DNA of 64,000 nucleotides from Selenomonadales bacterium (GTDB lineage: Bacteria > Bacillota > Negativicutes > Sporomusales > UBA7701): positions 1 to 64,000 of the forward strand of contig JARKPR010000047.1 of assembly GCA_029975165.1 (NCBI GenBank), given 5' to 3'. Below the pieces are notes generated by a model. The model made no database searches. It saw nothing but the letters and a program-made list of their open reading frames with translations, and had not been told where the DNA came from. Made by a program: the position numbers and the translations under genes. This document shows positions 1-64,000 of this stretch, one piece after another. Numbering within the stretch: position 1 is the stretch's first letter; the number at the start of each line of letters is the position of its first letter.

Positions 1-36
1 CGGTGCGCCTTGCATCTGGGCACTTCTGAGCGGCCT
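1..36. repeat. truncated copy of the ~126-bp palindromic intergenic element
   Basis: The first 36 bases match the right arm of the element at 1813-1938: the first 20 bases (CGGTGCGCCTTGCATCTGG and the next base) differ at one position only, and the similarity then fades through a TTCT block. The rest of the element would lie before the window. It sits directly downstream of the activase stop codon at 38-40, like the other copies, which also lie behind gene ends. Confidence 0.6.
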
Positions 37-37
37 A

Positions 38-823
38 CTACTGTTTCGCAATAAGGTTTATCGCGTGGACGGCGCAGCCGATGGCGCCGTTGAGCTGTGG
101 CCTTGGCGGCACGACGACCTTCACGTTGAGCTCGCGTTCGATGATCCGCGGCAAGGCCTTGCCGACCGCCACCCCGCCGGTGAAGACGACCGTGTCGCCG
201 GCCCGGGTCAGCGCGGCCAGCATCGGCTTGACCCGCTTGAAGATGGTGTAGTTCACGCCGGCCGCCAGTTCGGCCGGCGAGTAGCCTTCGACGATGCGAC
301 CGATGAGCTCCGATTCGCCGAAGATGGCGCACGTCGCGCTCAGCTCGACCGGGTTGTCGCTGTGGCGGCTGAGCTCCTCCAGGCTGATGCCCAGCACGGC
401 GGCCATGTTCTCCAGGTACCGTCCCGTGCTGGCGGCGCATTTGTCGTTGGTCTGGAAGTCCGCCATCTTGCCGCGGCGCACCTTGACGACCTTGCTGTCC
501 TGCCCTCCCAGGTCGAGAAGGGTGAAATCCTTGAGCCCCGTCTGCCACACGGCGCCGAGAGCATGGGCCTTGAGCTCGGGGATGACCGTCGCACCGGCGA
601 TGGCCAGCGTGTTGCGGCCGTAGCCGGTGGCCACCACCGCCTCGCTCGCCCCGAGACCCAAAGCGGCGAAGTCGACGGCCAGCTCGCCGTTCTGCCGCCG
701 CCCGTAGTCGCGGTAGAATTCCACCGTTTCCAGTACTTTCTCGGTCGTGATCCGCCCGTCAGCCAGCAGCACGATTTTGACGCTGCGGCTGCCGAGGTCG
801 ATACCGCACAGCACGCCGATCAC
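38..823 (-). CDS. 2-hydroxyacyl-CoA dehydratase activase (HgdC/BadF/BcrA ATPase family)
   Basis: This 261-aa protein is an ASKHA-fold ATPase of the type that uses ATP hydrolysis to push one low-potential electron onto a partner iron-sulfur enzyme. The N-terminal phosphate loop GIDLGSRSVK is at residues 7-16. Two cysteines, C129 (in NDKCAASTGRY) and C165 (in SATCAIFGES), match the family residues that hold one [4Fe-4S] cluster across the dimer, and FTGGVA is the adenosine motif near the C-terminus. Length is normal for HgdC. It overlaps the upstream dehydratase-like gene by 4 bases (ATGA), so the two are translationally coupled. The partner's substrate is not visible from sequence. Confidence 0.9.
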   Translation of the reverse strand: MIGVLCGIDLGSRSVKIVLLADGRITTEKVLETVEFYRDYGRRQNGELAVDFAALGLGASEAVVATGYGRNTLAIAGATVIPELKAHALGAVWQTGLKDFTLLDLGGQDSKVVKVRRGKMADFQTNDKCAASTGRYLENMAAVLGISLEELSRHSDNPVELSATCAIFGESELIGRIVEGYSPAELAAGVNYTIFKRVKPMLAALTRAGDTVVFTGGVAVGKALPRIIERELNVKVVVPPRPQLNGAIGCAVHAINLIAKQ

Positions 824-1797
824 CTCAACATCTCCAGGAAGCTGTCGACCCGCAGGCGGGTGCGGGCGTCGACCTTGCTCGGCTTGTCGCCCTCGACCGT
901 CAGGATGGGCACGTCCAGCTTCTCGCGGAAGATCATATCCTCGATCTGGCGGAAACAGAAGCTCTGAACATAATGGATGACACCGTCGAGATTGCGGCGC
1001 TCGACCTCCCGCCTGACGTCCTCGATGCGGCCGAAGACGCCGTAGGGATAGGTGTACAGCCGGTACTGCTCGACGAGGTCGTCGGTGGCGAAGGGCATGG
1101 CGAACTGGCGCTGCACCTCGTTGAAAACGATGCGGGCCCCCATCTTCTCGACATAGTCGTACAGGTCGGTGAGGATGGGCGGCACGCCGATGAAGCCGAG
1201 GCGGACGTCCTCGGAAAACTCGGCCGCATTCTCTGCGGCAGCCAGGAAGGCGTCCACATCCCGCTCGAAGGTGTCGACGTCGCCGTTGAAGTCGCTGCAG
1301 TTCACCTGGTAAAGGTGGTTATGCCAGCCGCTGACCGTGCCCGCCTGCCAGGTGAGGCGGTCGATCTCGGCGACCTTGGCGCGCACGGCGTCCAGCCGGC
1401 GCTTGGCGGCGTTCACCGCTTCCCAGCCGGTGCCGAGGCGATCCATCAGCTTCTCCATCTGCAGCTTGAGCAGGTCGTAGTCGCGGTCGAAGGGAAAAGC
1501 GAAGGGGATTGTCTCCACCCCGGCCAGCTGATAGGTTTCCATCAGGGCATGGGTATTGCTGCAATCCCCCTGGGTAACGGCGATAACCTTGTCGATGTCG
1601 CCGCCCTGGACGACCACGGAATACAGCCCCTTTATCCAGCCGCAGATGTTGCGGGGATAGCCCGCTTCCTCGGCGGCCTCCGTCAGGCGGAGGGCCTCGG
1701 GGTTGCTGATGAGGATATTGTTGAGGTCCACCGGCGTGTGTCCGGCGGCGAAGACTATCTCCGCCGGGATGGTGGTAGTAATGCCAATTTTAGCCAT
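820..1797 (-). CDS. 2-hydroxyacyl-CoA dehydratase subunit D-type protein (HgdB/FldB family), single subunit
   Basis: This 325-aa protein belongs to the HgdB/BcrC/FldBC superfamily of iron-sulfur proteins that are activated by HgdC-type ATPases. Cysteines at C52 (RNICGW), C79 (QGDCSN) and C281 (QSFCFRQ) sit where family members ligate a [4Fe-4S] cluster; C167 is an extra one. Classical dehydratases have two such subunits of about 380-430 aa, and only one, rather short, is present here with its activase. It could be a homomeric dehydratase, a benzoyl-CoA-reductase-like subunit or a double-cubane-cluster-type reductase. The family is clear and the reaction is not. Confidence 0.8.
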   Translation of the reverse strand: MAKIGITTTIPAEIVFAAGHTPVDLNNILISNPEALRLTEAAEEAGYPRNICGWIKGLYSVVVQGGDIDKVIAVTQGDCSNTHALMETYQLAGVETIPFAFPFDRDYDLLKLQMEKLMDRLGTGWEAVNAAKRRLDAVRAKVAEIDRLTWQAGTVSGWHNHLYQVNCSDFNGDVDTFERDVDAFLAAAENAAEFSEDVRLGFIGVPPILTDLYDYVEKMGARIVFNEVQRQFAMPFATDDLVEQYRLYTYPYGVFGRIEDVRREVERRNLDGVIHYVQSFCFRQIEDMIFREKLDVPILTVEGDKPSKVDARTRLRVDSFLEMLR

Positions 1798-1812
1798 TTC
1801 GCCTCTTGTTCA

Positions 1813-1938
1813 GGGGAAGCGGTTTATAAAGTCCATCTGCGGCGTTGGCCCTCCGGGCGCTTGCTAGCGTACGTTCGAGTACGCGTCGCGGCGCGTCCTC
1901 GGTCCGCCTTGCATCTGGAGCTTTCTAAACCGCTTCCG
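1813..1938. repeat. palindromic intergenic repeat element, copy 1
   Basis: An about 126-bp element starts GGGGAAGCGGTTTATAAAG and ends TTCTAAACCGCTTCC, so the termini are inverted repeats (GGAAGCGGTTTA). The centre has a second inverted repeat, GCGTAC-N6-GTACGC. A near-identical copy in the opposite orientation is at 23521-23648 and a truncated one at 1-36. Conserved internal blocks include CCATCTGCG and GCATCTGG. It fills the gap behind the CofE-like gene. It may be a MITE- or REP-like element, or a structured 3-prime RNA element. Confidence 0.85.
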
Positions 1939-1971
1939 GCATTCCAACGGAAGTAATGACGGACGCCCCTG

Positions 1972-2637
1972 TCACGCGGTAGCCAATTCTTGAGCTGCCT
2001 GCGCATAATTCTTGATAATCACAATCGGCGTCCGCTGGCTGGCGTTGCCGAACGGGTTGTCGATGAGGATCTGGGCCAGGTTGGCCGGATTGAGCCCGGC
2101 GGACACGCCGAGGATGGCGGCCCGCTTCAGGTCGTTGACGTCGGCTACCGCCCCCCCGTGGCAGCCGAAACGCGTCTTGATGGCCTCGGCCACGCCGTTC
2201 GGGTCGGCCGGGCCGTAGACGATATGCTTGTCGAACGGCGGCATGGTGCCGGTGACGTCGTCGATGAGGGCGGCCTGCTCGCCGGCCATTTCGTAAAACA
2301 CGCCGCTGCGGCCGACCAGCTTGGCCAGTATGCCCATGACCATCGCCCAGGCCACCCGCCACTTGCCTTCGGCGTCCATCGCCGCCTGCATGCCGTAGGC
2401 GCTGGAGAGGCTGCCCTTCTGGGGCACGAGCCGGCACAGCAGCTTGGCCAGGAAACAGGGGTCCATATCTTCGGGACGCACGATGCGGCCCTGGGTTATC
2501 GCCACGACGCTCTCGGCCACGGACACCACGTCGTCGGGGCCGATATTGTCGCCGGCGTAGGCGGCGATCGTCGCGACGATGTCGTCGCCGGGGGTAAGGA
2601 TGCGGGTCTTGACAGGTATCAATTCCACTATCGCCAC
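1972..2637 (-). CDS. coenzyme F420-0:L-glutamate ligase-like protein (CofE family)
   Basis: This 221-aa protein resembles the CofE/FbiB N-terminal family of GTP-dependent gamma-glutamyl ligases: an N-terminal PVKTRILTPGDD stretch, VSVAESVVAITQGR, and a GxP-type central region with GGAVADVNDL. The organism type is not expected to make F420, and no other F420 gene lies nearby, so a different amide-forming substrate is possible. The gene leads a minus-strand set (DUF, murI) with 12 bp to the gene upstream. The start follows a good SD (GGAGG) just before the codon. The family call is fairly firm; the substrate is unknown. Confidence 0.75.
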   Translation of the reverse strand: MAIVELIPVKTRILTPGDDIVATIAAYAGDNIGPDDVVSVAESVVAITQGRIVRPEDMDPCFLAKLLCRLVPQKGSLSSAYGMQAAMDAEGKWRVAWAMVMGILAKLVGRSGVFYEMAGEQAALIDDVTGTMPPFDKHIVYGPADPNGVAEAIKTRFGCHGGAVADVNDLKRAAILGVSAGLNPANLAQILIDNPFGNASQRTPIVIIKNYAQAAQELATA

Positions 2638-2649
2638 TTTATATCCCTC

Positions 2650-3186
2650 CTATTGCCGGACGCCGGCCGGCGCGAGCGCGGCGGCTATCTCGGCCGCCGT
2701 CATCATTACTCGCTGCTTGCTGACGTACCATTTGCCGCGGGCGACGACCTGGAAGTATATCTCCACAGGCATGTCCACCATCGCGGCGAGCGCCTGGCGG
2801 ATATCGCCCCGTTTGGCGGTGAACGTCACGGTGACGATGACGGCGTTGCCGGTCGTCTTGGGGACGATGAGCGCTTCGAAATAGCCGTCGTCGCGGCGCC
2901 GCGTCTCCAGTTCCAGCCGCGCGGACACAGCCGCGGCGTCGTACTGCTCCTGGGGCAGGAGGGGACGGGGAAAGCAGTCCATGATCGTGCCGTCCTGGGT
3001 ACCCTTGTTGACGAATGGCACCACGGTGGAGAATACGGCCTTGTCGCCGGTCAGCTCCTCAAGGTTTAGATCGGTCCGCTGGTCGACGAGAAACTCGAAT
3101 GCGGCGTCGCCCTGGCGGGCGACGAACAGCCATAGGGCGACCGCCACCGCCAGCGCGGCGATGAACAAAAACAACAATGATTCCAC
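2650..3186 (-). CDS. membrane-anchored protein of unknown function
   Basis: This 178-aa protein has one hydrophobic N-terminal helix (residues 4-24) and then a soluble domain of about 150 aa that should face outside. No family is recognised. The soluble part is rich in beta-like alternation (FEALIVPKT, AVIVTVTFTAKRG) with no cysteine pairs beyond one Cys. The predicted start is GTG at 3186 with an AGGA upstream. It lies between murI and the CofE-like gene with short gaps (22 and 12 bp), so it probably shares their transcript. Confidence 0.65.
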   Translation of the reverse strand: MESLLFLFIAALAVAVALWLFVARQGDAAFEFLVDQRTDLNLEELTGDKAVFSTVVPFVNKGTQDGTIMDCFPRPLLPQEQYDAAAVSARLELETRRRDDGYFEALIVPKTTGNAVIVTVTFTAKRGDIRQALAAMVDMPVEIYFQVVARGKWYVSKQRVMMTAAEIAAALAPAGVRQ

Positions 3187-3208
3187 CTAGCATCTTCCTC
3201 TCTTGCCA

Positions 3209-4036
3209 TTAGGATATACGCCGGGGAAGGGCGTAATCCTGCACATCCACATGCTCGAATTCCGTCAGGCGGTCGGGGATGACGCCGGCCGCCAGCCGCT
3301 CCGCCAGGTCGAGACCGGCCGAGAAGCACAGGCGGACGGAGCCGCGTCCCGGCCCCGCCAGAACGCCTTGCTTGACCATGCAGCGGCGGGCGTCCATCGC
3401 CGTTTCGCAGGCCGGGTCGATAAGCTCGACCGCCGGTCCCACGACGCGGCGGATGAGCGGACTGATTAAAGGGTAATGGGTGCAGCCGAGGATGAGCGTA
3501 TCGATCCCGGCCTCCCGCAAAGGGTCGAGGTATTCGTGCGCGGCCGCTTCCAGGCGCGGGCCGTCGAGTTCCCCCTGCTCGATGAGCGGCACGAATTTGG
3601 GGCAGGCCTGGGGATAGACCGCCACGCCGGGGTCGACCGCCTTCAGGGTCTTGCCGTGCTTGCCGCTGGCGATCGTGGCCTGGGTGGCGATGACGCCGAT
3701 ATTTTTGCTGCGCGTCTTCTGCAGCGCCACCCGCGCGCCGGTGTTCATCCCCACGAGCGGGAAGGAGTAATAGGCGCGGGCGCTTTCCAGGCCGACGGCG
3801 GTCATGGTGTTGCAAGCGAAGACCGCCATCTTCACCCGGCGGTCAGCGAAAAAGCGCAGGCTCTGGTGCATGAAATCGATGATCTGCGCCGGCGGCCGCG
3901 AGCCGTACGGCGCCCGGGCGGTGTCGCCGAAATAGATGAAGTTCTCCTGCGGCATAAGCCAGGTCAGTTCCTTGATCACCGCAAGGCCGCCGAGGCCGGA
4001 GTCGAAGACCCCGATTGCCGCGTTGCTGCCGCTCAT
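3209..4036 (-). CDS. murI: glutamate racemase
   Basis: It interconverts L- and D-glutamate for peptidoglycan in the cytoplasm without a cofactor. Diagnostic motifs are the N-terminal GVFDSGLGGLAV (residues 9-20), the first catalytic cysteine in FACNTMTAV, and the second in LGCTHYPLI. The 275-aa length is typical. A strong SD (GAGGAGG) precedes the ATG at 4036. It appears to be the first gene of the murI-DUF-CofE-like group. Confidence 0.96.
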   Translation of the reverse strand: MSGSNAAIGVFDSGLGGLAVIKELTWLMPQENFIYFGDTARAPYGSRPPAQIIDFMHQSLRFFADRRVKMAVFACNTMTAVGLESARAYYSFPLVGMNTGARVALQKTRSKNIGVIATQATIASGKHGKTLKAVDPGVAVYPQACPKFVPLIEQGELDGPRLEAAAHEYLDPLREAGIDTLILGCTHYPLISPLIRRVVGPAVELIDPACETAMDARRCMVKQGVLAGPGRGSVRLCFSAGLDLAERLAAGVIPDRLTEFEHVDVQDYALPRRIS

Positions 4037-4104
4037 GGCGCCACCTCCTCAGGTTATTATGGGCCGGGCGCCATTTATCTTATGCGGCAGCGTTCAACTG
4101 TTGC

Positions 4105-4521
4105 CTAGCGCGGTTCTTCGCGCGTAAACATCTGCTGCAGGCGGTCGTAGTACTCGGCCGGCAGACGGACGATCTTGCCCGCCCCGTCCGTGAAGGCGTT
4201 TTGGGTGCGGCCGGTCGCCAGCAGCACGCCATCCGCCTCCCGCACCACCCGGTAGGTGAAAACCATTTTTACCTTCGACAGCTCGGCCATGGCCGTTTCG
4301 ATGAGCAGGCAGTCGTCGAACCGGGCCGACGCCCGGTAATTGCAGCTGACATCGGTTATCGGGAAAACGATGCCGGCGGCCATGAGATCGAGGAGGTAAA
4401 CCCCGGCCTGGCGCATGTACTCCACCCGCCCCATCTCGAACCAGCGGAGATAATTGGCGTGGTGGACGACGCCCATCATGTCCGTCTCCACGAACCTTAC
4501 CCTGTCCTTCACCGTCACCAT
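4105..4521 (-). CDS. acyl-CoA thioesterase, YbgC/FadM (4HBT hot-dog) family
   Basis: This 138-aa hot-dog-fold protein has the conserved active-site stretch VETDMMGVVHHANYLRWFE near the N-terminus, where the Asp and the following His/Asn are the family's catalytic residues. It hydrolyses acyl-CoA thioesters; chain-length preference cannot be read from the sequence. Its start codon is 1 bp from the stop of the DUF3842 gene, so the two are co-transcribed. Confidence 0.88.
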   Translation of the reverse strand: MVTVKDRVRFVETDMMGVVHHANYLRWFEMGRVEYMRQAGVYLLDLMAAGIVFPITDVSCNYRASARFDDCLLIETAMAELSKVKMVFTYRVVREADGVLLATGRTQNAFTDGAGKIVRLPAEYYDRLQQMFTREEPR

Positions 4522-4522
4522 A

Positions 4523-4948
4523 TCAGGAGCCTTCCTTTTCCCTGACCAGTTGGGCGATGCGGGCGACGGCGTCTTTGATGACGTTGCCCAGCGGACGGCT
4601 TTCGAGGCCGACGACCTCGAAGTGGGTTTGGTTTACCGGCAGGAGCACTTTGTGGGCGTCGCAGCTAGCGACCGTCGCCGCGATCTGCGGCGTGATCTCG
4701 CCCATCATCGCGTTGGCGATGACGATGCCGATCGGCCCGGTGACGATTGCCGCCTTCGGCAACGACACCGTTACGGCGTTCTCGCCGGTCGCGCCGCGGG
4801 CCGCGCCGGCCCGTACCATGTTGTTCGTGGCGAGGGCGTTCGTACCGAGGGCGATGATCTCCGCTCTGGACCCGAGCTGGGCCGCCAGCTGGGTTATCAG
4901 CTGCGCCCCGAGGCCGCCGCCCATGCCGTCCACTACGGCTATGATCAC
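4523..4948 (-). CDS. DUF3842 family protein
   Basis: This is a small Rossmann-like protein with an N-terminal glycine loop, IIAVVDGMGGGLGAQL, and conserved GTNALATNNM and GPIGIVIANAMMGE segments typical of DUF3842 in Firmicutes. Its biochemical role is not known. The GTG at 4948 is chosen as start because GGAAGGTGAT lies just ahead of it; an in-frame GTG 18 bases upstream (4966) has no such site. It is followed at once by the thioesterase gene. Confidence 0.72.
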   Translation of the reverse strand: MIIAVVDGMGGGLGAQLITQLAAQLGSRAEIIALGTNALATNNMVRAGAARGATGENAVTVSLPKAAIVTGPIGIVIANAMMGEITPQIAATVASCDAHKVLLPVNQTHFEVVGLESRPLGNVIKDAVARIAQLVREKEGS

Positions 4949-4969
4949 ACTATCACCTTCCCGCACAGA

Positions 4970-6334
4970 TTAATAATTACCCGGCTGCCGTCCGATGACT
5001 TCATGGGCGACGTTGACGCAGCGGGTCTCCTTGATCAGAAAGGCCGCCACCACCGCGAGCGCGAGCAGGCCGGCACACACCCAGAACGCCAACTGGAACG
5101 CCGCCAGCGGATAAACCTTGACCCCCTGCTCGTAAGCCCCCTGCCACCTCAGGTCGAGCACGAGGCCGAACAGCGGCTGGCCCAGCGCCCCGCCGAGGAA
5201 GGGGCCGATGTTGGCCAGGCCGGTGGCGATGCCGGTCATATGGGGCGGATTGACCTCCTTGGCGCAGGGCAGGGAAAGCGTCAGCGCGGCCGCGCCAGCC
5301 CCCATGACGAAGCACAGGGGATAAAGGGCGGCGAGCGGCGGTTTGCCGCCGTTCCAGACCGTGAGCGCCAGCCAGGCGACGAGCAGCAGGCTCACCGCGC
5401 AGAAGAAGGGCCAGCGGCGCGAGCGCAGGCGGTCGGACAGGTAGCCGATGACCGGCCCGCCGGCCATGTAGCCCACGGAGATCACTACCATGTAGCCGGC
5501 GGCTTCCACGCGCGGCAGACCGTAGATTTGCATAAGGTACGGCACGCCCCAGATGCCGGCGAAGGCCATGTAAACGCTGTAGCAGGCCGCGGAGGCGATG
5601 AACGGCGGCCAGATGCACCAATTCGTGGTGACGGTGCGGAAGCTTTCCCGGATACCGCATTTCACGACAGGCTCCGGCGCCTGCGCCATCCCTTCGGCCG
5701 CCTCGATCTCCGCGATCGACGGCCAGCCGTACTCGCCGGGAACGTCGCGCACCACAAGCCAGGAGTACACTGTCACCAGCAGGGTGAAAATTGCCATTAT
5801 ATAGAAGGATGCCCGCCAGCCGGCACTTTCAACCATCACCGCCAAAGGCACGGCCGCAAAGGCGAAACCGAGGCTGCCGACGAGCGACGACAGGCCGGAG
5901 ATCGTGCCGAATTCGCGGCCGCGGAACCAGGAGGCGAAGAACCTTACGATGTTTATGTAGATGAAGGCGACGCCCGCGGACACCAGCAGCCGCCCGAAAT
6001 ACAGCCACGACAGGTCGGGCGCCCAGCCGAAAACGAACGTCCCGGCGGCCGTGAGCACAAGGGCGGCGGCGATCGTCCGCCGGGGCCCCCAGACGTCGGC
6101 GCAGATGCCGGCCGGCAGTTGCAGCACGGCGTAGGTGTAGAAGTAGATGGACGACAGCAGTCCCAACTCGGCGGCGCTGGTCAGGGCAAAGTCGCGCGTC
6201 AGGTCGTCGGCGACCACGCCCATGGCGAAGCGATGAAAATAGGACAGCATGAAAGCGAACGCCAGCGGCACGCAAATAAGCCAGCGCCGCTTCTCGACCA
6301 GGCGGACCCGCCTCTGCCAGGGATAATCTTCCAT
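4970..6334 (-). CDS. MFS transporter (anion:cation symporter/GlpT-like)
   Basis: This protein of about 454 aa has twelve predicted membrane helices and the MFS loop motif GICADVWGPRR between helices 2 and 3. The N-terminal LSYFHRFAMGVVADDL is typical of the ACS/GlpT-like branch that imports organic anions. The second loop copy, GYLSDRLRSRRWP, marks the start of the C-terminal half. Substrate is unknown. The ATG at 6334 is preferred because AGGGG lies 6 bases before it; a TTG two codons upstream is an alternative. Confidence 0.85.
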   Translation of the reverse strand: MEDYPWQRRVRLVEKRRWLICVPLAFAFMLSYFHRFAMGVVADDLTRDFALTSAAELGLLSSIYFYTYAVLQLPAGICADVWGPRRTIAAALVLTAAGTFVFGWAPDLSWLYFGRLLVSAGVAFIYINIVRFFASWFRGREFGTISGLSSLVGSLGFAFAAVPLAVMVESAGWRASFYIMAIFTLLVTVYSWLVVRDVPGEYGWPSIAEIEAAEGMAQAPEPVVKCGIRESFRTVTTNWCIWPPFIASAACYSVYMAFAGIWGVPYLMQIYGLPRVEAAGYMVVISVGYMAGGPVIGYLSDRLRSRRWPFFCAVSLLLVAWLALTVWNGGKPPLAALYPLCFVMGAGAAALTLSLPCAKEVNPPHMTGIATGLANIGPFLGGALGQPLFGLVLDLRWQGAYEQGVKVYPLAAFQLAFWVCAGLLALAVVAAFLIKETRCVNVAHEVIGRQPGNY

Positions 6335-6388
6335 AGCCAACCCCTATGAAAAAAGCACGCCGTCAGGCATGCCATTCGATGACGTTTC

Positions 6389-6463
<75 letters not shown>

Positions 6464-6488
6464 GATTAATCGTTGTGCGACAGATAGT

Positions 6489-6518
6489 ATTATAACATAC
6501 CGCCGGTATTATGTCTAA
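6489..6518 (-). promoter_or_regulatory. likely sigma-A promoter of tRNA-Arg
   Basis: On the minus strand TTAGAC and TATAAT are separated by 18 bases, with TATAAT about 26 bases before the tRNA 5-prime end. Confidence 0.6.
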
Positions 6519-6547
6519 CAAATGGCGTCAACTTTTTTTGACAGATT

Positions 6548-6931
6548 TTACTTCGGCGCCGCCGGCGCCTCGCAGTAGGGGCAGGTTTTCCAGTCCCGCC
6601 GCAGCTCCCGGCCGCAGCCGGCGCACTTCGGCCGGAGCGTGTGGCTGCAGTACGGGCAGGTCTGGAACTCCTCCTTGACCTTGCTGGCGCACATCGGGCA
6701 GTATATCGTCTCCTCCACCGGCACGGCCTCGATGTCCACCACTTCGGGCGGCCGGCTCACGGCCCGCGGCCGCCGGCCGAGCAAGAGATACAGAGGCAGG
6801 AAGATGTAAGGGAGGGGGATCGTGCCGAGCGCCCACATCAGGGCTGTCCCCGTTGCGTAGCCGAATCGGCGGGCATCGTTATACACCCAGTAGGCGGCGA
6901 TGACACCGATGATAAGTATGATGAAGTGCAT
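6548..6931 (-). CDS. membrane protein with C-terminal double zinc ribbon
   Basis: This 127-aa protein has two N-terminal membrane helices (residues about 2-15 and 27-52) and then a cytoplasmic-type domain with repeated CxxC knuckles: YCPMC, TCPYC, KCAGC and TCPYC. The four pairs can bind two Zn ions in the pattern of DZR/zinc-ribbon proteins. Function is unknown. The gene stands alone between the tRNA and the 31-aa peptide gene. Confidence 0.78.
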   Translation of the reverse strand: MHFIILIIGVIAAYWVYNDARRFGYATGTALMWALGTIPLPYIFLPLYLLLGRRPRAVSRPPEVVDIEAVPVEETIYCPMCASKVKEEFQTCPYCSHTLRPKCAGCGRELRRDWKTCPYCEAPAAPK

Positions 6932-7009
6932 AGCGCAAAACTCCTCCTGCCAGCGTGGCGAATTTTCCCCTTCGACTATAGATTATAACATCCGGGCAGG
7001 TCAACGGGC

Positions 7010-7038
7010 AATAATATAGCCACGCCGGACGGCGTGGC
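7010..7038 (-). terminator. terminator-like hairpin behind the 31-aa peptide gene
   Basis: GCCACGCC and GGCGTGGC form an 8-bp perfect stem (7019-7038) with a 4-base loop. On the minus strand it is followed by TATATTATT, a weak T-rich tail. Confidence 0.5.
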
Positions 7039-7053
7039 CGATAGCCTCATCCA

Positions 7054-7149
7054 TCAAGACATAATCTGCCAGAAAATCACCGTCAACAGCGCGGCGGTGC
7101 CGAAACTTTGCAACAGCAGCAGCCCGATGTCCCCGAAGGTCGCTTTCAT
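7054..7149 (-). CDS. 31-aa predicted membrane peptide
   Basis: The peptide starts MKATFGDIGLLLLQSF and ends TVIFWQIMS, with one hydrophobic helix over roughly residues 8-28. Three independent signals support it: an AGGTGG SD 6 bases before the ATG, a well-formed promoter (TTGCAA-17-TAAAAT) about 30-60 bases upstream, and a hairpin behind the stop. It is too short for ordinary gene callers. No family is recognised. Possible roles, all speculative, are a membrane-complex accessory peptide or a type I toxin-like peptide. Confidence 0.65.
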   Translation of the reverse strand: MKATFGDIGLLLLQSFGTAALLTVIFWQIMS

Positions 7150-7181
7150 GCTTCCACCTGCCTTTACAGGATAACGGTTTT

Positions 7182-7210
7182 ATTTTAGCAGAATATACAG
7201 ACAATTGCAA
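7182..7210 (-). promoter_or_regulatory. sigma-A promoter of the 31-aa peptide gene
   Basis: On the minus strand TTGCAA (7205-7210) and TAAAAT (7182-7187) are separated by exactly 17 bases, with a start site expected near 7175. Confidence 0.65.
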
Positions 7211-7295
7211 CGATGTTTTTTCGCTTCCCGGCCCGCTGACAAGGGCCCCGCCTCTGTAGTATATTTATACTGTATGCGATAAGGAGATGACAGCT

Positions 7296-8489
7296 ATGCA
7301 ACCCGCCAAACAACCGATCGTCACTTTTCCCCTCGTTCTCCTGGCCCTCGGCCATACCGTCACCGACTTGAGCCAAGGCGCGCTGCCGGTGCTGCTGCCG
7401 TTCCTCAAAACCGCCTTCGATCTCACCTACGCCCAGGTGGGCATCATCGTCCTGGCCCAGAACATAACGTCCTCGGTCATCCAGCCGGCCTTCGGCTATG
7501 TCACCGACCGCCTGTCGCTGCCGTGGCTCGTGCCGGCCGGCGTGCTGCTGTCCGGCATCGGCCTGGCCGTCACCGGCCTGGTGGACTCCTATCGTCTCCT
7601 GCTGGCCGTCGTCGTAGTCACCGGCCTCGGCGTGGCCGCCTTCCATCCCCAGGGCTCGAAGGGCGCCCACTTCGTCAGCGTCAGCAGCCGGCGCGGCCAG
7701 AGCATGGCCGTCTTCTCCGTCGGCGGCAACTTCGGCCTGGCCGCGGGAACGATTTTCATGGGCTTTCTGCTCACCCTGCCCGGCGAGATAAGCAACACTC
7801 CCTGGTTTCTCCTCCCGGCCGTGGTTACGGCGGCGCTCCTGTGGCTCAACCTGCCGCGCATTTCGCCGCCGCCGCCATCGGTCGTGGCCGCCGGCAAAAA
7901 AAGCGCCGCTCCCCGCCGCCTGCCCGTTCATCTCATGACCGTCATCCTGACTTTCATCTTCGTCCGCACCACCATCCACGCCGGGCTTACCACTTTCATC
8001 CCCCTGTACTACGTCAACCACCTCGGCGGCAGCGTCGTCTACGCCGGCTACCTGCTGTCCGCCTTCCTCCTGGCGGGCGTCGCCGGCACCTATGTCGGCG
8101 GTACGCTCAGCGACAAATTCGGCCGCAAGACGCTCATCATTTTCTCGATGCTCGTTTCCTGGCCGCTGCTGGCTCTTTTCCCGTTTACGAGCGGCCTGAC
8201 GACCGTCGCCCTCATGGCGGTGACCGGCTTTACCCTCATCGCCAGTTTTTCGCCCATTATCGTAATGGCCCAGGAGGTCATGCCCGGGTACGAAGCCATG
8301 GCCGCCGGCCTGACCATCGGTTTCAGCATTGGCCTGGGCGGCGTCGGCGCCACTGCTCTCGGCTATCTCGCCGACCATTTCGGCGTCCCGAGCGTCTTCA
8401 CGGTCATCGCCATCCTGCCCGCAGTCACCATCCTCCTCGGCTTCCTGCTGCCCGGACGCTGGTTCAAAGGCGACCACGCTCCCGCATGA
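7296..8489 (+). CDS. MFS transporter, fosmidomycin-resistance (Fsr)-like
   Basis: This twelve-helix efflux-type MFS protein of 397 aa has the N-terminal ALGHTVTDLSQGALPVLLPF signature and VVVTGLGVAAFHPQGSKGA, both typical of the Fsr family of drug exporters; the loop GGTLSDKFGRKT marks the second half. The natural substrate is unknown. The ATG at 7296 is chosen because AAGGAG lies 9 bases before it; the ATG at 7287 touches the SD. A following LUD gene is on the same strand 123 bp away. Confidence 0.88.
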   Translation: MQPAKQPIVTFPLVLLALGHTVTDLSQGALPVLLPFLKTAFDLTYAQVGIIVLAQNITSSVIQPAFGYVTDRLSLPWLVPAGVLLSGIGLAVTGLVDSYRLLLAVVVVTGLGVAAFHPQGSKGAHFVSVSSRRGQSMAVFSVGGNFGLAAGTIFMGFLLTLPGEISNTPWFLLPAVVTAALLWLNLPRISPPPPSVVAAGKKSAAPRRLPVHLMTVILTFIFVRTTIHAGLTTFIPLYYVNHLGGSVVYAGYLLSAFLLAGVAGTYVGGTLSDKFGRKTLIIFSMLVSWPLLALFPFTSGLTTVALMAVTGFTLIASFSPIIVMAQEVMPGYEAMAAGLTIGFSIGLGGVGATALGYLADHFGVPSVFTVIAILPAVTILLGFLLPGRWFKGDHAPA

Positions 8490-8612
8490 ATGTCGCGCCG
8501 CAGGCCGCCGAAATAAAATTCCGCCGCTCGCCGGCTGCGGCGTTCACCGTGAAAGGGTATTATCTCCTGAGCGTCGAACCTATCTTCAAAACTTTCCGAA
8601 GGAGGATGTACC

Positions 8613-9257
8613 ATGAACGATTTTAAAGCCTGGCATGTCGACACCCTCGGCGCCAAGGCCGCCGAAGCCCTCAGCAAGAACAATTTCAAGGCTTCGTACG
8701 TAAAGACCGGCAAGGAAGCGGTCGACAAAGTGCTGTCCCTCATCCCGGCCGACGCCAGCGTAGGCATCGGCGGCTCGTGGACCACGAGCGCCGAACTCGG
8801 TCTGCCCGCCTTGCTCGAAGGCCGGGGCAATACCGTCCTGAACCACGGCAAACCCGGCCTCTCGCCGGAAGAATCCCTGGCTACCCGCCGCCAGCAGCTC
8901 ACGTGCGACGTCTTTCTAACCGGCACGAACGCCGTGACCCTCGACGGCAAGCTGGTCAACGTCGACGGCTCGGGCAACCGGGTGGCGGCGATGATCTTCG
9001 GGCCGAAAAAAGTCGTCGTCGTTGCCGGCGTCAACAAGATCGTCCGCGACGTCGACGAGGCCGAGCGCCGCATCGAGCTTTACGCCGCGCCGCTGAACAA
9101 CAAGCGCCTGAGCCGCCCCAATCCCTGTACCACCACCGGCGTCTGCATGGACTGCCAGACCCCGACCCGCATCTGCAACGTCACCACTATCCTGCGCAAG
9201 GCCCTGCCGGCCACCGAGCTGCATGTCATCATCGTCGGCGAGGAGCTCGGCTTCTAA
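8613..9257 (+). CDS. LUD domain protein (lactate utilization/LutC-like)
   Basis: This 214-aa LUD domain protein has the typical SVGIGGSWTTSAELG loop, the TGTNAVTLDGKLVNVDGSGNRVA core and a C-terminal cysteine cluster, NPCTTTGVCMDC, that could bind metal or a cluster. LUD proteins often act with LutA/LutB iron-sulfur subunits in L-lactate oxidation, but no lutAB is in the window, so it may be a stand-alone member. SD GGAGGATG precedes the ATG. A strong terminator follows. Confidence 0.88.
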   Translation: MNDFKAWHVDTLGAKAAEALSKNNFKASYVKTGKEAVDKVLSLIPADASVGIGGSWTTSAELGLPALLEGRGNTVLNHGKPGLSPEESLATRRQQLTCDVFLTGTNAVTLDGKLVNVDGSGNRVAAMIFGPKKVVVVAGVNKIVRDVDEAERRIELYAAPLNNKRLSRPNPCTTTGVCMDCQTPTRICNVTTILRKALPATELHVIIVGEELGF

Positions 9258-9282
9258 AAACTCAATGCCGATAAGGCATAAC

Positions 9283-9315
9283 AAAAAGTGCTCTTGTTGC
9301 CAAGAGCACTTTTTT
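9283..9315 (+). terminator. rho-independent terminator behind the LUD gene
   Basis: AAAAGTGCTCTTG and CAAGAGCACTTTTTT form a near-perfect stem with loop TTGC and a T-run on both strands, so it can also serve the convergent gene at 9322-9777. Confidence 0.9.
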
Positions 9316-9321
9316 CGTCTC

Positions 9322-9777
9322 CTACCCCTTCAGCCCGATGAGCTTATTCGTCTTGTCGACGATATTCTCGGTGCTGCCGCGGGGCACGGCAGCCTCGTAA
9401 CGCTTGGCCGCCTCGGCCACCAAGGCGGGATCGATGCTCGTCGGCACGGCCAGTATCCGGTCGATCCGGGCGGCGAAGTCGCTCGCCGGCGAGGCATAGT
9501 CCCCCTGCGCAGTTTTCGGCGTTTCCTTCTTGCCGAGGGTGATGTTGTATTTCGTCAGATCCTGGCCGAGGATCTGGCTGGCGGCCGCCATGTCGGCGTT
9601 GCGCAGGGCGGCCCGGAAATCGCTCTTCGACTGGCTGGGAAGCTGCTTGTATCCTTGCAGTACTGTGCTCCGCTCTTCCGCCGGGAGCTGGTTTTTCAGC
9701 TCGCGAATCTCCTTCGGGTCGCTCTTACCGAGGGAGCCGAGCGTCATAGCGCCGAGCAATATGCCGAAAATGTTCAT
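9322..9777 (-). CDS. hypothetical protein, alpha-helical
   Basis: This 151-aa protein has a short hydrophobic N-terminus (MNIFGILLGAMTLGSLG) and a charged, helix-rich remainder with an ELKNQLPAEERSTVLQGYKQLP segment. No family is recognised. The ATG at 9777 is chosen because GGGAGGTAT precedes it closely; the longer open frame upstream lacks a ribosome site. Confidence 0.6.
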   Translation of the reverse strand: MNIFGILLGAMTLGSLGKSDPKEIRELKNQLPAEERSTVLQGYKQLPSQSKSDFRAALRNADMAAASQILGQDLTKYNITLGKKETPKTAQGDYASPASDFAARIDRILAVPTSIDPALVAEAAKRYEAAVPRGSTENIVDKTNKLIGLKG

Positions 9778-9904
9778 ATTATACCTCCCGGTATATTTTA
9801 CCACATCAATATATTGTGTCTTTTCGCCAAAAAACTTCATATTCCTGCAAATCAACCACAAAATAGCCGGGGGAAAATATTTCCCCCGGCTCAAAAATGC
9901 AGGC

Positions 9905-9979
9905 TGGTGACCCGTAGGGGATTCGAACCCCTGATACCGCCGTGAAAGGGCGGTGTCTTAACCACTTGACCAACGGGCC
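9905..9979 (-). tRNA. tRNA-Glu (TTC)
   Basis: On the minus strand it begins GGCCCGTTGGTCAAG and ends with encoded CCA. The loop CTTTCAC gives anticodon TTC; the T-arm is GGGGTTCGAATCCCC. It is 3 bases from tRNA-Asn, so they form one transcript. Confidence 0.97.
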
Positions 9980-9982
9980 GTT

Positions 9983-10057
9983 TGGCTCCTCGAGTAGGAC
10001 TCGAACCTACAACCACCCGGTTAACAGCCGGGTGCTCTACCATTGAGCTATCGAGGA
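9983..10057 (-). tRNA. tRNA-Asn (GTT)
   Basis: On the minus strand it begins TCCTCGATAGCTCAATGG and ends GGAGCCA with CCA encoded. Anticodon loop CTGTTAA gives GTT. It is the first of a two-tRNA operon. Confidence 0.97.
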
Positions 10058-10069
10058 ACAACGTAGATT

Positions 10070-10099
10070 ATTATATACCGCCAGCCGGCGATCTGTCAA
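10070..10099 (-). promoter_or_regulatory. sigma-A promoter of the tRNA-Asn/tRNA-Glu pair
   Basis: TTGACA (10094-10099) and TATAAT (10070-10075) on the minus strand are 18 bases apart, 12 bases upstream of the tRNA-Asn 5-prime end. Confidence 0.75.
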
Positions 10100-10105
10100 G
10101 GACGC

Positions 10106-11083
10106 TCATCGGCCACGCGCCGCCCCGTTCAGGCAGTTGGGCGGCAGTTCGTCCGCCAGCGCCGCCACGATGTTGCGGCAGGCCATCCGGCCCATGCCGG
10201 TGCGGGTCGCCAGTGTCGCGCTGCCGACGTGGGGCGCGAGGACGACGTTGTCCAGCCTGAGCAGGCCGGGCTCGATGGCCGGCTCGTTTTCAAACACGTC
10301 GAGGCCGGCGCCGGCGATCGTGCCGTTCGCCAGGGCGGCAGCCAGCGCTTTCTCGTCCACGACCGGGCCGCGGGCGGTGTTGACGAGGATGGCCGTCTTC
10401 TTCATCATCGCCAGCTCGGGAGCGCCGATCAGGTGGCGAGTGGCGTCGGTGAGCGGCACATGGAGGGAAACGAAGTCCGCCTTCTTCAGCAGCGCGGGGA
10501 GATCGACGAACCGGCCGCCGGTGGCCTGTTCGAAGTCGGGCTTCGGCGAATTGGCCGTGTATAAAATGTCCATATTAAAGCCGACGGCCCGCTTGGCCAT
10601 CGCCAGGCCGATGCGCCCGCCGCCGACGACGCCCAGTGTCGCCCCGTACACGTCGCAGCCCAGCATGAACGCCGGCCCCCAGCTTTTCCACCGGCCGGCC
10701 CGCACCAGGCGCTCGCATTCCCCGAGCCGCCGGGCCACGGCCAGCAGCAGCGCCCAGGCGAGATCGGCCGTGGCGTCCGTCACCACGTCGGGCGTGTTGG
10801 TTACCCAGATGCCGTGGGCGGTCGCGGCGGCCACGTCGATGTTGTTATAGCCTACGCCATAGTTGGCGAAGACCCGGCAGGTGGGAGCGGCGGCGGCGCA
10901 CACCGCTTCGTCGATGCGGTCGCCCGCCACCAGCACGGCGTCGCCGCCTTTAACCGCGGCCAGCAGTTCCTCGCGGCCGAAAACGTCGTCTTCCCCCGGC
11001 GGCATCACGAGCCGGCAGTCCGCCAGCAGTTCGAGGAAGGCGTCCGGCATCCGGCGGGTCACAACTACGATCGGTTTATCCAT
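10106..11083 (-). CDS. D-2-hydroxyacid dehydrogenase, glycerate dehydrogenase/glyoxylate reductase type
   Basis: This 325-aa NAD(P)-dependent dehydrogenase probably reduces a 2-oxoacid such as hydroxypyruvate or glyoxylate. The nucleotide-binding loop GVVGGGRIGLAMAKR is central; the catalytic Arg lies in LVNTARGPVVDE, Glu in VFENEPA and His in LAPHVGSAT. The early NYGVGYNNIDV segment is typical of GyaR/GhrB. The start is the ATG at 11083, as GAGGTGAT lies 5 bases before it. It is divergent from the M29 peptidase gene. Confidence 0.88.
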   Translation of the reverse strand: MDKPIVVVTRRMPDAFLELLADCRLVMPPGEDDVFGREELLAAVKGGDAVLVAGDRIDEAVCAAAAPTCRVFANYGVGYNNIDVAAATAHGIWVTNTPDVVTDATADLAWALLLAVARRLGECERLVRAGRWKSWGPAFMLGCDVYGATLGVVGGGRIGLAMAKRAVGFNMDILYTANSPKPDFEQATGGRFVDLPALLKKADFVSLHVPLTDATRHLIGAPELAMMKKTAILVNTARGPVVDEKALAAALANGTIAGAGLDVFENEPAIEPGLLRLDNVVLAPHVGSATLATRTGMGRMACRNIVAALADELPPNCLNGAARGR

Positions 11084-11232
11084 CAATATCACCTCGACTA
11101 CCATTCTATCAAAACACGGCCGTCAAGCCAATGTCCTTCGCCGGCAGGAAAAGGTCCGCCGGCAAATAATTATCATAGTATAGCACGAAAGGCAATTCAG
11201 CAGCCGCGCAGACGATAAAGGAGGTATTTTCC

Positions 11233-12345
11233 TTGGACCCCAGAATCCATACCCTTGCCCAAACGCTGATCAACTATTCCACCGCCCTCGCCGCCGGCGA
11301 AAAGCTCCTCGTTGAAACGATCGACGGCGCCCTGCCTCTTGCCAAGGCCCTTGTCGACGAAGCCTACCGCGTAGGCGCCATCCCCTTCCTCAGTGTCAAG
11401 AACAGCCAACTCCTCCGGGCCGTCCTCCGCGGCGCCGATGCCGCGCAGCTTTCCCTGGCGGCCGAGTGGGAAGCGGCCCGCATGAAGGCCATGGACGCCT
11501 ATATCGCCATCCGGGCCAGCGATAATATCAGCGAAATGGCCGACGTCCCCGCCGACCGCCTGCGGCTTTACGAACAGCACTGGGTCAAACCGGTCCATAT
11601 CGATATCCGCGTCCCCCACACCAAGTGGTGCGTCCTCCGCTACCCCGGGCCGGCCATGGCCCAGTTGGCCGCCATGAGCACCGAAGCCTTCGAGGATTTC
11701 TACTTCCGCGTCTGCACGCTCGATTACGCCCGCATGGCCGCGGCCATGGACCCCCTCGTCGCCTTCCTGGAGCGCACCGACCGCGTGCAGATAACCGGCC
11801 CCGGCACCGACCTCGCCTTCTCCATAAAAGGCATACCCGCTGTCAAGTGCGCCGGCCGCCGCAACATCCCCGACGGCGAGGTCTATACCGCGCCGGTGAA
11901 AGACTCGGTCAACGGCGTTATCAGCTATAACGCTCCCGCCGCCCACCAGGGCTTCACGTACGAAAACATCCGGCTCGAATTCGCCGACGGCAAGATCGTC
12001 AAGGCCACGGCCAACGACAGCGAAAAGCTCAACAAGGTCTTCGACGCCGACGACGGCGCCCGCTATATCGGCGAATTCGCCCTCGGCGTCAACCCGTACA
12101 TCGAGCGGCCGATGAAGGACACCCTTTTCGACGAGAAGATCAGCGGCTCCTTCCACTTTACCCCCGGCAACGCCTACGACAAAGCTTTCAACGGCAACAG
12201 GTCCGCCATCCACTGGGATCTCGTCTGCATTCAGACCCCCGCTTACGGCGGCGGCGAGATCCGCTTCGACGGCGTGCTCATCCGCAAGGACGGCCGGTTT
12301 GTGCCGGAGGAGCTGCAAGGGCTGAATCCGGAAAACCTGCAATAG
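11233..12345 (+). CDS. M29 family aminopeptidase (AmpS/PepS type)
   Basis: This 370-aa cytosolic metallo-aminopeptidase of the thermophilic M29 family removes N-terminal residues with two bound metal ions. Family metal ligands are visible: Glu in IGEFALGVNP, His in GSFHFTPG and the HxD pair in AIHWDLV near the C-terminus. The start is TTG at 11233, 8 bases behind AAAGGAGG. It converges on speE with a shared terminator. Confidence 0.9.
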   Translation: MDPRIHTLAQTLINYSTALAAGEKLLVETIDGALPLAKALVDEAYRVGAIPFLSVKNSQLLRAVLRGADAAQLSLAAEWEAARMKAMDAYIAIRASDNISEMADVPADRLRLYEQHWVKPVHIDIRVPHTKWCVLRYPGPAMAQLAAMSTEAFEDFYFRVCTLDYARMAAAMDPLVAFLERTDRVQITGPGTDLAFSIKGIPAVKCAGRRNIPDGEVYTAPVKDSVNGVISYNAPAAHQGFTYENIRLEFADGKIVKATANDSEKLNKVFDADDGARYIGEFALGVNPYIERPMKDTLFDEKISGSFHFTPGNAYDKAFNGNRSAIHWDLVCIQTPAYGGGEIRFDGVLIRKDGRFVPEELQGLNPENLQ

Positions 12346-12356
12346 GGCGAACGCTG

Positions 12357-12385
12357 AAAAAACCGCCGGCACAGCCGACGGTTTT
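12357..12385. terminator. bidirectional terminator between the M29 gene and speE
   Basis: AAAACCGCCGGC and GCCGACGGTTTT form a stem with loop ACA and A/T tails on both sides, placed between two convergent genes. Confidence 0.75.
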
Positions 12386-12399
12386 CGCTTCTCGTACGA

Positions 12400-13233
12400 T
12401 TATTTAAACAGCTCTTTGACGAAGTTCGGCAGGGCGAAACTGCTCTTTTGTATCTCCTTGTTCCAGTACCGCGTTGCCAGGTCGGGCAGCTTGGCCGTGT
12501 CCACTGCCAGCGGGTCGTACCGTTTCGAGCCAATGGTGAAACAGTGCGTGCCGCCGGGATAGAGGGGGATCTGCGCCAGGTAGGTGCGGGTAATCGGGAA
12601 GATCGCCCCGATATCCTTGTACAGCCTCTTCAGCAGCGGCTGGTGATAAAACGGCGATTCGGTCTGCTGCACGAACAGGCCGTCTGCTTTGAGCGCCTTG
12701 AAACAGTCCTCGTAGAAACGGCGGGCGAACAAGCCTTCCCCCGGACCGATCGGATCGGAGCAGTCCACGATGATGACGTCGTATTTGTTCTCAGCCTGCG
12801 CCATATGGTTGATGCCGTCGCCGATCTTGAGGTGAAACTTGTCGTGTCCGGTGATGAGGACGGTGCTGATTTCCGGGAGATACCGCCTGCACACGTCGAC
12901 GACCGCCCCGTCGATCTCCACCATCTCCAGCCGCTCGACCGCCGCGTGGCGGAGGACTTCCCGCGCCGCGCCGCCGTCGCCGCCGCCGATAATAAGCACC
13001 TGGCGGGGGGCGGGGTGCACAAGAAGCGGCACATGGGCAATCATCTCGTGGTATATGAATTCGTCGAAGATGCTCGTCTGAAAAACGCCGTCCAGGGCCA
13101 GCATGCGGCCGAACTCGAACGTGTCAAGCACCGCGATGTCCTGGAATTCGGACTTGCCCATATAGAGCGTCTCCTTGACCCTGGCGCCCAGGCTCAGGTT
13201 GTCGGTCTGGAATTCGTTGAACCACAGTTCCAT
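12400..13233 (-). CDS. speE: spermidine synthase
   Basis: It transfers the aminopropyl group from decarboxylated SAM to putrescine. The 277-aa protein has the SAM-binding VLIIGGGDGGAAREVLRH loop, the VEIDGAVVDVCRRY acidic motif, the catalytic-loop VDCSDPIGPGEGLF and the C-terminal PLYPGGTHCFTIGSK. SD AAAGGAGG lies ahead of the ATG. No speD or speA is adjacent. Confidence 0.95.
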   Translation of the reverse strand: MELWFNEFQTDNLSLGARVKETLYMGKSEFQDIAVLDTFEFGRMLALDGVFQTSIFDEFIYHEMIAHVPLLVHPAPRQVLIIGGGDGGAAREVLRHAAVERLEMVEIDGAVVDVCRRYLPEISTVLITGHDKFHLKIGDGINHMAQAENKYDVIIVDCSDPIGPGEGLFARRFYEDCFKALKADGLFVQQTESPFYHQPLLKRLYKDIGAIFPITRTYLAQIPLYPGGTHCFTIGSKRYDPLAVDTAKLPDLATRYWNKEIQKSSFALPNFVKELFK

Positions 13234-13331
13234 GCGCTGTCGCCTCCTTTGAGGTTGTCGGTCCCGATTGTGTCCGCAATGTTTAATTTAGCACAATTTG
13301 CCGTCCGGGGAAAGGGCCCGGCGAAAAAAAC

Positions 13332-14591
13332 CTATTCCGGGCCGCGGATCGGCGACGTAATCCGCATCAGCCCGGTGCGGCGGATCTGGGTGGTCACCTT
13401 AACATTCACCACGGCCGACGGGAACCTGCTCTCGAAATCGAAATCGCGGTATTCCCCATACGTGCGGAACTGCGTCCGCACGTACTTGCCCAGATTGGCC
13501 GGATCGGACCCCACCTGCTGCATATAACGGATCGTCTTCTCCAGGTCCTGGCGGATGATGGCCGATATCTGTTCCTCCAGCAGCTGGTTGTACGCCCGCG
13601 CTTCGTAATTCACGCCGCTGCTTATTGCCGAAATCTCTCCTTCCAGCATGACGTCGATGTCGATCACCGGCCGCCCGTCCGCCACGGTGGCAGCGATCTT
13701 CGGCTTGCGGCCCAGGCGAAGGTGGATGTCCACCACGCTCGCCGGCTGGAGGGGGTCCTGAATGGTGAGAAAACCGCGCCTGAATTCGCCGGTAAGGATA
13801 AGGAACATACGGGTCTCCTCGCTCGTCAGTTTGCCCACCATTTTGTCCCCCCGGAAGAGGGCGGTGCCGATAAGGAGGACCGGATTGCCGCTGCGGACGG
13901 GAACCCCGCCGGAGAGAAACTCGTCCGTCTTTTCGCCGGCTGTCTGCCCAGCCGCCGGCCGCGCCTCGCCGCCGCTGGAGCTGAGGCCCGTCATTACGGC
14001 GTAAGGACTGCCGCTGCCCGCTTTCATGGGCATGTAGAAGTCGTGGAGGAAGGCACGGGGGTAGTAGCCCGTTTCACCGGCCGAGGCCATCATGCCCTCG
14101 ACCCAGCGGGCCGGCAGTGATTCGATGACCGGCCTGTTCGTGCGGATCACCTTCTCGGCAGTGGTGTTGTCGGCGACATGGACGAACATTGAACCGCGGA
14201 ACTCGCGGAAGCGCAGCAGCGGCCCGACCACCTCCCCGACCCCGCGGCGGGCCAGTTCCTCGCCGATGACAATTACCTTGACGTGCGACAGGTTGGGCAC
14301 GCGGGCGACCTGCGCATTCAGCAAGTCGCGGGCCACCGCCAGCGACGGCGCGGTGATAGTGATGATAGTGGACGGCTCTGCCCCGCTCTTGCCGCCACCA
14401 CCTTCGCCGCCGGCCTCGCCCCTCACCATTGCCGGCTTAGACAGGCGGTAGGTAACGTTCAGTTGCCCGTCCGGGGCGGCGTCGACACCAATCGTGATCA
14501 CGAAGGAAACCTCGTCCGTCTCGTGCGATCCGTTGCAGCCGAGGGTGAGCAGGGCGGCCAGCAGGCAGACCAACGCTGTCAGGCGGATCAC
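13332..14591 (-). CDS. spore germination lipoprotein, Ger(x)C family (GerC subunit)
   Basis: This is the lipoprotein subunit of a germinant receptor in the spore inner membrane, 419 aa. The lipobox LTLGC is at about residue 19, followed by the typical DEVSFVITIGVDAAPDG start of the first GerC domain. The GTG start overlaps the gerB stop by 4 bases, so it is the third gene of the gerA-gerB-gerC operon. Nutrient specificity cannot be inferred. Confidence 0.93.
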   Translation of the reverse strand: MIRLTALVCLLAALLTLGCNGSHETDEVSFVITIGVDAAPDGQLNVTYRLSKPAMVRGEAGGEGGGGKSGAEPSTIITITAPSLAVARDLLNAQVARVPNLSHVKVIVIGEELARRGVGEVVGPLLRFREFRGSMFVHVADNTTAEKVIRTNRPVIESLPARWVEGMMASAGETGYYPRAFLHDFYMPMKAGSGSPYAVMTGLSSSGGEARPAAGQTAGEKTDEFLSGGVPVRSGNPVLLIGTALFRGDKMVGKLTSEETRMFLILTGEFRRGFLTIQDPLQPASVVDIHLRLGRKPKIAATVADGRPVIDIDVMLEGEISAISSGVNYEARAYNQLLEEQISAIIRQDLEKTIRYMQQVGSDPANLGKYVRTQFRTYGEYRDFDFESRFPSAVVNVKVTTQIRRTGLMRITSPIRGPE

Positions 14592-15676
14592 GGCCGTTTC
14601 CTCCTGCGTTTGACAAATTCCGCCACGGCGAGCAAAAGCGGCCCGCCGATCATTCCCGCGCTCAGCAGCGGGTCCAAGTTGTTGCCCGCTTCCACGACCG
14701 TATTCAGGTCCGGGGGGATGACGGCGATGTTGACGATCACAATAGCGATGACCGGCACCAGCGGCCGCAGGCTGGGCAGGTTAAGCGGCCGGGCGATGAG
14801 CTGCAGGGCGGCGTACAGGTTGATGGCGATGGCCAGCAGGCCGGTGATGACCCACAGGACGATGAACAGCGCCTCGATGCGCTGGATGTAGCGGCTGAGG
14901 TACACAAGGCGCGACATCTCGAAGAACGGCAGCGTCTTCTCCATCCCTTGGGCCACCCCGAAGGCGAGGATGAAGCAGAGTATCACCAGAGTCCGCAGGA
15001 CCGCGCTCAGGCCGCCGCCGTACACGAGCGCCGTCCGCAGGGTGGCGGGGGACTGGAACTGCGGGGCGAGCACGAACAGCAGCAGGCCGCCGATGTTGAT
15101 GCCTACCAGCGCCAGCCCGCGCTGGAACGCCGACAATAGCCCCGTCCCCTGCCAGGGGACGAGGTGATAGGCATCGTAGAACGGCGTCAGCAGCAGGATG
15201 ACGGCCGCCACGCCGCCGACGACGAAGGGCATCAGCAGGTAGCACGCCCTGGCGATTCCCTCGATCCCGAAGTATACCAACACGACAGCGAACAGGATGT
15301 ACCAGAATATCACTATCCGGAACTCGGTAGCCGGCAAGGCGGTCAACAGGGTGTTCTCGGCAAACTGGCGGAGCAACGCCGCGGCGTCGAGGATGAACAG
15401 CGTCGCGTAAAAAATAGCCAAAAGCCACGCCCCGGCCCGGCCGAGGAGCCGCTCGCTCACCGCGTACAAGTCGCCCCTGTGACGGGCCATGACCCAGGCC
15501 AGCAGATAGAACATGGGCAGCGCGATCAGCCAATTCAGCAGCGGGGCCAGCCAGGCGATATTGCGAATGGCCGCGATGGTGTCCGCCGGCGAAGTCAGAA
15601 AAACCCGCGGCAGCATGACCATGAAGGTGAGGCCGATTCCCTCGGCTATCCCCATGCGGCCCGGCTGGTAGCTCAT
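14588..15676 (-). CDS. spore germination permease, GerB/GerAB family
   Basis: This 362-aa integral membrane protein of the APC superfamily has about ten helices and is the germinant-binding subunit of the receptor. The N-terminal GMAEGIGL-like stretch and the ARHRGDLYAVSERLLG loop fit the endospore germination permease family. The ATG at 15676 is chosen because GGGGAGGACG stands ahead of it; it overlaps gerA by 4 bases. Confidence 0.93.
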   Translation of the reverse strand: MSYQPGRMGIAEGIGLTFMVMLPRVFLTSPADTIAAIRNIAWLAPLLNWLIALPMFYLLAWVMARHRGDLYAVSERLLGRAGAWLLAIFYATLFILDAAALLRQFAENTLLTALPATEFRIVIFWYILFAVVLVYFGIEGIARACYLLMPFVVGGVAAVILLLTPFYDAYHLVPWQGTGLLSAFQRGLALVGINIGGLLLFVLAPQFQSPATLRTALVYGGGLSAVLRTLVILCFILAFGVAQGMEKTLPFFEMSRLVYLSRYIQRIEALFIVLWVITGLLAIAINLYAALQLIARPLNLPSLRPLVPVIAIVIVNIAVIPPDLNTVVEAGNNLDPLLSAGMIGGPLLLAVAEFVKRRRKRP

Positions 15677-17550
15677 TTCTCGTCCTCCCCGGCCGGCAAT
15701 TCTTGCTCCCATTCCCGGCTTACTTCGGGCTGCCGGCTGGGATCGCGGGTGTTAAGCGGGTCAGGGCGACGCTCACGCCGCCAGACTTCCCCGCGGGCGA
15801 CAACGTCCAAGCCGCTCACCGTCCTGGGAGCGATCGGCACCATGTACGGCAAACCGAACGACTTCATGCTGCATAAGGCGACCGTCATCACCAGCAGCCC
15901 GGACGCCAGGCCGACCAGGCCCATCGTCACCGAAACGAGCAGCAGGCCGAAGCGGCTGAGGCGGGCGAAAAAGGCCATGCGAAACTCGGGGATGATCGAC
16001 GACGCCAGCCCGGTGATCGCCACGAGGATGACGATGATCGGGCTGACGATCTGCGCTGCCACCGCCGCCTGCCCGAGGATGATGGCGCCAACGATGCCGA
16101 TCGTCGAGCCGAGGATACCGGGGATGCGCACTCCGGCCTCGCGAATGAGCTCGAAGGACACTTCCATCATGAAGATTTCGAACCAGGCCGGGAAGGGAAC
16201 TTCCTCGCGGGCGGCGGCAATGGCCAGAGCCAGCCCGGTCGGCACCGCTTCCTGGTGGAAATAGGTGAGGGCGATGTACAGCCCCGGCAGGACGGTGGAG
16301 ATCAGCGTGCCAAACAACCTTAGAAAGCGGAGAAAGTTTGCCGCCGCCGGTTTGAGGCTGAAATCCTCCCCCGAGTGGAAGAAGGTGAAAAAGTTCGCCG
16401 GCACCACCATCGCGAAGGGCGAGCCCTCGACGATTATTCCCACCCTTCCTTCCGACAGGTGGACGGCCACCCTGTCGGGGCGCTCGGTGGAGAGCGCCTG
16501 CGGCAGCGGCAGGATGAAGCGGTCCTCGATGAATTGCTCCAGGTGGCCGGAGTCGTTGAGATAATCGGTATTGATCTTGCTGACGCGCCGTTTGATCTCC
16601 GCCACCAAATCGGCGTTGGCCACCGAGTTCAGGTACATCACCGCGCAGCTCACCCGGCTGCGGGTTCCCACCGGAATGAGTTCGGTCACGAGATCGCTCG
16701 ACCGCAGCATCGACCGTATCAGGCCCGTGTTGACGCGCAAGTTTTCGCTGAATGCCACCTGGGAGCCGCGGATGCTCTGCTCGATCAGCGGCCGGTCGAC
16801 GCCGCGGTGTTCCCAGCCTTTGGTCTCCACCTCCAGCGCTTCGCCGGCGCCGTCGAGAAAGATGACCGTATCGCCGCTGTTGATGCCGGACTGGACCTCG
16901 CGGAAGGTGCCTAGCATCTTGACGTGGCTGCCGGGGAGGATCTCTTCGCTGATCCGCGAGAGCATCTCGCCGGTTAACGGCTCACGCCGGCCTCCAGCCA
17001 GCAGCATCAGCGGCTGGAGCACCCCCAGGGTTATGAACTTGCCGTCGGTGAGGCCTTCCATATAAACGAGCGTCGCCCGCAAGGGCGGCGCTGTGCCGAG
17101 CGTGATATGGCGCATCACCACATCCTTATTGGTCGGCAGTTTATACAGGGCCTCGATTATCCTGCGGTTTTCCTCCAGGCTGGTGCTGATCGGCCGCTCC
17201 GTCAGGTTGTCGGCGCTAAAGTCGTAGGATAGGAGCAGCGGGCGAAGCTCGCGCCACTGCTTTTCCAAGGCGGCGCATTCGGCGCGCAGCGTCTCGTCCT
17301 GCGACGGCCACTCCCCCGTTGTCAGCGCCGCCCGGGCCTTGTCCATTGTTGTCTCCAGCCTGCGGCCGAAACGGCTGAGCGCTTCGAGCTCCCGGACGGC
17401 GGACCACAGCCCGTCGTCCCCGGTCGTTTCGCTCTCCCGCCCGTCGTCGGCCCCTTCGCCGAGGACGAACCGGCTGGGCTCCGACGGCGGCCGGAAGACC
17501 AGTATCCGTTTGACAAAGTTGAATATCTTGATCAGCGAATTGTCTACCAC
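15673..17550 (-). CDS. spore germination protein GerA family (GerAA/GerKA type)
   Basis: This 625-aa protein has a soluble N-terminal region of about 370 aa and a C-terminal membrane domain, as in GerAA. Family features include FPPLRATLVYMEGLTDG-like residues near 130, EGSPFAMVVPANFFTFF and the membrane segment EVPFPAWFEIFMMEVSFEL. The GTG at 17550 is preferred: GAGGGTGG lies 5 bases before it, whereas the longer open frame has no ribosome site. It leads the operon. Confidence 0.93.
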   Translation of the reverse strand: MVDNSLIKIFNFVKRILVFRPPSEPSRFVLGEGADDGRESETTGDDGLWSAVRELEALSRFGRRLETTMDKARAALTTGEWPSQDETLRAECAALEKQWRELRPLLLSYDFSADNLTERPISTSLEENRRIIEALYKLPTNKDVVMRHITLGTAPPLRATLVYMEGLTDGKFITLGVLQPLMLLAGGRREPLTGEMLSRISEEILPGSHVKMLGTFREVQSGINSGDTVIFLDGAGEALEVETKGWEHRGVDRPLIEQSIRGSQVAFSENLRVNTGLIRSMLRSSDLVTELIPVGTRSRVSCAVMYLNSVANADLVAEIKRRVSKINTDYLNDSGHLEQFIEDRFILPLPQALSTERPDRVAVHLSEGRVGIIVEGSPFAMVVPANFFTFFHSGEDFSLKPAAANFLRFLRLFGTLISTVLPGLYIALTYFHQEAVPTGLALAIAAAREEVPFPAWFEIFMMEVSFELIREAGVRIPGILGSTIGIVGAIILGQAAVAAQIVSPIIVILVAITGLASSIIPEFRMAFFARLSRFGLLLVSVTMGLVGLASGLLVMTVALCSMKSFGLPYMVPIAPRTVSGLDVVARGEVWRRERRPDPLNTRDPSRQPEVSREWEQELPAGEDEK

Positions 17551-17620
17551 TTTTTGCCACCCTCGGAAGAACCCGGCTAATCCTATTTTTCCCGCCTGTG
17601 GGCAATCTATCCGGCCAAAG

Positions 17621-17646
17621 CAAAACGGCGGACGCAATGTCCGCCG
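17621..17646 (-). terminator. terminator behind yitT-like gene
   Basis: GGCGGAC and GTCCGCC form a 7-bp stem with a 5-base loop; on the minus strand it is followed by GTTTTGCTTT. It separates yitT from gerA. Confidence 0.7.
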
Positions 17647-17692
17647 CACGGGTCTGCGCAACTACTTATCAACGGCCGTAGATTACCCGTCG

Positions 17693-18565
17693 TTAGTCCC
17701 GGTACTTCGGCAGGGTGAACCCGTGCCCCAGCACCTCGACCGCATCCTGGACGATCATCAGGGCGTGAGGATCGGTGGCGTCCACGATGGGCTTGATCTT
17801 GGCCATTTGGGTCAGCGACACCACTACGAATACCACCTTCTTGTCCTCGCGGGTGAACGCCCCCTGGCCCTTGATGAATGTTACCCCCCGGCCGACCTCT
17901 TTCATGATCGCCGCCGCGATCTGTTCGCTGCAATCGGACACGATCAGCACCGTTTTCTTGGTGTTGAAGCCGGCGATGACTTTGTCAATCGTCATCGCCC
18001 CGACGTACATGGCGATCAGAGTGAACATCGCCGGTTTGAAGCCGAACAGGAACGCGGCCACCGCCATCAGTACCCCGTTGATGCCAAGCGTCACATGGCC
18101 GACGTTGTAGGCGAAATACTTTTTCACCAGCATCGCAACTATATCCGTCCCGCCCAGGCTGCCGTTGACGCGGAAGACCAGACCCGAGCCGATACCCGAT
18201 ACCAGGCCGCCGAAAATGGCCGCCAACATGGTGTCGTCCACCGCCGGCCGCGCAGTGAGAAAGCTGGTGGCGTCGACAGCGGCGGTAAAGATGAGCATAC
18301 CATAGAGGGCGCAGAAGAAATATGCCTTGTCCATGAAACGGTAGGCGGCGTAGAAGAGAGGGATGTTCAGGATGGCCATCTGCAGGCCGATCGGCCACGC
18401 CAGCAGGTAATGGAGGATCATGGCGATGCCGGCGATGCCGCCGCTCAGCATATAGTGCGGCACGTAAAAGGCGTTGATCGACACGCCGCAGATCAGGCCG
18501 CCCAGGGTGGTTATCGCATAGCGCTCCGCCACCTGCCGCCACTCGGTCCTGTCCGCCATTCGCAT
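17693..18565 (-). CDS. YitT family membrane protein (DUF161 with C-terminal DUF2179)
   Basis: This 290-aa protein has five to six N-terminal membrane helices with GGIAGIAMILHYLL and GGTDIVAMLV motifs, then a cytoplasmic DUF2179 domain (about residues 205-285) that begins KKTVLIVSDCSEQIAAAI. YitT-like proteins are widespread in Firmicutes and their transport role is not settled. SD GAGGAGG precedes the ATG. Confidence 0.9.
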   Translation of the reverse strand: MRMADRTEWRQVAERYAITTLGGLICGVSINAFYVPHYMLSGGIAGIAMILHYLLAWPIGLQMAILNIPLFYAAYRFMDKAYFFCALYGMLIFTAAVDATSFLTARPAVDDTMLAAIFGGLVSGIGSGLVFRVNGSLGGTDIVAMLVKKYFAYNVGHVTLGINGVLMAVAAFLFGFKPAMFTLIAMYVGAMTIDKVIAGFNTKKTVLIVSDCSEQIAAAIMKEVGRGVTFIKGQGAFTREDKKVVFVVVSLTQMAKIKPIVDATDPHALMIVQDAVEVLGHGFTLPKYRD

Positions 18566-18652
18566 CTTTCCTCCTCGTTGAAGGCAAAATATGGCTGTTA
18601 TCCAACCGACTTATATTATATAGGTTGCCCCGCCGGCACGCAATAAGAAACA

Positions 18653-18685
18653 CAGAAGCAGCTTCCGCATGCGAAGCTGCTTCTG
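18653..18685 (-). terminator. terminator behind the DsrK-like gene
   Basis: CAGAAGCAGCTTC and GAAGCTGCTTCTG form a long near-perfect stem; on the minus strand it is followed by TGTTTCTT. Confidence 0.8.
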
Positions 18686-18712
18686 CGCGGGGGCCCTTAA
18701 CAGGCCTAATAG

Positions 18713-20317
18713 TTAGAATTCGTCTTCCCAGGAGATGAACGGCTTCGGTATATCGACCATCGCGTTGACCATCAGCTCAACCAGGCCGCCGTAGATGATG
18801 TTGTACTTATCGCGGAATCCATAGTGGTTCATGAGGGCGTCGCGGGCCGCGCCCTTGCAGTTGGAGCATGGGGCACAGTAGTATTTGGGGATGGCGGGAT
18901 CGAGGCAGTCTTTGAAGGCTTCCAGCACCTGCTTGGCCTTCATGCGCGAGGCCACGTTATCGCGCCATTGCGGGAAATTCAGCGTATTCATCACCGCGAA
19001 GCCGCTGCCGCCGCCGCAGCAGTAGTTCATGATGCCGGCGTTCGGCATCTCGCGGAAGCACCCGGGCGGAGTGATGGCCTTTAGCACGTTGCGCTGGGGC
19101 GAAACGATGCCCATCAGGCGGACCATGTTGCAGGGGTCGTGAAGGGTTACCGGGAAGTTGTTTTTGCCGGGGTCGAACTTGATCGCCCCGCTGGTCACGA
19201 TTTTCTCCAGGAGAGGCAAGCATCCTTCGCGGGGGATGGCCAGATCGCCCACGCACACCCGGTCGGCGATCTCGACGAGCGCTTTGGTGGCGTGGCCGCA
19301 TTCGCCGACGACGATCCTTTGCACGCCGAGCTTCTTGGCTGCCTGCACCTGGGCTACCGCCACGCGGGCGAACTGGAAGTCGTCGTACCACGTGCCGTAG
19401 TTGACCCCTTCGTAGCCCATGGATTCGCTCGACAGCGTCCAGTCGATGCCGGCGGCGTCGAGGAGGATGGCGAACGCGGCCGGGTTCTCCGGCCAGGAGA
19501 CGAATTCCCCGGCGTTATGGATGAGAAGAACGTCGGCGCCCTTCTTGTCAATCGGTATTTTGATACGGCGGCCGATCCTTTCTTCGATGTCGTCCTCGAT
19601 GAACTCGATCGTATCCAGGAAGGCGGCCGGCGTCATGCCGGTGGACGAGCCGGTCTGCAGGTGGCGCATCGTTCCCGATTTATGAACCCCGTCGGCGGCG
19701 ATCCCCAGTTCCTGGCTGAAAAGTTTGCGCAGCTCGCGGTTGAGCAGGCCGTTGTCCACCCCCACCGGGCAAGTGGCGGCACAGCGCCGGCAGATTGTGC
19801 AGCGGTAGGTCAGCTCCGCCAGACGGTAAATCGTCCGCCAGTTAAGCTCGACGTCGGCGCCGACGAAGCCGCCCAGCAGGCGCCCCTCGGGAGTGAAATA
19901 GCGCTGGTAGAGCTTGCGCAGCAGTTCGGAACGGTAGTTGGGGCGGTAGATGTCCTGGCGGCCGCTCTCGACGTAAACCGGGCAGGCCTCGTTGCAGGTG
20001 TTGCAGCGTACGCAGTAATCGGTGCTGAGTAAGGTCGGCTGCATGAATGTCCAGTTGTTCTCCCTGGTGAACAGCTTCTCCAGGCCGCGCAGGAACTTGT
20101 CGACCAGCGCGTCCTCTTCCTCTTTGCTAGCCGGCTTGGTCAGGCCGAGGGCCGAGAAGCCGTCGAGGGAAAAATCGTACTTTTCCTGCCAGTCCGGCTT
20201 GGCCGGCTTGAAAGGCTGTTCTTCGTAGCCGGGTACCGGGTCCAGGTCGGTGGCGGCCAGCGGGCAAAGCACTTCGGCCGGCTTGGCGATATCCTTTAGA
20301 CGTACTTTATGTTTCAT
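18713..20317 (-). CDS. iron-sulfur protein of the DsrK/HdrD/TmcB type
   Basis: This 534-aa protein is probably the cytoplasmic electron-transferring subunit of a membrane redox complex. Two ferredoxin-type clusters are encoded by CVRCNTCNEACP and CTICRRCAATCP (about residues 102-200). The C-terminal half holds CCG-type motifs: HDPCNMVR, NYCCGGGSGF and CAPCSNC, as in heterodisulfide-reductase-like proteins. The ATG at 20317, 2 bases behind the upstream stop, has a strong SD (GGAGGAGGG). It pairs with the NarI/DsrM-like gene. The electron acceptor (a disulfide, menaquinone pool or other) is unknown. Confidence 0.85.
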   Translation of the reverse strand: MKHKVRLKDIAKPAEVLCPLAATDLDPVPGYEEQPFKPAKPDWQEKYDFSLDGFSALGLTKPASKEEEDALVDKFLRGLEKLFTRENNWTFMQPTLLSTDYCVRCNTCNEACPVYVESGRQDIYRPNYRSELLRKLYQRYFTPEGRLLGGFVGADVELNWRTIYRLAELTYRCTICRRCAATCPVGVDNGLLNRELRKLFSQELGIAADGVHKSGTMRHLQTGSSTGMTPAAFLDTIEFIEDDIEERIGRRIKIPIDKKGADVLLIHNAGEFVSWPENPAAFAILLDAAGIDWTLSSESMGYEGVNYGTWYDDFQFARVAVAQVQAAKKLGVQRIVVGECGHATKALVEIADRVCVGDLAIPREGCLPLLEKIVTSGAIKFDPGKNNFPVTLHDPCNMVRLMGIVSPQRNVLKAITPPGCFREMPNAGIMNYCCGGGSGFAVMNTLNFPQWRDNVASRMKAKQVLEAFKDCLDPAIPKYYCAPCSNCKGAARDALMNHYGFRDKYNIIYGGLVELMVNAMVDIPKPFISWEDEF

Positions 20318-20319
20318 GG

Positions 20320-21264
20320 TTACTTTCCCTCCTCCTTCGGCTTGGCCGGATTGGTCGTCGCCTGCTCCAGCCAGGAGCCGCCGGACTTCAGATGGGGGGC
20401 CGACCACTCCGCCTTGTAGTGCAGATAGCCGACGATGGTCTTGTCGAGGCCGCCGCCGGAAACGAGCGGCTCGTCGTCCCACATGATGTTGTGGTAGAAG
20501 AAATACTTGGCCGCGAAATGGAGCATACGGCTGAACGGCAGATAGATGAGGAAGATGCCGAACAGCAGCGCCTCCAGCGTCATCAGCGGCGGCAGGGCTA
20601 CCGGCCCTAAGGTCAGCAGCGACGCTGCATAGCCGCGCGCCAGGACGAAGGAGGGGTCCTCCGCCAGCCAGGCGGCCAGGCCGACGCCGAACAGGGCGAT
20701 AAGCAGATACAGGTTGAGAAAGGTCACCGGCGAAGAGAAGTCGCGGAGATCCTCGTCCGTATAGCGCATCCACAGCAGCCCCAGACAGCCGAACAGCCCC
20801 AGGGCAAGGCCGCCCGCCCCGACGACAACTGTCACGGCGTTCAGGGCCTGGGCCCAGAAGACCGTGGAAGCGGTGGAAATTTTCAGGCCGCTGGCCACCT
20901 CGGCCACCGCGCCCAACGCAACGAGCACGATCCAGCCGGTGATAAGATAGAACCCGGCGTGCATCGGGTAGGAAAAATTCCAGATTTTGCGGTTATAAAG
21001 AAAGGTCCGTTTGAGGAGGAGAATCTCCTCCGCCATCTCGGCCAGCTCACAGGCGAGATTGTAGTGGCGGGGCCGCTTCCAAAACTCCGCCTTCTGGAAG
21101 GCCGACCCTTCCGGCCCCTCGTGGGCTATCGGGTAAAGGTCCCACCTTAGGTGGCGCGGCATGGCGGCGATAGTCAGGACCTTCTTCAACGTGGCGATGG
21201 CGAAAACGGCGACAGCTAGATACATGAACGGGCCGGCAATCAGCCAGCCGAGTGTGGCGCTCAT
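20320..21264 (-). CDS. NarI/DsrM-like membrane subunit
   Basis: This 314-aa protein has about six membrane helices and the histidine-bearing segments SYPMHAGFYL and MLHFAAKYFFYH, consistent with a haem-b quinone-reacting subunit like DsrM, TmcC or NarI. It would exchange electrons between menaquinone and the adjacent DsrK-like protein. The ATG at 21264 is preferred over the TTG at 21270 because AGGAGG is 8 bases away from the ATG and only 2 from the TTG. Confidence 0.82.
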   Translation of the reverse strand: MSATLGWLIAGPFMYLAVAVFAIATLKKVLTIAAMPRHLRWDLYPIAHEGPEGSAFQKAEFWKRPRHYNLACELAEMAEEILLLKRTFLYNRKIWNFSYPMHAGFYLITGWIVLVALGAVAEVASGLKISTASTVFWAQALNAVTVVVGAGGLALGLFGCLGLLWMRYTDEDLRDFSSPVTFLNLYLLIALFGVGLAAWLAEDPSFVLARGYAASLLTLGPVALPPLMTLEALLFGIFLIYLPFSRMLHFAAKYFFYHNIMWDDEPLVSGGGLDKTIVGYLHYKAEWSAPHLKSGGSWLEQATTNPAKPKEEGK

Positions 21265-21455
21265 CGGCAAATCCTCCTGCGCTGATTATTTCACTTCAAT
21301 TTTAGCAGACCGGCCCCTGTCTTCCTATGTGGTTTTCGTCACAAACTCATAGAGGAAAGTTATAACCCGATAAGCTTTGTGTTGAAAGCGGTCGCCGACC
21401 GGCAGGCTAACGGCCCGCCGGCGGGGAATAATAACAATTTATAAGGGGTGATACG

Positions 21456-21866
21456 ATGGCCTACTGGCTGCTGAAAACCGAGCCCGACGAATTCAGCTAC
21501 GACGACCTTGCGAAGCTTGGCCGCGACCGCTGGAACGGGGTGCGCAACTTCCGCGCCCTCGCCCATATGCGCGCGATGGCGGTCGGCGACCTCGCCTTCA
21601 TCTACCATACCGGCAAGGAAAAAGCCGTGGTAGGCGTCGCCGAAGTCGTCGCCCCCGCCTATCCCGATCCGGCGGCCGGCGACGCGCGGTTCGTCGTCGT
21701 CGACGTCGCCCCCCGCCGCCGCCTGCAGCGGCCGGTCACCCTCGGCGAAATCAAGGCCGACCCGGCCTTCGCCGCCTGGGAGCTCGTTCGCATTTCCCGT
21801 CTGTCAGTCATGCCCGTGCCGCCCGAGCACTGGCAGCGGATCCTGAATATGGCGGCAAGGCACTGA
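21456..21866 (+). CDS. EVE domain protein
   Basis: This 136-aa single-domain protein of the EVE/PUA-like fold begins with the family signature YWLLKTEPDEFSYDDL and contains WNGVRNFRALAHMRAM and FIYHTGKEKAVVGVAEV. EVE domains bind modified bases in DNA or RNA. It stands alone. SD AAGGGGTGAT lies 5 bases ahead of the ATG. Confidence 0.92.
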   Translation: MAYWLLKTEPDEFSYDDLAKLGRDRWNGVRNFRALAHMRAMAVGDLAFIYHTGKEKAVVGVAEVVAPAYPDPAAGDARFVVVDVAPRRRLQRPVTLGEIKADPAFAAWELVRISRLSVMPVPPEHWQRILNMAARH

Positions 21867-21977
21867 TAATTTGCCATAGCTATAAACGCAACCCGGGGGC
21901 ATCCCGGGTTTTGCTCGCCCGCGGCAAAGAAAATGGCGCCTCCCTGCCGGGAGACGCCGTCGCGGCTGTATGGATGT

Positions 21978-22247
21978 TTACTTGTTGGCTGTCGCCCGCG
22001 GCTTGGAAAACAGCCTGAGCACCCACAGAAAAAGCAGAGCACCGATAGTACTTGTGACAAGCGAACCGATCAGGCCGTAGGCCGTGATCCCCAGCAGGCC
22101 GAACACGTACCCGCCTACCAAGGCCCCGACCACGCCGACCGCCAGGTCGCCCCACAGGCCATAGCCGCCACCGCGGAAAATTTGGCCGGCCAACCAGCCG
22201 GCGACAACGCCGATGATCAGAAACCAGATAATTTGACTAAAATCCAC
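21978..22247 (-). CDS. GlsB/YeaQ/YmgE family small membrane protein
   Basis: This protein of about 89 aa has three glycine-rich helices (IIGVVAGWLAGQI, GDLAVGVVGALVGGYV, GSLVTSTIGALLFLW), the pattern of the transglycosylase-associated/stress membrane family. The start is uncertain: GTG at 22247 with AAAGGAG 11 bases ahead, or in-frame GTGs up to 22268. Confidence 0.85.
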   Translation of the reverse strand: MDFSQIIWFLIIGVVAGWLAGQIFRGGGYGLWGDLAVGVVGALVGGYVFGLLGITAYGLIGSLVTSTIGALLFLWVLRLFSKPRATANK

Positions 22248-22477
22248 CTTTGGTATCACTCCTTTCACAGATAACCAGAAATTGGTGCCGCGTTCCTAAT
22301 ATTGCCACATCCCATCCATTTTATACAAAAGGCGGATATTTTCGCCTACGGCGGCATTTTGCCCCTGCCGCCACGAAGGGTAAACATGCGCCGGCGCAGA
22401 ATAAACAAAGAAGGCCCGCGACTAGGCCACCGCCGGTAAATATGCCGCCGCCCGCCAGCGGAAAAAGGAGGTAGCCC

Positions 22478-23464
22478 TTGAACATCATCGTGACGGAGAG
22501 GATTGCCGAAGTCGGCATATACTACCTCAGGGAAAGCGGCTTTACCGTCGAAACCTGCCTCGGCATATCCCAGGCCGCCCTCCTGAAAAAAGCCGCCCGC
22601 TGCGACGGCCTGATCGTCCGCAGCGTAACCCGCGTCGACGAAGAGCTCCTCGTCCGGGCCGAGCGGCTGAAGATCGTCGGCCGCGCCGGCAACGGCCTGG
22701 ATAATATCGACCTTCCGGCCTGTACCCGCCGGGGCATCCCGGTCGTTAATACCCCGGCCGCCAACGCCATGTCCACTGCCGAACTGGCCGTCGGCCTCAT
22801 CTTCGCCGCCTTCCGCAACATCCCCCAGGCTTACTGCGCCGGCAAGGCCAGGGACTTCCGCCGTACCGTCTACTCCGGCCAGGAATTGTTCGGCAAAACG
22901 GCCGGCATCATCGGCCTCGGCCGCATCGGCGCCCAGGTGGCCGCCAAGCTCCAAGCCCTGGGCATGAAGATCATCGCCTACGACCCTTATATCGACGACT
23001 CCCGGTTCGACGCCCTCAATGCCGAAAAATCCGACACCCTGGCGGCTCTCCTCCACCGGGCCGACGTCATCACCCTCCATGTGCCGAAAACAGCCGAGAC
23101 CACCGACCTCATCGGCGCCGACGAACTAGACCTGTGTAAGCCGGGGGTGCGCATCGTCAGCACCTCCCGCGCCGGCATCGTCAACGAGCGGGCCATCTAC
23201 AACGCTCTGCGCAGCGCCCACGTCGCCGCCGCCGGCCTCGACATCCTCGACCCGGAACCGGACTTCGAGGCCGCCCCGGGAGAGCAGGATTACAGCCACC
23301 CCCTCCTCGAGCTCGACAACGCCATCATCACCCCGCATATGGGCGGGTCGACCGAAGAGGCCGAGCGCACCATCAGCATGACTCTCGCCCGCCTCATCAC
23401 GAAAGCATTTTTCGGCGAACCGATCGCCGCGGCCAACAACATTCCCCGCCTGCGGGGACGGTAA
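22478..23464 (+). CDS. D-2-hydroxyacid dehydrogenase, phosphoglycerate-dehydrogenase-like
   Basis: This 328-aa NAD-dependent dehydrogenase lacks the C-terminal ACT domain of long SerA enzymes. The nucleotide loop is IIGLGRIGAQVAAKL; the catalytic Arg sits in STSRAGIVNE, Glu in ILDPEPD and His in ITPHMGGSTEE. It could act on 3-phosphoglycerate or another hydroxyacid. The TTG start at 22478 follows AAGGAGGT. Confidence 0.85.
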   Translation: MNIIVTERIAEVGIYYLRESGFTVETCLGISQAALLKKAARCDGLIVRSVTRVDEELLVRAERLKIVGRAGNGLDNIDLPACTRRGIPVVNTPAANAMSTAELAVGLIFAAFRNIPQAYCAGKARDFRRTVYSGQELFGKTAGIIGLGRIGAQVAAKLQALGMKIIAYDPYIDDSRFDALNAEKSDTLAALLHRADVITLHVPKTAETTDLIGADELDLCKPGVRIVSTSRAGIVNERAIYNALRSAHVAAAGLDILDPEPDFEAAPGEQDYSHPLLELDNAIITPHMGGSTEEAERTISMTLARLITKAFFGEPIAAANNIPRLRGR

Positions 23465-23480
23465 AACATTTTAATCGACG

Positions 23481-23510
23481 AAAAAGCACCGCTTTCGCGG
23501 TGCCTTTTTC
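23481..23510 (+). terminator. terminator behind the PGDH-like gene
   Basis: AAAAAGCACCGC and GCGGTGCCTTTTT form a stem with loop TTTC and a T-run. Confidence 0.88.
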
Positions 23511-23520
23511 TCGTCATGCC

Positions 23521-23648
23521 GGAAGCGGTTTAGAAGGAGCCAGATGCTAGGCGCACCGGAGGCTGACACCGGCAGCGTACACGGAACGTACGCTGAGGAT
23601 GGCAACCGAGGAGCAACAACGCAGATGGCCCTTATAAACCGCTTCCCC
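23521..23648. repeat. palindromic intergenic repeat element, copy 2
   Basis: This is the inverse of the element at 1813-1938. It starts GGAAGCGGTTTAGAAGG and ends CTTATAAACCGCTTCCCC, with the same CAGATGC, GCGTAC-N6-GTACGC and GCAGATGG blocks inside. It lies between two convergent genes, and its last 17 bases form the final four sense codons and the stop of tcdA. Confidence 0.88.
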
Positions 23649-24402
23649 CGTCACGAATAAGAGCCCTGACGACCTCCGCCGCCAATATCAGCCCCGCCAC
23701 CGAGGGCACGAAAGCGATGCTGCCCGGAATCTGCCGGCGCGTCGTGCACTTCCGCGTCGTCCCCGGCGGGCAGACGCACCCCGTCGCGCAGCTCGAATCT
23801 TCGGTCTCCGCGGGCGTGAGGGGCTGCTCCCGCGAATACACCACCTTCAGAGCGGTCACGCCGCGGCGTTTGAGCTCATAGCGCATAACCTTGGCCAGCG
23901 GGCAGACCGACGTGCTGTAAATATCGGCCACCTCAAACTTGGTCGGGTCGAGCTTGTTGCCCGCCCCCATGCAGCTGATGATCGGGATGCCCCGCGCCGT
24001 AGCCTGCACGGCCAGATCGATCTTCGCCGTCACCGTATCGACGGCGTCGATGATATAGTCGTAATCGTCGGCAATAAGCTCTGCGGCCGTCTCCGGCAGA
24101 TAAAACTGCCGGTGGATCGTGACGCTCGTGTCCGGGTTGATCTCCAACACTCTGTCGCGCATAACCTCCACCTTCGGCCTGCCGACCGTTCGCATCGTCG
24201 CGTGCAGTTGCCTGTTGAGGTTCGTCAGGCAAATGCAGTCGTCGTCCACGAGCACCAGCCCGCCCACACCGGAGCGGACCAGTCCCTCGACCGCAAACGA
24301 ACCCACCCCGCCGATTCCGAATACCGCCACCTTTTTCGCGGCCAGCCTGGCCAGAGCCGCCGTGCCGACAAGCAACTCCGTCCGGGAAAAACGGTGCAGC
24401 AT
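23632..24402 (-). CDS. tcdA: tRNA threonylcarbamoyladenosine dehydratase (ThiF/MoeB family)
   Basis: It is an ATP-dependent enzyme that cyclises t6A37 of tRNA to ct6A. The 256-aa protein has the E1-type loop VAVFGIGGVGSFAVE, the VDDDCICLTNLNRQLHA motif, DAVDTVTAKIDL, and the TcdA-specific segment SCMGAGNKLDPTKFEVADI. Family cysteines occur in TSVCPLAK and SSCATGCVCPPG. The ATG at 24402 follows GGTGGGG. The C-terminal residues GSGL and the stop are encoded by the terminal arm of a repeat element. Confidence 0.92.
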   Translation of the reverse strand: MLHRFSRTELLVGTAALARLAAKKVAVFGIGGVGSFAVEGLVRSGVGGLVLVDDDCICLTNLNRQLHATMRTVGRPKVEVMRDRVLEINPDTSVTIHRQFYLPETAAELIADDYDYIIDAVDTVTAKIDLAVQATARGIPIISCMGAGNKLDPTKFEVADIYSTSVCPLAKVMRYELKRRGVTALKVVYSREQPLTPAETEDSSCATGCVCPPGTTRKCTTRRQIPGSIAFVPSVAGLILAAEVVRALIRDGGSGL

Positions 24403-24505
24403 AACCCCACCCTTTCGCCAAACCCTATCCATAAAATATCCGTTCAAAAATAAAAATACTCCGTCGCCCGCGGCAATCCCTGCCGGCGGGACGAAAACGC
24501 GAACA

Positions 24506-24528
24506 GGGCCTCCGCAACGCGGAGGCCC
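24506..24528 (-). terminator. hairpin terminator behind the DUF2935 gene
   Basis: GGGCCTCCGC and GCGGAGGCCC form a 10-bp perfect stem with loop AAC; the tail is T-poor on the minus strand (TGTTCGCG). Confidence 0.55.
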
Positions 24529-24544
24529 TTACCACTCACTCGTT

Positions 24545-25384
24545 TCACTCTTCATCGTCGTCCTGTTCGCCTTCCAGCCCGTCGTCGCCTGCGAGGAGAT
24601 ATCGGCGGATAAGCTCAAGGACCTCCATGCAATGTACGCCCTCGCGGCGGACGTGGTCGGCCAGCAGCGGCGGGATAACCGTCGCCGCCGTGCAGCAGGC
24701 CACCAGGCCCCCGGCGGTGGCGGCGAAATCGTTCGCATCCTGCACCGCCGTCCGGAAATCCTTCGCGAACCTCACCAGATCGTTGTTCGGCCGGTAGTGC
24801 CAGAGCATGCTGGCTATGTCGCGGGCCTGGAGATTCAGCAGGTCGAACTTCTGCCCCGTTGCCGTCGCCATCGAAAGCAGCGCCCGTTCCGAAGGATCGA
24901 CGAGGTCGCGTACGAACTTCATATGGTCGGCGATGCCACGCGCCCAGAAGATATGTTCGCTCCCTACCGCATCCACCTGGCAGGGCATGCCGCAACCGCC
25001 GAACTTCTTCAGCAGCTTCCGGAAATATAGCGCCTCACGCGACAGATGATCGACGAACAGGGGGTAAAGCCAGGCGCCGCACAGGCGGCACTCCGCCAGC
25101 AGGTGGAGAATGCGCCGCTTGAAAACGAAAAACCGCTGCACCGCCACCGTCGCCGCTGCCACCAGGTTGGCGAAATCCTCCTCGCCCGCCGCCCGGCCGG
25201 CACACTCTTCCAGGTCGGTGAAAATCGCGTAAAACTGCCGCGCCTCCGGTCTCAACTCCTTGTCCGTGCTAGGCAGGCCGTGATAGAGAAACACCGCATG
25301 GTCGCGCATTATCCTTAGCCAAAAGGCTACTTCCGTTAGGGCAAGGGGCGGAAATGGCTTGACGCCACGGCAGAAAATGTCCAT
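24545..25384 (-). CDS. DUF2935 domain protein
   Basis: This 279-aa all-helical protein has two similar halves, each with an E/H pattern (FWLRIMRDHAVF, then EHIFWARGIADHMKFV) that suggests a haemerythrin-like or ferritin-like metal-binding bundle, as annotated for DUF2935 in Firmicutes. The C-terminus is very acidic (EGEQDDDEE). Function is unknown. A 9-bp inverted repeat, CATAACATA/TATGTTATG, spans its promoter and start codon. Confidence 0.82.
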   Translation of the reverse strand: MDIFCRGVKPFPPLALTEVAFWLRIMRDHAVFLYHGLPSTDKELRPEARQFYAIFTDLEECAGRAAGEEDFANLVAAATVAVQRFFVFKRRILHLLAECRLCGAWLYPLFVDHLSREALYFRKLLKKFGGCGMPCQVDAVGSEHIFWARGIADHMKFVRDLVDPSERALLSMATATGQKFDLLNLQARDIASMLWHYRPNNDLVRFAKDFRTAVQDANDFAATAGGLVACCTAATVIPPLLADHVRREGVHCMEVLELIRRYLLAGDDGLEGEQDDDEE

Positions 25385-25445
25385 AACATACCCCTCATCT
25401 TTTTGTTTTACTATATTTTATGTTATGAACTGCCAGGTGTGCGGA

Positions 25446-25480
25446 AAGAAAAGAACCGCGAAGCATTGCTTCGCGGTTCC
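25446..25480 (-). terminator. terminator behind the Nramp-related gene
   Basis: GAACCGCGAAGC and GCTTCGCGGTTC form a 12-bp perfect stem with loop ATT and TTTTCTTT on the minus strand. Confidence 0.88.
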
Positions 25481-25500
25481 CCAGTTCGCCGGTAAAGCCC

Positions 25501-26820
25501 CTACAGCCCCAAACGGCCAGCCAGCCAGTCGATCAGGCCCGGGCTCAGGGTCGACGCAATCAGCAGGACGGTGAGTCCGCTGATAAGGATGGCGAAGCTC
25601 CACGCCACCAGATTGTAAAGGGACGAATTGCGGTACTCGCCCATTATCCGCGCGTTGCTGGCAATGAGCACCATGAAAACCAGCACCGGCACGAGCAAGA
25701 TGCCGTTGACCACCTGGGTGGTCAGCATAACGTGGTAAAGCGACAGGCCGGGCCACAGCACCAGCACGGCGCTGATGACGATGATGGCCGTGTACAGGCC
25801 GAAGAACACTGGCGCGTCTTTATAAGACTTACTGATGCCCCGCTCGAAGCCGAACGCCTCGCAGATGGCGTACGCCGTGCTCAGCGGCAGGATGAACGCC
25901 GCCAGCATCGAGGCGCCGAACAGGCCGAAAGCGAACAGGAAAGAGGCATATTTGCCGGCCAGCGGCTCGAGGGCGACCGCCGCGTCCGCCGCCGTCTCGA
26001 TGGGGATATTGTTCACATGCAGGGTGGCGGCCGTCGCCACGACAATGAAAAAGGCGATCAGTCCGGTGAAAAAAGCGCCGACAAGCACGTCCCACCGCGT
26101 GTAGGCATATGTCTTGGCCGTTATCCCCTTGTCGACGATCGTCGCCTGGACGTAAAACTGGCCCCAAGGCGTTATCGTCGTGCCGATAATGCCGATGACC
26201 ATCAGCAGGAACCCCGGGCTGCGGGAAAATGTCGGCGTCGCCGCCGCCGCCATCACCTCCCGCCACGGCGGGTCGACGATGAACCCGGAGATGACGTACG
26301 AAAAGAACGTCAGGCAGAGGGCGAAAAACACCTTCTCGACCCGCGAGTAGCTGGCCTTCAGCACCAGCCGCCATACCACGAAGGCGCTGACCGGCACGGC
26401 GATGTACCTGCTGATCCCGAAGATTTCGAAGCTGGTGGCGATGCCGGAGAACTCCGACACCGTCGTGCCGATGTTGGCCACCATCAGCACCGTCATGGCG
26501 AACAGCGTCCACCTCACTCCGTAGCGCTCGCGGATGAGGTCGGACAGGCCGCGGCCGGTGACCGCCCCCGTGCGGGCGGAAATTTCCTGGACCACGGTCA
26601 GTACGAGGATGCTTATGAACAGCACGAACAACAGGCTGTACCCGTACTTGGCCCCGGCCGCGGAGTAAGTGGCGATGCCGCCGGCGTCGTTGTCGGCGAA
26701 GGCGGTGATGATGCCCGGCCCCATGACGGAAAGAAACAGGATCAGCCTTTCCCGTATTTTTTTCAGATCCAGCGCCGGCCACCTCCTTCCCCCGCTGCTT
26801 AGAAAACTTGGCTTCGCCAA
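25501..26820 (-). CDS. Nramp-related divalent metal transporter, probably Mg2+ (NRMT type)
   Basis: This is an eleven-helix LeuT-fold transporter of 439 aa or slightly less. Classical Mn/Fe Nramps carry DPGN in helix 1 and MPH in helix 6; here they read ADNDAGG and TTITPWGQ, so the metal site differs. An M-box (Mg2+) riboswitch precedes the gene. Nramp-related magnesium transporters with M-box leaders are known from Clostridia, which supports Mg2+ as substrate. The TTG at 26820 has no usable SD; AAGGAGG lies 9 bases before an in-frame CTG at 26772, which may be the true start (about 423 aa). Confidence 0.85.
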   Translation of the reverse strand: MAKPSFLSSGGRRWPALDLKKIRERLILFLSVMGPGIITAFADNDAGGIATYSAAGAKYGYSLLFVLFISILVLTVVQEISARTGAVTGRGLSDLIRERYGVRWTLFAMTVLMVANIGTTVSEFSGIATSFEIFGISRYIAVPVSAFVVWRLVLKASYSRVEKVFFALCLTFFSYVISGFIVDPPWREVMAAAATPTFSRSPGFLLMVIGIIGTTITPWGQFYVQATIVDKGITAKTYAYTRWDVLVGAFFTGLIAFFIVVATAATLHVNNIPIETAADAAVALEPLAGKYASFLFAFGLFGASMLAAFILPLSTAYAICEAFGFERGISKSYKDAPVFFGLYTAIIVISAVLVLWPGLSLYHVMLTTQVVNGILLVPVLVFMVLIASNARIMGEYRNSSLYNLVAWSFAILISGLTVLLIASTLSPGLIDWLAGRLGL

Positions 26821-26857
26821 GCCTCTTGGGCGCAGGCGGAGCCATAGTTGCCCTTAT

Positions 26858-26889
26858 GTCTAACAGAAAGTATAAACTTTCTGTTAGAC
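26858..26889. repeat. perfect 14-bp inverted repeat in the Nramp leader
   Basis: GTCTAACAGAAAGT and ACTTTCTGTTAGAC flank a 4-base loop, between the M-box terminator and the coding region. One arm (CTAACAGA) is complementary to eight bases at the 5-prime end of the aptamer (TCTGTTAG), so alternative pairing is possible. Confidence 0.7.
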
Positions 26890-26890
26890 C

Positions 26891-26924
26891 GAAAAAGAAA
26901 AACCTTCCCCGCAGGAAGGCCTTT
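26891..26924 (-). terminator. M-box expression-platform terminator
   Basis: On the minus strand GGCCTTCC-TGCGG-GGAAGG is followed by TTTTTCTTTTT. The 5-prime arm GGCCTTCC can instead pair with GGAAGGTC (26942-26949), the 3-prime strand of aptamer helix P1, giving an antiterminator when Mg2+ is low. Confidence 0.85.
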
Positions 26925-26941
26925 CGTACCGGTCAAAGTGC

Positions 26942-27107
26942 GACCTTCCCTACTCGTCGAGCTTTAGCACTGCATAACGTAGAGCACACTCCTCAGCCAC
27001 ATTAGGTAGAACCTTACGCCGGTAATACCTGTTATACCCATTGGCGTCTCTCGACGTTTCCGGGCAGTGGCCTTTGTTTATGCAGGAGCCTCACCTAACA
27101 GAGAAAT
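26942..27107 (-). promoter_or_regulatory. M-box (ykoK) magnesium riboswitch
   Basis: The minus-strand RNA carries the M-box core in order: GTTAGGTGAGGCTCCTGCAT, GGCCACTGCCCGGAAACGTC, GAGACGCCAATGGGT, AACAGGT, and the 3-prime ATGCAGTGCTAAAGCTC. P1 can form between TTCTCT and AGGGAA. High Mg2+ should stabilise P1, free the terminator arm and shut the gene off. The controlled gene is the Nramp-related transporter. Confidence 0.93.
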
Positions 27108-27125
27108 GATCGGTTTTTCTTCTTC

Positions 27126-27154
27126 ATTATATTATTCATTTTAGCAAAGGTCAA
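27126..27154 (-). promoter_or_regulatory. sigma-A promoter of the M-box/Nramp unit
   Basis: TTGACC (27149-27154) and TATAAT (27126-27131) on the minus strand are 17 bases apart; transcription would start just before the aptamer. Confidence 0.85.
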
Positions 27155-27174
27155 CCGCTTGCGTCCATGTCGCC

Positions 27175-27840
27175 CTATTCGGGCTGTTCGGCGGTCTCGG
27201 CCCCCCGCCGGCTCTTCAGCCAGTAACCGGCGCCGACAACCCCGGCCGCGAGGGCCACCTCGATAACCAAGGCGTAGGCGGCCAGCAACGGACCGACAGC
27301 CTCGTCGCCCACCACCATCTTGGCTGCCGTCCAACCCAGGATGGCTGCCCCGATATAGATGATGACCGGGAAGCGGTCCATGAGCGTGAGGATGAGCTGG
27401 CTGCCGAAAACGACCAGCGGAATGCTCATCGCCAAGCCGATACTCAGCAGCAGCCAGCTGCCGTCAGCCACCCCGGCAATGGCGAGCACGTTGTCCAGGC
27501 TCATGATCACGTCGGCGATCAGGATGACCTTGATAGCCTCGCTCAGGCAGGATGCCTCGTGGCATTTGACCTCGCCCTTGTCGTCGGCGATAAGCTTCAC
27601 GGCAATGTAGAGCAGCGCCAGTCCGCCGGCGAACTGCAAGTAGGGAACCGTCAACAAGAAGGCGGCCACGACCGTCAGGCCGATTCTCAGCACAACCGCC
27701 CCCAGGCTTCCCCAGAAGACCGCCTTGCGGCGCTGCTCATGGGGCAGATTCCTGCTCGCCAGCGCGATAACGACCGCGTTATCGCCGCTTAAGATCAGAT
27801 TGATAAACATGATGCTCCCTAGTGCCGCCAAAAATTCCAT
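27175..27840 (-). CDS. TerC family integral membrane protein (YkoY/YjbE type), probable Mn2+ exporter
   Basis: This 221-aa TerC protein has about seven helices and the two family acidic motifs NLILSGDNAVVIAL (residues 14-27) and DVIMSLDNVLAIAG. TerC proteins of this type are implicated in Mn2+ efflux and supply to secreted enzymes. The yybP-ykoY leader directly upstream supports Mn2+ control. The ATG at 27840 follows GGGAGGTATG; the longer open frame runs into the leader. Confidence 0.9.
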   Translation of the reverse strand: MEFLAALGSIMFINLILSGDNAVVIALASRNLPHEQRRKAVFWGSLGAVVLRIGLTVVAAFLLTVPYLQFAGGLALLYIAVKLIADDKGEVKCHEASCLSEAIKVILIADVIMSLDNVLAIAGVADGSWLLLSIGLAMSIPLVVFGSQLILTLMDRFPVIIYIGAAILGWTAAKMVVGDEAVGPLLAAYALVIEVALAAGVVGAGYWLKSRRGAETAEQPE

Positions 27841-27908
27841 CGCCACATACCTCCCCGATTTTGTCCGCGGTATCCGTGCCCCTTCGTCCGCCCTTCCGGC
27901 AAACAAAA

Positions 27909-27949
27909 CGAGACCTTTAGTATGACCGCGTCATACTAAAGGTCTCGCC
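27909..27949 (-). terminator. yybP-ykoY expression-platform terminator
   Basis: On the minus strand CGAGACCTTTAGTATGAC pairs with GTCATACTAAAGGTCTCG over a tiny loop, followed by TTTTGTTTG. The 5-prime arm shares CCTTTAGT with aptamer helix P1, so P1 and the terminator exclude each other. Confidence 0.9.
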
Positions 27950-28036
27950 AATTGCCAGGCAAAAAACCCGTCAACGGCAGAGCCAGGTATCGCTACCGGA
28001 CTGGTGACTCCGCCTCCTAGGCTACTCCCCTTCAGT
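27936..28036 (-). promoter_or_regulatory. yybP-ykoY manganese riboswitch
   Basis: The minus-strand RNA has the hallmark GAAGGGGAGTAGCC near the 5-prime end, GTCACCAG and GATACCTGGCTCTGCC in the middle, and closes P1 with ACTGAAGG/CCTTTAGT. Mn2+ binding should stabilise P1, break the terminator and turn on the TerC gene. Confidence 0.92.
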
Positions 28037-28043
28037 AATTAAA

Positions 28044-28072
28044 ATACTAGCGTAACCGTGGCGGTATGTCAA
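28044..28072 (-). promoter_or_regulatory. sigma-A promoter of the yybP-ykoY/TerC unit
   Basis: TTGACA (28067-28072) and TAGTAT (28044-28049) on the minus strand are 17 bases apart and 8 bases upstream of the aptamer. Confidence 0.75.
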
Positions 28073-28133
28073 CACGGAAATATTCGGACGGCGAATATTT
28101 CGCCAACGAAAGCTTCTCGTAGTCGCGCCGGTA

Positions 28134-28161
28134 ACAAATTACTATTCGTAATCATATTATG
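28134..28161 (+). promoter_or_regulatory. possible mother-cell (sigma-K/E-like) promoter of the Cys-repeat gene
   Basis: CATATTATG at 28153 resembles the sigma-K -10 box CATANNNTA with one mismatch, and an AC dinucleotide lies 17 bases upstream. The match is short and tentative. Confidence 0.3.
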
Positions 28162-28202
28162 TTAATAGGGATGGCCCCTAATACGTTCCGGGAGGTGAAA
28201 AC

Positions 28203-28709
28203 GTGTATTACGACTATGACGACGACGACTACGGTTGTGGGTGCCAGTCGATGAAATGCATGTCCAGCTGTCACTCCATGGACAGCTGCCATTCCATGAA
28301 ATGCTGTTATTCCATGAAGCCGATGTATTCCTGCCATTCCATGGATAGCTGCCATTCCATGAAATGCATGTCCTGTGCTTATTCCATGAAGTGCGCCAAA
28401 TGCATGCATAGCTGCCACTCGATGTACAGTTGCCAGTATATGAAGAGCTGCGACTATATGAAGACCTGCGAGTGTACGAAAAGCTGCGAATGCATGAAGA
28501 CCTGTGACTATCCGAAGACCTGCGAATGTATGAAGACCTGCGACTATCCGAAAAGCTGCGAGTGCATGAAGACTTGCGACTATCCGAAAACCTGCGAGTG
28601 CATGAAGACTTGCGACTACCCGAAGACCTGCGAGTATATGAAGACTTGCGACTATCCGAAAACCTGCCACTATATGAAGACCTGCCACTATATGAAAGGC
28701 TGTAAGTAG
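28203..28709 (+). CDS. extremely Cys-rich hexapeptide-repeat protein
   Basis: This 168-aa protein contains 35 cysteines (21%). Residues 1-10 are acidic and tyrosine-rich (MYYDYDDDDY). Residues 11-80 carry CHSMDSCHSMK-type repeats; residues 80-168 are a regular hexad array of KTCDYP/KTCECM type. There is no signal peptide or membrane helix. GGGAGGTG lies 6 bases before the GTG start, which fixes strand and start. No known family is recognised. It could be a spore-coat or crust structural protein, a metallothionein-like metal store, or a modified-peptide substrate. It converges on a YcaO gene 128 bp away. Confidence 0.82.
   Translation: MYYDYDDDDYGCGCQSMKCMSSCHSMDSCHSMKCCYSMKPMYSCHSMDSCHSMKCMSCAYSMKCAKCMHSCHSMYSCQYMKSCDYMKTCECTKSCECMKTCDYPKTCECMKTCDYPKSCECMKTCDYPKTCECMKTCDYPKTCEYMKTCDYPKTCHYMKTCHYMKGCK
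28440..28700 (+). repeat. in-frame 18/36-bp tandem repeats
   Basis: Units such as TGCGACTATCCGAAGACC alternate with TGCGAGTGCATGAAGACT; about fourteen hexapeptide units are present. Copies differ at silent and single coding sites, so the array is maintained rather than freshly duplicated. Confidence 0.85.
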
Positions 28710-28837
28710 TGGTTGACAGGCGCCGGCGCAATGCCGGCCTTCTTCTTTTCCCCGTTTTCCGGCCGGCGGGGTGGCGCAACTAAGGCTCGGGCGATTGGCC
28801 CGAGCCTAAACGGCCGCAGGTTTTCTTTTGGGGCAGC

Positions 28838-30661
28838 CTACACCAACCCTGCCAGGCGGCGCTGGTCGATGGGGCAGGCGGCCTGGCGGTCCTTGAGCAG
28901 CAGGTAGACGCGCTCGGTCTGCGGATGAAGGCAGTTGGCCCGGTAGGGGCATTGGCGGCAGCCGTCGAAGCAGCGCGGATTGTCCAGGCGGCGGAAGATG
29001 CCCTGCGCGTCGCCGAATTCCTCCATCGCTCCCGCCACCACCGCCGGCGGATAGAACAGGCCAAGGGTGGCGGCAATATGCGCTTCGTCTCTCCCCGCCC
29101 CCCGCGCGGCGAGATAATCGGCCACGCAGCGGTAATAGGTCGCTACCCCCTTAGGGCGGGACAGCTCCCGCTCGAAGCGTACGAAACGGTCGAACACTCC
29201 GGCGGCGGCGGCCAGGTCGCCGTTCTGGCACAGCAGGACGGTCAGCAGCAGGTCGAGGCTGCCGTAATACCAGGGGAACGGCGCCGCGTCGGCGACCGGA
29301 TGGTTGAGGAATTCGAAAACGCTCGTGTCCGGGCTGTACGGCAATTGGCGCAGGAAAGCGATGATGTCGCTTCTCTCGTCCCCGCCCAGGCTGTCGAGGC
29401 GCCTCACCAGGGCCCGGGCGGCGTTGAAGGCGGCATATTCGCCGATGGTCGCCACGTCGGCGAACGCCTCCATCTCACTGAAGCACGGTACGATTACCTG
29501 AAAGCTCGGGAAGCCGAGGAAAGACACGTCGCGGGCGTAAACCTGGCGGCCCTCGGCGGCCGTAAGGTCCAGCAGGTGGCGGAGCAGCCCCTTGTTGCTG
29601 ACGGCGTCGACCTCCGGCCATTCCCGGAATTCGTAGCTCGGTTGCGGGGCGAAAAGCTCTGGCGGATAAACGCCCGAGCCGTTGACCATGATGCCGATGA
29701 TATTGGCGTCTTCGTCCGCGCGGCTGCCGTAGGCAAACTCCCGCATCCCCATCATCCGGCCGATGTCCTGGCCTTGCAGCAGCTCGGTCAGCGTCCGTTC
29801 GGCGGCGACCTCGAACAGGGGATGGGAGCCGAACTTGACGAAATAGGACTGCCTGGCCGTGTCGATATAGATCAGCCCCACCACCGGGTAGCCCCGTCCC
29901 AGCGAGCAGTCCTTGATAATCACCCGGCGGTTGCCGGCGGCTTCGATCGCCGCGATCATGGCCGCGATGCGCGGAAAGCGGGCAATATACCAATCCGGGA
30001 CAGCCGGCGGCGTGGTCTTATCCCGGATCAGCACCCGGTTCACATAGCGCTCGAAGACCTCGGCGATTCCCTGCACCAGCGCCTCCTCCGGCGTATTGCC
30101 GGCGCACATGCCGTTCGACATATACATTTTGCCGGCCATCTTCACCGGGACGAGGGAGAGGTTGCCGGTATGCAGGTTGCAGTACGGCACGGCGACGAAA
30201 TCGGCCGGCAGCTGCTCGTACGTCACCCCCTGCCACAGCTTGAGGAGGGCGTCCACATCCGTGCCGGGGTCCAGCCCGGCGAGCTGGGCCGCCAGCCACT
30301 CCCCGCCGGCGGCGAGGAACTCGGCCGTGCTCAGACGCTGCTCGTCCGGAGCGTAATAAAAGCCCTGATGGCTCAGCGCCTCAGGGCTCGGATCGAAGCT
30401 CAGCCGGAACGGGCAGAAGTTCTGCAGCCGCTCCATCAGTTCGCCATAAGCGCTGGCCAAAGCGTACTCGTGCGATACCCCTTTGCCGTTGACGGCCAGC
30501 TCGGTGCCGGCGATGGTCACCGCAACGGAAAAAAAGCCCCGCAGGGAGTTGCGCCAAAGCGTTTCCACCGGCAAAAGGCCCATGTTGCCCAGGATGTCCC
30601 GCGCCTTGCCGATCGTCCGCAGCGGCAGCTCGTCTTTGTACTTCATCACCGCAAAATCCAC
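28838..30661 (-). CDS. YcaO-like protein (E. coli YcaO type)
   Basis: This protein of about 607 aa has a YcaO ATP-binding core: NGKGVSHEYALASAYGE-LMERL (ATP/Mg site), MSNGMCAGNTPEEALVQG, EVFERYV, and ERTLTELLQGQ. Close similarity to E. coli YcaO places it outside the classical azoline-forming group; that protein is linked genetically to RimO methylthiolation of ribosomal protein S12. After a helical region the C-terminus carries a cysteine cluster, CFDGCRQCPYRANC, a possible metal or iron-sulfur site. The GTG at 30661 has CGAGG 8 bases ahead; GTG at 30670 is the alternative. Confidence 0.88.
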   Translation of the reverse strand: MDFAVMKYKDELPLRTIGKARDILGNMGLLPVETLWRNSLRGFFSVAVTIAGTELAVNGKGVSHEYALASAYGELMERLQNFCPFRLSFDPSPEALSHQGFYYAPDEQRLSTAEFLAAGGEWLAAQLAGLDPGTDVDALLKLWQGVTYEQLPADFVAVPYCNLHTGNLSLVPVKMAGKMYMSNGMCAGNTPEEALVQGIAEVFERYVNRVLIRDKTTPPAVPDWYIARFPRIAAMIAAIEAAGNRRVIIKDCSLGRGYPVVGLIYIDTARQSYFVKFGSHPLFEVAAERTLTELLQGQDIGRMMGMREFAYGSRADEDANIIGIMVNGSGVYPPELFAPQPSYEFREWPEVDAVSNKGLLRHLLDLTAAEGRQVYARDVSFLGFPSFQVIVPCFSEMEAFADVATIGEYAAFNAARALVRRLDSLGGDERSDIIAFLRQLPYSPDTSVFEFLNHPVADAAPFPWYYGSLDLLLTVLLCQNGDLAAAAGVFDRFVRFERELSRPKGVATYYRCVADYLAARGAGRDEAHIAATLGLFYPPAVVAGAMEEFGDAQGIFRRLDNPRCFDGCRQCPYRANCLHPQTERVYLLLKDRQAACPIDQRRLAGLV

Positions 30662-30687
30662 GTCACGCACCTCGCACAGATAGTCTG

Positions 30688-30723
30688 GGGACAGACATGT
30701 AAAATTGTTATGTTAAATGTCCC
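30688..30723. repeat. imperfect inverted repeat GGGACA-ACAT/ATGT-TGTCCC
   Basis: The arms GGGACAGACAT and ATGTTAAATGTCCC can form a hairpin, 27-62 bases upstream of the YcaO start. The GGGGACAG end resembles REP-type repeats seen in many genomes; it could also be an operator. Confidence 0.5.
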
Positions 30724-30801
30724 TTCTTTAATATATGCCGTCCCCGGCCGGCGAGTGCTCCCGGGCTCTATAACCGCCCCCGCCAACTATCCTGCCATAA
30801 T

Positions 30802-30826
30802 AAAAACGCCGTCGGCGGCGACGGCG
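30802..30826 (-). terminator. terminator behind motB
   Basis: CGCCGTCG and CGACGGCG form an 8-bp stem with a 4-base loop; on the minus strand TTTTTATT follows. Confidence 0.85.
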
Positions 30827-30838
30827 AAATGACTTGCT

Positions 30839-31615
30839 TCACTGCATATACTTGCGGACGATCAGTACTTCCACCCGCCTGTTCTGAGCCCGGCCCTCGG
30901 GCGTGGTGTTGGCGGCCGCCGGCCGGTACTCGCCATAGCCGACGGCACTGAACCTCGCCGGCTGGAGCTTGCTCTCCTGGACCAGCATGTATTTCATGAA
31001 GTTCACGGCCCTTTTCGAGCTGAGATCCCAGTTGGTGGGGAACTCGGCAGTGTTGATGGGTATGTTATCGGTGTGGCCGGAAATGACCACCTTCTGCGGC
31101 AATTTGGCCAGCATGGCGGCGACGGTGGCCGCATAGCTGCTCGCCGACGGCAGCAGGTCGGCCTGGCCCGACTCGAACAGCGCCGTTTCCTTGATGCGGA
31201 CGAGCAGGCCTTCTTCGGTCAGCATAGTGTCGAAACTGCCGGTCAGGTTGTTTTCCTCGATGTACCTGTCCATAGTCCGCTTGGCTTCCACCAATTGAAC
31301 GGTCTCCTGCTGGAAATTCACCGCCCGCTCGTTGCCCATGGCCGCAAAGGCCGACGACACCTTGTCGAACGTCTGCGGCCGGCTTTCCGGCGGCTGCGGG
31401 ACGGTGCGCATGCCGTCCAAAATGGCGGGGTTGCCCTGGAAAGCGCCGTTGAAAGACTGGGCCATCTGTTCGAATTTCTTCTGATCGATCTGGGCAGACG
31501 CGAACAGGACGATGAAGAGGGCCAGCAGCAGAGTGAGAATGTCTGAATACGGAACCAGCCACGTTTCGTCGACGTGCTCTTCGTGTTCTTGGCTGTTATG
31601 CCGCGTTCTCGCCAT
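30839..31615 (-). CDS. motB: flagellar motor stator protein MotB
   Basis: This 258-aa inner-membrane stator subunit anchors the motor to peptidoglycan. The single N-terminal helix carries the proton-binding aspartate in VPYSDILTLLLALF; the C-terminal OmpA/MotB domain contains VISGHTDNIPI and NWDLSSKRAVNFMKY. The ATG at 31615 overlaps motA by 20 bases. No other flagellar gene is in the window. Confidence 0.95.
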   Translation of the reverse strand: MARTRHNSQEHEEHVDETWLVPYSDILTLLLALFIVLFASAQIDQKKFEQMAQSFNGAFQGNPAILDGMRTVPQPPESRPQTFDKVSSAFAAMGNERAVNFQQETVQLVEAKRTMDRYIEENNLTGSFDTMLTEEGLLVRIKETALFESGQADLLPSASSYAATVAAMLAKLPQKVVISGHTDNIPINTAEFPTNWDLSSKRAVNFMKYMLVQESKLQPARFSAVGYGEYRPAAANTTPEGRAQNRRVEVLIVRKYMQ

Positions 31616-32399
31616 CGCTCGTCCCCCCTCCTCCACCAATGGCTTTCCGCTTGTTTTGGGGGACGAAGACCCGCAGCTTGGCCTCCACGGTTGCCGGGTT
31701 GTCGCCGGCCTGCAGGGAAAGGATGCCCTCCAGCATCATCTTCTTGAGCTCCGTTTCTTCTTTGGACATGATCTTCAGTTTATTGGAAAACGGATGCCAT
31801 ATCACGTAGCCGGTGAATATGCCGAACAATGTGGCGATGAACGCGGCGGCGATCGAGTGGCCCAACTGTTCGATATCGTTGAGGTTACCCAAGGCGGCCA
31901 CCAGGCCGACGACCGCGCCCAGCACCCCGAGCGTGGGGGCGTACATCCCCGCCTGCGAGAAGATAAGCACGCCGACGCGGTGGCGTTCCTCCATCTGCTG
32001 GATGTCCAGTCCGAGAATGTCCATCACCAGGTTGGGATCCATACCGTCGACGACCATCGTCAGCCCCTCCTTCAAGAAGGGGTCGTCAATCTGTTCCAGC
32101 CTCGGCTCGAGGGCCAGCAGCCCTTCCCGGCGGGCCAGATGGGACATGTCCACGAACAGGCGCAGAACCTCGTGGTGAGGTATCAGGACAGGTTTTATGA
32201 ACAACATCTTGACCAATTTGGGAAAACTGGCTATTTGCGCCATGGGAAAGCCGTTTAGCAGGCAAGCCGCCGTACCGGCGAAGATGATCAGCATCGCCGC
32301 GGGATTGATGAGCGCCGCCAGGCTGGCCCCTTTTAGCACCATGCCCACGCTGATGGCGCTTATACCCAATACCAGGCCGATTACCGTTGACTTCTCCAA
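31596..32399 (-). CDS. motA: flagellar motor stator protein MotA
   Basis: This 267-aa four-helix ion-channel subunit partners MotB. Typical elements are INPAAMLIIFAGTAA (helix 2), the conserved YAPTLGVLGAVVGLVAALGNL (helix 3) and FIATLFGIFTGYVIW (helix 4) with cytoplasmic charged loops between. The TTG at 32399, with AAGGGGGA ahead, is chosen; the longer upstream frame is AT-rich and shows no ribosome site. Confidence 0.94.
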   Translation of the reverse strand: MEKSTVIGLVLGISAISVGMVLKGASLAALINPAAMLIIFAGTAACLLNGFPMAQIASFPKLVKMLFIKPVLIPHHEVLRLFVDMSHLARREGLLALEPRLEQIDDPFLKEGLTMVVDGMDPNLVMDILGLDIQQMEERHRVGVLIFSQAGMYAPTLGVLGAVVGLVAALGNLNDIEQLGHSIAAAFIATLFGIFTGYVIWHPFSNKLKIMSKEETELKKMMLEGILSLQAGDNPATVEAKLRVFVPQNKRKAIGGGGGTSDGENAA

Positions 32400-32594
32400 T
32401 TGCCGTCCCCCTTGCTGCCAATAGTCGCCACGGCCGCTCCCGGCATATCCGTCCGCAGTTCCCGGCCTGTTTCTAAATCCATGTATTGTTTCTGTTAGGA
32501 AATATTCTAAATAGATAATGGAAATATATTGGCGATAAAACTGGAAAATCCTCTGTAAAATATAGGATTTATCAACGAAAAACAACTTTTAAAT

Positions 32595-32621
32595 TAAAAA
32601 AAGCTTGGCAAAAAGCCAAGC
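32595..32621 (-). terminator. terminator behind lplT
   Basis: GCTTGGC and GCCAAGC form a 7-bp stem with a 5-base loop; TTTTTTTAA follows on the minus strand. Confidence 0.88.
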
Positions 32622-32635
32622 CTCACCAACTGCCG

Positions 32636-33796
32636 CTAACAACGGCGGGAATAGGCAAACAGGTAGGCCACCATCGCCAGCAGCACGACGCCTGTGGCCG
32701 CCAGCGACGCGGCCGTCGCCACCCCAGCCTTGGCGGCCAGAGTGTACGCCCCCACGCCGGCGAACATCATCATGTTTTCGAAGAAGTTCTGGATGGCGAT
32801 CGTCTTGCCGGCGCCGACGCTCCGGTGGCCCACCTGCTGCAGGCAGGCGTTCATCGGCACGATGTAGATGCCGCCCAACGTCCCGACGAGCAGCAGGCCG
32901 GCGACGGCCAGCGGCAGGGTGCCCACGAACAGGAACGCCAGCACCCCCAAGCCCATCGCGAAGCCGTACCATACCGTGCGCCGGTAAGTGCGGATGCTGA
33001 CGAGCAGCGGCGTCACGGCCGCGCCGACGGCGATGCCCACTCCGGTCACAGCGATGATCATGCTTATCGCCGTGCCGCTGGTGATGCCCAGCGTAAGGGG
33101 CACCCAGGCGAAGATTATCATCCGCAGCACGGCCGACGCCATCCAGAACGAGCCTGTGCCGACCAGCGAATAATGGCTCTGGCGGTTGGCCAGCAGCGCC
33201 GCCGTGTCGCGGAAGAATTCGCTCACCGCCCGGCGGTAGCCGATGGAGCGGTCGCCGGGGTCGTTGGGGATGAACAGGTTCATCGCTATCGACGTCCCGT
33301 AGAGGGCGATGCAGGCGAATAGGCCGACGGTCACGGAATAATCCGACACGATTCCCCCCGCCACCGAGCCGGCGAGGATGGCGAGGATGGTGAAGCTCTC
33401 CAGGCCGGAGTTGGCCCGCAGCAGTTTGTCCTCGCCGCGGGTGAGGAAGGGCAGGATGCCGTACTTGGCGGGGCTATACACCACCGCCCCCACGCCCACG
33501 ACCGCGTAGCTCAGGGCCGGGTCGAGGGCGGCCAGCAGCATCGCCACCCCGGCCGCCTTGATGATGTTGCCGATTATCAGCACCCTGGCCTTGGGCGTGC
33601 GGTCGGCGAAGCGCCCGACCCACGGCGACAGCAGCACGTACGCCGCGAAAAAGGTGGTCTGCACGAACGGCAGGTAATAGCCGGGATAGGCATCCCGCTT
33701 GATGATCGCCAAAGCGACGAACAGAATCATATTGTCGACGAACGCCGACAGGAACTGGGCGGTGAACAGCGCCCCCAGCGGCGAAAGCTTAGCCAT
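32636..33796 (-). CDS. lplT: lysophospholipid transporter LplT
   Basis: This 386-aa MFS protein flips lysophospholipids across the inner membrane so that Aas can reacylate them. It begins with the LplT-type PLGALFTAQFLSAFVDNMILF and contains VYSPAKYGILP and NSGLESFTILAIL. It overlaps aas by 8 bases, so the two-protein repair pathway is translated together. Its presence supports a diderm envelope. Confidence 0.92.
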   Translation of the reverse strand: MAKLSPLGALFTAQFLSAFVDNMILFVALAIIKRDAYPGYYLPFVQTTFFAAYVLLSPWVGRFADRTPKARVLIIGNIIKAAGVAMLLAALDPALSYAVVGVGAVVYSPAKYGILPFLTRGEDKLLRANSGLESFTILAILAGSVAGGIVSDYSVTVGLFACIALYGTSIAMNLFIPNDPGDRSIGYRRAVSEFFRDTAALLANRQSHYSLVGTGSFWMASAVLRMIIFAWVPLTLGITSGTAISMIIAVTGVGIAVGAAVTPLLVSIRTYRRTVWYGFAMGLGVLAFLFVGTLPLAVAGLLLVGTLGGIYIVPMNACLQQVGHRSVGAGKTIAIQNFFENMMMFAGVGAYTLAAKAGVATAASLAATGVVLLAMVAYLFAYSRRC

Positions 33797-35903
33797 CGCC
33801 CGCCTCCTCTTGCAGTGCGGCTGCTTTCAAGGTTACATAATCCACCTTGCCACTGCCCAGCAGCGGCAGTTTATTGACCACCACCACCGCCGCCGGCAGG
33901 GTCAGCATATTCTGGCGGGCCGTGTTCATGAACTCCCGCAGGGCCTGCCTGCTGGCCCCTTTGGCCATGGTATAGAGGACGATCTTCTCGCCCCGGCGGG
34001 CGTCGGGGAGGCTGACGGCCGCCACCTTGTCGGTGGCGAAACACTGCCGGGCCGTCTGCTCGACCGCGTCGAGACTGACCATCTCGCCGGAGACCTTGGC
34101 GAACCGCTTGAGCCGCGACTCGATTTTCACGAAGCCGTCGGCGTCGACGCTGACGATGTCGCCGCAGTCGTACCATTCGCCGGCCGGCACGAAGCCCCGG
34201 CCGGGCAGCAGGTAGCCCTCCATGACGTTCGGGCCCCGCACCAGCAGGTTGCCGCCGGCGGCGAGGCCGGGCACCGCCTCCAGCCGCCATTCCACCCCCG
34301 GCAGGAAGCGCCCCACCGTGCCGGCCCGGTAGAAAAGCGGCGTGTTTATGCTCAGCACCGGCGCCGTCTCGGTCGTGCCGTAGCCTTCGAGGATGCGCAG
34401 GCCGAACTTTTCCTGCCACGTGCGGCGGACCTCGTCCGGCAGCTTCTCCCCGCCGGCCAGCACGTAGCGCAGACGGTAGAAATCGTAGGGGTGGGCGTAG
34501 CGGGCGTAACCGGCCAGGAAGGTGGGCGTGCCGAGGAGCAGCGTGATACTTTTATCGTAGGCGATTTCCGGGATTATTTTGTAATGCAGCGGCGTCGGGT
34601 AGAGGAAAACCTCGATCCCCTCCAGGATGGGCAGCAGCGTGCCCACCGTGAGGCCGAAGGAGTGGAACATCGGCAGGGCGTTGAGCATCCTGTCGCGGGG
34701 GGTGTAGTCGATGACCGCCGACGCCTGGTTGATATTGGCGAGGATGTTGGTGTGGCGCAGCACGACCCCTTTGGGCTTGCTTTCGCTGCCGCTGGTGAAC
34801 AGCACGACCTGCGGCGCCCCGGCGGCGGCCCTGACCTTGGCGCAGTATTTCAGCAGCCCGAGCAGCTTGTCGGCCGCCGTCACCCCGGCCCGCACGTCCT
34901 CAAGATACACGACGCGGAACTTTTCCGCCAAAACGCCGACGTAATCCGCGAACCCCGCCTTTTCGACGAACAGGCGCGAGGTGATTATCGTTTTGAGCCC
35001 GGCGGCCTGGCCGCAGTCGATGTTGTTCTCCGCCCCGGCGCTGAAATTCATCACCGCCGGCGTCTTGCCGGCGGAAAACAGCGCCAGCAGCGTCACGACA
35101 TGGCCGATGGAATTCGGCAGCAGCACCCCGGCCACCATTTCGCCGGCCAGCAGTTGCCGCAGCTTGCCGCCGAGGACGTAACTGCCCACCGCCGCCCCGC
35201 GATAGGTGATCGCCCCGCCGATGTCAGCGGCCATCCGCCTGCCGGCTCCGTTGAGGGCGACGGCGTCCAGGAACCTGTCGAAGATGTTCGTGCCGGCGTC
35301 CCTGTGCTGGCGGGCCCTGAACAGCGCGTGCTGCAGCATGGCCAGCAGCCGGTCGCCGACCTCCTTCTTCTGCTGCCGGAAACTCCGCGCGGCCGACACC
35401 GTTACCCGCGCCGGCGCCGCCGCGTAGATCGTCACGCGGGGGAACCAGAACGACTTCACCTTGTCGGTGATGCGGGACAGCTTCGACCGCTCCGGCCCGA
35501 GGAAGATAACCGGGTAGAGGGTCGCCGCCGTCTTTAGGGCGATGAAGCCCACCCCGCCGTACACCTTCATCAGGCCGCCGGTCGTGGTGATGCGGCCCTC
35601 GGGGAAGAGGACCACCGGCCGGCCCGCCTTCACGGCGGAGACGATCTTCTTCAGCGAATAAGGGTTGAGCGGGTCTACGGTCACATGGCTCACGAACCGC
35701 AGCACCAAGCTGATTTTGGTGGCGATGGCCGTGTTGACCACGAAGCAGGTCGCCGCCGGCAGATAGGCGTACAGGAAAATCGCGTCCAGGAAGGACACGT
35801 GGTTGGGCAGCACGATCGCCGGCCCGGTGAATTTCAGCCTCCCCCCGCCCACCAGCCTCGTCCTGAAAAAAACCCCCAGGATAACACGGATAAGCGCGCG
35901 CAT
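33789..35903 (-). CDS. aas: bifunctional 2-acylglycerophosphoethanolamine acyltransferase/acyl-ACP synthetase
   Basis: This 704-aa fusion reacylates lysophosphatidylethanolamine. The N-terminal PlsC domain (residues about 1-190) has the acyltransferase motifs NHVSFLDAIF and FPEGRITTTG. The C-terminal AMP-binding domain (about 220-700) has the ATP loop FTSGSESKPKG, the EGYGTTETAP motif and YDCGDIVSVD. The ATG at 35903 follows GGGGAG. It is 14 bp behind the tetR stop. Confidence 0.93.
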   Translation of the reverse strand: MRALIRVILGVFFRTRLVGGGRLKFTGPAIVLPNHVSFLDAIFLYAYLPAATCFVVNTAIATKISLVLRFVSHVTVDPLNPYSLKKIVSAVKAGRPVVLFPEGRITTTGGLMKVYGGVGFIALKTAATLYPVIFLGPERSKLSRITDKVKSFWFPRVTIYAAAPARVTVSAARSFRQQKKEVGDRLLAMLQHALFRARQHRDAGTNIFDRFLDAVALNGAGRRMAADIGGAITYRGAAVGSYVLGGKLRQLLAGEMVAGVLLPNSIGHVVTLLALFSAGKTPAVMNFSAGAENNIDCGQAAGLKTIITSRLFVEKAGFADYVGVLAEKFRVVYLEDVRAGVTAADKLLGLLKYCAKVRAAAGAPQVVLFTSGSESKPKGVVLRHTNILANINQASAVIDYTPRDRMLNALPMFHSFGLTVGTLLPILEGIEVFLYPTPLHYKIIPEIAYDKSITLLLGTPTFLAGYARYAHPYDFYRLRYVLAGGEKLPDEVRRTWQEKFGLRILEGYGTTETAPVLSINTPLFYRAGTVGRFLPGVEWRLEAVPGLAAGGNLLVRGPNVMEGYLLPGRGFVPAGEWYDCGDIVSVDADGFVKIESRLKRFAKVSGEMVSLDAVEQTARQCFATDKVAAVSLPDARRGEKIVLYTMAKGASRQALREFMNTARQNMLTLPAAVVVVNKLPLLGSGKVDYVTLKAAALQEEAGDG

Positions 35904-35917
35904 TTTCTCCCCTACCT

Positions 35918-36490
35918 CTACGCAAACATCTTCCGAACCATCGCTTCGACCTTTTCCGTCAGCAGGGAAAACTCGGGCAGGACATCGTGGAAATAAGGGT
36001 ACTGGGCCAAAGGCTGCAGCAGCAGCCCGGAATAGACGGTCAGCAGGAAATAGACCTCCTGGCGGGGGATCTCCCCAGCCGCCATCCCCGCCTCGATGAT
36101 GCTGCGGATGACGAAGTGCGGCTTGATCTCCTCCGCCACGTCCTGCCAAAAGTCGTACTGCGACAGCAGGGCGAAGCGGATGGGCGCCGGATAGTCGCGG
36201 TAAAGGCCGTAGGTGGCGCCGACGATCAGGCAGAGCTTGTCGACCGCCCCGCCCGGCGCCGCGTCGATGCGCCGCAGCCGCGCGGTGTAATCGCCGATCA
36301 CGACGGTAAATATGTGGGCCGCCAGTTCCTGCTTGCCGCTGAAGTGCTTGTAGAGGGCCGCCTCCGAGACGCCGGCCGCCGCCGCGATGTCGCGCACCGA
36401 CACTGCGTCGTAGCCGCGGGCGGCGAACAGCTCCAGGCTTGCCCGCAGCAGGTCGCCCTTCTTGCCCTCGTGCTGGAAAAGCTGGCGCAC
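35918..36490 (-). CDS. TetR/AcrR family transcriptional regulator
   Basis: This 190-aa repressor has an N-terminal helix-turn-helix, SLELFAARGYDAVSVRDIAAAAGVSEA (residues about 18-43), followed by YKHFSGKQEL, and a helical ligand-binding C-terminus. The GTG start has GGAGGGG ahead. It is the first gene of the tetR-aas-lplT operon and a perfect palindrome lies 20 bases upstream, so it probably regulates its own operon in response to a lipid or fatty acyl ligand. Confidence 0.9.
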   Translation of the reverse strand: MRQLFQHEGKKGDLLRASLELFAARGYDAVSVRDIAAAAGVSEAALYKHFSGKQELAAHIFTVVIGDYTARLRRIDAAPGGAVDKLCLIVGATYGLYRDYPAPIRFALLSQYDFWQDVAEEIKPHFVIRSIIEAGMAAGEIPRQEVYFLLTVYSGLLLQPLAQYPYFHDVLPEFSLLTEKVEAMVRKMFA

Positions 36491-36509
36491 CCGCGTCCCC
36501 TCCTTGTTG

Positions 36510-36525
36510 GTTAACGCTCGTTAAC
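36510..36525. promoter_or_regulatory. probable TetR operator
   Basis: GTTAACGCTCGTTAAC is a perfect palindrome (7-bp arms, central CT) just ahead of the tetR start, the usual place for an autoregulatory operator. Confidence 0.65.
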
Positions 36526-36630
36526 TCAATTTTAGAATACGCCAGCTTGTCCTGTCAATAGGCCCTTGAAAAAAATTCCTCCGCCTTATAGGCAAGAGCG
36601 CCTGGGATTTTCCCCGGCGCCCCTTGCGGC

Positions 36631-37767
36631 CTATCGTGCGAACTTTATCGTTATATCCACAATCTCCGGCGTGTTGCCCACCCTGATCGGCGGCCCCCAT
36701 GTCCCGAACCCGGACGACACGATCACCTGATAAGCGCCCTTGCGCAGGTACCCCCAGTCGTCCTCGAAGATGCGGCCGGTGACGAAGTTGTTCGGGAACA
36801 TCTGGCCCACATGGGTGTGGCCCGACAGCTGCAGGTCCACCCCCTGGCCGGCGGCCTCGTCGAGGGCGAACGGCTGATGGTCCATCAGGATGACGGGCAG
36901 CCGCCGTTCGACCCCGGCCATCACCTCGGCCAGCGGCTTGCGCCCTTGGCCGCCGAACTGCGCCCGGCGGTCGTCGCGGCCGACGATGTAGAAGCTGTCG
37001 CCCACTTTCACGTACTCGTCCCGCAGAACCCTTATGCCAGCCTCGTCCAGCCGGGCCGTCACTTCCTCGACCTTGCCGCTCAGATACTCGTGGTTGCCCA
37101 GCACCGCCCACACCCCGTAGCGCGGCGTCAGCCGGCGGAACGGCGCGGCCATCCGCCGCTCGACGAAATAGCCGACATTCTCGTCGATGATGTCGCCGGC
37201 CAGCAGTATCAGGTCGGGGCGGCGGGCGTCGATCATCGCGACCAGCCCCTCCAGGCGGCTATAGTTGACGATCGGGCCGAGGTGGATGTCCGAGACCATC
37301 ACCACCCGCAGCTCGCTCAGGCCGCCGGCCGGCTTGCCGATCGTCACCTCATACGTGGCGACCCGCGGGTTGCGGGCGTTCCACGTGCCGTACGCCACCA
37401 CCGCCGCCACCAGCGCGACCACCGCCAGCCCCACGACGAGCGGCTTGCCCGCGCCGGCGTGGAGCAGGCCGAGCTTGCGGGCCAGAAAGCGGCCGAGGTC
37501 GGTCGCCAGCCACGCGAGGACGAAATAATACAGCGCTGCCAGCCAGTAATCGCCGCTGTAGGCGAGGAAATCCCGGACCTGGGTGGCCACCGGCAAGGTC
37601 TTGAACCTGGCTGCCAGCGGCGTCAGGATCAGCAGCGCGAACGCCGGCCAGAAGACCTTGCCCCAGCCCGGCAGCCAATGGCTGAAAATATACTGCCATA
37701 ACCTGGCGCCGACATAATAATTCAACAACAAATACGGTACGAAGACGACGAGGAGAAATACCGGCAC
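36631..37767 (-). CDS. membrane-anchored metallophosphoesterase (YkuE/YaeI-like)
   Basis: This 378-aa protein has four N-terminal hydrophobic helices (to about residue 125) and a calcineurin-like phosphoesterase domain. The metal ligands are visible in VVMVSDIHLG, LAGDIIDE, LGNHEYLSG and LSGHTHVGQ. Related proteins act on lipid-linked phosphates; the substrate here is unknown. GTG start with AGGAGG ahead. Confidence 0.9.
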   Translation of the reverse strand: MPVFLLVVFVPYLLLNYYVGARLWQYIFSHWLPGWGKVFWPAFALLILTPLAARFKTLPVATQVRDFLAYSGDYWLAALYYFVLAWLATDLGRFLARKLGLLHAGAGKPLVVGLAVVALVAAVVAYGTWNARNPRVATYEVTIGKPAGGLSELRVVMVSDIHLGPIVNYSRLEGLVAMIDARRPDLILLAGDIIDENVGYFVERRMAAPFRRLTPRYGVWAVLGNHEYLSGKVEEVTARLDEAGIRVLRDEYVKVGDSFYIVGRDDRRAQFGGQGRKPLAEVMAGVERRLPVILMDHQPFALDEAAGQGVDLQLSGHTHVGQMFPNNFVTGRIFEDDWGYLRKGAYQVIVSSGFGTWGPPIRVGNTPEIVDITIKFAR

Positions 37768-37940
37768 CAGTTTGCCTCCTGTCCGCCATTACGGCCTGTC
37801 TGTAAAATTCACCGTTCTTATTTCGGCCCCGGCGGCGATATTCCTCCGTCGGCACCGCCGGGCCCCAAGCAGCAAAATTGTGGCCGCCGGAGGACAATCA
37901 TGGTAGAATCAAAGCATACGGCTGCCTGAGGAGGTTCTTC

Positions 37941-38600
37941 GTGCGCATAAAATACGCCCCCCTCATCACCCTTTTTGTCCTGCTCATCGTCGCCTTCCTT
38001 CCCCAAGCCTCCGCCCAGTCCGGCCTGCTGGCCGGCAGGACGATCGTCCTCGACCCCGGCCACGGCGGCGAACAGGCCGGCGCCTGCTACTTCGGGGTGC
38101 GCGAGGCCGACGTCAACCTCGCCATCGGCCGCGAACTCGCAGCCAGGCTGACCGCCGCCGGCGCCAACGTAGTCATGACCCGCACCACCGACGAACTGGT
38201 TGCCTGCGCCGGTACCGACCCCGCCGACGAGCTGCAGGCGCGGGTCGACATCGCCCAGGCCGCCGGCGCCGACATCTTCGTCAGTCTGCACGCCAACGCC
38301 CACCCCGCCAAGCCGGAAACGGCCGGCGTCATCACCTTCCGTGCCCCCGGGCGCTCCACGGCCCTGGCCGCCGCCATCCAGGAGGCGGTCGTCGAGGAAA
38401 CCGGCGCCGTGGACAAAGGCGTGCGCACCGCCAACTTCTATGTCCTGCGCCACAGTGACCGCCCCGCCGTCCTGGTGGAGGCAGGCTTCCTCTCCAACCG
38501 CGTCGAAGCCGCCCGCCTCAATACTCCCGCCTATCAGAAAGAAGTGGCGTCCGGCATCTACAAAGGTATTGTCCGCTATTTCCTGGCGCTTAATCCATAG
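37941..38600 (+). CDS. N-acetylmuramoyl-L-alanine amidase (Amidase_3)
   Basis: This 219-aa secreted zinc amidase cleaves peptide stems from glycan. A signal peptide ends about ASAQS (residue 24). The catalytic domain starts IVLDPGHGGEQAG; zinc ligands are His in DPGHGG, Glu in VREADVNL and His in VSLHANA, and the catalytic Glu is in VEAGFLSN. The GTG at 37941 follows GAGGAGG by 6 bases. Confidence 0.93.
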   Translation: MRIKYAPLITLFVLLIVAFLPQASAQSGLLAGRTIVLDPGHGGEQAGACYFGVREADVNLAIGRELAARLTAAGANVVMTRTTDELVACAGTDPADELQARVDIAQAAGADIFVSLHANAHPAKPETAGVITFRAPGRSTALAAAIQEAVVEETGAVDKGVRTANFYVLRHSDRPAVLVEAGFLSNRVEAARLNTPAYQKEVASGIYKGIVRYFLALNP

Positions 38601-38624
38601 CGGCCCATTGGCCTAGCATCGATT

Positions 38625-38653
38625 GAAAGCCCCGGCTGATTGCCGGGGCTTTC
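38625..38653 (+). terminator. terminator behind the amidase gene
   Basis: GAAAGCCCCGGC and GCCGGGGCTTTC form a 12-bp perfect stem with loop TGATT. It lies between convergent genes. Confidence 0.8.
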
Positions 38654-38678
38654 ATATGCTTTGTCCGCAAGGTGTCGA

Positions 38679-39497
38679 CTATCGGCATTGCCCCGCATTA
38701 AGGGAGCGCAGCAGGGCGTCGGTCCCGTCCCGGTATGCGCCCGGATGGCGCAGATATTCCTCCAGCGCGGGCAGCGCCGCGGGGAAATGGCGGCGGTAGG
38801 CGGCCTTCAGGCGGTTCGCGACCGCCGGATAGGGATTGAGGTGGTCGAGGAGGATTTCCTTGACGCCGGCAGCATGGAGCGAACGGTAGAGCGTGGTCAG
38901 GGATTCTTCCGTATCGGTCAGCCCCGGCAGCAGCGGAGCGACGAATACCCATACCGGGATGCCCGCCTTTATCAGTCGACTGGCCGCGGCCAGCCGCAGT
39001 TGCGGCTCCGAAGCGCCCGGCTCGAGCAAGCCGGCGACGTTCCGGTCCATCGTCGTAATCGTAAAGCCGACTTCGCAGGCCCGCAGTTCGCGCAGGATGG
39101 GAAGATCTCTTTCCACGAGGTGCGACTTTGTCAAAACGCCGACTTCCAGCAGCCGGTAGTCGGCCAGTACCTGCAAGCTGGCGCGGGTGATGCCGTAGCG
39201 GGCCTCGGCCGGCTGATAGGCGTCGGTTACCGAGCCCAGCAGGACCTTGCCCTCCGGCTTTGCCCTCCGGCCGCTCAACTGCTTGGCCAGGACAGCGGGG
39301 AAATTGGCCTTCACGTCGAGGAACTCGCCCCACTTTTCCCGATGGCCGGTAAACCGGCACATGAACGAGGCGTAACAGTATACGCAGCCATGCGTGCAGC
39401 CCCCGTACGGGTTCAGACAATAGTCGTAGCCGGGAATCCCCGTCCTGGTCAAAGCGGACTTGCACATTATTTCTCGGGGAACAGCTATTTCAGTCAA
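38679..39497 (-). CDS. SPL-family radical SAM protein
   Basis: This 272-aa protein has the radical-SAM cluster motif CTHGCVYC (C34, C38, C41), followed by the SPL-type features GSVTDAYQPAEARYGITR and VGVLTKSHLVERDLPIL. It resembles the uncharacterised relatives of spore photoproduct lyase (Rv2578c-like) rather than SplB itself. TTG start with GGAGG 9 bases ahead. It is 31 bp behind the HlyD-type gene. Confidence 0.87.
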   Translation of the reverse strand: MTEIAVPREIMCKSALTRTGIPGYDYCLNPYGGCTHGCVYCYASFMCRFTGHREKWGEFLDVKANFPAVLAKQLSGRRAKPEGKVLLGSVTDAYQPAEARYGITRASLQVLADYRLLEVGVLTKSHLVERDLPILRELRACEVGFTITTMDRNVAGLLEPGASEPQLRLAAASRLIKAGIPVWVFVAPLLPGLTDTEESLTTLYRSLHAAGVKEILLDHLNPYPAVANRLKAAYRRHFPAALPALEEYLRHPGAYRDGTDALLRSLNAGQCR

Positions 39498-39528
39498 TTT
39501 TCCGTACCTCCGCGCCGCCCGACCGTAT

Positions 39529-40443
39529 TTACCTTGACGGCGTTATCGCTATCTGGGCGGTCATGTTCCAGCGCAGCCGGTCGTCCCAGCGCTCGGGGGC
39601 GATCGTCACCGTGTACGTTATATCGCCGCGCTTCTTTTCGCCGAACGGGCGGATGAACTTCACCCGGCCGGGGATCTCCAGGTCCGGGATGCCGTCGAAC
39701 GTCAGGGCGACGGCGTCGCCGACCCGCACCCTGGCCACGGTCAGCTCGGTCAGGTCGTCGCTGCGCACCTCCCAGGCCGATTCATCGGCGAGGCGGACCA
39801 GCACCGTGCCGATTGCGGCGTGCTCGCCCACCTTCACGTCGAGGTACGCCACCGTGCCCGCCATCGGCGCCTTGAGCTCCGTCTTGTCCAGCAGCCCCTC
39901 GGCTTCGGTAACGCGGCTGCGTTGGGTCGCCAGGTCGGCCTCGGCCTGGGCCAGCGCCGCCCGGTTCCTGTCCGCCGCTGTCAGCGCCTGGTCGAGCTGC
40001 TGCCGCGAAGTGGCCCCGGCCGCCTCCAACCGCTGCTGGCGGGCTAACTCGCGTTCGGCGTCCGCCAGGTTGACCCTGGCCTGCTCCACTCCCGCCGCCG
40101 CGCGGGCCAGGTCGGCGCGGGCGCTGCCCACCCGGGCCGAGTAATCCTGGCGCACCAGCCTGATGAGCGGCTGGCCCTGCTGCACCTGCTCGCCCTCGGC
40201 GACCAGTATTTCGCCCACCGTTCCGTCCACAGGCATGACCATCTGGGCGTAGCGCACCGGGAAAACGATCCCTTCCGCCAGCACCCGGCTGTCCGCCTTC
40301 ACCGGCGGAATATCCGCCTTGCCGCCCTGGCGGCCGTACAGCCACCAGCCGCCGGCCGCCAGCGCCGCCACGACGACCAGCGTCAGCAGCCAGTGCCGCC
40401 GCAGCCAGCCGCCGGTCGCCGCCAATTTGCCCTTTACAGCCAT
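39529..40443 (-). CDS. periplasmic adaptor (HlyD/MacA-type membrane fusion protein)
   Basis: This 304-aa protein has one N-terminal helix (residues about 18-36), a biotinyl-lipoyl-like half-motif (MPVDGTVGEILVAEGEQVQQGQPL), a coiled coil of about 95 residues rich in Ala/Arg/Gln, and the second half-motif (APMAGTVAYLDVKVGE). It links an inner-membrane ABC pump to the outer envelope. It ends the ATPase-permease-adaptor operon with 16 bp to the permease gene. Confidence 0.9.
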   Translation of the reverse strand: MAVKGKLAATGGWLRRHWLLTLVVVAALAAGGWWLYGRQGGKADIPPVKADSRVLAEGIVFPVRYAQMVMPVDGTVGEILVAEGEQVQQGQPLIRLVRQDYSARVGSARADLARAAAGVEQARVNLADAERELARQQRLEAAGATSRQQLDQALTAADRNRAALAQAEADLATQRSRVTEAEGLLDKTELKAPMAGTVAYLDVKVGEHAAIGTVLVRLADESAWEVRSDDLTELTVARVRVGDAVALTFDGIPDLEIPGRVKFIRPFGEKKRGDITYTVTIAPERWDDRLRWNMTAQIAITPSR

Positions 40444-40459
40444 ATCGCTATCTCCCCTG

Positions 40460-42884
40460 TCATTCATAGCTCAATACATCGCGGACGCTCAGCCGGGCCG
40501 CGTTGAAGGCCGGCAGCAGGCTGGCCAGCACCGACAGGCCGCACGACAGGGCCAGCCAGATGCCCACCCCCAGGAAACTGAACGAAAACGTCAGCGGACT
40601 TTGCAGGAAAAGCACCCCTACCTGGTAGGAAAGCAGCGCCGCCACCGGCAGGGCGAGGATGGCCCCGGCCAGCCAGCTCAGCAGGCCGATGCACAGCGCC
40701 TCGACCACGAACACCCGGCCGATCTCCAGGCTGGACGCGCCGATGGCCCGCATCACCCCGATCTCGCGCGTCCTCTCCAGCACGTTGATGCCCATCGTCC
40801 CCGTCAGCCCCAGCGCCCCGACCACCGCCAGCAGCACCGCCATCATCAGCAGGAACATGGTGATGATGTCGAACTGGGCGCGGATGCGCTGTTTCGCCTC
40901 CCAGGTTATGTCGACCTGCTGGACGCGGAGGCTGTTGTTCTTCAGGTGCTCCTCCAACGCCCGCCCCAGGGCGGTCTGGTCCTCCGGCTTCGCCGACGCC
41001 GCCACCACCTGGACGGTGCGCGACCGCCCCGACTCCTGGATGGCCCCGGCCAGCCAGTCGTACGGCGCGTATGCCAGCGGACCGGTCATCGTGCTCTGGG
41101 CGATGCCCACCACCGTGAACTTGAGCCGCCGGTTGCCCACCTTGACGATTGCCGGCCCGCCCACCTCCAGGTGCTCGCTGTCCTTCAGCACCTCGGTGTT
41201 GAGGACGATGGCGCTCTCGTCCCCCGGCACCAGCCAGCGGCCGGCGACGATCTTCGGCTGGACCATTTTCGTGTCCACCGGCGGCGCCAGGATGATTACA
41301 TTCTTGCTCGCCTCATCCTCGGCCGCCTTGCTGTCCTCGCGGAGGACGCGTCCGGACGTGAAGCCCCACGGCTCGACCGCCTTCACGCCCGGCACCCGCG
41401 CCACCTCCTGCTCGATGCGGGTGGAGCGGTAATTCTGGGTGAAGGTTATCGAAACGTCGTAGCGGAAATACTCCAGCGCCTGATCAAGGGTGGTATAGAG
41501 CGACGAGCGCACCGCGAACACGGCCATGAACACCGTGCCGGCCACCGTCAGCGTCAGCAGCGTCAGCGCCAGCCGCCCCTTGCGGCGGAACGTGTTCCTG
41601 AGCGACAGCACCACCGGCCGCTGCAACCTTTTCAACCGCCCTAGCGCCGTGTCCACCAAGCGGTCCACCCGGCCCCTGGCTGCCACGCCGCCGATGCCGT
41701 AGTCGCTGACCGCCTCGCGCACCGTCACCCCCGTGCCGCGCCACACCGGCCACAGCGCCGCCGCCAGCGGCACGAGGATGGCCACGGCAGCCTCCAGCAG
41801 CAGCACCCGCGGCGGAAGCTCCAGGCCGCCGGAATCGAAGTTGAAGACCCCGGCCATGAAACGGGTCACCCCGTCGGCCGCCAGCGCCCCCAGCGGGGCC
41901 GCCACCGCCAGCGACAGCACCCCGAACGCCCCCACCAGGGCGAGATACATTGCCAGGATCTGGTCGCGGCGGGCGCCGATAGACTTCATGATGCCGATCT
42001 GTCGCACCTGCTGGGTCAGGATGGCCGACACCGTGTTGATGAGCAGGAAGGTTCCCAGGCAGAGCGACAGCACGCCGAGCACGGCCAGCAGCATGAGCAT
42101 GGCGTTGATCGCCCCCTGCAGCTGGTGCTCGCCGGGTTTGTTCACCTGCAGCCAGAAAACCGTCGTATCGCCCTGCTCCAGCTTCGTCCACGCCCGGCGG
42201 CCGATGGCCTCGATGGGTGCGGTCTCCTTGCCCTTGAGCACCCACGGGTCGACGACGAAATTGACCTGGTCCAGCCGGCGCGGCTCGTCCAGCTTCTCCA
42301 GCGTATCCATATTGATATAGCCGTAATAGCGGCCGATGAACATGCTCGGGATCTGGCTGGGGTCGTACACCACCCCGGTGATCTTCAGGGTCCTCTTGCG
42401 CCCGGTGGGCGTTTCCACCGTGATGCTGTCCCCTTGCCTGACCCCCAGCTCGGCCAGCGACGACCGCTCCAGCAGCGCGTCGCCGTCCCCCGGCGGCCAG
42501 GCCCCCGACTGCGGACGGACGATGTTGACCTTCTGCTTCATATAGTCGGGGATGGCGATGAGGAACATCTGCTTCCACTCGCCGCCCGGGCCGCGCACCC
42601 GCAGGTCGACGTTGCGGCGCCCGTCGGCCTCCCGCACCCCCCGCAGGCTGCGGACGCTGTCCACCAGTTCTTCGTCGAACGGGTCGGCGTACAGCGTGGC
42701 GCTGGCCGGCAGAGCCGACCGCCAGCTGCGGTCGAGGTCGCGTTCGAACATCAGGTACGAGCTGTAGATCATCCCCACCGCGAACACCCCGACCGAGATC
42801 GACAGCACCACCAGCAGGGTACGCAGCTTGTTGCCCGCCAGGTCGGCCCACACCTTGCGCCAGCGGGGCGGGAGCAGCATAATC

Positions 42885-42892
<8 letters not shown>
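40460..42892 (-). CDS. ABC transporter permease with two FtsX domains
   Basis: This 810-aa permease has a signal-anchor helix at residues 20-40, a large extracytoplasmic MacB-type domain, three helices around 260-385, a second N-terminal helix near 435, another periplasmic domain, and a final three-helix FtsX block ([28 protein letters not shown]). This duplicated layout is of the LolCE-fused/DUF214 type. It overlaps the ATPase gene by 8 bases. Substrate may be a lipid, lipoprotein or peptide. Confidence 0.9.
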
Positions 42893-43646
<754 letters not shown>

Positions 43647-43920
43647 CCCGCACCTCCCCTAAGAAACTGAAGCGCCGCCGCCGCACCCGGCCGTCCCGGC
43701 GGCGCCATCGCGCCCCGCCGATACCTCCAGGAACGGTCATCGCAAATACCGGCACCTGTTGTACTAGTATTTCCCCGACAGGAGGCCCGCTTCCTGCTTG
43801 GCGCCGGCGCCCATAAATCCGCCTTTACCGGCCCATCACAAACGATTATTCGCCGCGGCCCGCCGAATGCGCTATACTATAGTTGCAAAAGGGTTACACA
43901 CGAACCGGAGGTGCTGTCCG

Positions 43921-44157
43921 ATGTGCAAAGATTGCGGCTGCCCCGCCCATGGCAGCTCCCAGGTGAAATTCTTCGTCCGGGGCGCCGGCGATAACGCCCG
44001 CGAGATCGAGAAATCCCTTCGCGCCCTGCCGGGCGTATACTTCATCAGCATCAACAACCTCGACGGGCTGACCACCATCTTCTATGACCCCAACCGCACG
44101 ACGTTTGCGGAGATTGTCGCCGCGCTCGCCGACCGGGGCGTTACCGCCGTTGCCTAG
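43921..44157 (+). CDS. small HMA-like protein with N-terminal MCKDCGC motif
   Basis: This 78-aa protein has the N-terminal cysteine cluster MCKDCGCPAHG, as in some nickel-handling HypB N-termini, followed by a ferredoxin-like fold of the heavy-metal-associated type (VKFFVRGAG...EIEKSLRALPGVYFISINNLDG) that lacks the usual internal CxxC. A metal-binding or chaperone role is likely but unproven. SD GGAGGTG lies ahead of the ATG; a TATACT box lies about 36 bases upstream of the start. Confidence 0.75.
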   Translation: MCKDCGCPAHGSSQVKFFVRGAGDNAREIEKSLRALPGVYFISINNLDGLTTIFYDPNRTTFAEIVAALADRGVTAVA

Positions 44158-44175
44158 TTGAAGGACCGAACAGAC

Positions 44176-44208
44176 AAGCCCACGGACGCGCGTCCGTGGG
44201 CTTTTTTT
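44176..44208 (+). terminator. terminator behind the HMA-like gene
   Basis: AGCCCACGGAC and GTCCGTGGGCT form an 11-bp perfect stem, loop GCGC, followed by TTTTTTT. Confidence 0.92.
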
Positions 44209-44210
44209 CG

Positions 44211-45608
44211 TCACATCCGGAAAATCTTCCCCGGATTCATTATCCCCCGGGGGTCGAGAGCCTTCTTCACCGCCCGCATCATTTTCAACTCCACGGGGTC
44301 GGCGAACTTCTCCATCAGTTCGAGGCGCTTGCGGCCGATGCCGTGCTCGCCCGACAGCTTGCCGCCCAGGCCGTACACAAATGTGTACAGCTCCTCCTGC
44401 AGCTTCGGCAGCTTGTCCTCCCACGCGGCCAGCGGCAGCTCTTCCTTGAGGATGTCGGCGTGGACGTTGCCATCGGCGGCGTGGGCGACGCAGTGGATCG
44501 TCACGCCGTACTTTTCGCCCAGCTCGCCCAAGTAGGCCACCGTATCCGGGATGCCGGCGATCGGCACCACGATGTCCTCGGCCGAAAATATCAGGCTGCG
44601 GGCCCGGTTGGCTTCGCCGAACGACTTGCGCGCCTTCCAGATCTTCGCCGGGTCGGCCACCAGCACCTCCAGCGACCCGTTCGCCTCGCACAGCTCGTCG
44701 ATGGTCACGCACTGGTTCTCCAGCGCCTCGTCGCTCTCGCCCTCCACCGACACGATGATGTAGTAGCCGTCCTCGCTGTGGGGCAGCTTCTCGCCCAGGA
44801 ACTCCTCGCAGCAGCGGATGCCCTTGTTGTCCATGAACTCAACGCACAGCGGGGTGATCCCGGCGTGCATGATCTTCGGCACGATGGCGATCGCCGCCGC
44901 CGCGCTCGGGAAGATCGCCAGCAGGTCCATCACCTTCGCCGGTTTGGGCAGCAGCTTGAGGATAACCTTCGTCGCCACCCCCAGCGTGCCCTCGGCGCCG
45001 ATGGCGAGCTGGATCAGGCTATAGCCGGTGGTCTCCTTGCGCAGCTTGCCGCCCAGCATGACGACCTCGCCCTCGGGCGTCACCAGTTCCAGGCCGAGCA
45101 CCTGATGGCGGGTCGTCCCGTACTTGACCGCTTTGATGCCGCCGGCATTCGTGGCCACGTTGCCGCCGATGAACGAGCTGTCGCCGCTCGACGGCTCGCC
45201 GGCGTAAAGGTAGCCCTTGGCCGCGGCCGCCTCCTGCACCTCGCTCGTCCGCACTCCCGGCTCGACGACCATCACCATGTTGGCGTCGTCGATCTCCAGG
45301 ATGCCGTTCATCCGCTCGGTGGACAGGACGATGCCGCCCTCGTAGGCTACCGCCGCGCAGGCGTAGCCCGTCCCCGCCCCGCGCGGCACCACCGGGATGA
45401 CCTCCCGGTTGGCCAGCCGCACCACCGCGGCCACTTCCGCGGTGGTCGCCGGCAGCACCGCCGCTTCGGGATAGCACACGTGCTTATCCCCGGTCACGGC
45501 GTCGTGCGAGTACGGCTCCAGCTTCTCCCTGTCGGTCAGCACGTATTTGGCGCCGACGATTTCTTGCAGCTCCGCCACGATCCGGTCGTCAACCTTGCTG
45601 TATTTCAT
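44211..45608 (-). CDS. FAD-linked oxidase, glycolate/D-lactate oxidase subunit GlcD type
   Basis: This 465-aa flavoprotein has an FAD-binding PCMH domain (PVVPRGAGTGYACAAV, then GYLYAGEPSSGDSSFIGGNVATNAGGIKAVKYG) and a C-terminal FAD-oxidase domain ending SGEHGIGRKR and PRGIMNPGKIF. It oxidises a 2-hydroxyacid such as D-lactate or glycolate. No GlcF iron-sulfur gene is adjacent. It lies 27 bp behind the LarA-like gene, which suggests shared hydroxyacid metabolism. The ATG at 45608 has GAGGAG about 10 bases upstream. Confidence 0.9.
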   Translation of the reverse strand: MKYSKVDDRIVAELQEIVGAKYVLTDREKLEPYSHDAVTGDKHVCYPEAAVLPATTAEVAAVVRLANREVIPVVPRGAGTGYACAAVAYEGGIVLSTERMNGILEIDDANMVMVVEPGVRTSEVQEAAAAKGYLYAGEPSSGDSSFIGGNVATNAGGIKAVKYGTTRHQVLGLELVTPEGEVVMLGGKLRKETTGYSLIQLAIGAEGTLGVATKVILKLLPKPAKVMDLLAIFPSAAAAIAIVPKIMHAGITPLCVEFMDNKGIRCCEEFLGEKLPHSEDGYYIIVSVEGESDEALENQCVTIDELCEANGSLEVLVADPAKIWKARKSFGEANRARSLIFSAEDIVVPIAGIPDTVAYLGELGEKYGVTIHCVAHAADGNVHADILKEELPLAAWEDKLPKLQEELYTFVYGLGGKLSGEHGIGRKRLELMEKFADPVELKMMRAVKKALDPRGIMNPGKIFRM

Positions 45609-45635
45609 GTGCGCAGTTCTCCTCATCACCTGCTG

Positions 45636-46907
45636 TCATTCGGCCAGATTCCCCGCGGCGTCGAACCGCATCGCGGCCGGCTCGCCCGCCGCCGTCAGGC
45701 GCGGGTGGGCCGCAACCTCGGCCAGCAGGGCCTCGGAAACGAGAATTTCGTCCAGATGGAGCGTATCCTTGATTCTCACCAGGCGCACCTTGGACAGGTC
45801 TTTGGCGTTGCACGTCTTGACGGCCGCTTTGACCGCGTCGCGGTCGCACTCCATCACCATCGGAACCTTGATCGGCTCGAACACCGTGGAGGTCAGCGCG
45901 TTGCAGTACGTCATCGGGAAGTTCGTCTTATCCACAAGCCGGCGGGTCACGACGTCGGCTTTGCCCATGCCGTTGGCGTTGCCGTGGGTCGCCTCCGTCA
46001 GGTCGAGCACCGCCACCTTGGCGATGTCGGGGCCGCCCGTGGCGTACGGCGTCGGGTAGCGCCCGGTGATGTTCGGGTCCATGCCGTCGCCGGAGATGTC
46101 CTTGCCGATCCGGTCGATCACCAGCACGTCGAGCTGCGAAAAAGGCAGGCTGGCCATATAGCTCTTGGCTTCGACGAGCAGCCGGCGGTCGGTTTCGATC
46201 AGCTCCTCCGGCGTGACCGCCACGACCCTGGCCACCTGGTCGTAAGCGTTCTCCACGCTGCCCACCCCGAACAGTACCGGCAGCTTCGCCAGCGTTATCC
46301 GGGCCATGGCCACGATATGCTCGGCCATATACTTGAAGCTGAACGCGTGGCACGACTCGGCGCCCTTCTGCTTGCCGAGGCCGATGGTGATCATCTTGAC
46401 CATTCCGCTCTCGTTGTCGCCGCGGAAGGCGGTATGGGGCTTCACGCGGTTGATGACCACGATGCCGTCGGCCTTGGCGGCGTTCTCGTCGATATACACC
46501 GGCAGGCCGTTGTCCAGTCGGCCGATCTCGACCACCGCCATCGACGACCGGATCGGGCAGCCGACGCTCGCCTCCGTCACGCCGAGATTGGCCAGCACCT
46601 CGCGCTGGCCCTCGTCCGTCGCGCCCCCGTGGCTGCCCATGGCCGGAATCACGAAAGGCTCGGCGCCCAGCCGTTTCAGTTCCTCCACCGTCACCCTCGC
46701 CAGGGCGGGTATCTCGGCCACGCCGCGGCTGCCCACGGCCACCGCCACCCGCATCCCCGGCCGGACCCGCCGGCTTATCTCCGCCCTGGACAGTTCCCGG
46801 CGCAGCGTCCCCGGCACGTCCGCCAGCCTGGGGACGTCGAAGGTCTGGCGGACCTTGACCAGCCGCGACAGTTTTATATCCTGGAGCAGTTCCTGAATGA
46901 CATCCAT
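45636..46907 (-). CDS. LarA/DUF2088-family protein (lactate-racemase-like)
   Basis: This 423-aa protein carries the LarA N-terminal domain with VAVAVGSRGVAEIPAL, IPAMGSHGGATDEGQ and INRVKPHTAFRGDNESG. Lactate racemase proper uses a nickel-pincer cofactor made by LarB/C/E, which are not in the window, so this may be one of the many uncharacterised 2-hydroxyacid racemase or epimerase relatives. It precedes the GlcD-type oxidase in a likely operon. Confidence 0.82.
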   Translation of the reverse strand: MDVIQELLQDIKLSRLVKVRQTFDVPRLADVPGTLRRELSRAEISRRVRPGMRVAVAVGSRGVAEIPALARVTVEELKRLGAEPFVIPAMGSHGGATDEGQREVLANLGVTEASVGCPIRSSMAVVEIGRLDNGLPVYIDENAAKADGIVVINRVKPHTAFRGDNESGMVKMITIGLGKQKGAESCHAFSFKYMAEHIVAMARITLAKLPVLFGVGSVENAYDQVARVVAVTPEELIETDRRLLVEAKSYMASLPFSQLDVLVIDRIGKDISGDGMDPNITGRYPTPYATGGPDIAKVAVLDLTEATHGNANGMGKADVVTRRLVDKTNFPMTYCNALTSTVFEPIKVPMVMECDRDAVKAAVKTCNAKDLSKVRLVRIKDTLHLDEILVSEALLAEVAAHPRLTAAGEPAAMRFDAAGNLAE

Positions 46908-46947
46908 CTACAGACTACCTCCTGAGGCGAGCGCCGTATGCCGCCTG

Positions 46948-47517
46948 TTAGTTCAAGCTGCTGTCCTTGTAATACCGCGTGCCTTTCGCCGTCAGTTCCA
47001 GCGCCAGGCCCTTATTGGTCATCTGATACATCCACATCCCCGGCGCGACGACCACCGCGCCTTCGATCGAATCGCCGCTCACGCCGTCGGTCGCCGCGGC
47101 CGTCGTCTGGCCGCCGAACTTCCAGCCGTCGGCCGTGAATTTCTCGAACGCCCGCTCGGTCTCAAAGACGAAGATCACACTGAACTCCTTGACGCCGAGG
47201 CCGAAGCCGATATCGACCTCCGCCATCTTCATGAAGATCTCCTGGCCGCTGACATTGTTCACCGCTATGCCCTTGCCGCCGCCGCCGCCGAGCAGGAAGA
47301 GCTTGAACCCGTGATTGCTGAACACCGCGTAGCCGTAGGCGCTTTCGATGGCCGCCTGGGCGCTCGGCTTCTCCTTGTACAGCCGCTGGAGCGTCTTGTC
47401 CGCCATCTGCCTTATCTCGTCGCGCCGCTCCTCGACGCTCGCCGCCGCCGCTACCGGCGTAAGTAAGACCATTGCCAACATCAGAACCGTCAAAAACCTG
47501 GCCACCGCAATCCTCAC
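46948..47517 (-). CDS. secreted SYLF/YSC84 lipid-binding domain protein
   Basis: This protein of about 189 aa has a signal peptide ending VAAAAS (residue about 26) and a SYLF domain: YGYAVFSNHGFKLFLLGGGGGKGIAV, DIGFGLGVKEFSVIFVF. SYLF domains bind phosphoinositides in eukaryotes; bacterial members are envelope proteins of unknown role, mainly in diderms. The GTG at 47517 has AAGGAGG 8 bases ahead. Confidence 0.87.
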   Translation of the reverse strand: MRIAVARFLTVLMLAMVLLTPVAAAASVEERRDEIRQMADKTLQRLYKEKPSAQAAIESAYGYAVFSNHGFKLFLLGGGGGKGIAVNNVSGQEIFMKMAEVDIGFGLGVKEFSVIFVFETERAFEKFTADGWKFGGQTTAAATDGVSGDSIEGAVVVAPGMWMYQMTNKGLALELTAKGTRYYKDSSLN

Positions 47518-47691
47518 GACCAAGACCTCCTTCGCATTTACTGTGACACACCGTATTCACGCTGTTACTGCAATAATATTTCGGTACGGCGGCAACATAT
47601 TCCTGCCTGCGACGTCGCCCGCAGCCAGTGCCCCCTCCGTCCCGCCCATACCACATCTCGGTTTTTTTTACCATCCGAGAGGATTTTTCCC

Positions 47692-47719
47692 TTGCAGATA
47701 TAATTAATCACAATATATT
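47692..47719 (+). promoter_or_regulatory. possible promoter of the tctCBA operon
   Basis: TTGCAG and TATATT are separated by 16 bases, about 100 bases before tctC. A dyad TTTCA-N5-TGAAA (47743-47757) lies between promoter and gene and may bind a regulator. Confidence 0.45.
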
Positions 47720-47817
47720 GAATAGTCGTCCTATGGAAAAGTGTTTCACATTATGAAAAAAGGAGGGAGAGTCCCACCATTTTCCCTGCCAAATTAATTC
47801 GAGGGAGGACTAGTTTG

Positions 47818-48777
47818 ATGAAAAAAACCTTTGCGTTGCTTCTCATCTGTCTGTTTGTCATTGTGGTCGCCGGCTGCGGCGGCCAGGCCGAGAAATTCCC
47901 CACCAAACCGGTAACCCTCGTCGTTCCCTGGGCAGCCGGTGGCGGCACCGACGCCATTGCCCGCGGTCTTGGCAAAGCGGCCGAGAAACCCCTCGGCCAG
48001 ACCATCACCGTCAACAACGTCACCGGCGGCGGCGGTGCCGTCGGCCACGGCGCCGGCCTCAACGCCAAGAACGACGGCTACACCGTCACCATGATAACCT
48101 TCGAGCTCCTCTCCCTCCCCCCCCAGAAACTCATTCCCTTCACTTATAAAGACTATGACCTCCTGATGCGGCTTAATACCGACCCGGCCGCGCTAACCGT
48201 CAAAGCCGATTCACCCTTCAAGACCGTCAAGGATTTCGTCGAATACGCCAAGACCAACCCCGGTAAAGTTAATGTCGGCAACTCCGGTCCGGCGTCCGTC
48301 TGGCACCTCGCCGCAGGCCTGCTGGAAGAAAAAGCCGGCATCAAGCTCAACCATGTTCCTTTCAACGGTGCGGCCCCGGCCGTGACCGACCTCGTCGGCG
48401 GCCATATCCAGGCCGTCACCGTCAGCCCTGCCGAAGTGCAGAGCCAGGTCAAAGCCGGCCAGCTCAAGATGCTCGCCATCATGAGCGACAAGCGCGACCC
48501 GAACTTCCCCGACGTGCCGACCTTCAAGGAAGCCGGCTATGACATTACCTTCGCCACCTGGCGCGGTCTGGCCGTGCCCAAGAACACCCCCGAAAACGTG
48601 AAGAAGGTCCTCGCCGACGCCTTCAAGCAAGGCTACGACTCCCCCGAATTCCAGGAGTTCGCCAAGAAGGCCAGCCTCGGCCTCGCTTACGCCTCCGCAG
48701 CCGATTTTAAAACCTTCCTCGATAAAACCGCCGCCGACACCGAGGCCGTCATGAAGAAACTCAACCTCGCGAAATAA
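47818..48777 (+). CDS. TctC-type solute-binding lipoprotein
   Basis: This 319-aa extracytoplasmic receptor serves a tripartite tricarboxylate transporter. A lipobox VAGC follows the signal at about residue 19. Typical Bug/TctC features are KPVTLVVPWAAGGGTDAIAR (residues about 30-50), VNNVTGGGGAVG, VNVGNSGPASVWHLAAG and VPFNGAAPAVTDLVGGHI. It binds a carboxylate ligand of unknown identity. The ATG at 47818 follows GGGAGG. It leads the tctC-tctB-tctA operon. Confidence 0.93.
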   Translation: MKKTFALLLICLFVIVVAGCGGQAEKFPTKPVTLVVPWAAGGGTDAIARGLGKAAEKPLGQTITVNNVTGGGGAVGHGAGLNAKNDGYTVTMITFELLSLPPQKLIPFTYKDYDLLMRLNTDPAALTVKADSPFKTVKDFVEYAKTNPGKVNVGNSGPASVWHLAAGLLEEKAGIKLNHVPFNGAAPAVTDLVGGHIQAVTVSPAEVQSQVKAGQLKMLAIMSDKRDPNFPDVPTFKEAGYDITFATWRGLAVPKNTPENVKKVLADAFKQGYDSPEFQEFAKKASLGLAYASAADFKTFLDKTAADTEAVMKKLNLAK

Positions 48778-48869
48778 CCGCCGGTACGGGGCAAATGCCG
48801 GGCGACCGGCGTTTGCCCCTTTTCCTTCTCCAGGTCAGCGCGCCTACCGGCAGAAAGGATGTAGTATCT

Positions 48870-49325
48870 TTGAAAAAGCCCGACATATTTGCCGGCATCC
48901 TCGGCTTGCTCATCGCCGTCTACGTCATCTATAGCGCCTACCACTTCCCCGAAGACAAGGTGCTCCTCCTCGGCCCCAGCTTCTTCCCCACCTGTCTCGC
49001 CGGCGGCCTGGGCATCTTCAGCCTGCTGCTCCTGGCAGGGGCCCTGCGGGGCAAATCCCGCCCCTGCACCGATCCCTTCAATATCAAAGACCCCGGCGTT
49101 CACCGGGCCATCATCTCCCTGCTGGCCGTCATCCTCTACTGCGTCCTCCTCAACAGCCTCGGCTTCATCATCACCAGCGCCGTCTATCTCTTCGGCCTCA
49201 TGTACCTCCTGCAGCGGCGCGACTACCTCAAGATGGCCGCCGTCTCCGTCGCCGTCACCCTCCTCATCTACGGCATCTTCAACAGGCTGCTCGACATCTC
49301 CCTGCCCGCCGGCTTTCTGGGCTAA
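48870..49325 (+). CDS. TctB-type small permease subunit
   Basis: This 151-aa protein has four membrane helices. Its DIFAGILGLLIAVYVIYSAYHFPED start and GPSFFPTCLAGGLGIFSLLLL second segment are typical of TctB. The TTG at 48870 has AAAGGA 10 bases ahead. It lies between tctC and tctA. Confidence 0.88.
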   Translation: MKKPDIFAGILGLLIAVYVIYSAYHFPEDKVLLLGPSFFPTCLAGGLGIFSLLLLAGALRGKSRPCTDPFNIKDPGVHRAIISLLAVILYCVLLNSLGFIITSAVYLFGLMYLLQRRDYLKMAAVSVAVTLLIYGIFNRLLDISLPAGFLG

Positions 49326-49349
49326 GACACGGAGTAAAGGTGGTTGACC

Positions 49350-50870
49350 ATGGAATTAGACTTACTGCTCAAAGGCTTCGGGGTCGTTTTCCAGCCTAGC
49401 TGCTTCGGCCTCATCCTGCTCGGCACCGTCAGCGGCGTTCTCATCGGCGCCCTGCCCGGCCTGACGGCCACCATGGGCGTGGCGCTCCTCATCCCCTTCA
49501 CCTTCGGCCTGCCTGTCCACCAGGGCGTAGGCATGCTCCTCGGCATCTTCTGCGGCGCCATCTACGGCGGCTCCATCTCCGCCATCCTCATCCGCACCCC
49601 CGGCACCCCGGCCGCCGCCGCCACCGTCCTCGACGGCTACCCCCTCAACCAGAAAGGCGAAGCCGGCCGGGCTCTCTCCATGTCCATCTTCGCCTCCTTC
49701 GTCGGCGGCTTCTCCGGCGCCCTCATCATGACCTTCGCCTCGCCGCAGATATCGCGGGTCGCCCTCCAGTTCAGCGCCCCCGAGTACTTCGGCTTGGCCA
49801 TCTTCGGCCTCAGCATCATCATCTCCATCTCCGGCAACTCGATCGTCAAAGGCATCATCGCCGGCTTCTTCGGCATGCTCATCTCCACCATCGGCCTCGA
49901 CCCGATGGCCGGCTATCCCCGCTTCACCTTCGGCTTTATGGACCTCTTCGAAGGCCCGGCCTTCATCCCCACCCTTATCGGCCTGTTCGCCCTCTCCGAA
50001 GTCTTCAAGGGCGTCGAGGTACTCTACAAACAAGAGGCGGTCAAAGCGGTCAAGCAGCAATTGCTCCCCTCCTGGACCGACATCAGGAAAGCGTGGCTGA
50101 CCATCGTCAAATCGACTTTCATCGGCACCTTCATCGGCGCCGTCCCTGGGGCCGGCAGCGACATCTCCGCCTTCGTCGCCTACGGCGAAGCCAAGCGCTC
50201 CTCCAAGCACCCCGAAACGTTCGGCAAAGGCGAAATCACCGGCGTGGCCGCGGCCGAGGCGGCCAACAACGCCTGCACCGGCGGCGCCATGATCCCCATG
50301 CTCTCCCTCGGCGTCCCCGGCGACGCCGTCACCGCCGTACTCCTCGGCGCCCTCGTCATCCAGGGACTCCAGCCGGGGCCGCTGCTCTTCAAAGACCACA
50401 TCGACATGGTCTACAGCATCTTTGCCGGCATGATGACGGCCAACCTCCTCATGTTCCTCGTTGGCATCTTCGGCATCCGCTTTTTCGTCAGAATAATCTC
50501 CATCGAGCGCAGCTTACTCATCCCCATCATCTTCCTGCTCTCGATCGTCGGTGCCTACTCGATGCGCAACAGCCTCTTCGATGTCGGCCTGGCCGTGGTC
50601 TTCGGCATCATCGGCTACTTCATGCAGCGCTACGACTTTCCGGCCTCGCCCATACTCCTCTCCCTCATCCTCGGCCCTCTGGCTGAGAGCAGCCTGCGGC
50701 GGGCCCTGATCGTCTCCCACGGAGACTTCACCATCCTCTTCACCCGCCCCATAAGCCTCGCGCTCATCCTCCTCGCCATCGCCTCCCTGATCACCGCCAC
50801 GATAATGCAGCTCAAGCTCGAGAAGAGGATGCTCGCCGAAAACGCCCAGCAGCCCCGGTCCGGCTCCTGA
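49350..50870 (+). CDS. TctA-type large permease subunit
   Basis: This 506-aa permease has about twelve helices and the two family repeats: GVLIGALPGLTATMGVALLIPFTF with GGSISAILIRTPGTPAAAATVLDGYP, and GTFIGAVPGAGSDISAFVAYGEAKR. The ATG at 49350 is preferred because AAAGGTGG lies 6 bases before it. A strong terminator follows the operon. Confidence 0.94.
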   Translation: MELDLLLKGFGVVFQPSCFGLILLGTVSGVLIGALPGLTATMGVALLIPFTFGLPVHQGVGMLLGIFCGAIYGGSISAILIRTPGTPAAAATVLDGYPLNQKGEAGRALSMSIFASFVGGFSGALIMTFASPQISRVALQFSAPEYFGLAIFGLSIIISISGNSIVKGIIAGFFGMLISTIGLDPMAGYPRFTFGFMDLFEGPAFIPTLIGLFALSEVFKGVEVLYKQEAVKAVKQQLLPSWTDIRKAWLTIVKSTFIGTFIGAVPGAGSDISAFVAYGEAKRSSKHPETFGKGEITGVAAAEAANNACTGGAMIPMLSLGVPGDAVTAVLLGALVIQGLQPGPLLFKDHIDMVYSIFAGMMTANLLMFLVGIFGIRFFVRIISIERSLLIPIIFLLSIVGAYSMRNSLFDVGLAVVFGIIGYFMQRYDFPASPILLSLILGPLAESSLRRALIVSHGDFTILFTRPISLALILLAIASLITATIMQLKLEKRMLAENAQQPRSGS

Positions 50871-50904
50871 CCAGTCCCCCCGGTAAATATCGGTGAGAAG
50901 TACA

Positions 50905-50940
50905 AAGCCTGAACCCCTTTAAAGGGTTCAGGCTTTTTTA
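50905..50940 (+). terminator. terminator of the tctCBA operon
   Basis: AAGCCTGAACCC and GGGTTCAGGCTT form a long stem followed by TTTTTTA. The convergent kinase gene ends 30 bases further. Confidence 0.9.
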
Positions 50941-50969
50941 TAAATTCCCCGGCCGGCTTCCCCGCCGGC

Positions 50970-51968
50970 CTACTTGACGATGCCGCGCTCCCTGGCGACC
51001 GTCATCGCCCCGAAGGCGGCTATATCCTCGGCGACATCCTCGGCCACCGGCCGCAGGCCGCCGCGGAAAAAACCCTCCGCCTGTAGCAGAGCGTGGAAAG
51101 CGTCGCGCAGCACGCTTTTGCCCATGATGAAAACCGGCATCTCCGGGCTGACGGCGAAGGCCCGGCTGCTCCGTAGCGCCAGCAGATCGGTCTGCAGCAC
51201 CGCCCCCAGCAGGAAATTCGCCTTGGCCTGAACGCCGTAATCGGTGAACTGGTCGAGAATCCGCACCGTGAAGCACGCGCGGCTCAGCCCGACCCGCCGG
51301 GCGCAGGCCGCGCCCTCCAACACCATCGCCTCGTCCACGCTGCTGACGAACGAGCCCTGCAAGGCGCTCTTCAGGATAGTGTCCTGCGTTATGACGCTGA
51401 GCAATTCGCCCGCGAGGGTCGTCAGGCAACCGGCGATACGCCGCTCCCCGTTCATCACCACGAACTTGGTATGCGAACCGGGCAGGACGAAAACCGCCGG
51501 CCCTGCGATGGCCAGCCGCCTTACCAGGCCGAAAACCTCGACCTCCTCGCCCCGCATGATGTCCATCGTCTCGCAGTTGTCGGCGTCCACCCGCCCGGTG
51601 GCGTTCTTCACCCCCGGCACGAACCAGATCGGCCGGTCCGCCACCGCAGGCACCTGCGCAGCCGCCATCCCGGCCGCCAGGTCGCCGATCCCGGCCGGTG
51701 CGGCCACATGCGGCACCTCGTGCAGGCCGACATTCGACGTAATCATCCCCGAGGCCACGATCGCCTCCACATCGGCCGTCGCCACCCCGGCGGCGGCGCA
51801 AGCCTCGGTCAGCGCCTGGCGCACCCCCTGCTGGAGCTTGCTGCGGCTGCCGGTCACGGCCGTGTCGCGAACCCCGGCCGCCGCGAACGCCCCGGCAACC
51901 ACCCGGTCGTCCCGCCAGACCTTCACCCGCGTATTCGTCGTCCCCGTGTCAACGGTAAGATAATACAC
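50970..51968 (-). CDS. dgoK: 2-dehydro-3-deoxygalactonokinase (DgoK family)
   Basis: This 332-aa sugar-acid kinase phosphorylates 2-keto-3-deoxygalactonate or a related acid. The phosphate-binding loop LTVDTGTTNTRVKVW lies at the N-terminus; VPHVAAPAGI, PGVKNA, DIMRGEEVEVFG and LPGSHTKFV are family features. The GTG at 51968, preceded by GGTGATGGTGAA, gives the normal family length; the longer open frame upstream runs through a terminator. Its position beside tctCBA suggests the imported acid may feed this pathway. Confidence 0.88.
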   Translation of the reverse strand: MYYLTVDTGTTNTRVKVWRDDRVVAGAFAAAGVRDTAVTGSRSKLQQGVRQALTEACAAAGVATADVEAIVASGMITSNVGLHEVPHVAAPAGIGDLAAGMAAAQVPAVADRPIWFVPGVKNATGRVDADNCETMDIMRGEEVEVFGLVRRLAIAGPAVFVLPGSHTKFVVMNGERRIAGCLTTLAGELLSVITQDTILKSALQGSFVSSVDEAMVLEGAACARRVGLSRACFTVRILDQFTDYGVQAKANFLLGAVLQTDLLALRSSRAFAVSPEMPVFIMGKSVLRDAFHALLQAEGFFRGGLRPVAEDVAEDIAAFGAMTVARERGIVK

Positions 51969-52070
51969 TTCACCATCACCGCCGGCCGCAAATTGCCCGC
52001 GAATGGTTGCCCGCGGGCGTCCATTTTCCTTTATCTTGTTCGCCGTCGCCCACGCTAACCCTCCCGCGAA

Positions 52071-52106
52071 ACGACGAAAAGGACGGTGGGCCGTCCTTTT
52101 CGTCGT
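52071..52106 (-). terminator. terminator of the Fur-controlled mini-transcript
   Basis: ACGACGAAAAGGACGG and CCGTCCTTTTCGTCGT form a perfect 16-bp stem with loop TGGG (52087-52090). The T-run lies inside the stem and continues TTTCG on the minus strand. Confidence 0.75.
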
Positions 52107-52147
52107 ATAAAGCTTATCCTGTATACCCGGGCCGCGAGGATGGCGGT

Positions 52148-52240
52148 CTAGCGGCCGCTGCCGTCGGCGCTGCGCCATACCAGGCAGGCGGCGCAGCCGA
52201 ACGCGGCCACTCCGATCCCGGTCAAAAGCACTGTCACCAT
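52148..52240 (-). CDS. 30-aa predicted membrane peptide, Fur-controlled
   Basis: The peptide begins MVTVLLTGIGVAAFG and ends WRSADGSGR, with one hydrophobic helix holding two cysteines (GCAAC) and a positively charged tail. GGGGGTGACGAT precedes the ATG. It lies inside a discrete unit: a consensus promoter and Fur box upstream and a strong hairpin downstream. No family is recognised. It might help iron uptake in the membrane, or the RNA itself may be the regulator. Confidence 0.6.
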   Translation of the reverse strand: MVTVLLTGIGVAAFGCAACLVWRSADGSGR

Positions 52241-52265
52241 ATCGTCACCCCCGCCAGCATTTATT

Positions 52266-52284
52266 GATAATGATTATTATTATC
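52266..52284. promoter_or_regulatory. Fur box
   Basis: GATAATGATTATTATTATC matches the 19-bp Fur consensus GATAATGATAATCATTATC at 17 positions. It covers the expected start site of the minus-strand promoter next to it. Confidence 0.85.
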
Positions 52285-52290
52285 AATTAT

Positions 52291-52319
52291 ATTTTACTCT
52301 TCCCGCCAATTATTGTCAA
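52291..52319 (-). promoter_or_regulatory. sigma-A promoter overlapped by the Fur box
   Basis: TTGACA (52314-52319) and TAAAAT (52291-52296) on the minus strand are exactly 17 bases apart. The start site falls near 52284, inside the Fur box, so iron-loaded Fur should block transcription. Confidence 0.8.
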
Positions 52320-52423
52320 GGCATTTCCTGCATTGCAAAATCAAATTTATTATTACATAATAAAGGACCTTGGCGGTTGCCCGTCAAGGTCCCGGTCCAA
52401 TATCCTGCTCGTGCCGCGCCGCC

Positions 52424-53815
52424 TCACGGCCGGCGGCGCTTCGGCTGCGGGCGCACCACGATCGCCGGCTGCTCCAGCGGGCAGCCGTTCTCGCACGCCC
52501 CGCACCCCACGCACTTTTCGTTCACCACGCTCGGCCGGTCCTGCTTGTCCGAATCGATCGCGTGCTGCGGGCATTGCTCCTGGCACAGCAGGCACAGCTT
52601 GCCTTCCGCCCAGCCAATGCAGCGGGCCCGATCGATCTCCGCCAGGCCGATGACCGCCTTTTCCACCGGCAGGCTGGCTATCGCCCCCGTCGGGCAGACT
52701 CTCTGGCAGTCCTGGGTCAGCTCGCAGCGGGCCTCGCGGGGCACGATCACCGGCGTCAGGAACGACGCCGCCCCGCTCGACAGCGGCATCGCCTTCAGGC
52801 ACTTGCTCGGGCACGCCTTGATGCAGCGGCCGCAGCGGCTGCAGCGCGCCAGGAACTCGTCCTCCTCCAGCGCCCCCGGCGGCCTGAGCGGCTGGGCGCC
52901 GGCCGGCCGGCCGAGCGCCGGCGCCGCGGCAGTCGCCACCGCCAGCGCCACCCCGGCACGGATGACCTCCCGCCGCGTGAACGTCCCGCCGGCAGCAGCC
53001 GTATGGCCGTCATCCCCGGCGGCCAGCGCAAAATCGCCGGCCGGGCAGACTCCGGCGCAACGGCCGCATACCAGGCAGTCCGCCCCGGCCCACGCCGGGC
53101 CGGCCGCGGCTGCGCCTGTCGGGCAAGCGCGCGCGCACAGCCCGCAGCGCCGGCAGCCGGCCGGCGCCTTCACCGCCCACCGCCGCCAGCGTGCCAGCAG
53201 CGACAGCGTCAGGCCCGTGGGGCACAAATACACGCACCAAAAGCGGGGGAAAGCGATCAGTCCCGCCGCGAGCAGCGCCGCCGCCATCCAGGGCACCTCG
53301 CCCCGCCACAGCCGCGCCAGCTCGGAAGTCAGCAAATGGAACGGGCTAAGATAAAGCACCCAGCCGCTGCCCAGCAGCATGAGCGCCGCCAGCGCCAGCA
53401 GCCAGTGGTAGCGGTACGGGCGCAGCCGGTCCGTCCACGCCGGTCGGCCGGCCCCCGGGCCGCGCCCCAGGCGACGGCGGACGAAAGCCCGCCCGTCGTG
53501 CATCAGGGCCAACAGGCCGCCCAGCGGGCAGAGCCAGCCGCAGAACACCCTGCCGGCCGCCAGGGTGAGCAGCACGGTCGCCAGCGGCAGCCAGCCCCAG
53601 GCCGGGAACGCCCCCTCCCATCGCAGATAGCTTACAAGCAAAAGCGGGTCCAGGCGCGAGAACCACAGCAACAAGCCGCTGTCGGCCGGCAGAGGGTACT
53701 GGTGGCGGGCCACCAGCGCCACCACGGCCGCCAGCAGCGACGCCGGCAGCAAAGTCCGCCCGTAGCGGAGGGCAGGCAGCTTCATCGCACTTTTGCTAAA
53801 ATCCCTGCGATCCAT
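52424..53815 (-). CDS. NapH/NapG-like fused membrane polyferredoxin
   Basis: This 463-aa protein has four to five N-terminal helices with the NapH/MauN/CcoG-type motifs RVFCGWLCPLGGL and FWCVYLCPTGLTL, then ferredoxin clusters CRRCGLCARACP and CLVCGRCAGVCP. Next come a twin-arginine-like hydrophobic segment (TFTRREVIRAGVALAVATAAA, residues about 285) and further clusters CSRCGRCIKACP, CQRVCP, CLLCQEQCP and CVGCGACENGCP. The layout equals NapH joined to NapG. The role is probably electron transfer from quinol to a periplasmic acceptor. The ATG at 53815 is chosen from GGTGG 10 bases ahead. Confidence 0.85.
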   Translation of the reverse strand: MDRRDFSKSAMKLPALRYGRTLLPASLLAAVVALVARHQYPLPADSGLLLWFSRLDPLLLVSYLRWEGAFPAWGWLPLATVLLTLAAGRVFCGWLCPLGGLLALMHDGRAFVRRRLGRGPGAGRPAWTDRLRPYRYHWLLALAALMLLGSGWVLYLSPFHLLTSELARLWRGEVPWMAAALLAAGLIAFPRFWCVYLCPTGLTLSLLARWRRWAVKAPAGCRRCGLCARACPTGAAAAGPAWAGADCLVCGRCAGVCPAGDFALAAGDDGHTAAAGGTFTRREVIRAGVALAVATAAAPALGRPAGAQPLRPPGALEEDEFLARCSRCGRCIKACPSKCLKAMPLSSGAASFLTPVIVPREARCELTQDCQRVCPTGAIASLPVEKAVIGLAEIDRARCIGWAEGKLCLLCQEQCPQHAIDSDKQDRPSVVNEKCVGCGACENGCPLEQPAIVVRPQPKRRRP

Positions 53816-54034
53816 CTCATCAACTCCACCGACCGAATAATAAGCCTGAACGACGGATATAGCAAATCCTCGGCCGTGACCGAGGACAGCATTGTCGATC
53901 TGATAAAGGAAATTTTCGCCGCCGCCCGCAGTTCTCCCTGTCTGGCGGCAAATTTTTCTTCGCCGCCGTGGCCGCCTCCTGTCCGGTAATTTCCCGCACC
54001 CCGGGCATAATATCTGCTTAGGAGGCGACACGGC

Positions 54035-56686
54035 ATGCCGAGATACGTACTCTTCTTCGCGGAAATCAACCGCGCCGATCTACCCGACGTGGGCGGCAAA
54101 GGCGCAAACCTGGCCGAGCTTTGGCACATTCCAGGCATCGCCGTGCCCGAAGGCTTCTGCGTCACCACCGGAGCCTACGCGGCCTTCGTCGCGGCCAGCC
54201 CGGAATTCGCCGCCCTGCTGAAGGCCCTGGAAACCGTCGACATAACCTCGCCGGGCGAACTCCGCCAGGCCGGGCAGCGCCTCCGCGACCACCTTGAAAG
54301 CCTCGCCATCCCGGCGCCCGTGGAGCAGGCGATCGTCCAGGCCTGGGAGACGACCGGCTGCGACTACCACTACGCCATCCGCTCCAGTGCCACCGCCGAG
54401 GACCTGCCGACCGCCTCCTTCGCCGGCCAGCAGGACACCTACCTCAACATCGCCGGTGAGCGGTCCATACTCGACAGCGTGCGCAAATGCTGGGCTTCAC
54501 TCTTCACCGACCGGGCCATCGCCTACCGCCGCCAGAACGGCTTCGCCCACGACAAGGTCCTCCTGTCCGTCGTCGTGCAACGGATGGTCTACCCCGAAGC
54601 GGCGGGCATCATGTTCACCGCCGACCCCGTCAGCGGCAACCGCACCGTCGTATCCATCGACGCCGGCTTCGGGCTGGGGGAGGCGCTCGTGTCCGGGATC
54701 GTGACCGCCGACCTGTACAAGGTCAAGGCCGGCAAGCTCGTCGCCAAAAAGATCGGCCGCAAGCAGGTCGCCATAAACGCCGCGCCGGCCGGGGGAACCG
54801 TAAGGGAAACCATCACCGGCGACAGGCAGACGGCGCAGGTGCTGTCCGACGGCGACGCCGTCAGCCTGGCCGGCATCGGCAGGACTATCGAGCAGCATTT
54901 CGGCAGCCCGCAGGACATAGAATGGTGCCTCGCCGACGGCCAGCTCCACATCGTCCAGAGCCGGCCTATCACCACCCTCTACCCCCTCCCCGCGGCTACC
55001 GGCAACACCCTGCGGCTCTTCCTCTCCCTCGGCCACCCGCAGATGATGACCGACGCCATGAAACCCCTGGGGCTGTCGGTGCTGAGAACCATCGTGCCGT
55101 TCGGCAAAGCCTCGCCCGGCGACGAGAGCGACCTCCTGCAGGCGGCCGGCAGCAGGCCCTACCTCGACGCCACCCCCCTGCTCGCCTACCCCGAGCTGCG
55201 CGCCAGGCTCCCCGGCCTGCTCCGCAATATCGACGAAACGATCGGCCGGGCGGTCGAGGAATACACCGCGCAGGAAGAATTCCGCGCCGGCGCCCCCGGC
55301 GACAAAAAACTGCCGCTCTCCCTCGCCAAAGCCCTCTTCCCGACCGCTTTCGCCATCCTCGGCAACCTCCTCTACCGCGACAACGGGCAGGCCATCGAAG
55401 ACCTCGACCGCTTCATCGCCGCCAAAACAAGCGAGAACCGCGGCAAACTCCAGAATGTATCCGGTCCCGCCCGGATCGCCCTCATCCGCGAGACGCTCGC
55501 TGCCCTCATGCCGACGATCCTCCCCCGGGCGGCGCCCTTTCTGGCCCCGGCCCTCATAACCTACAAGCTCATCGAGCGCCTGTCCGTCAAATGGCTCGGC
55601 GACGCGGCCGAACTCGGCGACATCGGCAAATCGCCGCCAGGCAACGTCACCAGCGAAATGGGCCTGGCGCTCGGCGACGTCGCCGACGCCGTGCGCGAGC
55701 ACCCGGCGGTGAGCGAATACCTGCGGCAGGCGGACGACGCGACCTTCCTCGACGGCCTGCGGGCCGTTCCCGGCGGCGAACAGGTCCTGCCGGCCCTCGT
55801 CGCCTTCTTCGCCCGCTACGGCATGCGCGGCCCGGGCGAGATCGACCTCACCCGGCCGCGGTGGCGCGAAGCGCCCACCCAGCTCGTGCCCGCCATCCTC
55901 AGCCACCTCAGAGGCCGGGAGCCGGGACGCCACCGCTGCGACTTCCTCGCCGGCCAGCAGGCCGCCGCGGCCGCCGCCGCGCGGCTCGTCGACCGCCTAC
56001 GCCACACCCCGGCAGGCTTTTTCAAGGCCAGGCGCATGCAGCGCCTCATCCGGGTGCACCGCGCCCTGATCGGCCTGCGCGAGCACCCCAAATACTTCCT
56101 CGTCCAGAACCTCGACATCGTCAAACAGGCCCTCATGCAGGAGGCCGCCGCCCTCGTCGCCGACGGCGTCCTCGCCGAACCGCAGGAAATCTTCTGGCTG
56201 ACCCTGCCGGAAATCGCGCGGACCGTCGAAACCCGGCGGCTCGACCGCGCCATCCTCGCCGAACGGCGAGAGAAATACCTTGCCGACGCCAAGCTTGTCC
56301 CGCCCCGTGCCATGACGAGCGAAGGCGAGATAATCGCCGCCCGACCCCACGCCCAGGCCCCGCCGGGCGCGCTCGCCGGCACCGCCGTGTCGGCCGGGAC
56401 GGTGGCCGGCCGGGCCAGGGTCGTCCTCAGTCTGGAAGAAGCCTTGCTTGACAAAGGCGACATCCTCGTTGCCCCCTACACCGACCCCGGCTGGACGCCC
56501 CTCTTCCCGCTCGCCGCCGGTCTGGTCACCGAAGTGGGCGGCCTCATGACCCACGGCGCCGTCGTGGCGCGCGAATACGGCATCCCCGCCGTGGTGGGCG
56601 TCGAAGGCGCCACGCGCCTCATCCGCGACGGCCAGTTGATCCGGGTCGACGGCAGCCAGGGCTTCGTCGAAATACTCCCGCCCTAA
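54035..56686 (+). CDS. rph: rifampin phosphotransferase (PEP-synthase-like, RPH)
   Basis: This 883-aa dikinase inactivates rifamycins by moving the beta-phosphate of ATP onto the antibiotic, via a phosphohistidine. It has an N-terminal ATP-grasp domain (DVGGKGANLAEL; IRSSATAEDLPTASFAGQQDTYLN), a central drug-binding domain (about 320-750) and a C-terminal swivelling His domain, TEVGGLMTHGAVVAREYG, with catalytic H840. PEP synthases are shorter and have a different C-terminal barrel, which is absent here. SD AGGAGGCG precedes the ATG. Confidence 0.9.
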   Translation: MPRYVLFFAEINRADLPDVGGKGANLAELWHIPGIAVPEGFCVTTGAYAAFVAASPEFAALLKALETVDITSPGELRQAGQRLRDHLESLAIPAPVEQAIVQAWETTGCDYHYAIRSSATAEDLPTASFAGQQDTYLNIAGERSILDSVRKCWASLFTDRAIAYRRQNGFAHDKVLLSVVVQRMVYPEAAGIMFTADPVSGNRTVVSIDAGFGLGEALVSGIVTADLYKVKAGKLVAKKIGRKQVAINAAPAGGTVRETITGDRQTAQVLSDGDAVSLAGIGRTIEQHFGSPQDIEWCLADGQLHIVQSRPITTLYPLPAATGNTLRLFLSLGHPQMMTDAMKPLGLSVLRTIVPFGKASPGDESDLLQAAGSRPYLDATPLLAYPELRARLPGLLRNIDETIGRAVEEYTAQEEFRAGAPGDKKLPLSLAKALFPTAFAILGNLLYRDNGQAIEDLDRFIAAKTSENRGKLQNVSGPARIALIRETLAALMPTILPRAAPFLAPALITYKLIERLSVKWLGDAAELGDIGKSPPGNVTSEMGLALGDVADAVREHPAVSEYLRQADDATFLDGLRAVPGGEQVLPALVAFFARYGMRGPGEIDLTRPRWREAPTQLVPAILSHLRGREPGRHRCDFLAGQQAAAAAAARLVDRLRHTPAGFFKARRMQRLIRVHRALIGLREHPKYFLVQNLDIVKQALMQEAAALVADGVLAEPQEIFWLTLPEIARTVETRRLDRAILAERREKYLADAKLVPPRAMTSEGEIIAARPHAQAPPGALAGTAVSAGTVAGRARVVLSLEEALLDKGDILVAPYTDPGWTPLFPLAAGLVTEVGGLMTHGAVVAREYGIPAVVGVEGATRLIRDGQLIRVDGSQGFVEILPP

Positions 56687-56712
56687 AGGCGGGGCGACAC
56701 GCAACCCGCCGC

Positions 56713-56747
56713 AAAAAAAAAACGAGAGGCCGCCTTACGGTGGCCTC
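56713..56747 (-). terminator. terminator behind the secreted repeat protein gene
   Basis: GAGGCCGCC and GGTGGCCTC form a 9-bp stem with loop TTAC; on the minus strand a run of ten T follows. Confidence 0.9.
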
Positions 56748-56782
56748 CAGCTATCCTGCCGTTCCCTTGCGCAAGGGCGCGG

Positions 56783-57502
56783 CTATTTATTCGTTCCGCC
56801 CGGGACGCCCTGCAGCGGATTGATGTCGAGGAGCCGTTCCGCGTTTACGGCCATCCTGGCCTTCATGACAGCCGCCTTCACCATCGTGAGGCGCCCGGCT
56901 TCGACCTCCGCGTCCAGGCGCTCGGACACCAGCCGCGTGCACAGGTCGATGACCGCCTGCCTGTCGACGCCATGCGCGGCGGCGACCGCCAGCAGCGACT
57001 TGCCGCTCCGGAACTCGTCCTTCAGCGTCTGCTCGTCGATCCCCAGCAGCGCCACCAGCGGCGACAGGTCGATCCGCGGCCCGCCGGGAGCCGCGTTCAC
57101 CATCCTTTCCGCCCGCAGGGCGAGGTCGGCCTTCAGCTCTGCCGCCTTGTCCGCCGGCAGCCAGCCTGTCGCCACCCCGTCGTCGATCCGGTCCGCCATC
57201 TGGACGGCCAGCAAATTGACGACCGCCTGCGCGGACACCCCGTGGTCGGCGGCGATCTGCGCCAGCGTCTTGCCGGCGTCGATCCCGGCCTGCAGCGTAG
57301 CGGCGTCGCTGTTCAAGAGGGCCAGCAGCGCCGACCGGTCGGACTCCCAGAACAGTTGGCCGCGGCTTGCGCCGTCCGGCCGGCCGGCCGCAACCGTCGC
57401 GGCCGCCTGCTCCGGTCCCGGCTCCGCGGCCGACGCCACGCCGGCGGCGGCGATCATGGCAACGGTGCATGCCGCCAACAGCAACCTGGTTATGTTCTTC
57501 AT
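56783..57502 (-). CDS. secreted protein with helical GKTLAQIA-type repeats
   Basis: This 239-aa protein has a signal peptide ending GVASAAE (residue about 26). The mature part holds two copies of one module: LLALLNSDAATLQAGIDAGKTLAQIAADHGVSAQAVVNLL and LVALLGIDEQTLKDEFRSGKSLLAVAAAHGVDRQAVIDLC (split here by description; about 40 aa each), with a helical linker. The module resembles helix-turn-helix-like repeats of Firmicute surface proteins. Function unknown. The ATG at 57502 gives the signal peptide a normal length. Confidence 0.75.
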   Translation of the reverse strand: MKNITRLLLAACTVAMIAAAGVASAAEPGPEQAAATVAAGRPDGASRGQLFWESDRSALLALLNSDAATLQAGIDAGKTLAQIAADHGVSAQAVVNLLAVQMADRIDDGVATGWLPADKAAELKADLALRAERMVNAAPGGPRIDLSPLVALLGIDEQTLKDEFRSGKSLLAVAAAHGVDRQAVIDLCTRLVSERLDAEVEAGRLTMVKAAVMKARMAVNAERLLDINPLQGVPGGTNK

Positions 57503-57597
57503 CACATCACCCGTCCTTCGCAATTTCTCGGGGCAACGATAATATTATGAAGGACGAGTTTTTGATTTTTCTTAGAAACCCCCGCCGCAGCCGGCCA

Positions 57598-58542
57598 TCA
57601 CGGCGTCGTGGCGACCTTGCCCGGCTTGGGCACGCCGATGACCGTCACCGCCTTGCTCGCCTGATCGATGCGGTACAAGGCGTTGTCATGGCTGCTGGCC
57701 GTCCAGATCGCGCCGTGACCCAGGGCCAGCGCAGCCGGGTTTTTGCCCACTCTCACGTCGCTGATAGCCTTATTGCTTTTCGGGTCGATGAACACCACGT
57801 TGCCCTCGGCGAAATTCGCCGCCAGCACGAAACTCTCCGTGCACGCCGTATGCTGCGTGTTGCCTGTGGCGATCGCCGCCGCCGCCTTCATTGCCGCCGG
57901 GTCGAGGCGCAGCACTCTCTTGCCCGTCGGGTCGCCCGCCCACAGCGCGCCGAAACCGCCCGAGATCCCGCTGGGGTTGATCGGCACCCTTATCCTGCCT
58001 GTCACGGCGTTGGTTGCCGGGTCGATCCGCGAGACCATCATATCCACGCTCGCCACCCACACGGCGTTATCCAGCATGCAGATACTGTTAAGGAGACTGT
58101 TCGTCACCTTGATCGTCGCCGTTACCGCGTTGGCCGCCGGATCGATCCGCGATACCGTCCCCTGGGTCGAATTGGCCACCCATACCGCGCCGAACCCTGC
58201 GGCGATCGCCGTCGGCGCCTCGCCCACCTTCACCGTCGCCGCGATCTTGTTCGTCGCCGCGTCGATGCGCCACACCTTGCCATGGCCGAAATCGGCCAGC
58301 CACACGTCCGTACCGTCGGCGGCGATTCCCCGGCTCAGCCCGTCGAGCTCGATCGTCGCCGCCACCTTGTTGGTCGCCGGGTCGATGCGGTAAACCGCCG
58401 TCTTCGTCAGGTCGGTATTCGTCACCCACACCCCGGCGGTCCGCGCCGGGCCGGCCGCCTTCTCCGCCTTGCCGCCGCAGCCGGCCGCCAGCACCATGAG
58501 GGCCAGTGCCAGTACGGCGCCCAGCCCCTTAAGCCCCTTCAT
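57598..58542 (-). CDS. beta-propeller lipoprotein (YncE/Vgb-like)
   Basis: This 314-aa lipoprotein has lipobox LAAGC at about residue 22. It has six to seven repeats of about 42 aa built as VWV(A/T)N...VSRIDPATNAVTATIKV, the blade pattern of YVTN/Vgb/SMP-30 propellers. It is probably an extracytoplasmic binding or scaffold protein. GGAGGAGG stands ahead of the ATG. Confidence 0.85.
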   Translation of the reverse strand: MKGLKGLGAVLALALMVLAAGCGGKAEKAAGPARTAGVWVTNTDLTKTAVYRIDPATNKVAATIELDGLSRGIAADGTDVWLADFGHGKVWRIDAATNKIAATVKVGEAPTAIAAGFGAVWVANSTQGTVSRIDPAANAVTATIKVTNSLLNSICMLDNAVWVASVDMMVSRIDPATNAVTGRIRVPINPSGISGGFGALWAGDPTGKRVLRLDPAAMKAAAAIATGNTQHTACTESFVLAANFAEGNVVFIDPKSNKAISDVRVGKNPAALALGHGAIWTASSHDNALYRIDQASKAVTVIGVPKPGKVATTP

Positions 58543-58631
58543 CCCCCAGACCTCCTCCGTCGCGTCCCCGCCCTACAGGTCCGCCTTAATTTTCATACTG
58601 TGGTAATTATTGTATCATAATTGGCGGCCAC

Positions 58632-58667
58632 AAAAAAACCCGCTTTCTGCCGGCGGCAGAAAGCGGG
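58632..58667 (-). terminator. terminator of the sugar-acid operon
   Basis: CCCGCTTTCTGCC and GGCAGAAAGCGGG form a 13-bp perfect stem; on the minus strand TTTTTTTG follows. It lies directly behind the B3/4 gene. Confidence 0.92.
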
Positions 58668-58682
58668 CCGTAACCTCTTTCC

Positions 58683-59354
58683 CTAGCGGAAAATCCCGCC
58701 GCCGGCAGGCGTGGCCGCCGGCGCGAACAGCCTGACGTTGGCGAGGATATCCTCAAGCTGGCTCTCGACGAGACTTTGGCCAACCCCCGGCGGCGCATAG
58801 ACCACGAACAGGCTGCGCGTCGTCGCCGCCGTCAGCCGCGTGCGGAAATCCGGCCCGCACACGACGCTGGAGATGATGCCCTGCCGGTCGCGGATCAGCA
58901 TGTCGCCCGCCTTCGTCGCCTGCTCGCGGCCGCCGATGCCGGTATAACCCTCGCCGTCGGCCGCCACGTCCAGCACGAGCGGCGCCGCCACCGCGGCCAG
59001 GTCGTGGCCGGCGGTCAGCAGCCCGCTCTTCACCTCGGCCATGAACATCGCCTCGACCAGCGCCGCTTCGCGGGGAAAAGGCTTGCCCTTCACCGCCACC
59101 GACTCCATCTGCAGCAGCACGAAGTACGTCTTGCCGAACCGCCGGTAATAATCCCGGTAAGCCTGGACATGCCCCAAGGCCAGCAGGTCCTCCCGCGTCC
59201 GGTACCGCTCCCGGAGCGCGCTCTCCAGCTCGTTCTTCTTCGCCTCCAACCGCGCGTCGCTCTCCGGGCTGGCGACCTTGTCCACCGCCAGCAGGCCGAC
59301 GCAGGCCCCCGGGTGCGCGGCCCGCCATCCGGCCGTCACTTGCAGCATATCCAT
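58683..59354 (-). CDS. B3/4 domain protein (PheRS-beta editing-domain-like)
   Basis: This 223-aa stand-alone B3/4 domain is related to the editing region of phenylalanyl-tRNA synthetase beta. YRDYYRRFGKTYFVLLQMESVAVKGKPFP and SGLLTAGHDLAAVAAPLVLDVA are typical family stretches. Its substrate is unknown. It is the last gene of a minus-strand operon, 28 bp behind the UxaC-like gene. The ATG at 59348 (GGGGG 7 bases ahead) is a slightly better start than 59354. Confidence 0.83.
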   Translation of the reverse strand: MDMLQVTAGWRAAHPGACVGLLAVDKVASPESDARLEAKKNELESALRERYRTREDLLALGHVQAYRDYYRRFGKTYFVLLQMESVAVKGKPFPREAALVEAMFMAEVKSGLLTAGHDLAAVAAPLVLDVAADGEGYTGIGGREQATKAGDMLIRDRQGIISSVVCGPDFRTRLTAATTRSLFVVYAPPGVGQSLVESQLEDILANVRLFAPAATPAGGGIFR

Positions 59355-59382
59355 ACCCCCGTAATTTGTAACAGATAAACAG

Positions 59383-60636
59383 TTACAGCGGCTTCTTGCC
59401 GACGAACTTCCAGAAGTTGTCGCCCATCAGCCCGGCGATGTCGCGCCCCAGCTCCGCCTCGTCGACCGTCCAGCCGGTCGCCATAAGGTCGCTGTACTTG
59501 TCGACCAGCACCTTGCCGATCGTCCGGCGCGAATGCTCCCACTTGTACACCAGCTGGTCGAGGATCCGCGCGTCCGAGTGCTGGGGAACGAAGCTCAGGC
59601 CGAGCAGCTCCAGCCGCATGCGGGTGATCTCTTCGACCAGCGACGGGTTGTTCATGAACCACCAGCAGCCGAAGACAAGCAGATTGCGGAACTTGCGCGC
59701 CGTCACCGCCAGCTCGTGCTGGTTCTCCCGCGCCAGCATCGTCACCAGGAACTTGTTTTCCGGGTACTTCTCGCACATATACTCCAGCGGCCGCACCGAG
59801 CTCTTGCCCACCGAATCGCCGGCGTCGCCTAGCTTGTCGTTCACCCGCTTGTTCACGCCGATCATCATCGCGAAGGGGATATCGAGCTCACAGGCTACCG
59901 GCAGCACGCACTCCTCAATCAGCCGCGACCGCGTCGAATCCTCCGGCACGGCGAATGTCGGCGGCAGGGAAACGGCCATATACAGCGCCTTCATCCGCTG
60001 CGCCCATTCGCGCAGGAAGCGTTTAATCTCTTCCACCGTCTTGGCGTCCAGCCTTTTTTCGACCGCGTAGCCCCACTCCCGCAGCAGCAGGTACGACTGG
60101 TCGTAGCCGTTCAGCAGCGGGTCGATCCTGAGCGCCGCCTGGAACCGCTTGTCGCCGTGGCCGCCGGCCAGCCACACGGCCCGTTCCCGGGCGTCGAACG
60201 GGTCGTTGGTCATAATCACCGTCTTAACGCCGGAGGTCGCGAAAATCTTGTCGATGTACTGGCCCGCGGTGAAGGACGAGCAGAACTCGCGGAACGCGGC
60301 GAAATTGCGCGGCGCCACGTCGAGGCCCAGCCGCTTCAGCGTCGTCAGCACGCCCCGCTGCGCCTCGCTCAGCGGCGAATTATCGAGGAACAGGTTCTGC
60401 CAGATCAGCTCGGCCTGCTCCTTTTTGCCCAGCCGGAAATATTGGGCGAACGGCATGCCGGTGTAGCGGAAATTCTCCGCGATCAGATAATGATACGTAA
60501 TGAGTTCGTCCACGCCCCACAGCAGCAGATCCCCGAACGCCGCCGAGTAGATATGGGTGTGGAGGTCGGTGACCGGCGCCGCTGCCAGCGCCCCTTCCAC
60601 CGCCTGCGGCAGTTGTTCCCTCTTGACAAGTGCCAT
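59383..60636 (-). CDS. glucuronate isomerase-like amidohydrolase (UxaC family)
   Basis: This 417-aa metal-dependent TIM-barrel protein is related to uronate isomerase. The N-terminal metal site is in VTDLHTHIYSAAFGD, and later family elements include MTNDPFDARE, ALRIDPLLNG, FGCWWFMNNPSLVEEITRMRLELLG and SDARILDQLVYKW. It is shorter and more divergent than true UxaC (about 460-470 aa), so another sugar acid is possible. The neighbouring TctBA and Gfo/Idh/MocA genes support a sugar-acid role. GAGGAGATG lies ahead of the start. Confidence 0.82.
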   Translation of the reverse strand: MALVKREQLPQAVEGALAAAPVTDLHTHIYSAAFGDLLLWGVDELITYHYLIAENFRYTGMPFAQYFRLGKKEQAELIWQNLFLDNSPLSEAQRGVLTTLKRLGLDVAPRNFAAFREFCSSFTAGQYIDKIFATSGVKTVIMTNDPFDARERAVWLAGGHGDKRFQAALRIDPLLNGYDQSYLLLREWGYAVEKRLDAKTVEEIKRFLREWAQRMKALYMAVSLPPTFAVPEDSTRSRLIEECVLPVACELDIPFAMMIGVNKRVNDKLGDAGDSVGKSSVRPLEYMCEKYPENKFLVTMLARENQHELAVTARKFRNLLVFGCWWFMNNPSLVEEITRMRLELLGLSFVPQHSDARILDQLVYKWEHSRRTIGKVLVDKYSDLMATGWTVDEAELGRDIAGLMGDNFWKFVGKKPL

Positions 60637-60812
60637 ATGCTCATCTCCTCGCCGGAATGGGCCGTGCAGCGGCCGTCCGCAGTTTTATATACCTACATAA
60701 TACTCCACGCGCTGCCGGATGCCTGCCGCCGTACCCGGAGCCGGGGAAAATTCCGCCTGCTGAAACCGGCCCGCCCCACGCCGGCCGTCTTTGCTATTTT
60801 AAGATGAGCGTC

Positions 60813-62327
60813 TCACCCCGCCGGTCCGTCCTGCTGCCGCGCCGTCCTGCGCCGCACGAGCGGCAGGAGCAGCGGCACAACCGCCGTCGCCGCCACCAGG
60901 GCCAGGAAGGCCGCCGAAATCGGCCGGGTGACGAACACCGCGAAATTGCCGTTGGCTATCAGCAGCGCCTGGCTGAGCGACTTCTCCAGGATGCCGCCGA
61001 GCACGAACGCCAGCAGCAGCGGCCCCAGCTCGAAGTCCAGCTTGCGGAGGATATAGCCCAGCACGCCGAATAAAAGCATCATCAGCACGTCGGTGACGTT
61101 GTTTTTGATGCTGTATACCCCCACTGAACAGATAAGCACCACTATCGGCGCCAGGATGGCGTACGGTATCTTCAGCATCTGCACCCACAGGCCGACCATC
61201 GGCAGGTTGAGCACCAGGAGGATGACGTTGCCGATATACATCGAAGCGATAACGCCCCAGAACACGTCGGGATGCTCGGCGATCAGGAACGGCCCCGGCT
61301 GGACGCCCTGGATGAGCAGTGCGGCATAGATCATCGCGATCGCCGGGTTGCCGGGGATGCCGAGCGTCAGCATCGGGATGAACGAGGCGCTGGCCGCCGC
61401 ATTGTTGGCCGACTCCGGCGCCGCCACCCCTTCGATCGCCCCCTGGCCGAACTTATCCGGCTCTTTGGAAGCCTTCTTCTCCATGCCGTACGCCACCAGC
61501 GACGCGATCACCGCCCCGCCGCCCGGCAGCAGGCCGACGAAGAACCCCACCAGCGAGCCGCGCAGCACCGCCCATTTCGACTTGGCCCAGTCGGCCAGCG
61601 TCGGCCAGATGTTCGCGATCTTCGTCGTCACCAGTTCACTCTTCATCTCCCCTTCCAGGTTCATGAAGATCTCGCCGATGCCGAACACGCCCATCGCCAG
61701 GGTGAGGAAATCCAGGCCGTCCATGAGGATCATCGTATCGAAGGTATAGCGCTCCTTGCCGCTGATCGGGTCGAGGCCGATGGTCGCCAGCAGCAGGCCG
61801 AAGACGACCATCAGCACGCCCTTGACGATCGAGCGGCCGGACAGGTAGGCCGCCAGCGTCAAACCGAGGATGGTGAGGGAAAAATACTCCGCAGGGCCGA
61901 ACTGCAACGCGAACCTTGACAGGGGTGGAGCGATGAAGGACAGGCCGAGGACGCCCACCGTGCCGGCGATGAACGACCCTATGGCCGCTATACCGAGCGC
62001 CGGGCCGGCGCGGCCCTGCTTGGCCATCTGGTAGCCGTCGATGCACGTCACCACCGACGCCGCCTCGCCCGGCATGTTGAGGAGGATGGACGTCGTCGAA
62101 CCGCCGTACATCGCCCCGTAATAAATGCCCGCCATCATGATGATCGACGTCAGCGGCGAACCCAAGGCATACGTCAGCGGCAGCAGCAGCGAAATCGTCG
62201 CCGCCGGGCCGAGCCCCGGCAGCACGCCCACCGCCGTGCCCAGCACGGCGCCGATGAAGCCGAACATCAAATTGTACGGCGTCATCGCGAGCGAGAACCC
62301 CTGCAGCAGAGACTGCAGCTCGTTCAT
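60813..62327 (-). CDS. TctA-type large permease subunit (second system)
   Basis: This 504-aa permease has about twelve helices with TctA repeats [49 protein letters not shown] and [22 protein letters not shown]. It differs clearly from the TctA at 49350-50870. It lies 13 bp behind tctB; no tctC is present in the visible part of the operon. Confidence 0.94.
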
Positions 62328-62340
62328 CTTCCGCCCTCCC

Positions 62341-62784
62341 TCAGATGAGCAGTCCGCGCGGCACCGTCAGCTGCAGGAGAACGACGAACAGGACGTAAAA
62401 CGAAACCGTACCGATCGCCGCCACCAGCCCCGCTTTCAGCCACCGCTGCTTCTCCACGCCCCGCAGCCAGGCGACGAAGAGGAACAGCGTCGCCGTGCCG
62501 AACCCCAGGTATTCCAGGGCCTGCAAAAATACGAACATGATTGCCGCCGCGATCGCCGGACGGCGCAGACGCCAGTACTTCCTCGGCGGGGCCGCCTCGT
62601 CCGCACCGCGGTAGGCCGCGTAGTAGACGGCGGCCACCACCGCCAGCAGCACCGCCAGCCAGAAGGGGAAAAACCCCGGCCCGGGGGATTCGAAGCTGCC
62701 GAAGCCGATGCCGGCCGCCTTTACCGCGGCGAAGACCGCGACGAGAAAGAATGCCAGCGCGTTGATCCGCTGCCACTTTTTCAT
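62341..62784 (-). CDS. TctB-type small permease subunit (second system)
   Basis: This 147-aa four-helix protein has the TctB pattern INALAFFLVAVFAAVKAAGIGFGSFESPGPGFFPFWLAVLLAVVA in its first half (split over residues 7-52). GGGAGG precedes the ATG. It lies 16 bp behind the Gfo/Idh/MocA gene. Confidence 0.87.
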   Translation of the reverse strand: MKKWQRINALAFFLVAVFAAVKAAGIGFGSFESPGPGFFPFWLAVLLAVVAAVYYAAYRGADEAAPPRKYWRLRRPAIAAAIMFVFLQALEYLGFGTATLFLFVAWLRGVEKQRWLKAGLVAAIGTVSFYVLFVVLLQLTVPRGLLI

Positions 62785-62800
62785 AATGCCTCCCGTAAGC

Positions 62801-63826
62801 TCAAGTCAGCGTTACTCTCTGCCCTGTGCGGGACGACTGGTAGATCGCCAGCACGATCGCCAGCGACTTTATCCCCTCTTCGCCCGTCACCAGTGGTTCC
62901 CGGTCCTCCCGCACAGCGGCGACGAAGTCGGCGAACTGCGCCCGGTGGTTCACGTCGGCGATGGCCGGCGAATTAGTCTCCCCGTACGACACCTTGACGG
63001 TATCGAGATAGTCCTCCGGCCGGCAGCCCTCGACCCGCCACTCTGTGACCAGGCCGCCCTGGAGGGTGAGGGAACCCTTAGTGCCGTGGATTTCGATCCG
63101 TTCCTTGTAGCCGGGCGTCACCGCCGTCGACCCCTCGATCACCCCCAGGGCGCCGCTCAGGTACTCGACCGCCGCCACCCCCAGATCCTCGGTCTCGATC
63201 GTGTGGACGAGCGCCCGCGTCAGGCCGGCGACGCTCTTCGCGCCGCCCATGAACCACTGCAGCAGGTCGATGGTATGGATGGCCTGGTTGATCAGCGCCC
63301 CGCCGCCCTCGACGCCCCAGGTGCCCCGCCAGGCCTTGCCGGCGTAATACTCCGGCGAACGGTACCATTTCACGTACACGTCGCCGAGAATCAGGCCGCC
63401 CAGCAGCCCGGCGTCCAGCGCCTTCTTCACCCGCTGGGCGGCCGGCGTGAAACGGTTCTGGAAAATCACCGCCAGCTTCAACCTCGCCGCCCGGTACGCC
63501 GCGATCAGCTCGCCGGCCCTGGCTACGCTTATATCCATCGGTTTCTCCACGATCAGGTGCTTGCCGGCCGCCGCCGCGCGCAGGCCGAACTCGGTATGCA
63601 GGGCCGGCGGCAGGCAGATGCTGATGATGTCGGTGCCCTCATCGGCCAGCGCCTCGTCGTAGGAACCGAATGCCCGCAGGCCGTACTTGGCCGCGAACGC
63701 GGCCGTCGCCGCGGGCTCGCGGCTGTATACGCCGGCGATGCGCGCTCCTTCAACACCCTGGAGCGCGGTGACATGCGTATTCGCCACCATGCCGGCGCCG
63801 ATGATCGCTACACCCAAAGCCGCCAT
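62801..63826 (-). CDS. Gfo/Idh/MocA family oxidoreductase
   Basis: This 341-aa NAD(P)-dependent sugar or sugar-acid dehydrogenase has the N-terminal Rossmann loop VAIIGAGMVANTHVTAL, the EKPMDISVARAGEL motif with the family Glu-Lys-Pro, and the C-terminal domain with GGGALINQAIHTIDLLQWFMG containing the catalytic His. Substrate unknown; the TctBA and UxaC-like neighbours suggest a sugar acid or inositol-like compound. AAGGAGG precedes the ATG. Confidence 0.92.
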   Translation of the reverse strand: MAALGVAIIGAGMVANTHVTALQGVEGARIAGVYSREPAATAAFAAKYGLRAFGSYDEALADEGTDIISICLPPALHTEFGLRAAAAGKHLIVEKPMDISVARAGELIAAYRAARLKLAVIFQNRFTPAAQRVKKALDAGLLGGLILGDVYVKWYRSPEYYAGKAWRGTWGVEGGGALINQAIHTIDLLQWFMGGAKSVAGLTRALVHTIETEDLGVAAVEYLSGALGVIEGSTAVTPGYKERIEIHGTKGSLTLQGGLVTEWRVEGCRPEDYLDTVKVSYGETNSPAIADVNHRAQFADFVAAVREDREPLVTGEEGIKSLAIVLAIYQSSRTGQRVTLT

Positions 63827-63838
63827 CTTCCCGCCTCC

Positions 63839-64000
63839 TTAATCGATTACCAGCATGCCGGGCCGGGAGAATTCCACCCCGTCCACCATCGACGCGATGC
63901 GGGGATAGATTACCGGCCCGGTTATCATCAGCGGCCCGCCGGCGGTGGCGATGAACCCGTCCTCGGTCTTCGTGCCGGTAATCGACGGATTCCAGCAGAA
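63839..64000 (-). CDS. partial gene: C-terminus of a probable M24-type metallopeptidase-fold protein
   Basis: The last 53 codons and stop are visible; the gene continues beyond the window. The fragment contains NPSITGTKTEDGFIATAGG and ends SRPGMLVID. The GTKTEDGF stretch resembles the C-terminal end of M24 (aminopeptidase P/creatinase-fold) proteins, but the fragment is short. It ends 12 bp before the Gfo/Idh/MocA start, so it belongs to the same operon. Confidence 0.5.
   Translation of the reverse strand, partial: FCWNPSITGTKTEDGFIATAGGPLMITGPVIYPRIASMVDGVEFSRPGMLVID

Follow-up and report, generated by a model that had tools for sequence, protein, structure and literature searches.

A palindromic mobile element of Negativicutes found behind stop codons and at terminator hairpins

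What is the palindrome that recurs at the ends of genes in this Selenomonadales genome, and how did it come to lie there? In the window, by which we mean the whole 64,000-nucleotide stretch of DNA that was analysed, an earlier note made from the letters alone had recognised three copies sharing terminal inverted repeats, an inner hairpin and conserved blocks, and had read them as a folded RNA or as a MITE with a selected fold.

The copies in the window

The features described as common to the three copies do hold for the two full ones, at 1813-1938 and 23521-23648, which lie on opposite strands: the arms GGAAGCGGTTTA/TAAACCGCTTCC, the blocks CCATCTGCG and GCATCTGG, and the GCGTAC...GTACGC hairpin are found in both (Table 1). 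Compared with dinucleotide-shuffled controls, the folding of both is also far more stable (z -5.7 to -8.7). The inner domain of copy 1 is an alternative version, AGCGC/GCGC...GCGTACGTTCGAGTACGC, and that of copy 2 the standard one, CCATCCTCAGCGTACG... The stretch at 1-36 does belong to the family, as the right end of a copy that the start of the contig truncates; it shares GCATCTGG, but its arm is CACTTCTGAGCGGCC and not GGAAGCGGTTTA, so that the described repeat does not extend to it. This third copy overlaps the stop of gene 38-823(-). Another contig (C40, L035) ends in a copy with the same right flank, and the two are therefore probably one locus split by assembly. As for the full copies, the first lies about 24 bp past the stop of gene 1972-2637(-), in what is the minority orientation for the family, and the second sits between convergent genes, one of which, 23632-24447(-), takes its stop codon from the arm of the element. 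The intrinsic terminator beside copy 2 is conserved in the genus mates compared.

Table 1. Element copies and adjoining features in the window
Feature	Position	Strand	Basis
Copy 1, full element, arm type A	about 1809..1947	+ (CCATCTGC strand = +)	R1 match 1812-1940, 95.2 bits
Copy 1 left arm GGAAGCGGTTTATAAAGT	1815..1832	+	sequence and arm pairing
Copy 1 conserved core CCATCTGCG...GCATCTGG, with inner GCGTAC-N6-GTACGC hairpin	1833..1918	+	
Copy 1 right arm AGCTTTCTAAACCGCTTCC	1919..1937	+	
Copy 1 tail GGCATTCCAA	1938-1947	+	tail consensus CGGCAATTCAA
Copy 2, full element, arm type A	about 23510..23655	- (CCATCTGC strand = -)	R1 match 23518-23649, 141.4 bits
Stop codon TAA of gene 23632-24447(-), within copy 2 left arm	23632..23634	-	stop-to-CC distance 3
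Ordinary intrinsic terminator AAAAAGCACCGCTTTCGCGGTGCCTTTTT of gene 22478-23464(+), beside copy 2	about 23477..23510	+	
Copy 3, right end only: core end, right arm CACTTCTGAGCGGCC, tail	1..40	+ (CCATCTGC strand = +)	R1 match 1-41

Other features of the window were recorded in passing. Two adjoining genes at 38-1797(-) are predicted, from protein sequence only, to encode an acyl-CoA dehydratase activase of the BadF/BcrA type and a dehydratase-like partner. An M-box (ykoK) riboswitch (26942-27109(-), 165 bits) precedes the frame of an Nramp-like metal transporter (25501-26820(-)). Finally, a short open frame at 28206-28710 consists of an 18-nt tandem repeat of at least 14 units and encodes a Cys/His/Met/Lys-rich repeat protein, with units like TCEYMKTCDYPK, that looks like a metal-binding or spore-type protein.

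Family size, fold and covariation

The initial count of three copies proved far too low. By BLAST the window's own genome holds about 40 copies, with 40 as the minimum, and a covariance model built from 32 of its copies finds at least 128 matches there and from 109 to at least 150 in each of four genus mates, where no more than 150 candidates were scored, so that the search for further copies has returned hundreds. Of the 200 Negativicutes genomes sampled, the same model matches 65, which represent 37 of the 82 genera, and it also matches 19 other Bacillota genomes, with E-values that are rough and come near 1e-25 for the best distant matches. Those relatives that carry a name are metagenome-assembled Selenomonadales, of the class Negativicutes. 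The element had no match in the plasmid, phage and viral collections searched, nor in Rfam (4227 families, searched at the gathering threshold on the window and at a permissive E-value on four loci).

Some observations on single relatives stand apart. In distant Bacillota relatives (L231-L250) the layout GCTGCTTATAAGCACC...CTTCTAAGCAGC is kept around a GTAC hairpin, and several of these copies again lie directly behind stop codons. One contig (G018:C1) carries four matches of identical score, at 22908, 48656, 74404 and 100152, exactly 25,748 bp apart, a spacing that reflects either tandem amplification of a 25.7-kb unit or an artefact of assembly. Near one copy (L009), positions 1678-1867 contain two neighbouring sub-threshold matches to the PyrR binding site.

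The element is about 140 bp long, or up to about 190 bp when its inner domain carries cargo, and has no internal gene. Read in the orientation that places CCATCTGC first, it consists of a left end close to ACAAGGGG, a variable arm, a proximal stem, a nearly constant core CCATCTGCGGCGTTGCTCCTC...GGTGCGCCTTGCATCTGG, the complementary arm, and a tail close to CGGCAATTCAA. This pair of ends is one consensus, the other being CAGACTG and TTTGTCTACA. The inner domain is found in the standard version, in an alternative one with GCTTGC/GCGGCG, and in versions with 50-80 nt of cargo. The consensus right arm is not followed by a T-run, in agreement with the earlier view that this is no simple terminator; real T-run terminators adjoin the elements, as at 23477-23510.

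The outer arms differ strongly between loci and yet retain their complementarity. When copies were aligned without reference to structure, 95.5% of the cells were paired; shuffling lowered this to 88.3%, and sliding the partners to 31-38%. Shared ancestry inflates such pairing scores, but the slid controls retain that ancestry and still score far lower. The stems do show compensatory change, since 15 of the 29 pairs have changed on both sides among the 32 copies, a level reached in none of 500 shuffles. In copies from other genera, aligned by fitting to the model, 93.6% of cells are paired and 21 of the 29 pairs have changed on both sides.

The history of single loci bears on how this pairing is kept. 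Species share the flanks at orthologous positions, and in many cases the outer arms as well, but have different inner domains there (L056 vs L089 and L071; L065 vs L182; L042 vs L074). Exchange of sequence between copies would explain the combination of uniform cores and non-uniform arms, but such exchange alone leaves the joint change of both arms unexplained. Intramolecular template switching (palindrome correction) together with gene conversion could maintain complementarity with no selection on pairing at all, and it would account for arms that change together at orthologous loci, such as L071:10755 and L089:11064, as well as for the swapped inner domains. However, a process of this kind should also correct mismatches, and the core mismatches (CCATCTGC/GCATCTGG) and a T.C mismatch present in many arms are instead conserved across loci and genera; we thus entertain it as a possibility, and a doubtful one, next to selection on the fold.

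Insertion at gene ends and terminator hairpins

All three copies had been placed at the 3' ends of genes. This is right, and the placement is in fact much sharper, as most copies outside the young subfamily described below begin no more than a few bases from a stop codon, and in one main orientation (gene context was taken from a simple in-house gene caller). In tandem contexts the two orientations relative to the upstream gene occur 73 versus 17 times (p = 2e-9). In 58 of 122 anchored copies a distance of 15-27 nt separates the end of the stop codon from the core, so that the stop coincides with the left extremity of the element; in 10 more the stop lies inside the arm. Adjacency to a stop was observed in 59 of 96 cases against 29.5 expected from uniform placement in the same intergenic gaps (z 8.4); on the other side of the element it is found in only 7 of 46.

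It is in a young subfamily, near-identical over about 143 bp including its arms and its tail CTTTGTCTACA, that the products of insertion are best seen. These copies lie directly behind the hairpin of an intrinsic terminator, with their left end against its 3' foot, and the same hairpin is repeated past the tail. Such a direct repeat is present in 22 of the 32 young copies, with a length of 13-34 bp (median 24.5), and folds as a hairpin in 21 of the 22; among mismatched pairs of left and right flanks, 7 of 931 contain a repeat. Empty sites in sister species complete the picture: site L105 in G002 has a single terminator where G004 carries copy L075, and reciprocally L077 in G004 has a single one where G002 carries copy L183:19061. 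The same arrangement recurs in another genus, with four copies (L226-L229) at unrelated terminators. Not every site that looks empty is in its original state, since some have lost the element by deletion between short repeats in the arms (L073:17128). The empty sites and the direct repeats at young copies support the mobility of the element, which is non-autonomous. Separately, a copy with a different arm type (L162) has on both sides a repeat, AATTATGCTAAATATTTTT, of about 20 bp and with no obvious hairpin structure, and a hairpin may therefore not always be required for insertion.

Copies beside stop codons look different. Two of them have clean empty relatives: for L083:9599 this is L165, with the sequence TAA-CACAGGAGG at the empty site, and for L167:16340 it is L074. 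Neither shows an evident duplication, and short target duplications beside stop-adjacent copies are not in excess over mismatched flanks. Several copies of the B type (L146, L149, L150 and L154) lie between a stop codon and the native terminator. Because stop-adjacent copies are mostly devoid of detectable duplication, it must be assumed either that the element inserts in two ways, or that the copies beside stop codons entered in the terminator mode and have since decayed.

How the element may move, and its known counterparts

We consider it very likely that the family is a short, non-autonomous, palindromic MITE-like mobile element moved by machinery acting in trans, with cutting at the feet of the hairpin inferred and inner domains exchanged later. 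In such a process an enzyme would recognise the folded element together with a hairpin, or another feature of gene ends, in the target. The two strands would be cut at the two feet of the terminator hairpin, a step deduced from the products only, and the element would be joined in one orientation. Repair of the gaps would then copy the hairpin and leave a working terminator on both sides. Later exchange of inner domains between copies, by recombination or replacement, would give rise to a uniform core within locus-specific arms. The element shares general features of MITEs, being short, multi-copy and non-coding, with empty sites and target duplication. Of the two readings offered by the earlier note it is the MITE with a selected fold that is supported, by hundreds of copies, compensatory change, empty sites and direct repeats, rather than the RNA function.

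The element does have inverted arms, but no version bearing a transposase was seen in the approximately 2.1 Mb scanned. Neither was there an autonomous longer version among 170 pairs of left and right ends, save for three pairs more than 1 kb apart, two of which, with their flanks inspected, we read as partial or degenerate copies. Among candidate partners, the Y1 transposase (RAYT) that serves REP/REPIN sequences is absent from the window's own genome (G000) and from G003, has 7 hits in G001, and does not track the family; Cas1, for a CRISPR-type integrase, occurs in none of five genomes; and RVT_1 is absent from three of the five, namely G001 (100% complete, in 3 contigs), G003 and G004, all rich in copies. 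These results exclude Y1, Cas1 and RVT_1 as required present-day partners, but not as past ones. The idea that the arms are themselves pre-existing target hairpins was rejected too, since the conserved ends lie outside the arms and, in young copies, the element brings arms of its own in addition to the terminator next to it.

Going further, and only tentatively, we can envisage a hairpin-specific integration system that would move such elements as folded single-stranded DNA or RNA, reading structure and not sequence both in the element, with its variable co-varying arms, and in the target. It would cut both feet of the hairpin and rebuild a terminator on each side, harmless to the host, and it would be old and widespread in Bacillota.

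It is rather unlikely that the family instead derives, as a MITE, from a classical DDE insertion sequence that makes long target duplications, such as IS1202, and whose autonomous parent would lie elsewhere in the genome or be lost. Unusually long duplications are indeed what the two have in common, those of the IS1202 subgroup measuring 16-28 bp, with no known target, against 13-34 bp here (PMC10132070). However, the IS1202-family elements described are about 1.5 kb long, with a transposase gene and terminal repeats of 24-26 bp whose outer end is TGT (PMC10132070). Here only the right tail of the B type, TTTGTCTACA, reads 5'-TGT, on the opposite strand; the left end does not begin with it, and arms that vary and co-vary do not resemble a terminal repeat of constant sequence.

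Could the host maintain the element as a structured RNA, that is, a 3' UTR element or a signal for RNA processing or stability, selected at gene ends and spread only secondarily? Compensatory changes, class-wide conservation of the core and the sharp placement behind stop codons would all suit such a role. So would a strand bias: on the CCAGATG strand, most of the arm cells that depart from Watson-Crick pairing are G-U (193 against 38 A-C), and this strand folds better in 99 of 126 copies. Yet this favoured strand is antisense to the upstream gene, and so is not in the mRNA of that gene; a single common subtype of arm accounts for much of the G-U excess, which makes this excess a weak lead only. 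Presence and absence between close relatives, together with terminator duplication, show insertion, and Rfam gave no match. We therefore judge an RNA role unlikely. Least probable is a retro-element or a derivative of a group IIC intron inserting behind terminators by reverse transcription: group IIC introns do target terminators in a fixed orientation and a conserved folded core would fit, but RVT_1 is missing from G001, G003 and G004 despite their many copies, Rfam returned no group II intron match, and group II introns are not known to duplicate their target.

Returning to the MITE-like element moved in trans, target duplications made of whole terminator hairpins are a clear molecular signature of structure-guided insertion, through which the mechanism becomes testable. 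Insertion of this kind would explain why a compact genome can take up palindromes by the hundred with neither gene breakage nor loss of termination.

Several known families invite comparison. In high copy number, intergenic hairpins and mobilisation in trans, the element resembles REP/REPIN sequences, but it is much longer. ERIC/IRU/RU-1 elements of enterobacteria are likewise palindromic and intergenic, with a length of about 127 bp and reported orientation-dependent effects on the upstream mRNA (PMC2229807); they have TA ends with target duplication, whereas the element here has neither TA ends nor a TA duplication and belongs to a different phylum. For each of ERIC, REPIN, group IIC introns and Cas1 integration, a feature that was tested is lacking here. 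The 'multicopy nucleotide sequences' of Geobacter and Pelobacter, compared by description only, are also intergenic palindromic families for which non-random insertion has been noted, as it is here.

The nearest in kind appears to be YPAL/RU-2 of Yersinia, a likeness drawn from described features. In the published account, YPAL/RU-2 is a palindromic, non-autonomous element of about 168 bp, dispersed between genes, with targets that span or adjoin a dyad symmetry, target duplications of 3-26 bp, known empty and filled sites, and expression that is said to occur together with upstream genes (PMC2229807). The two share a target at or beside a dyad symmetry (terminator hairpins here) and a long target duplication of variable length. 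The covariance model and the empty sites provide a means to hunt the missing enzyme, a question that also stands for YPAL-like elements. The differences lie in the duplicated segment, which here consists of the hairpin of an intrinsic terminator in all but one of 22 cases and ranges from 13 to 34 bp; in stop codons as a second preferred site; in arms that vary with compensation; and in a family that spans a bacterial class.

Follow-up and report, generated by a model that had tools for sequence, protein, structure and literature searches.

An M-box riboswitch directly upstream of an NRMT-clade gene in a Negativicute, and a conserved leader ORF in its relatives

The nrmT locus

We analysed a 64,000-nucleotide stretch of the genome of a Selenomonadales bacterium (hereafter the window), in which nrmT, a gene for an Nramp-family protein, is driven directly by an M-box with no gene between the two. 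The features of the locus are:

27175..27906 (-): TerC/YjbE-family membrane protein gene, upstream neighbour; context, outside the switch
27154-27126 (-): sigma-70-type promoter, TTGACC-17-TATAAT, 11 of 12 consensus bases
27109-26942 (-): M-box (Mg2+) riboswitch aptamer RF00380, 165.1 bits, E 3.9e-38
26914..26949 (-): predicted antiterminator, P1 3' strand GGAAGGTC (26949-26942) paired with terminator 5' arm GGCCTTCC (26921-26914)
26925-26897 (-): intrinsic terminator, 13-pair stem then U-tract, from stem search and fold
26799-26890 (-): interspersed repeat of about 92 bp with two hairpins, recognised from its genome copies, between terminator and Shine-Dalgarno
26788-26782 (-): Shine-Dalgarno AAGGAGG, read from the sequence
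26772-25501 (-): nrmT, Nramp-related Mg2+ transporter by homology, 423 aa, probable CTG start

An earlier sequence-only reading of this DNA had proposed a full M-box in the leader and a TTGACC-17-TATAAT promoter, and both were borne out. A covariance-model search matched RF00380 over its full length (model positions 1-169), far above the gathering score of 44, and congeners L008 and L010 have the identical -35, spacing and -10. Searching the whole 4.19-Mb genome with RF00380 returned this single M-box. The combination of M-box, promoter, terminator and Nramp ORF is real and far beyond chance. Congeners L007, L008 and L010 have the TerC/YjbE-family gene upstream of their M-box as well. Just 5' of this gene, at 27949-27907 (-), is a 20-pair hairpin with a T-rich tail, either the terminator of the preceding unit or an attenuator. 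A Cys-rich repetitive ORF of 168 aa (CMKTCDYPKTCE repeats) lies at 28203-28709 (+), opposite a low-complexity reverse frame.

The start of nrmT is probably the CTG at 26772. Congeners L008 and L010 start with GTG GAT, to which CTG GAT of the window aligns in the same frame, and the window has GCTG where the congeners have GTG, leaving CTG. A frameshift at the start was considered and dropped because of this agreement in frame, and a TTG at 26820 was rejected as the ORF start because it sits inside the repeat. The CTG may be an assembly error. The repeat has six further substantial copies in the same genome, plus one 27-bp match, and a comparison of leaders found it absent from those of congeners L007/L067, L008 and L010. 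Pairing of its arm CTAACAGA with TCTGTTAG of the aptamer, noticed by eye, was set aside, since the two arms of the repeat pair with each other. Together, the repeat and the CTG start might reduce expression; they might also point to an assembly flaw.

These same features raise the question of whether nrmT has decayed in this species, silenced by insertion of the repeat and loss of its normal start codon. One of the repeat hairpins scored as a weak terminator-like site (26823-26810), and the change from GTG to GCTG would be in keeping with such decay; however, the frame is open to its end and 88% identical to L067, the strong Shine-Dalgarno is kept and the aptamer is intact, and we consider silencing very unlikely.

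The expression platform

P1 and the terminator had been read as mutually exclusive. This did not hold, since both are present in the minimum-energy fold of the leader and therefore belong to one state; the alternatives are instead P1 and an antiterminator. The latter is a predicted duplex of eight pairs that competes with both P1 and the terminator, and it appears in the fold of a transcript truncated at the end of the terminator 5' arm. For the full leader, the fold with P1 and terminator was calculated at -76.1 kcal/mol versus -70.6 kcal/mol for the antiterminator fold, a difference of 5.5 kcal/mol. In silico, the platform thus has a terminator and, in a folded intermediate, an alternative antiterminator.

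We looked for the same arrangement across non-redundant leaders from relatives and the window. An explicit stem-plus-U-run search placed a terminator in 52 of 57, and the duplex between the P1 3' strand and the terminator arm beat shuffled sequences at p<=0.05 in 31 of those 52. The window's own duplex was not significant against shuffles (54/500), with an arm shortened by that search's definition. A previous search for hairpins in the fold of the whole downstream region found no terminator in the window and a significant duplex in 11 of 47 leaders; it joined unrelated hairpins and was replaced. As modelled by these folds, the window leader is an ordinary M-box OFF-switch design. It resembles the RF00380 leader of B. 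subtilis mgtE/ykoK in its full aptamer, terminator and antiterminator logic, but its M-box controls an Nramp-type gene rather than mgtE.

Protein family and metal site

The nrmT product matches Pfam Nramp with 322 bits. Its closest solved chain is EleNRMT (7qia; E 1e-115), with 48% identity over 406 aa, and the next, at 6e-27, carries no annotation beyond divalent metal cation transporter. The EleNRMT residues D55, G58, E133, T224, A227, W229 and Q379 correspond to D29, G32, E107, T198, T201, W203 and Q353 of the window protein. Both proteins have the same DxxG site and a Trp at the position of the first helix-6 His, but the window protein has TxxT in helix 6 where EleNRMT has TxxA; both versions fall inside the published NRMT signature, DxxG-TxxA/T (PMC8806188).

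The sequence-only reading had noted that the canonical DPGN and MPH motifs are missing, with ADNDAGG and TTITPW present, and had called these motifs unusual. The first part is correct: DAGG and TPW stand in place of the MntH-type motifs, and neither the Met ligand nor the first His of helix 6 is retained. The second is not, since D29-A-G-G32 in helix 1 and T198-T-I-T201 in helix 6 match the published signature. All 30 NRMT loci that we fetched and read, out of 49 matches in the class, have exactly DNDAGG and GTTITPW. Among the named loci, window included, NDAGG is present in 79 of 81 rows and GTT-x-x-P also in 79 of 81, counts biased by the fact that the 80 other loci were found through peptide patterns including ITAFADND and PWGQFYVQ; the class set came from a whole-protein search and is fairer in this respect. 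In a tree of 85 rows, the NRMT rows, EleNRMT and the window split from three canonical Nramps of the window's own genome with 100/100 support, and a long-branch warning affected rows of the L124 type, not the window. By sequence and phylogeny, the window protein belongs to the known NRMT clade.

Clade alone does not fix the substrate. EleNRMT of E. lenta, the experimental precedent for the protein, carries Mn2+ too (PMC8806188), and Shin et al. report that A. capsulatum NrmT, which is without an M-box, fully rescued a Mn2+ defect, whereas rescue of a Mg2+ defect needed low millimolar Mg2+ (PMC4072509). Five Nramp-family matches were found in the window's genome: nrmT, three canonical proteins carrying DPGN and MPH, and one remote relative. 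With three canonical Nramps present, Mn/Fe uptake is presumably already served. There are also two CorA matches and two MgtE_N matches, and the MgtE membrane domain had no match in this genome. That the window protein is mainly an Mn2+/Fe2+ importer, with the M-box a relic or a sensor of other divalent ions, would fit the Mn2+ results for A. capsulatum NrmT (PMC4072509) and EleNRMT (PMC8806188), but set against a near-consensus aptamer of 165 bits, the replaced Met and His and the three canonical Nramps, we consider it very unlikely. At the level of sequence, the riboswitch, clade membership, the metal-site residues and the three canonical Nramps of this genome all support the earlier assignment to magnesium.

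Distribution of M-box/NRMT pairs

Across 200 genomes of the class we found 66 M-boxes, in 52 genomes, and 49 NRMT matches, in 43 (whole-protein search, E<=1e-50; among the 49 are two fragments of a single broken gene, G054, and three distant paralogues at 32% identity). Of the 49, 32 are preceded on the same strand by an M-box no more than 2.5 kb away; the M-box is direct in 9 of these and about 1.35-1.77 kb off in 23. NRMT pairing explains 39 of the 66 M-boxes. M-box and NRMT together are common in Negativicutes, not special to the window; relatives include Sporomusa, Pelosinus and Pectinatus, and the gene is also found in Desulfosporosinus, Heliobacterium, Clostridium and Actinomycetota. Experimental precedent for M-box-NrmT comes from C. 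acetobutylicum (PMC4072509), where Ca_c0685/Ca_c3329 are NRMT-clade genes downstream of an M-box as in the window. According to Shin et al., M-box-Nramp pairs occur 'mostly in Clostridia and Deltaproteobacteria' (PMC4072509), and our literature search, which left out most subscription journals, found no published report of Negativicute cases. The suggested extension of the link to Negativicutes is real and modest, and the association is a widespread one.

Most relatives have a gene between riboswitch and transporter. An M-box reaches the Rfam threshold at 53 of the 80 named loci (some of the other 27 are cut by contig ends); an ORF of 416-466 aa intervenes in 46 of the 53, and the M-box is direct in 7. 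The window's genome encodes an MgtE_N-domain protein homologous to these intervening ORFs (36-45% identity), which agrees with the MgtE-N partner gene already reported near M-box-NrmT (PMC4072509). In the C. acetobutylicum group an MgtE N-domain gene is nearby in most members (PMC4072509), whereas the window operon has none. Six direct rows, drawn from the window's family and from a second family of the order (CTSoil_080-082), cluster as one group with 93/96 support, consistent with a single loss of the MgtE_N partner from the operon; two further direct rows, Desulfosporosinus GA and Clostridium pascui, lie elsewhere in the tree. The window genome's homologue of the partners is on contig C11 (L149) and may be the displaced nrmT partner.

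Tandem M-box aptamers were seen at L072, L076 and L078 (Pelosinus), at G010, G029, G041, G049, G060, G065 and G075, and at G017. In the three Pelosinus loci, which we read individually, the aptamers are 130-140 nt apart and 86-87% alike, and visual inspection shows a hairpin and a T-rich stretch behind each, although the stem-plus-U-run search scored no terminator after the second aptamer in L072 and L076. Two distant (32%) NRMT-like genes also lie near M-boxes, G017:C1:466567-467823, which is behind a tandem pair, and G128:C81:128189-129412; each match contains one in-frame stop.

A conserved short ORF behind the M-box of relatives

In many relatives a Shine-Dalgarno and an ORF of 20-38 codons, mostly starting MDSGP, lie between the terminator and the next gene, and many of these uORFs end directly at the mgtE_N start (TAAATG). 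M-[DEG]-x-[GDE]-P was matched in 29 of the 53 M-box loci. The loci with an M-[DE]-x-[GDE]-P uORF are:

After an M-box: L068, L072, L076, L078-L094, L096-L098, L100, L101, L114, L115, L137, L140
With no M-box called: L069, L121, L122, L138, L139

Within the 80 loci, 28 of the 121 Shine-Dalgarno-preceded starts at most 200 nt after an M-box match.[DE].[GDE]P, against 5 of 1126 such starts elsewhere on the same strand. All five of the latter belong to loci in which no M-box was called, and they lie 1.37-1.42 kb ahead of nrmT. These five and three others still gave no M-box at E<=0.1, L069 being cut by a contig end. In the class, an exact DNA pattern for the motif matched a single time in each of 19 genomes out of 200, and a reversed control pattern matched once across all 200. 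Seventeen of the 19 follow an M-box at a distance of 53-135 nt (positions compared by hand); the other two (G021, and G139 at a contig end) are about 1.39 kb upstream of nrmT. Variation in codons 3-5 falls mainly at third positions with the amino acids kept, codon 4 being GGC, GGA, GGG, GGT or GAC and codon 5 any of the four CCN, which points to a peptide rather than to RNA pairing. Short ORFs of the MDDGP type also follow the M-boxes of L032 and L034, which have no downstream NRMT match, and the peptide may thus belong to M-box units more widely.

The uORF is absent from the window and its congeners and present in G005 (L068), a member of the window's own family. At the compared start region L068 reads AAGGAGGTGG..GTGGAT, and this comparison suggests that the window's genus reuses the start site of the lost uORF for nrmT.

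A possible parallel is MgtL of enterobacterial mgtA, a leader peptide with an EPDP motif, on which ribosomes drop off at low Mg2+ and so let mgtA be transcribed (PMC11282234). As in MgtL, a very short ORF with an acidic residue 2 and Pro 5 precedes a Mg2+ transporter; some relatives read MDGDP, MEADP or MDTDP, in which [DE]-x-D-P is close to EPDP, and, at the sequence level, both motif and Shine-Dalgarno are conserved among the relatives. Unlike MgtL, the uORF sits behind an M-box, and it is lacking in the window's genus. DSGP, the reading in most relatives, contains a single acidic residue, and the analogy is therefore only suggestive. A conserved uORF of unknown role is also described behind the M-box of M. 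tuberculosis, its peptide being called specific for mycobacteria (PMC12810186).

By this analogy, the relatives' uORF may be a second Mg2+ sensor of the MgtL type. We speculate, with the odds somewhat against it, that nrmT operons of Negativicutes, Desulfosporosinus and some Clostridia have two Mg2+ sensors in series, an M-box and then a leader ORF of 20-40 codons that opens with M-[DE]-x-[GDE]-P. The nascent chain of this ORF would cause ribosome drop-off at low Mg2+ as in MgtL and so set translation of the coupled mgtE_N and/or transcription into nrmT. Caloramator and C. acidisoli would have kept the peptide alone, and the window's genus the M-box alone, perhaps with the start site of the leader ORF reused for nrmT. 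Should the uORF drive mgtE_N through coupling, ribosomes dropping off at low Mg2+ would bring mgtE_N down, not up, and any control could have either sign.

A model for the window operon

We consider, with a probability of roughly 90%, that the window holds a transcription unit which Mg2+ represses and which encodes one Mg2+ importer, a member of the NRMT clade. The analysis itself shows the aptamer, the terminator, the alternative pairing in silico, the clade and the site residues; the direction of the switch, its Mg2+ dependence, the substrate and transport are what we infer. At high cellular Mg2+ the aptamer would fold and P1 close, holding the GGAAGGTC strand, so that the terminator would form and nrmT be off. 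At low Mg2+ this strand would pair with the terminator 5' arm and RNA polymerase would read through into nrmT, whose product would admit Mg2+, and probably Mn2+, through its Met-free DxxG-TxxT site. The MgtE_N-domain gene usual between M-box and nrmT is missing from the operon in this lineage.

The locus is a real and rather standard M-box-NRMT unit, and what is particular to it is the direct M-box-nrmT arrangement, the repeat between terminator and gene, and the probable CTG start. It is a further, well-supported case of a known pairing, and its motifs, once taken for an oddity, are diagnostic of Mg2+-type Nramps. More could hang on the relatives' uORF than on the window locus itself: this short peptide start is conserved at the protein level and linked to Mg2+-transporter operons, whether or not they have an M-box. 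We see the uORF as a lead worth following; should it prove to sense Mg2+ through the ribosome, enterobacteria would not be alone in using this strategy, which would here act in series with a riboswitch.
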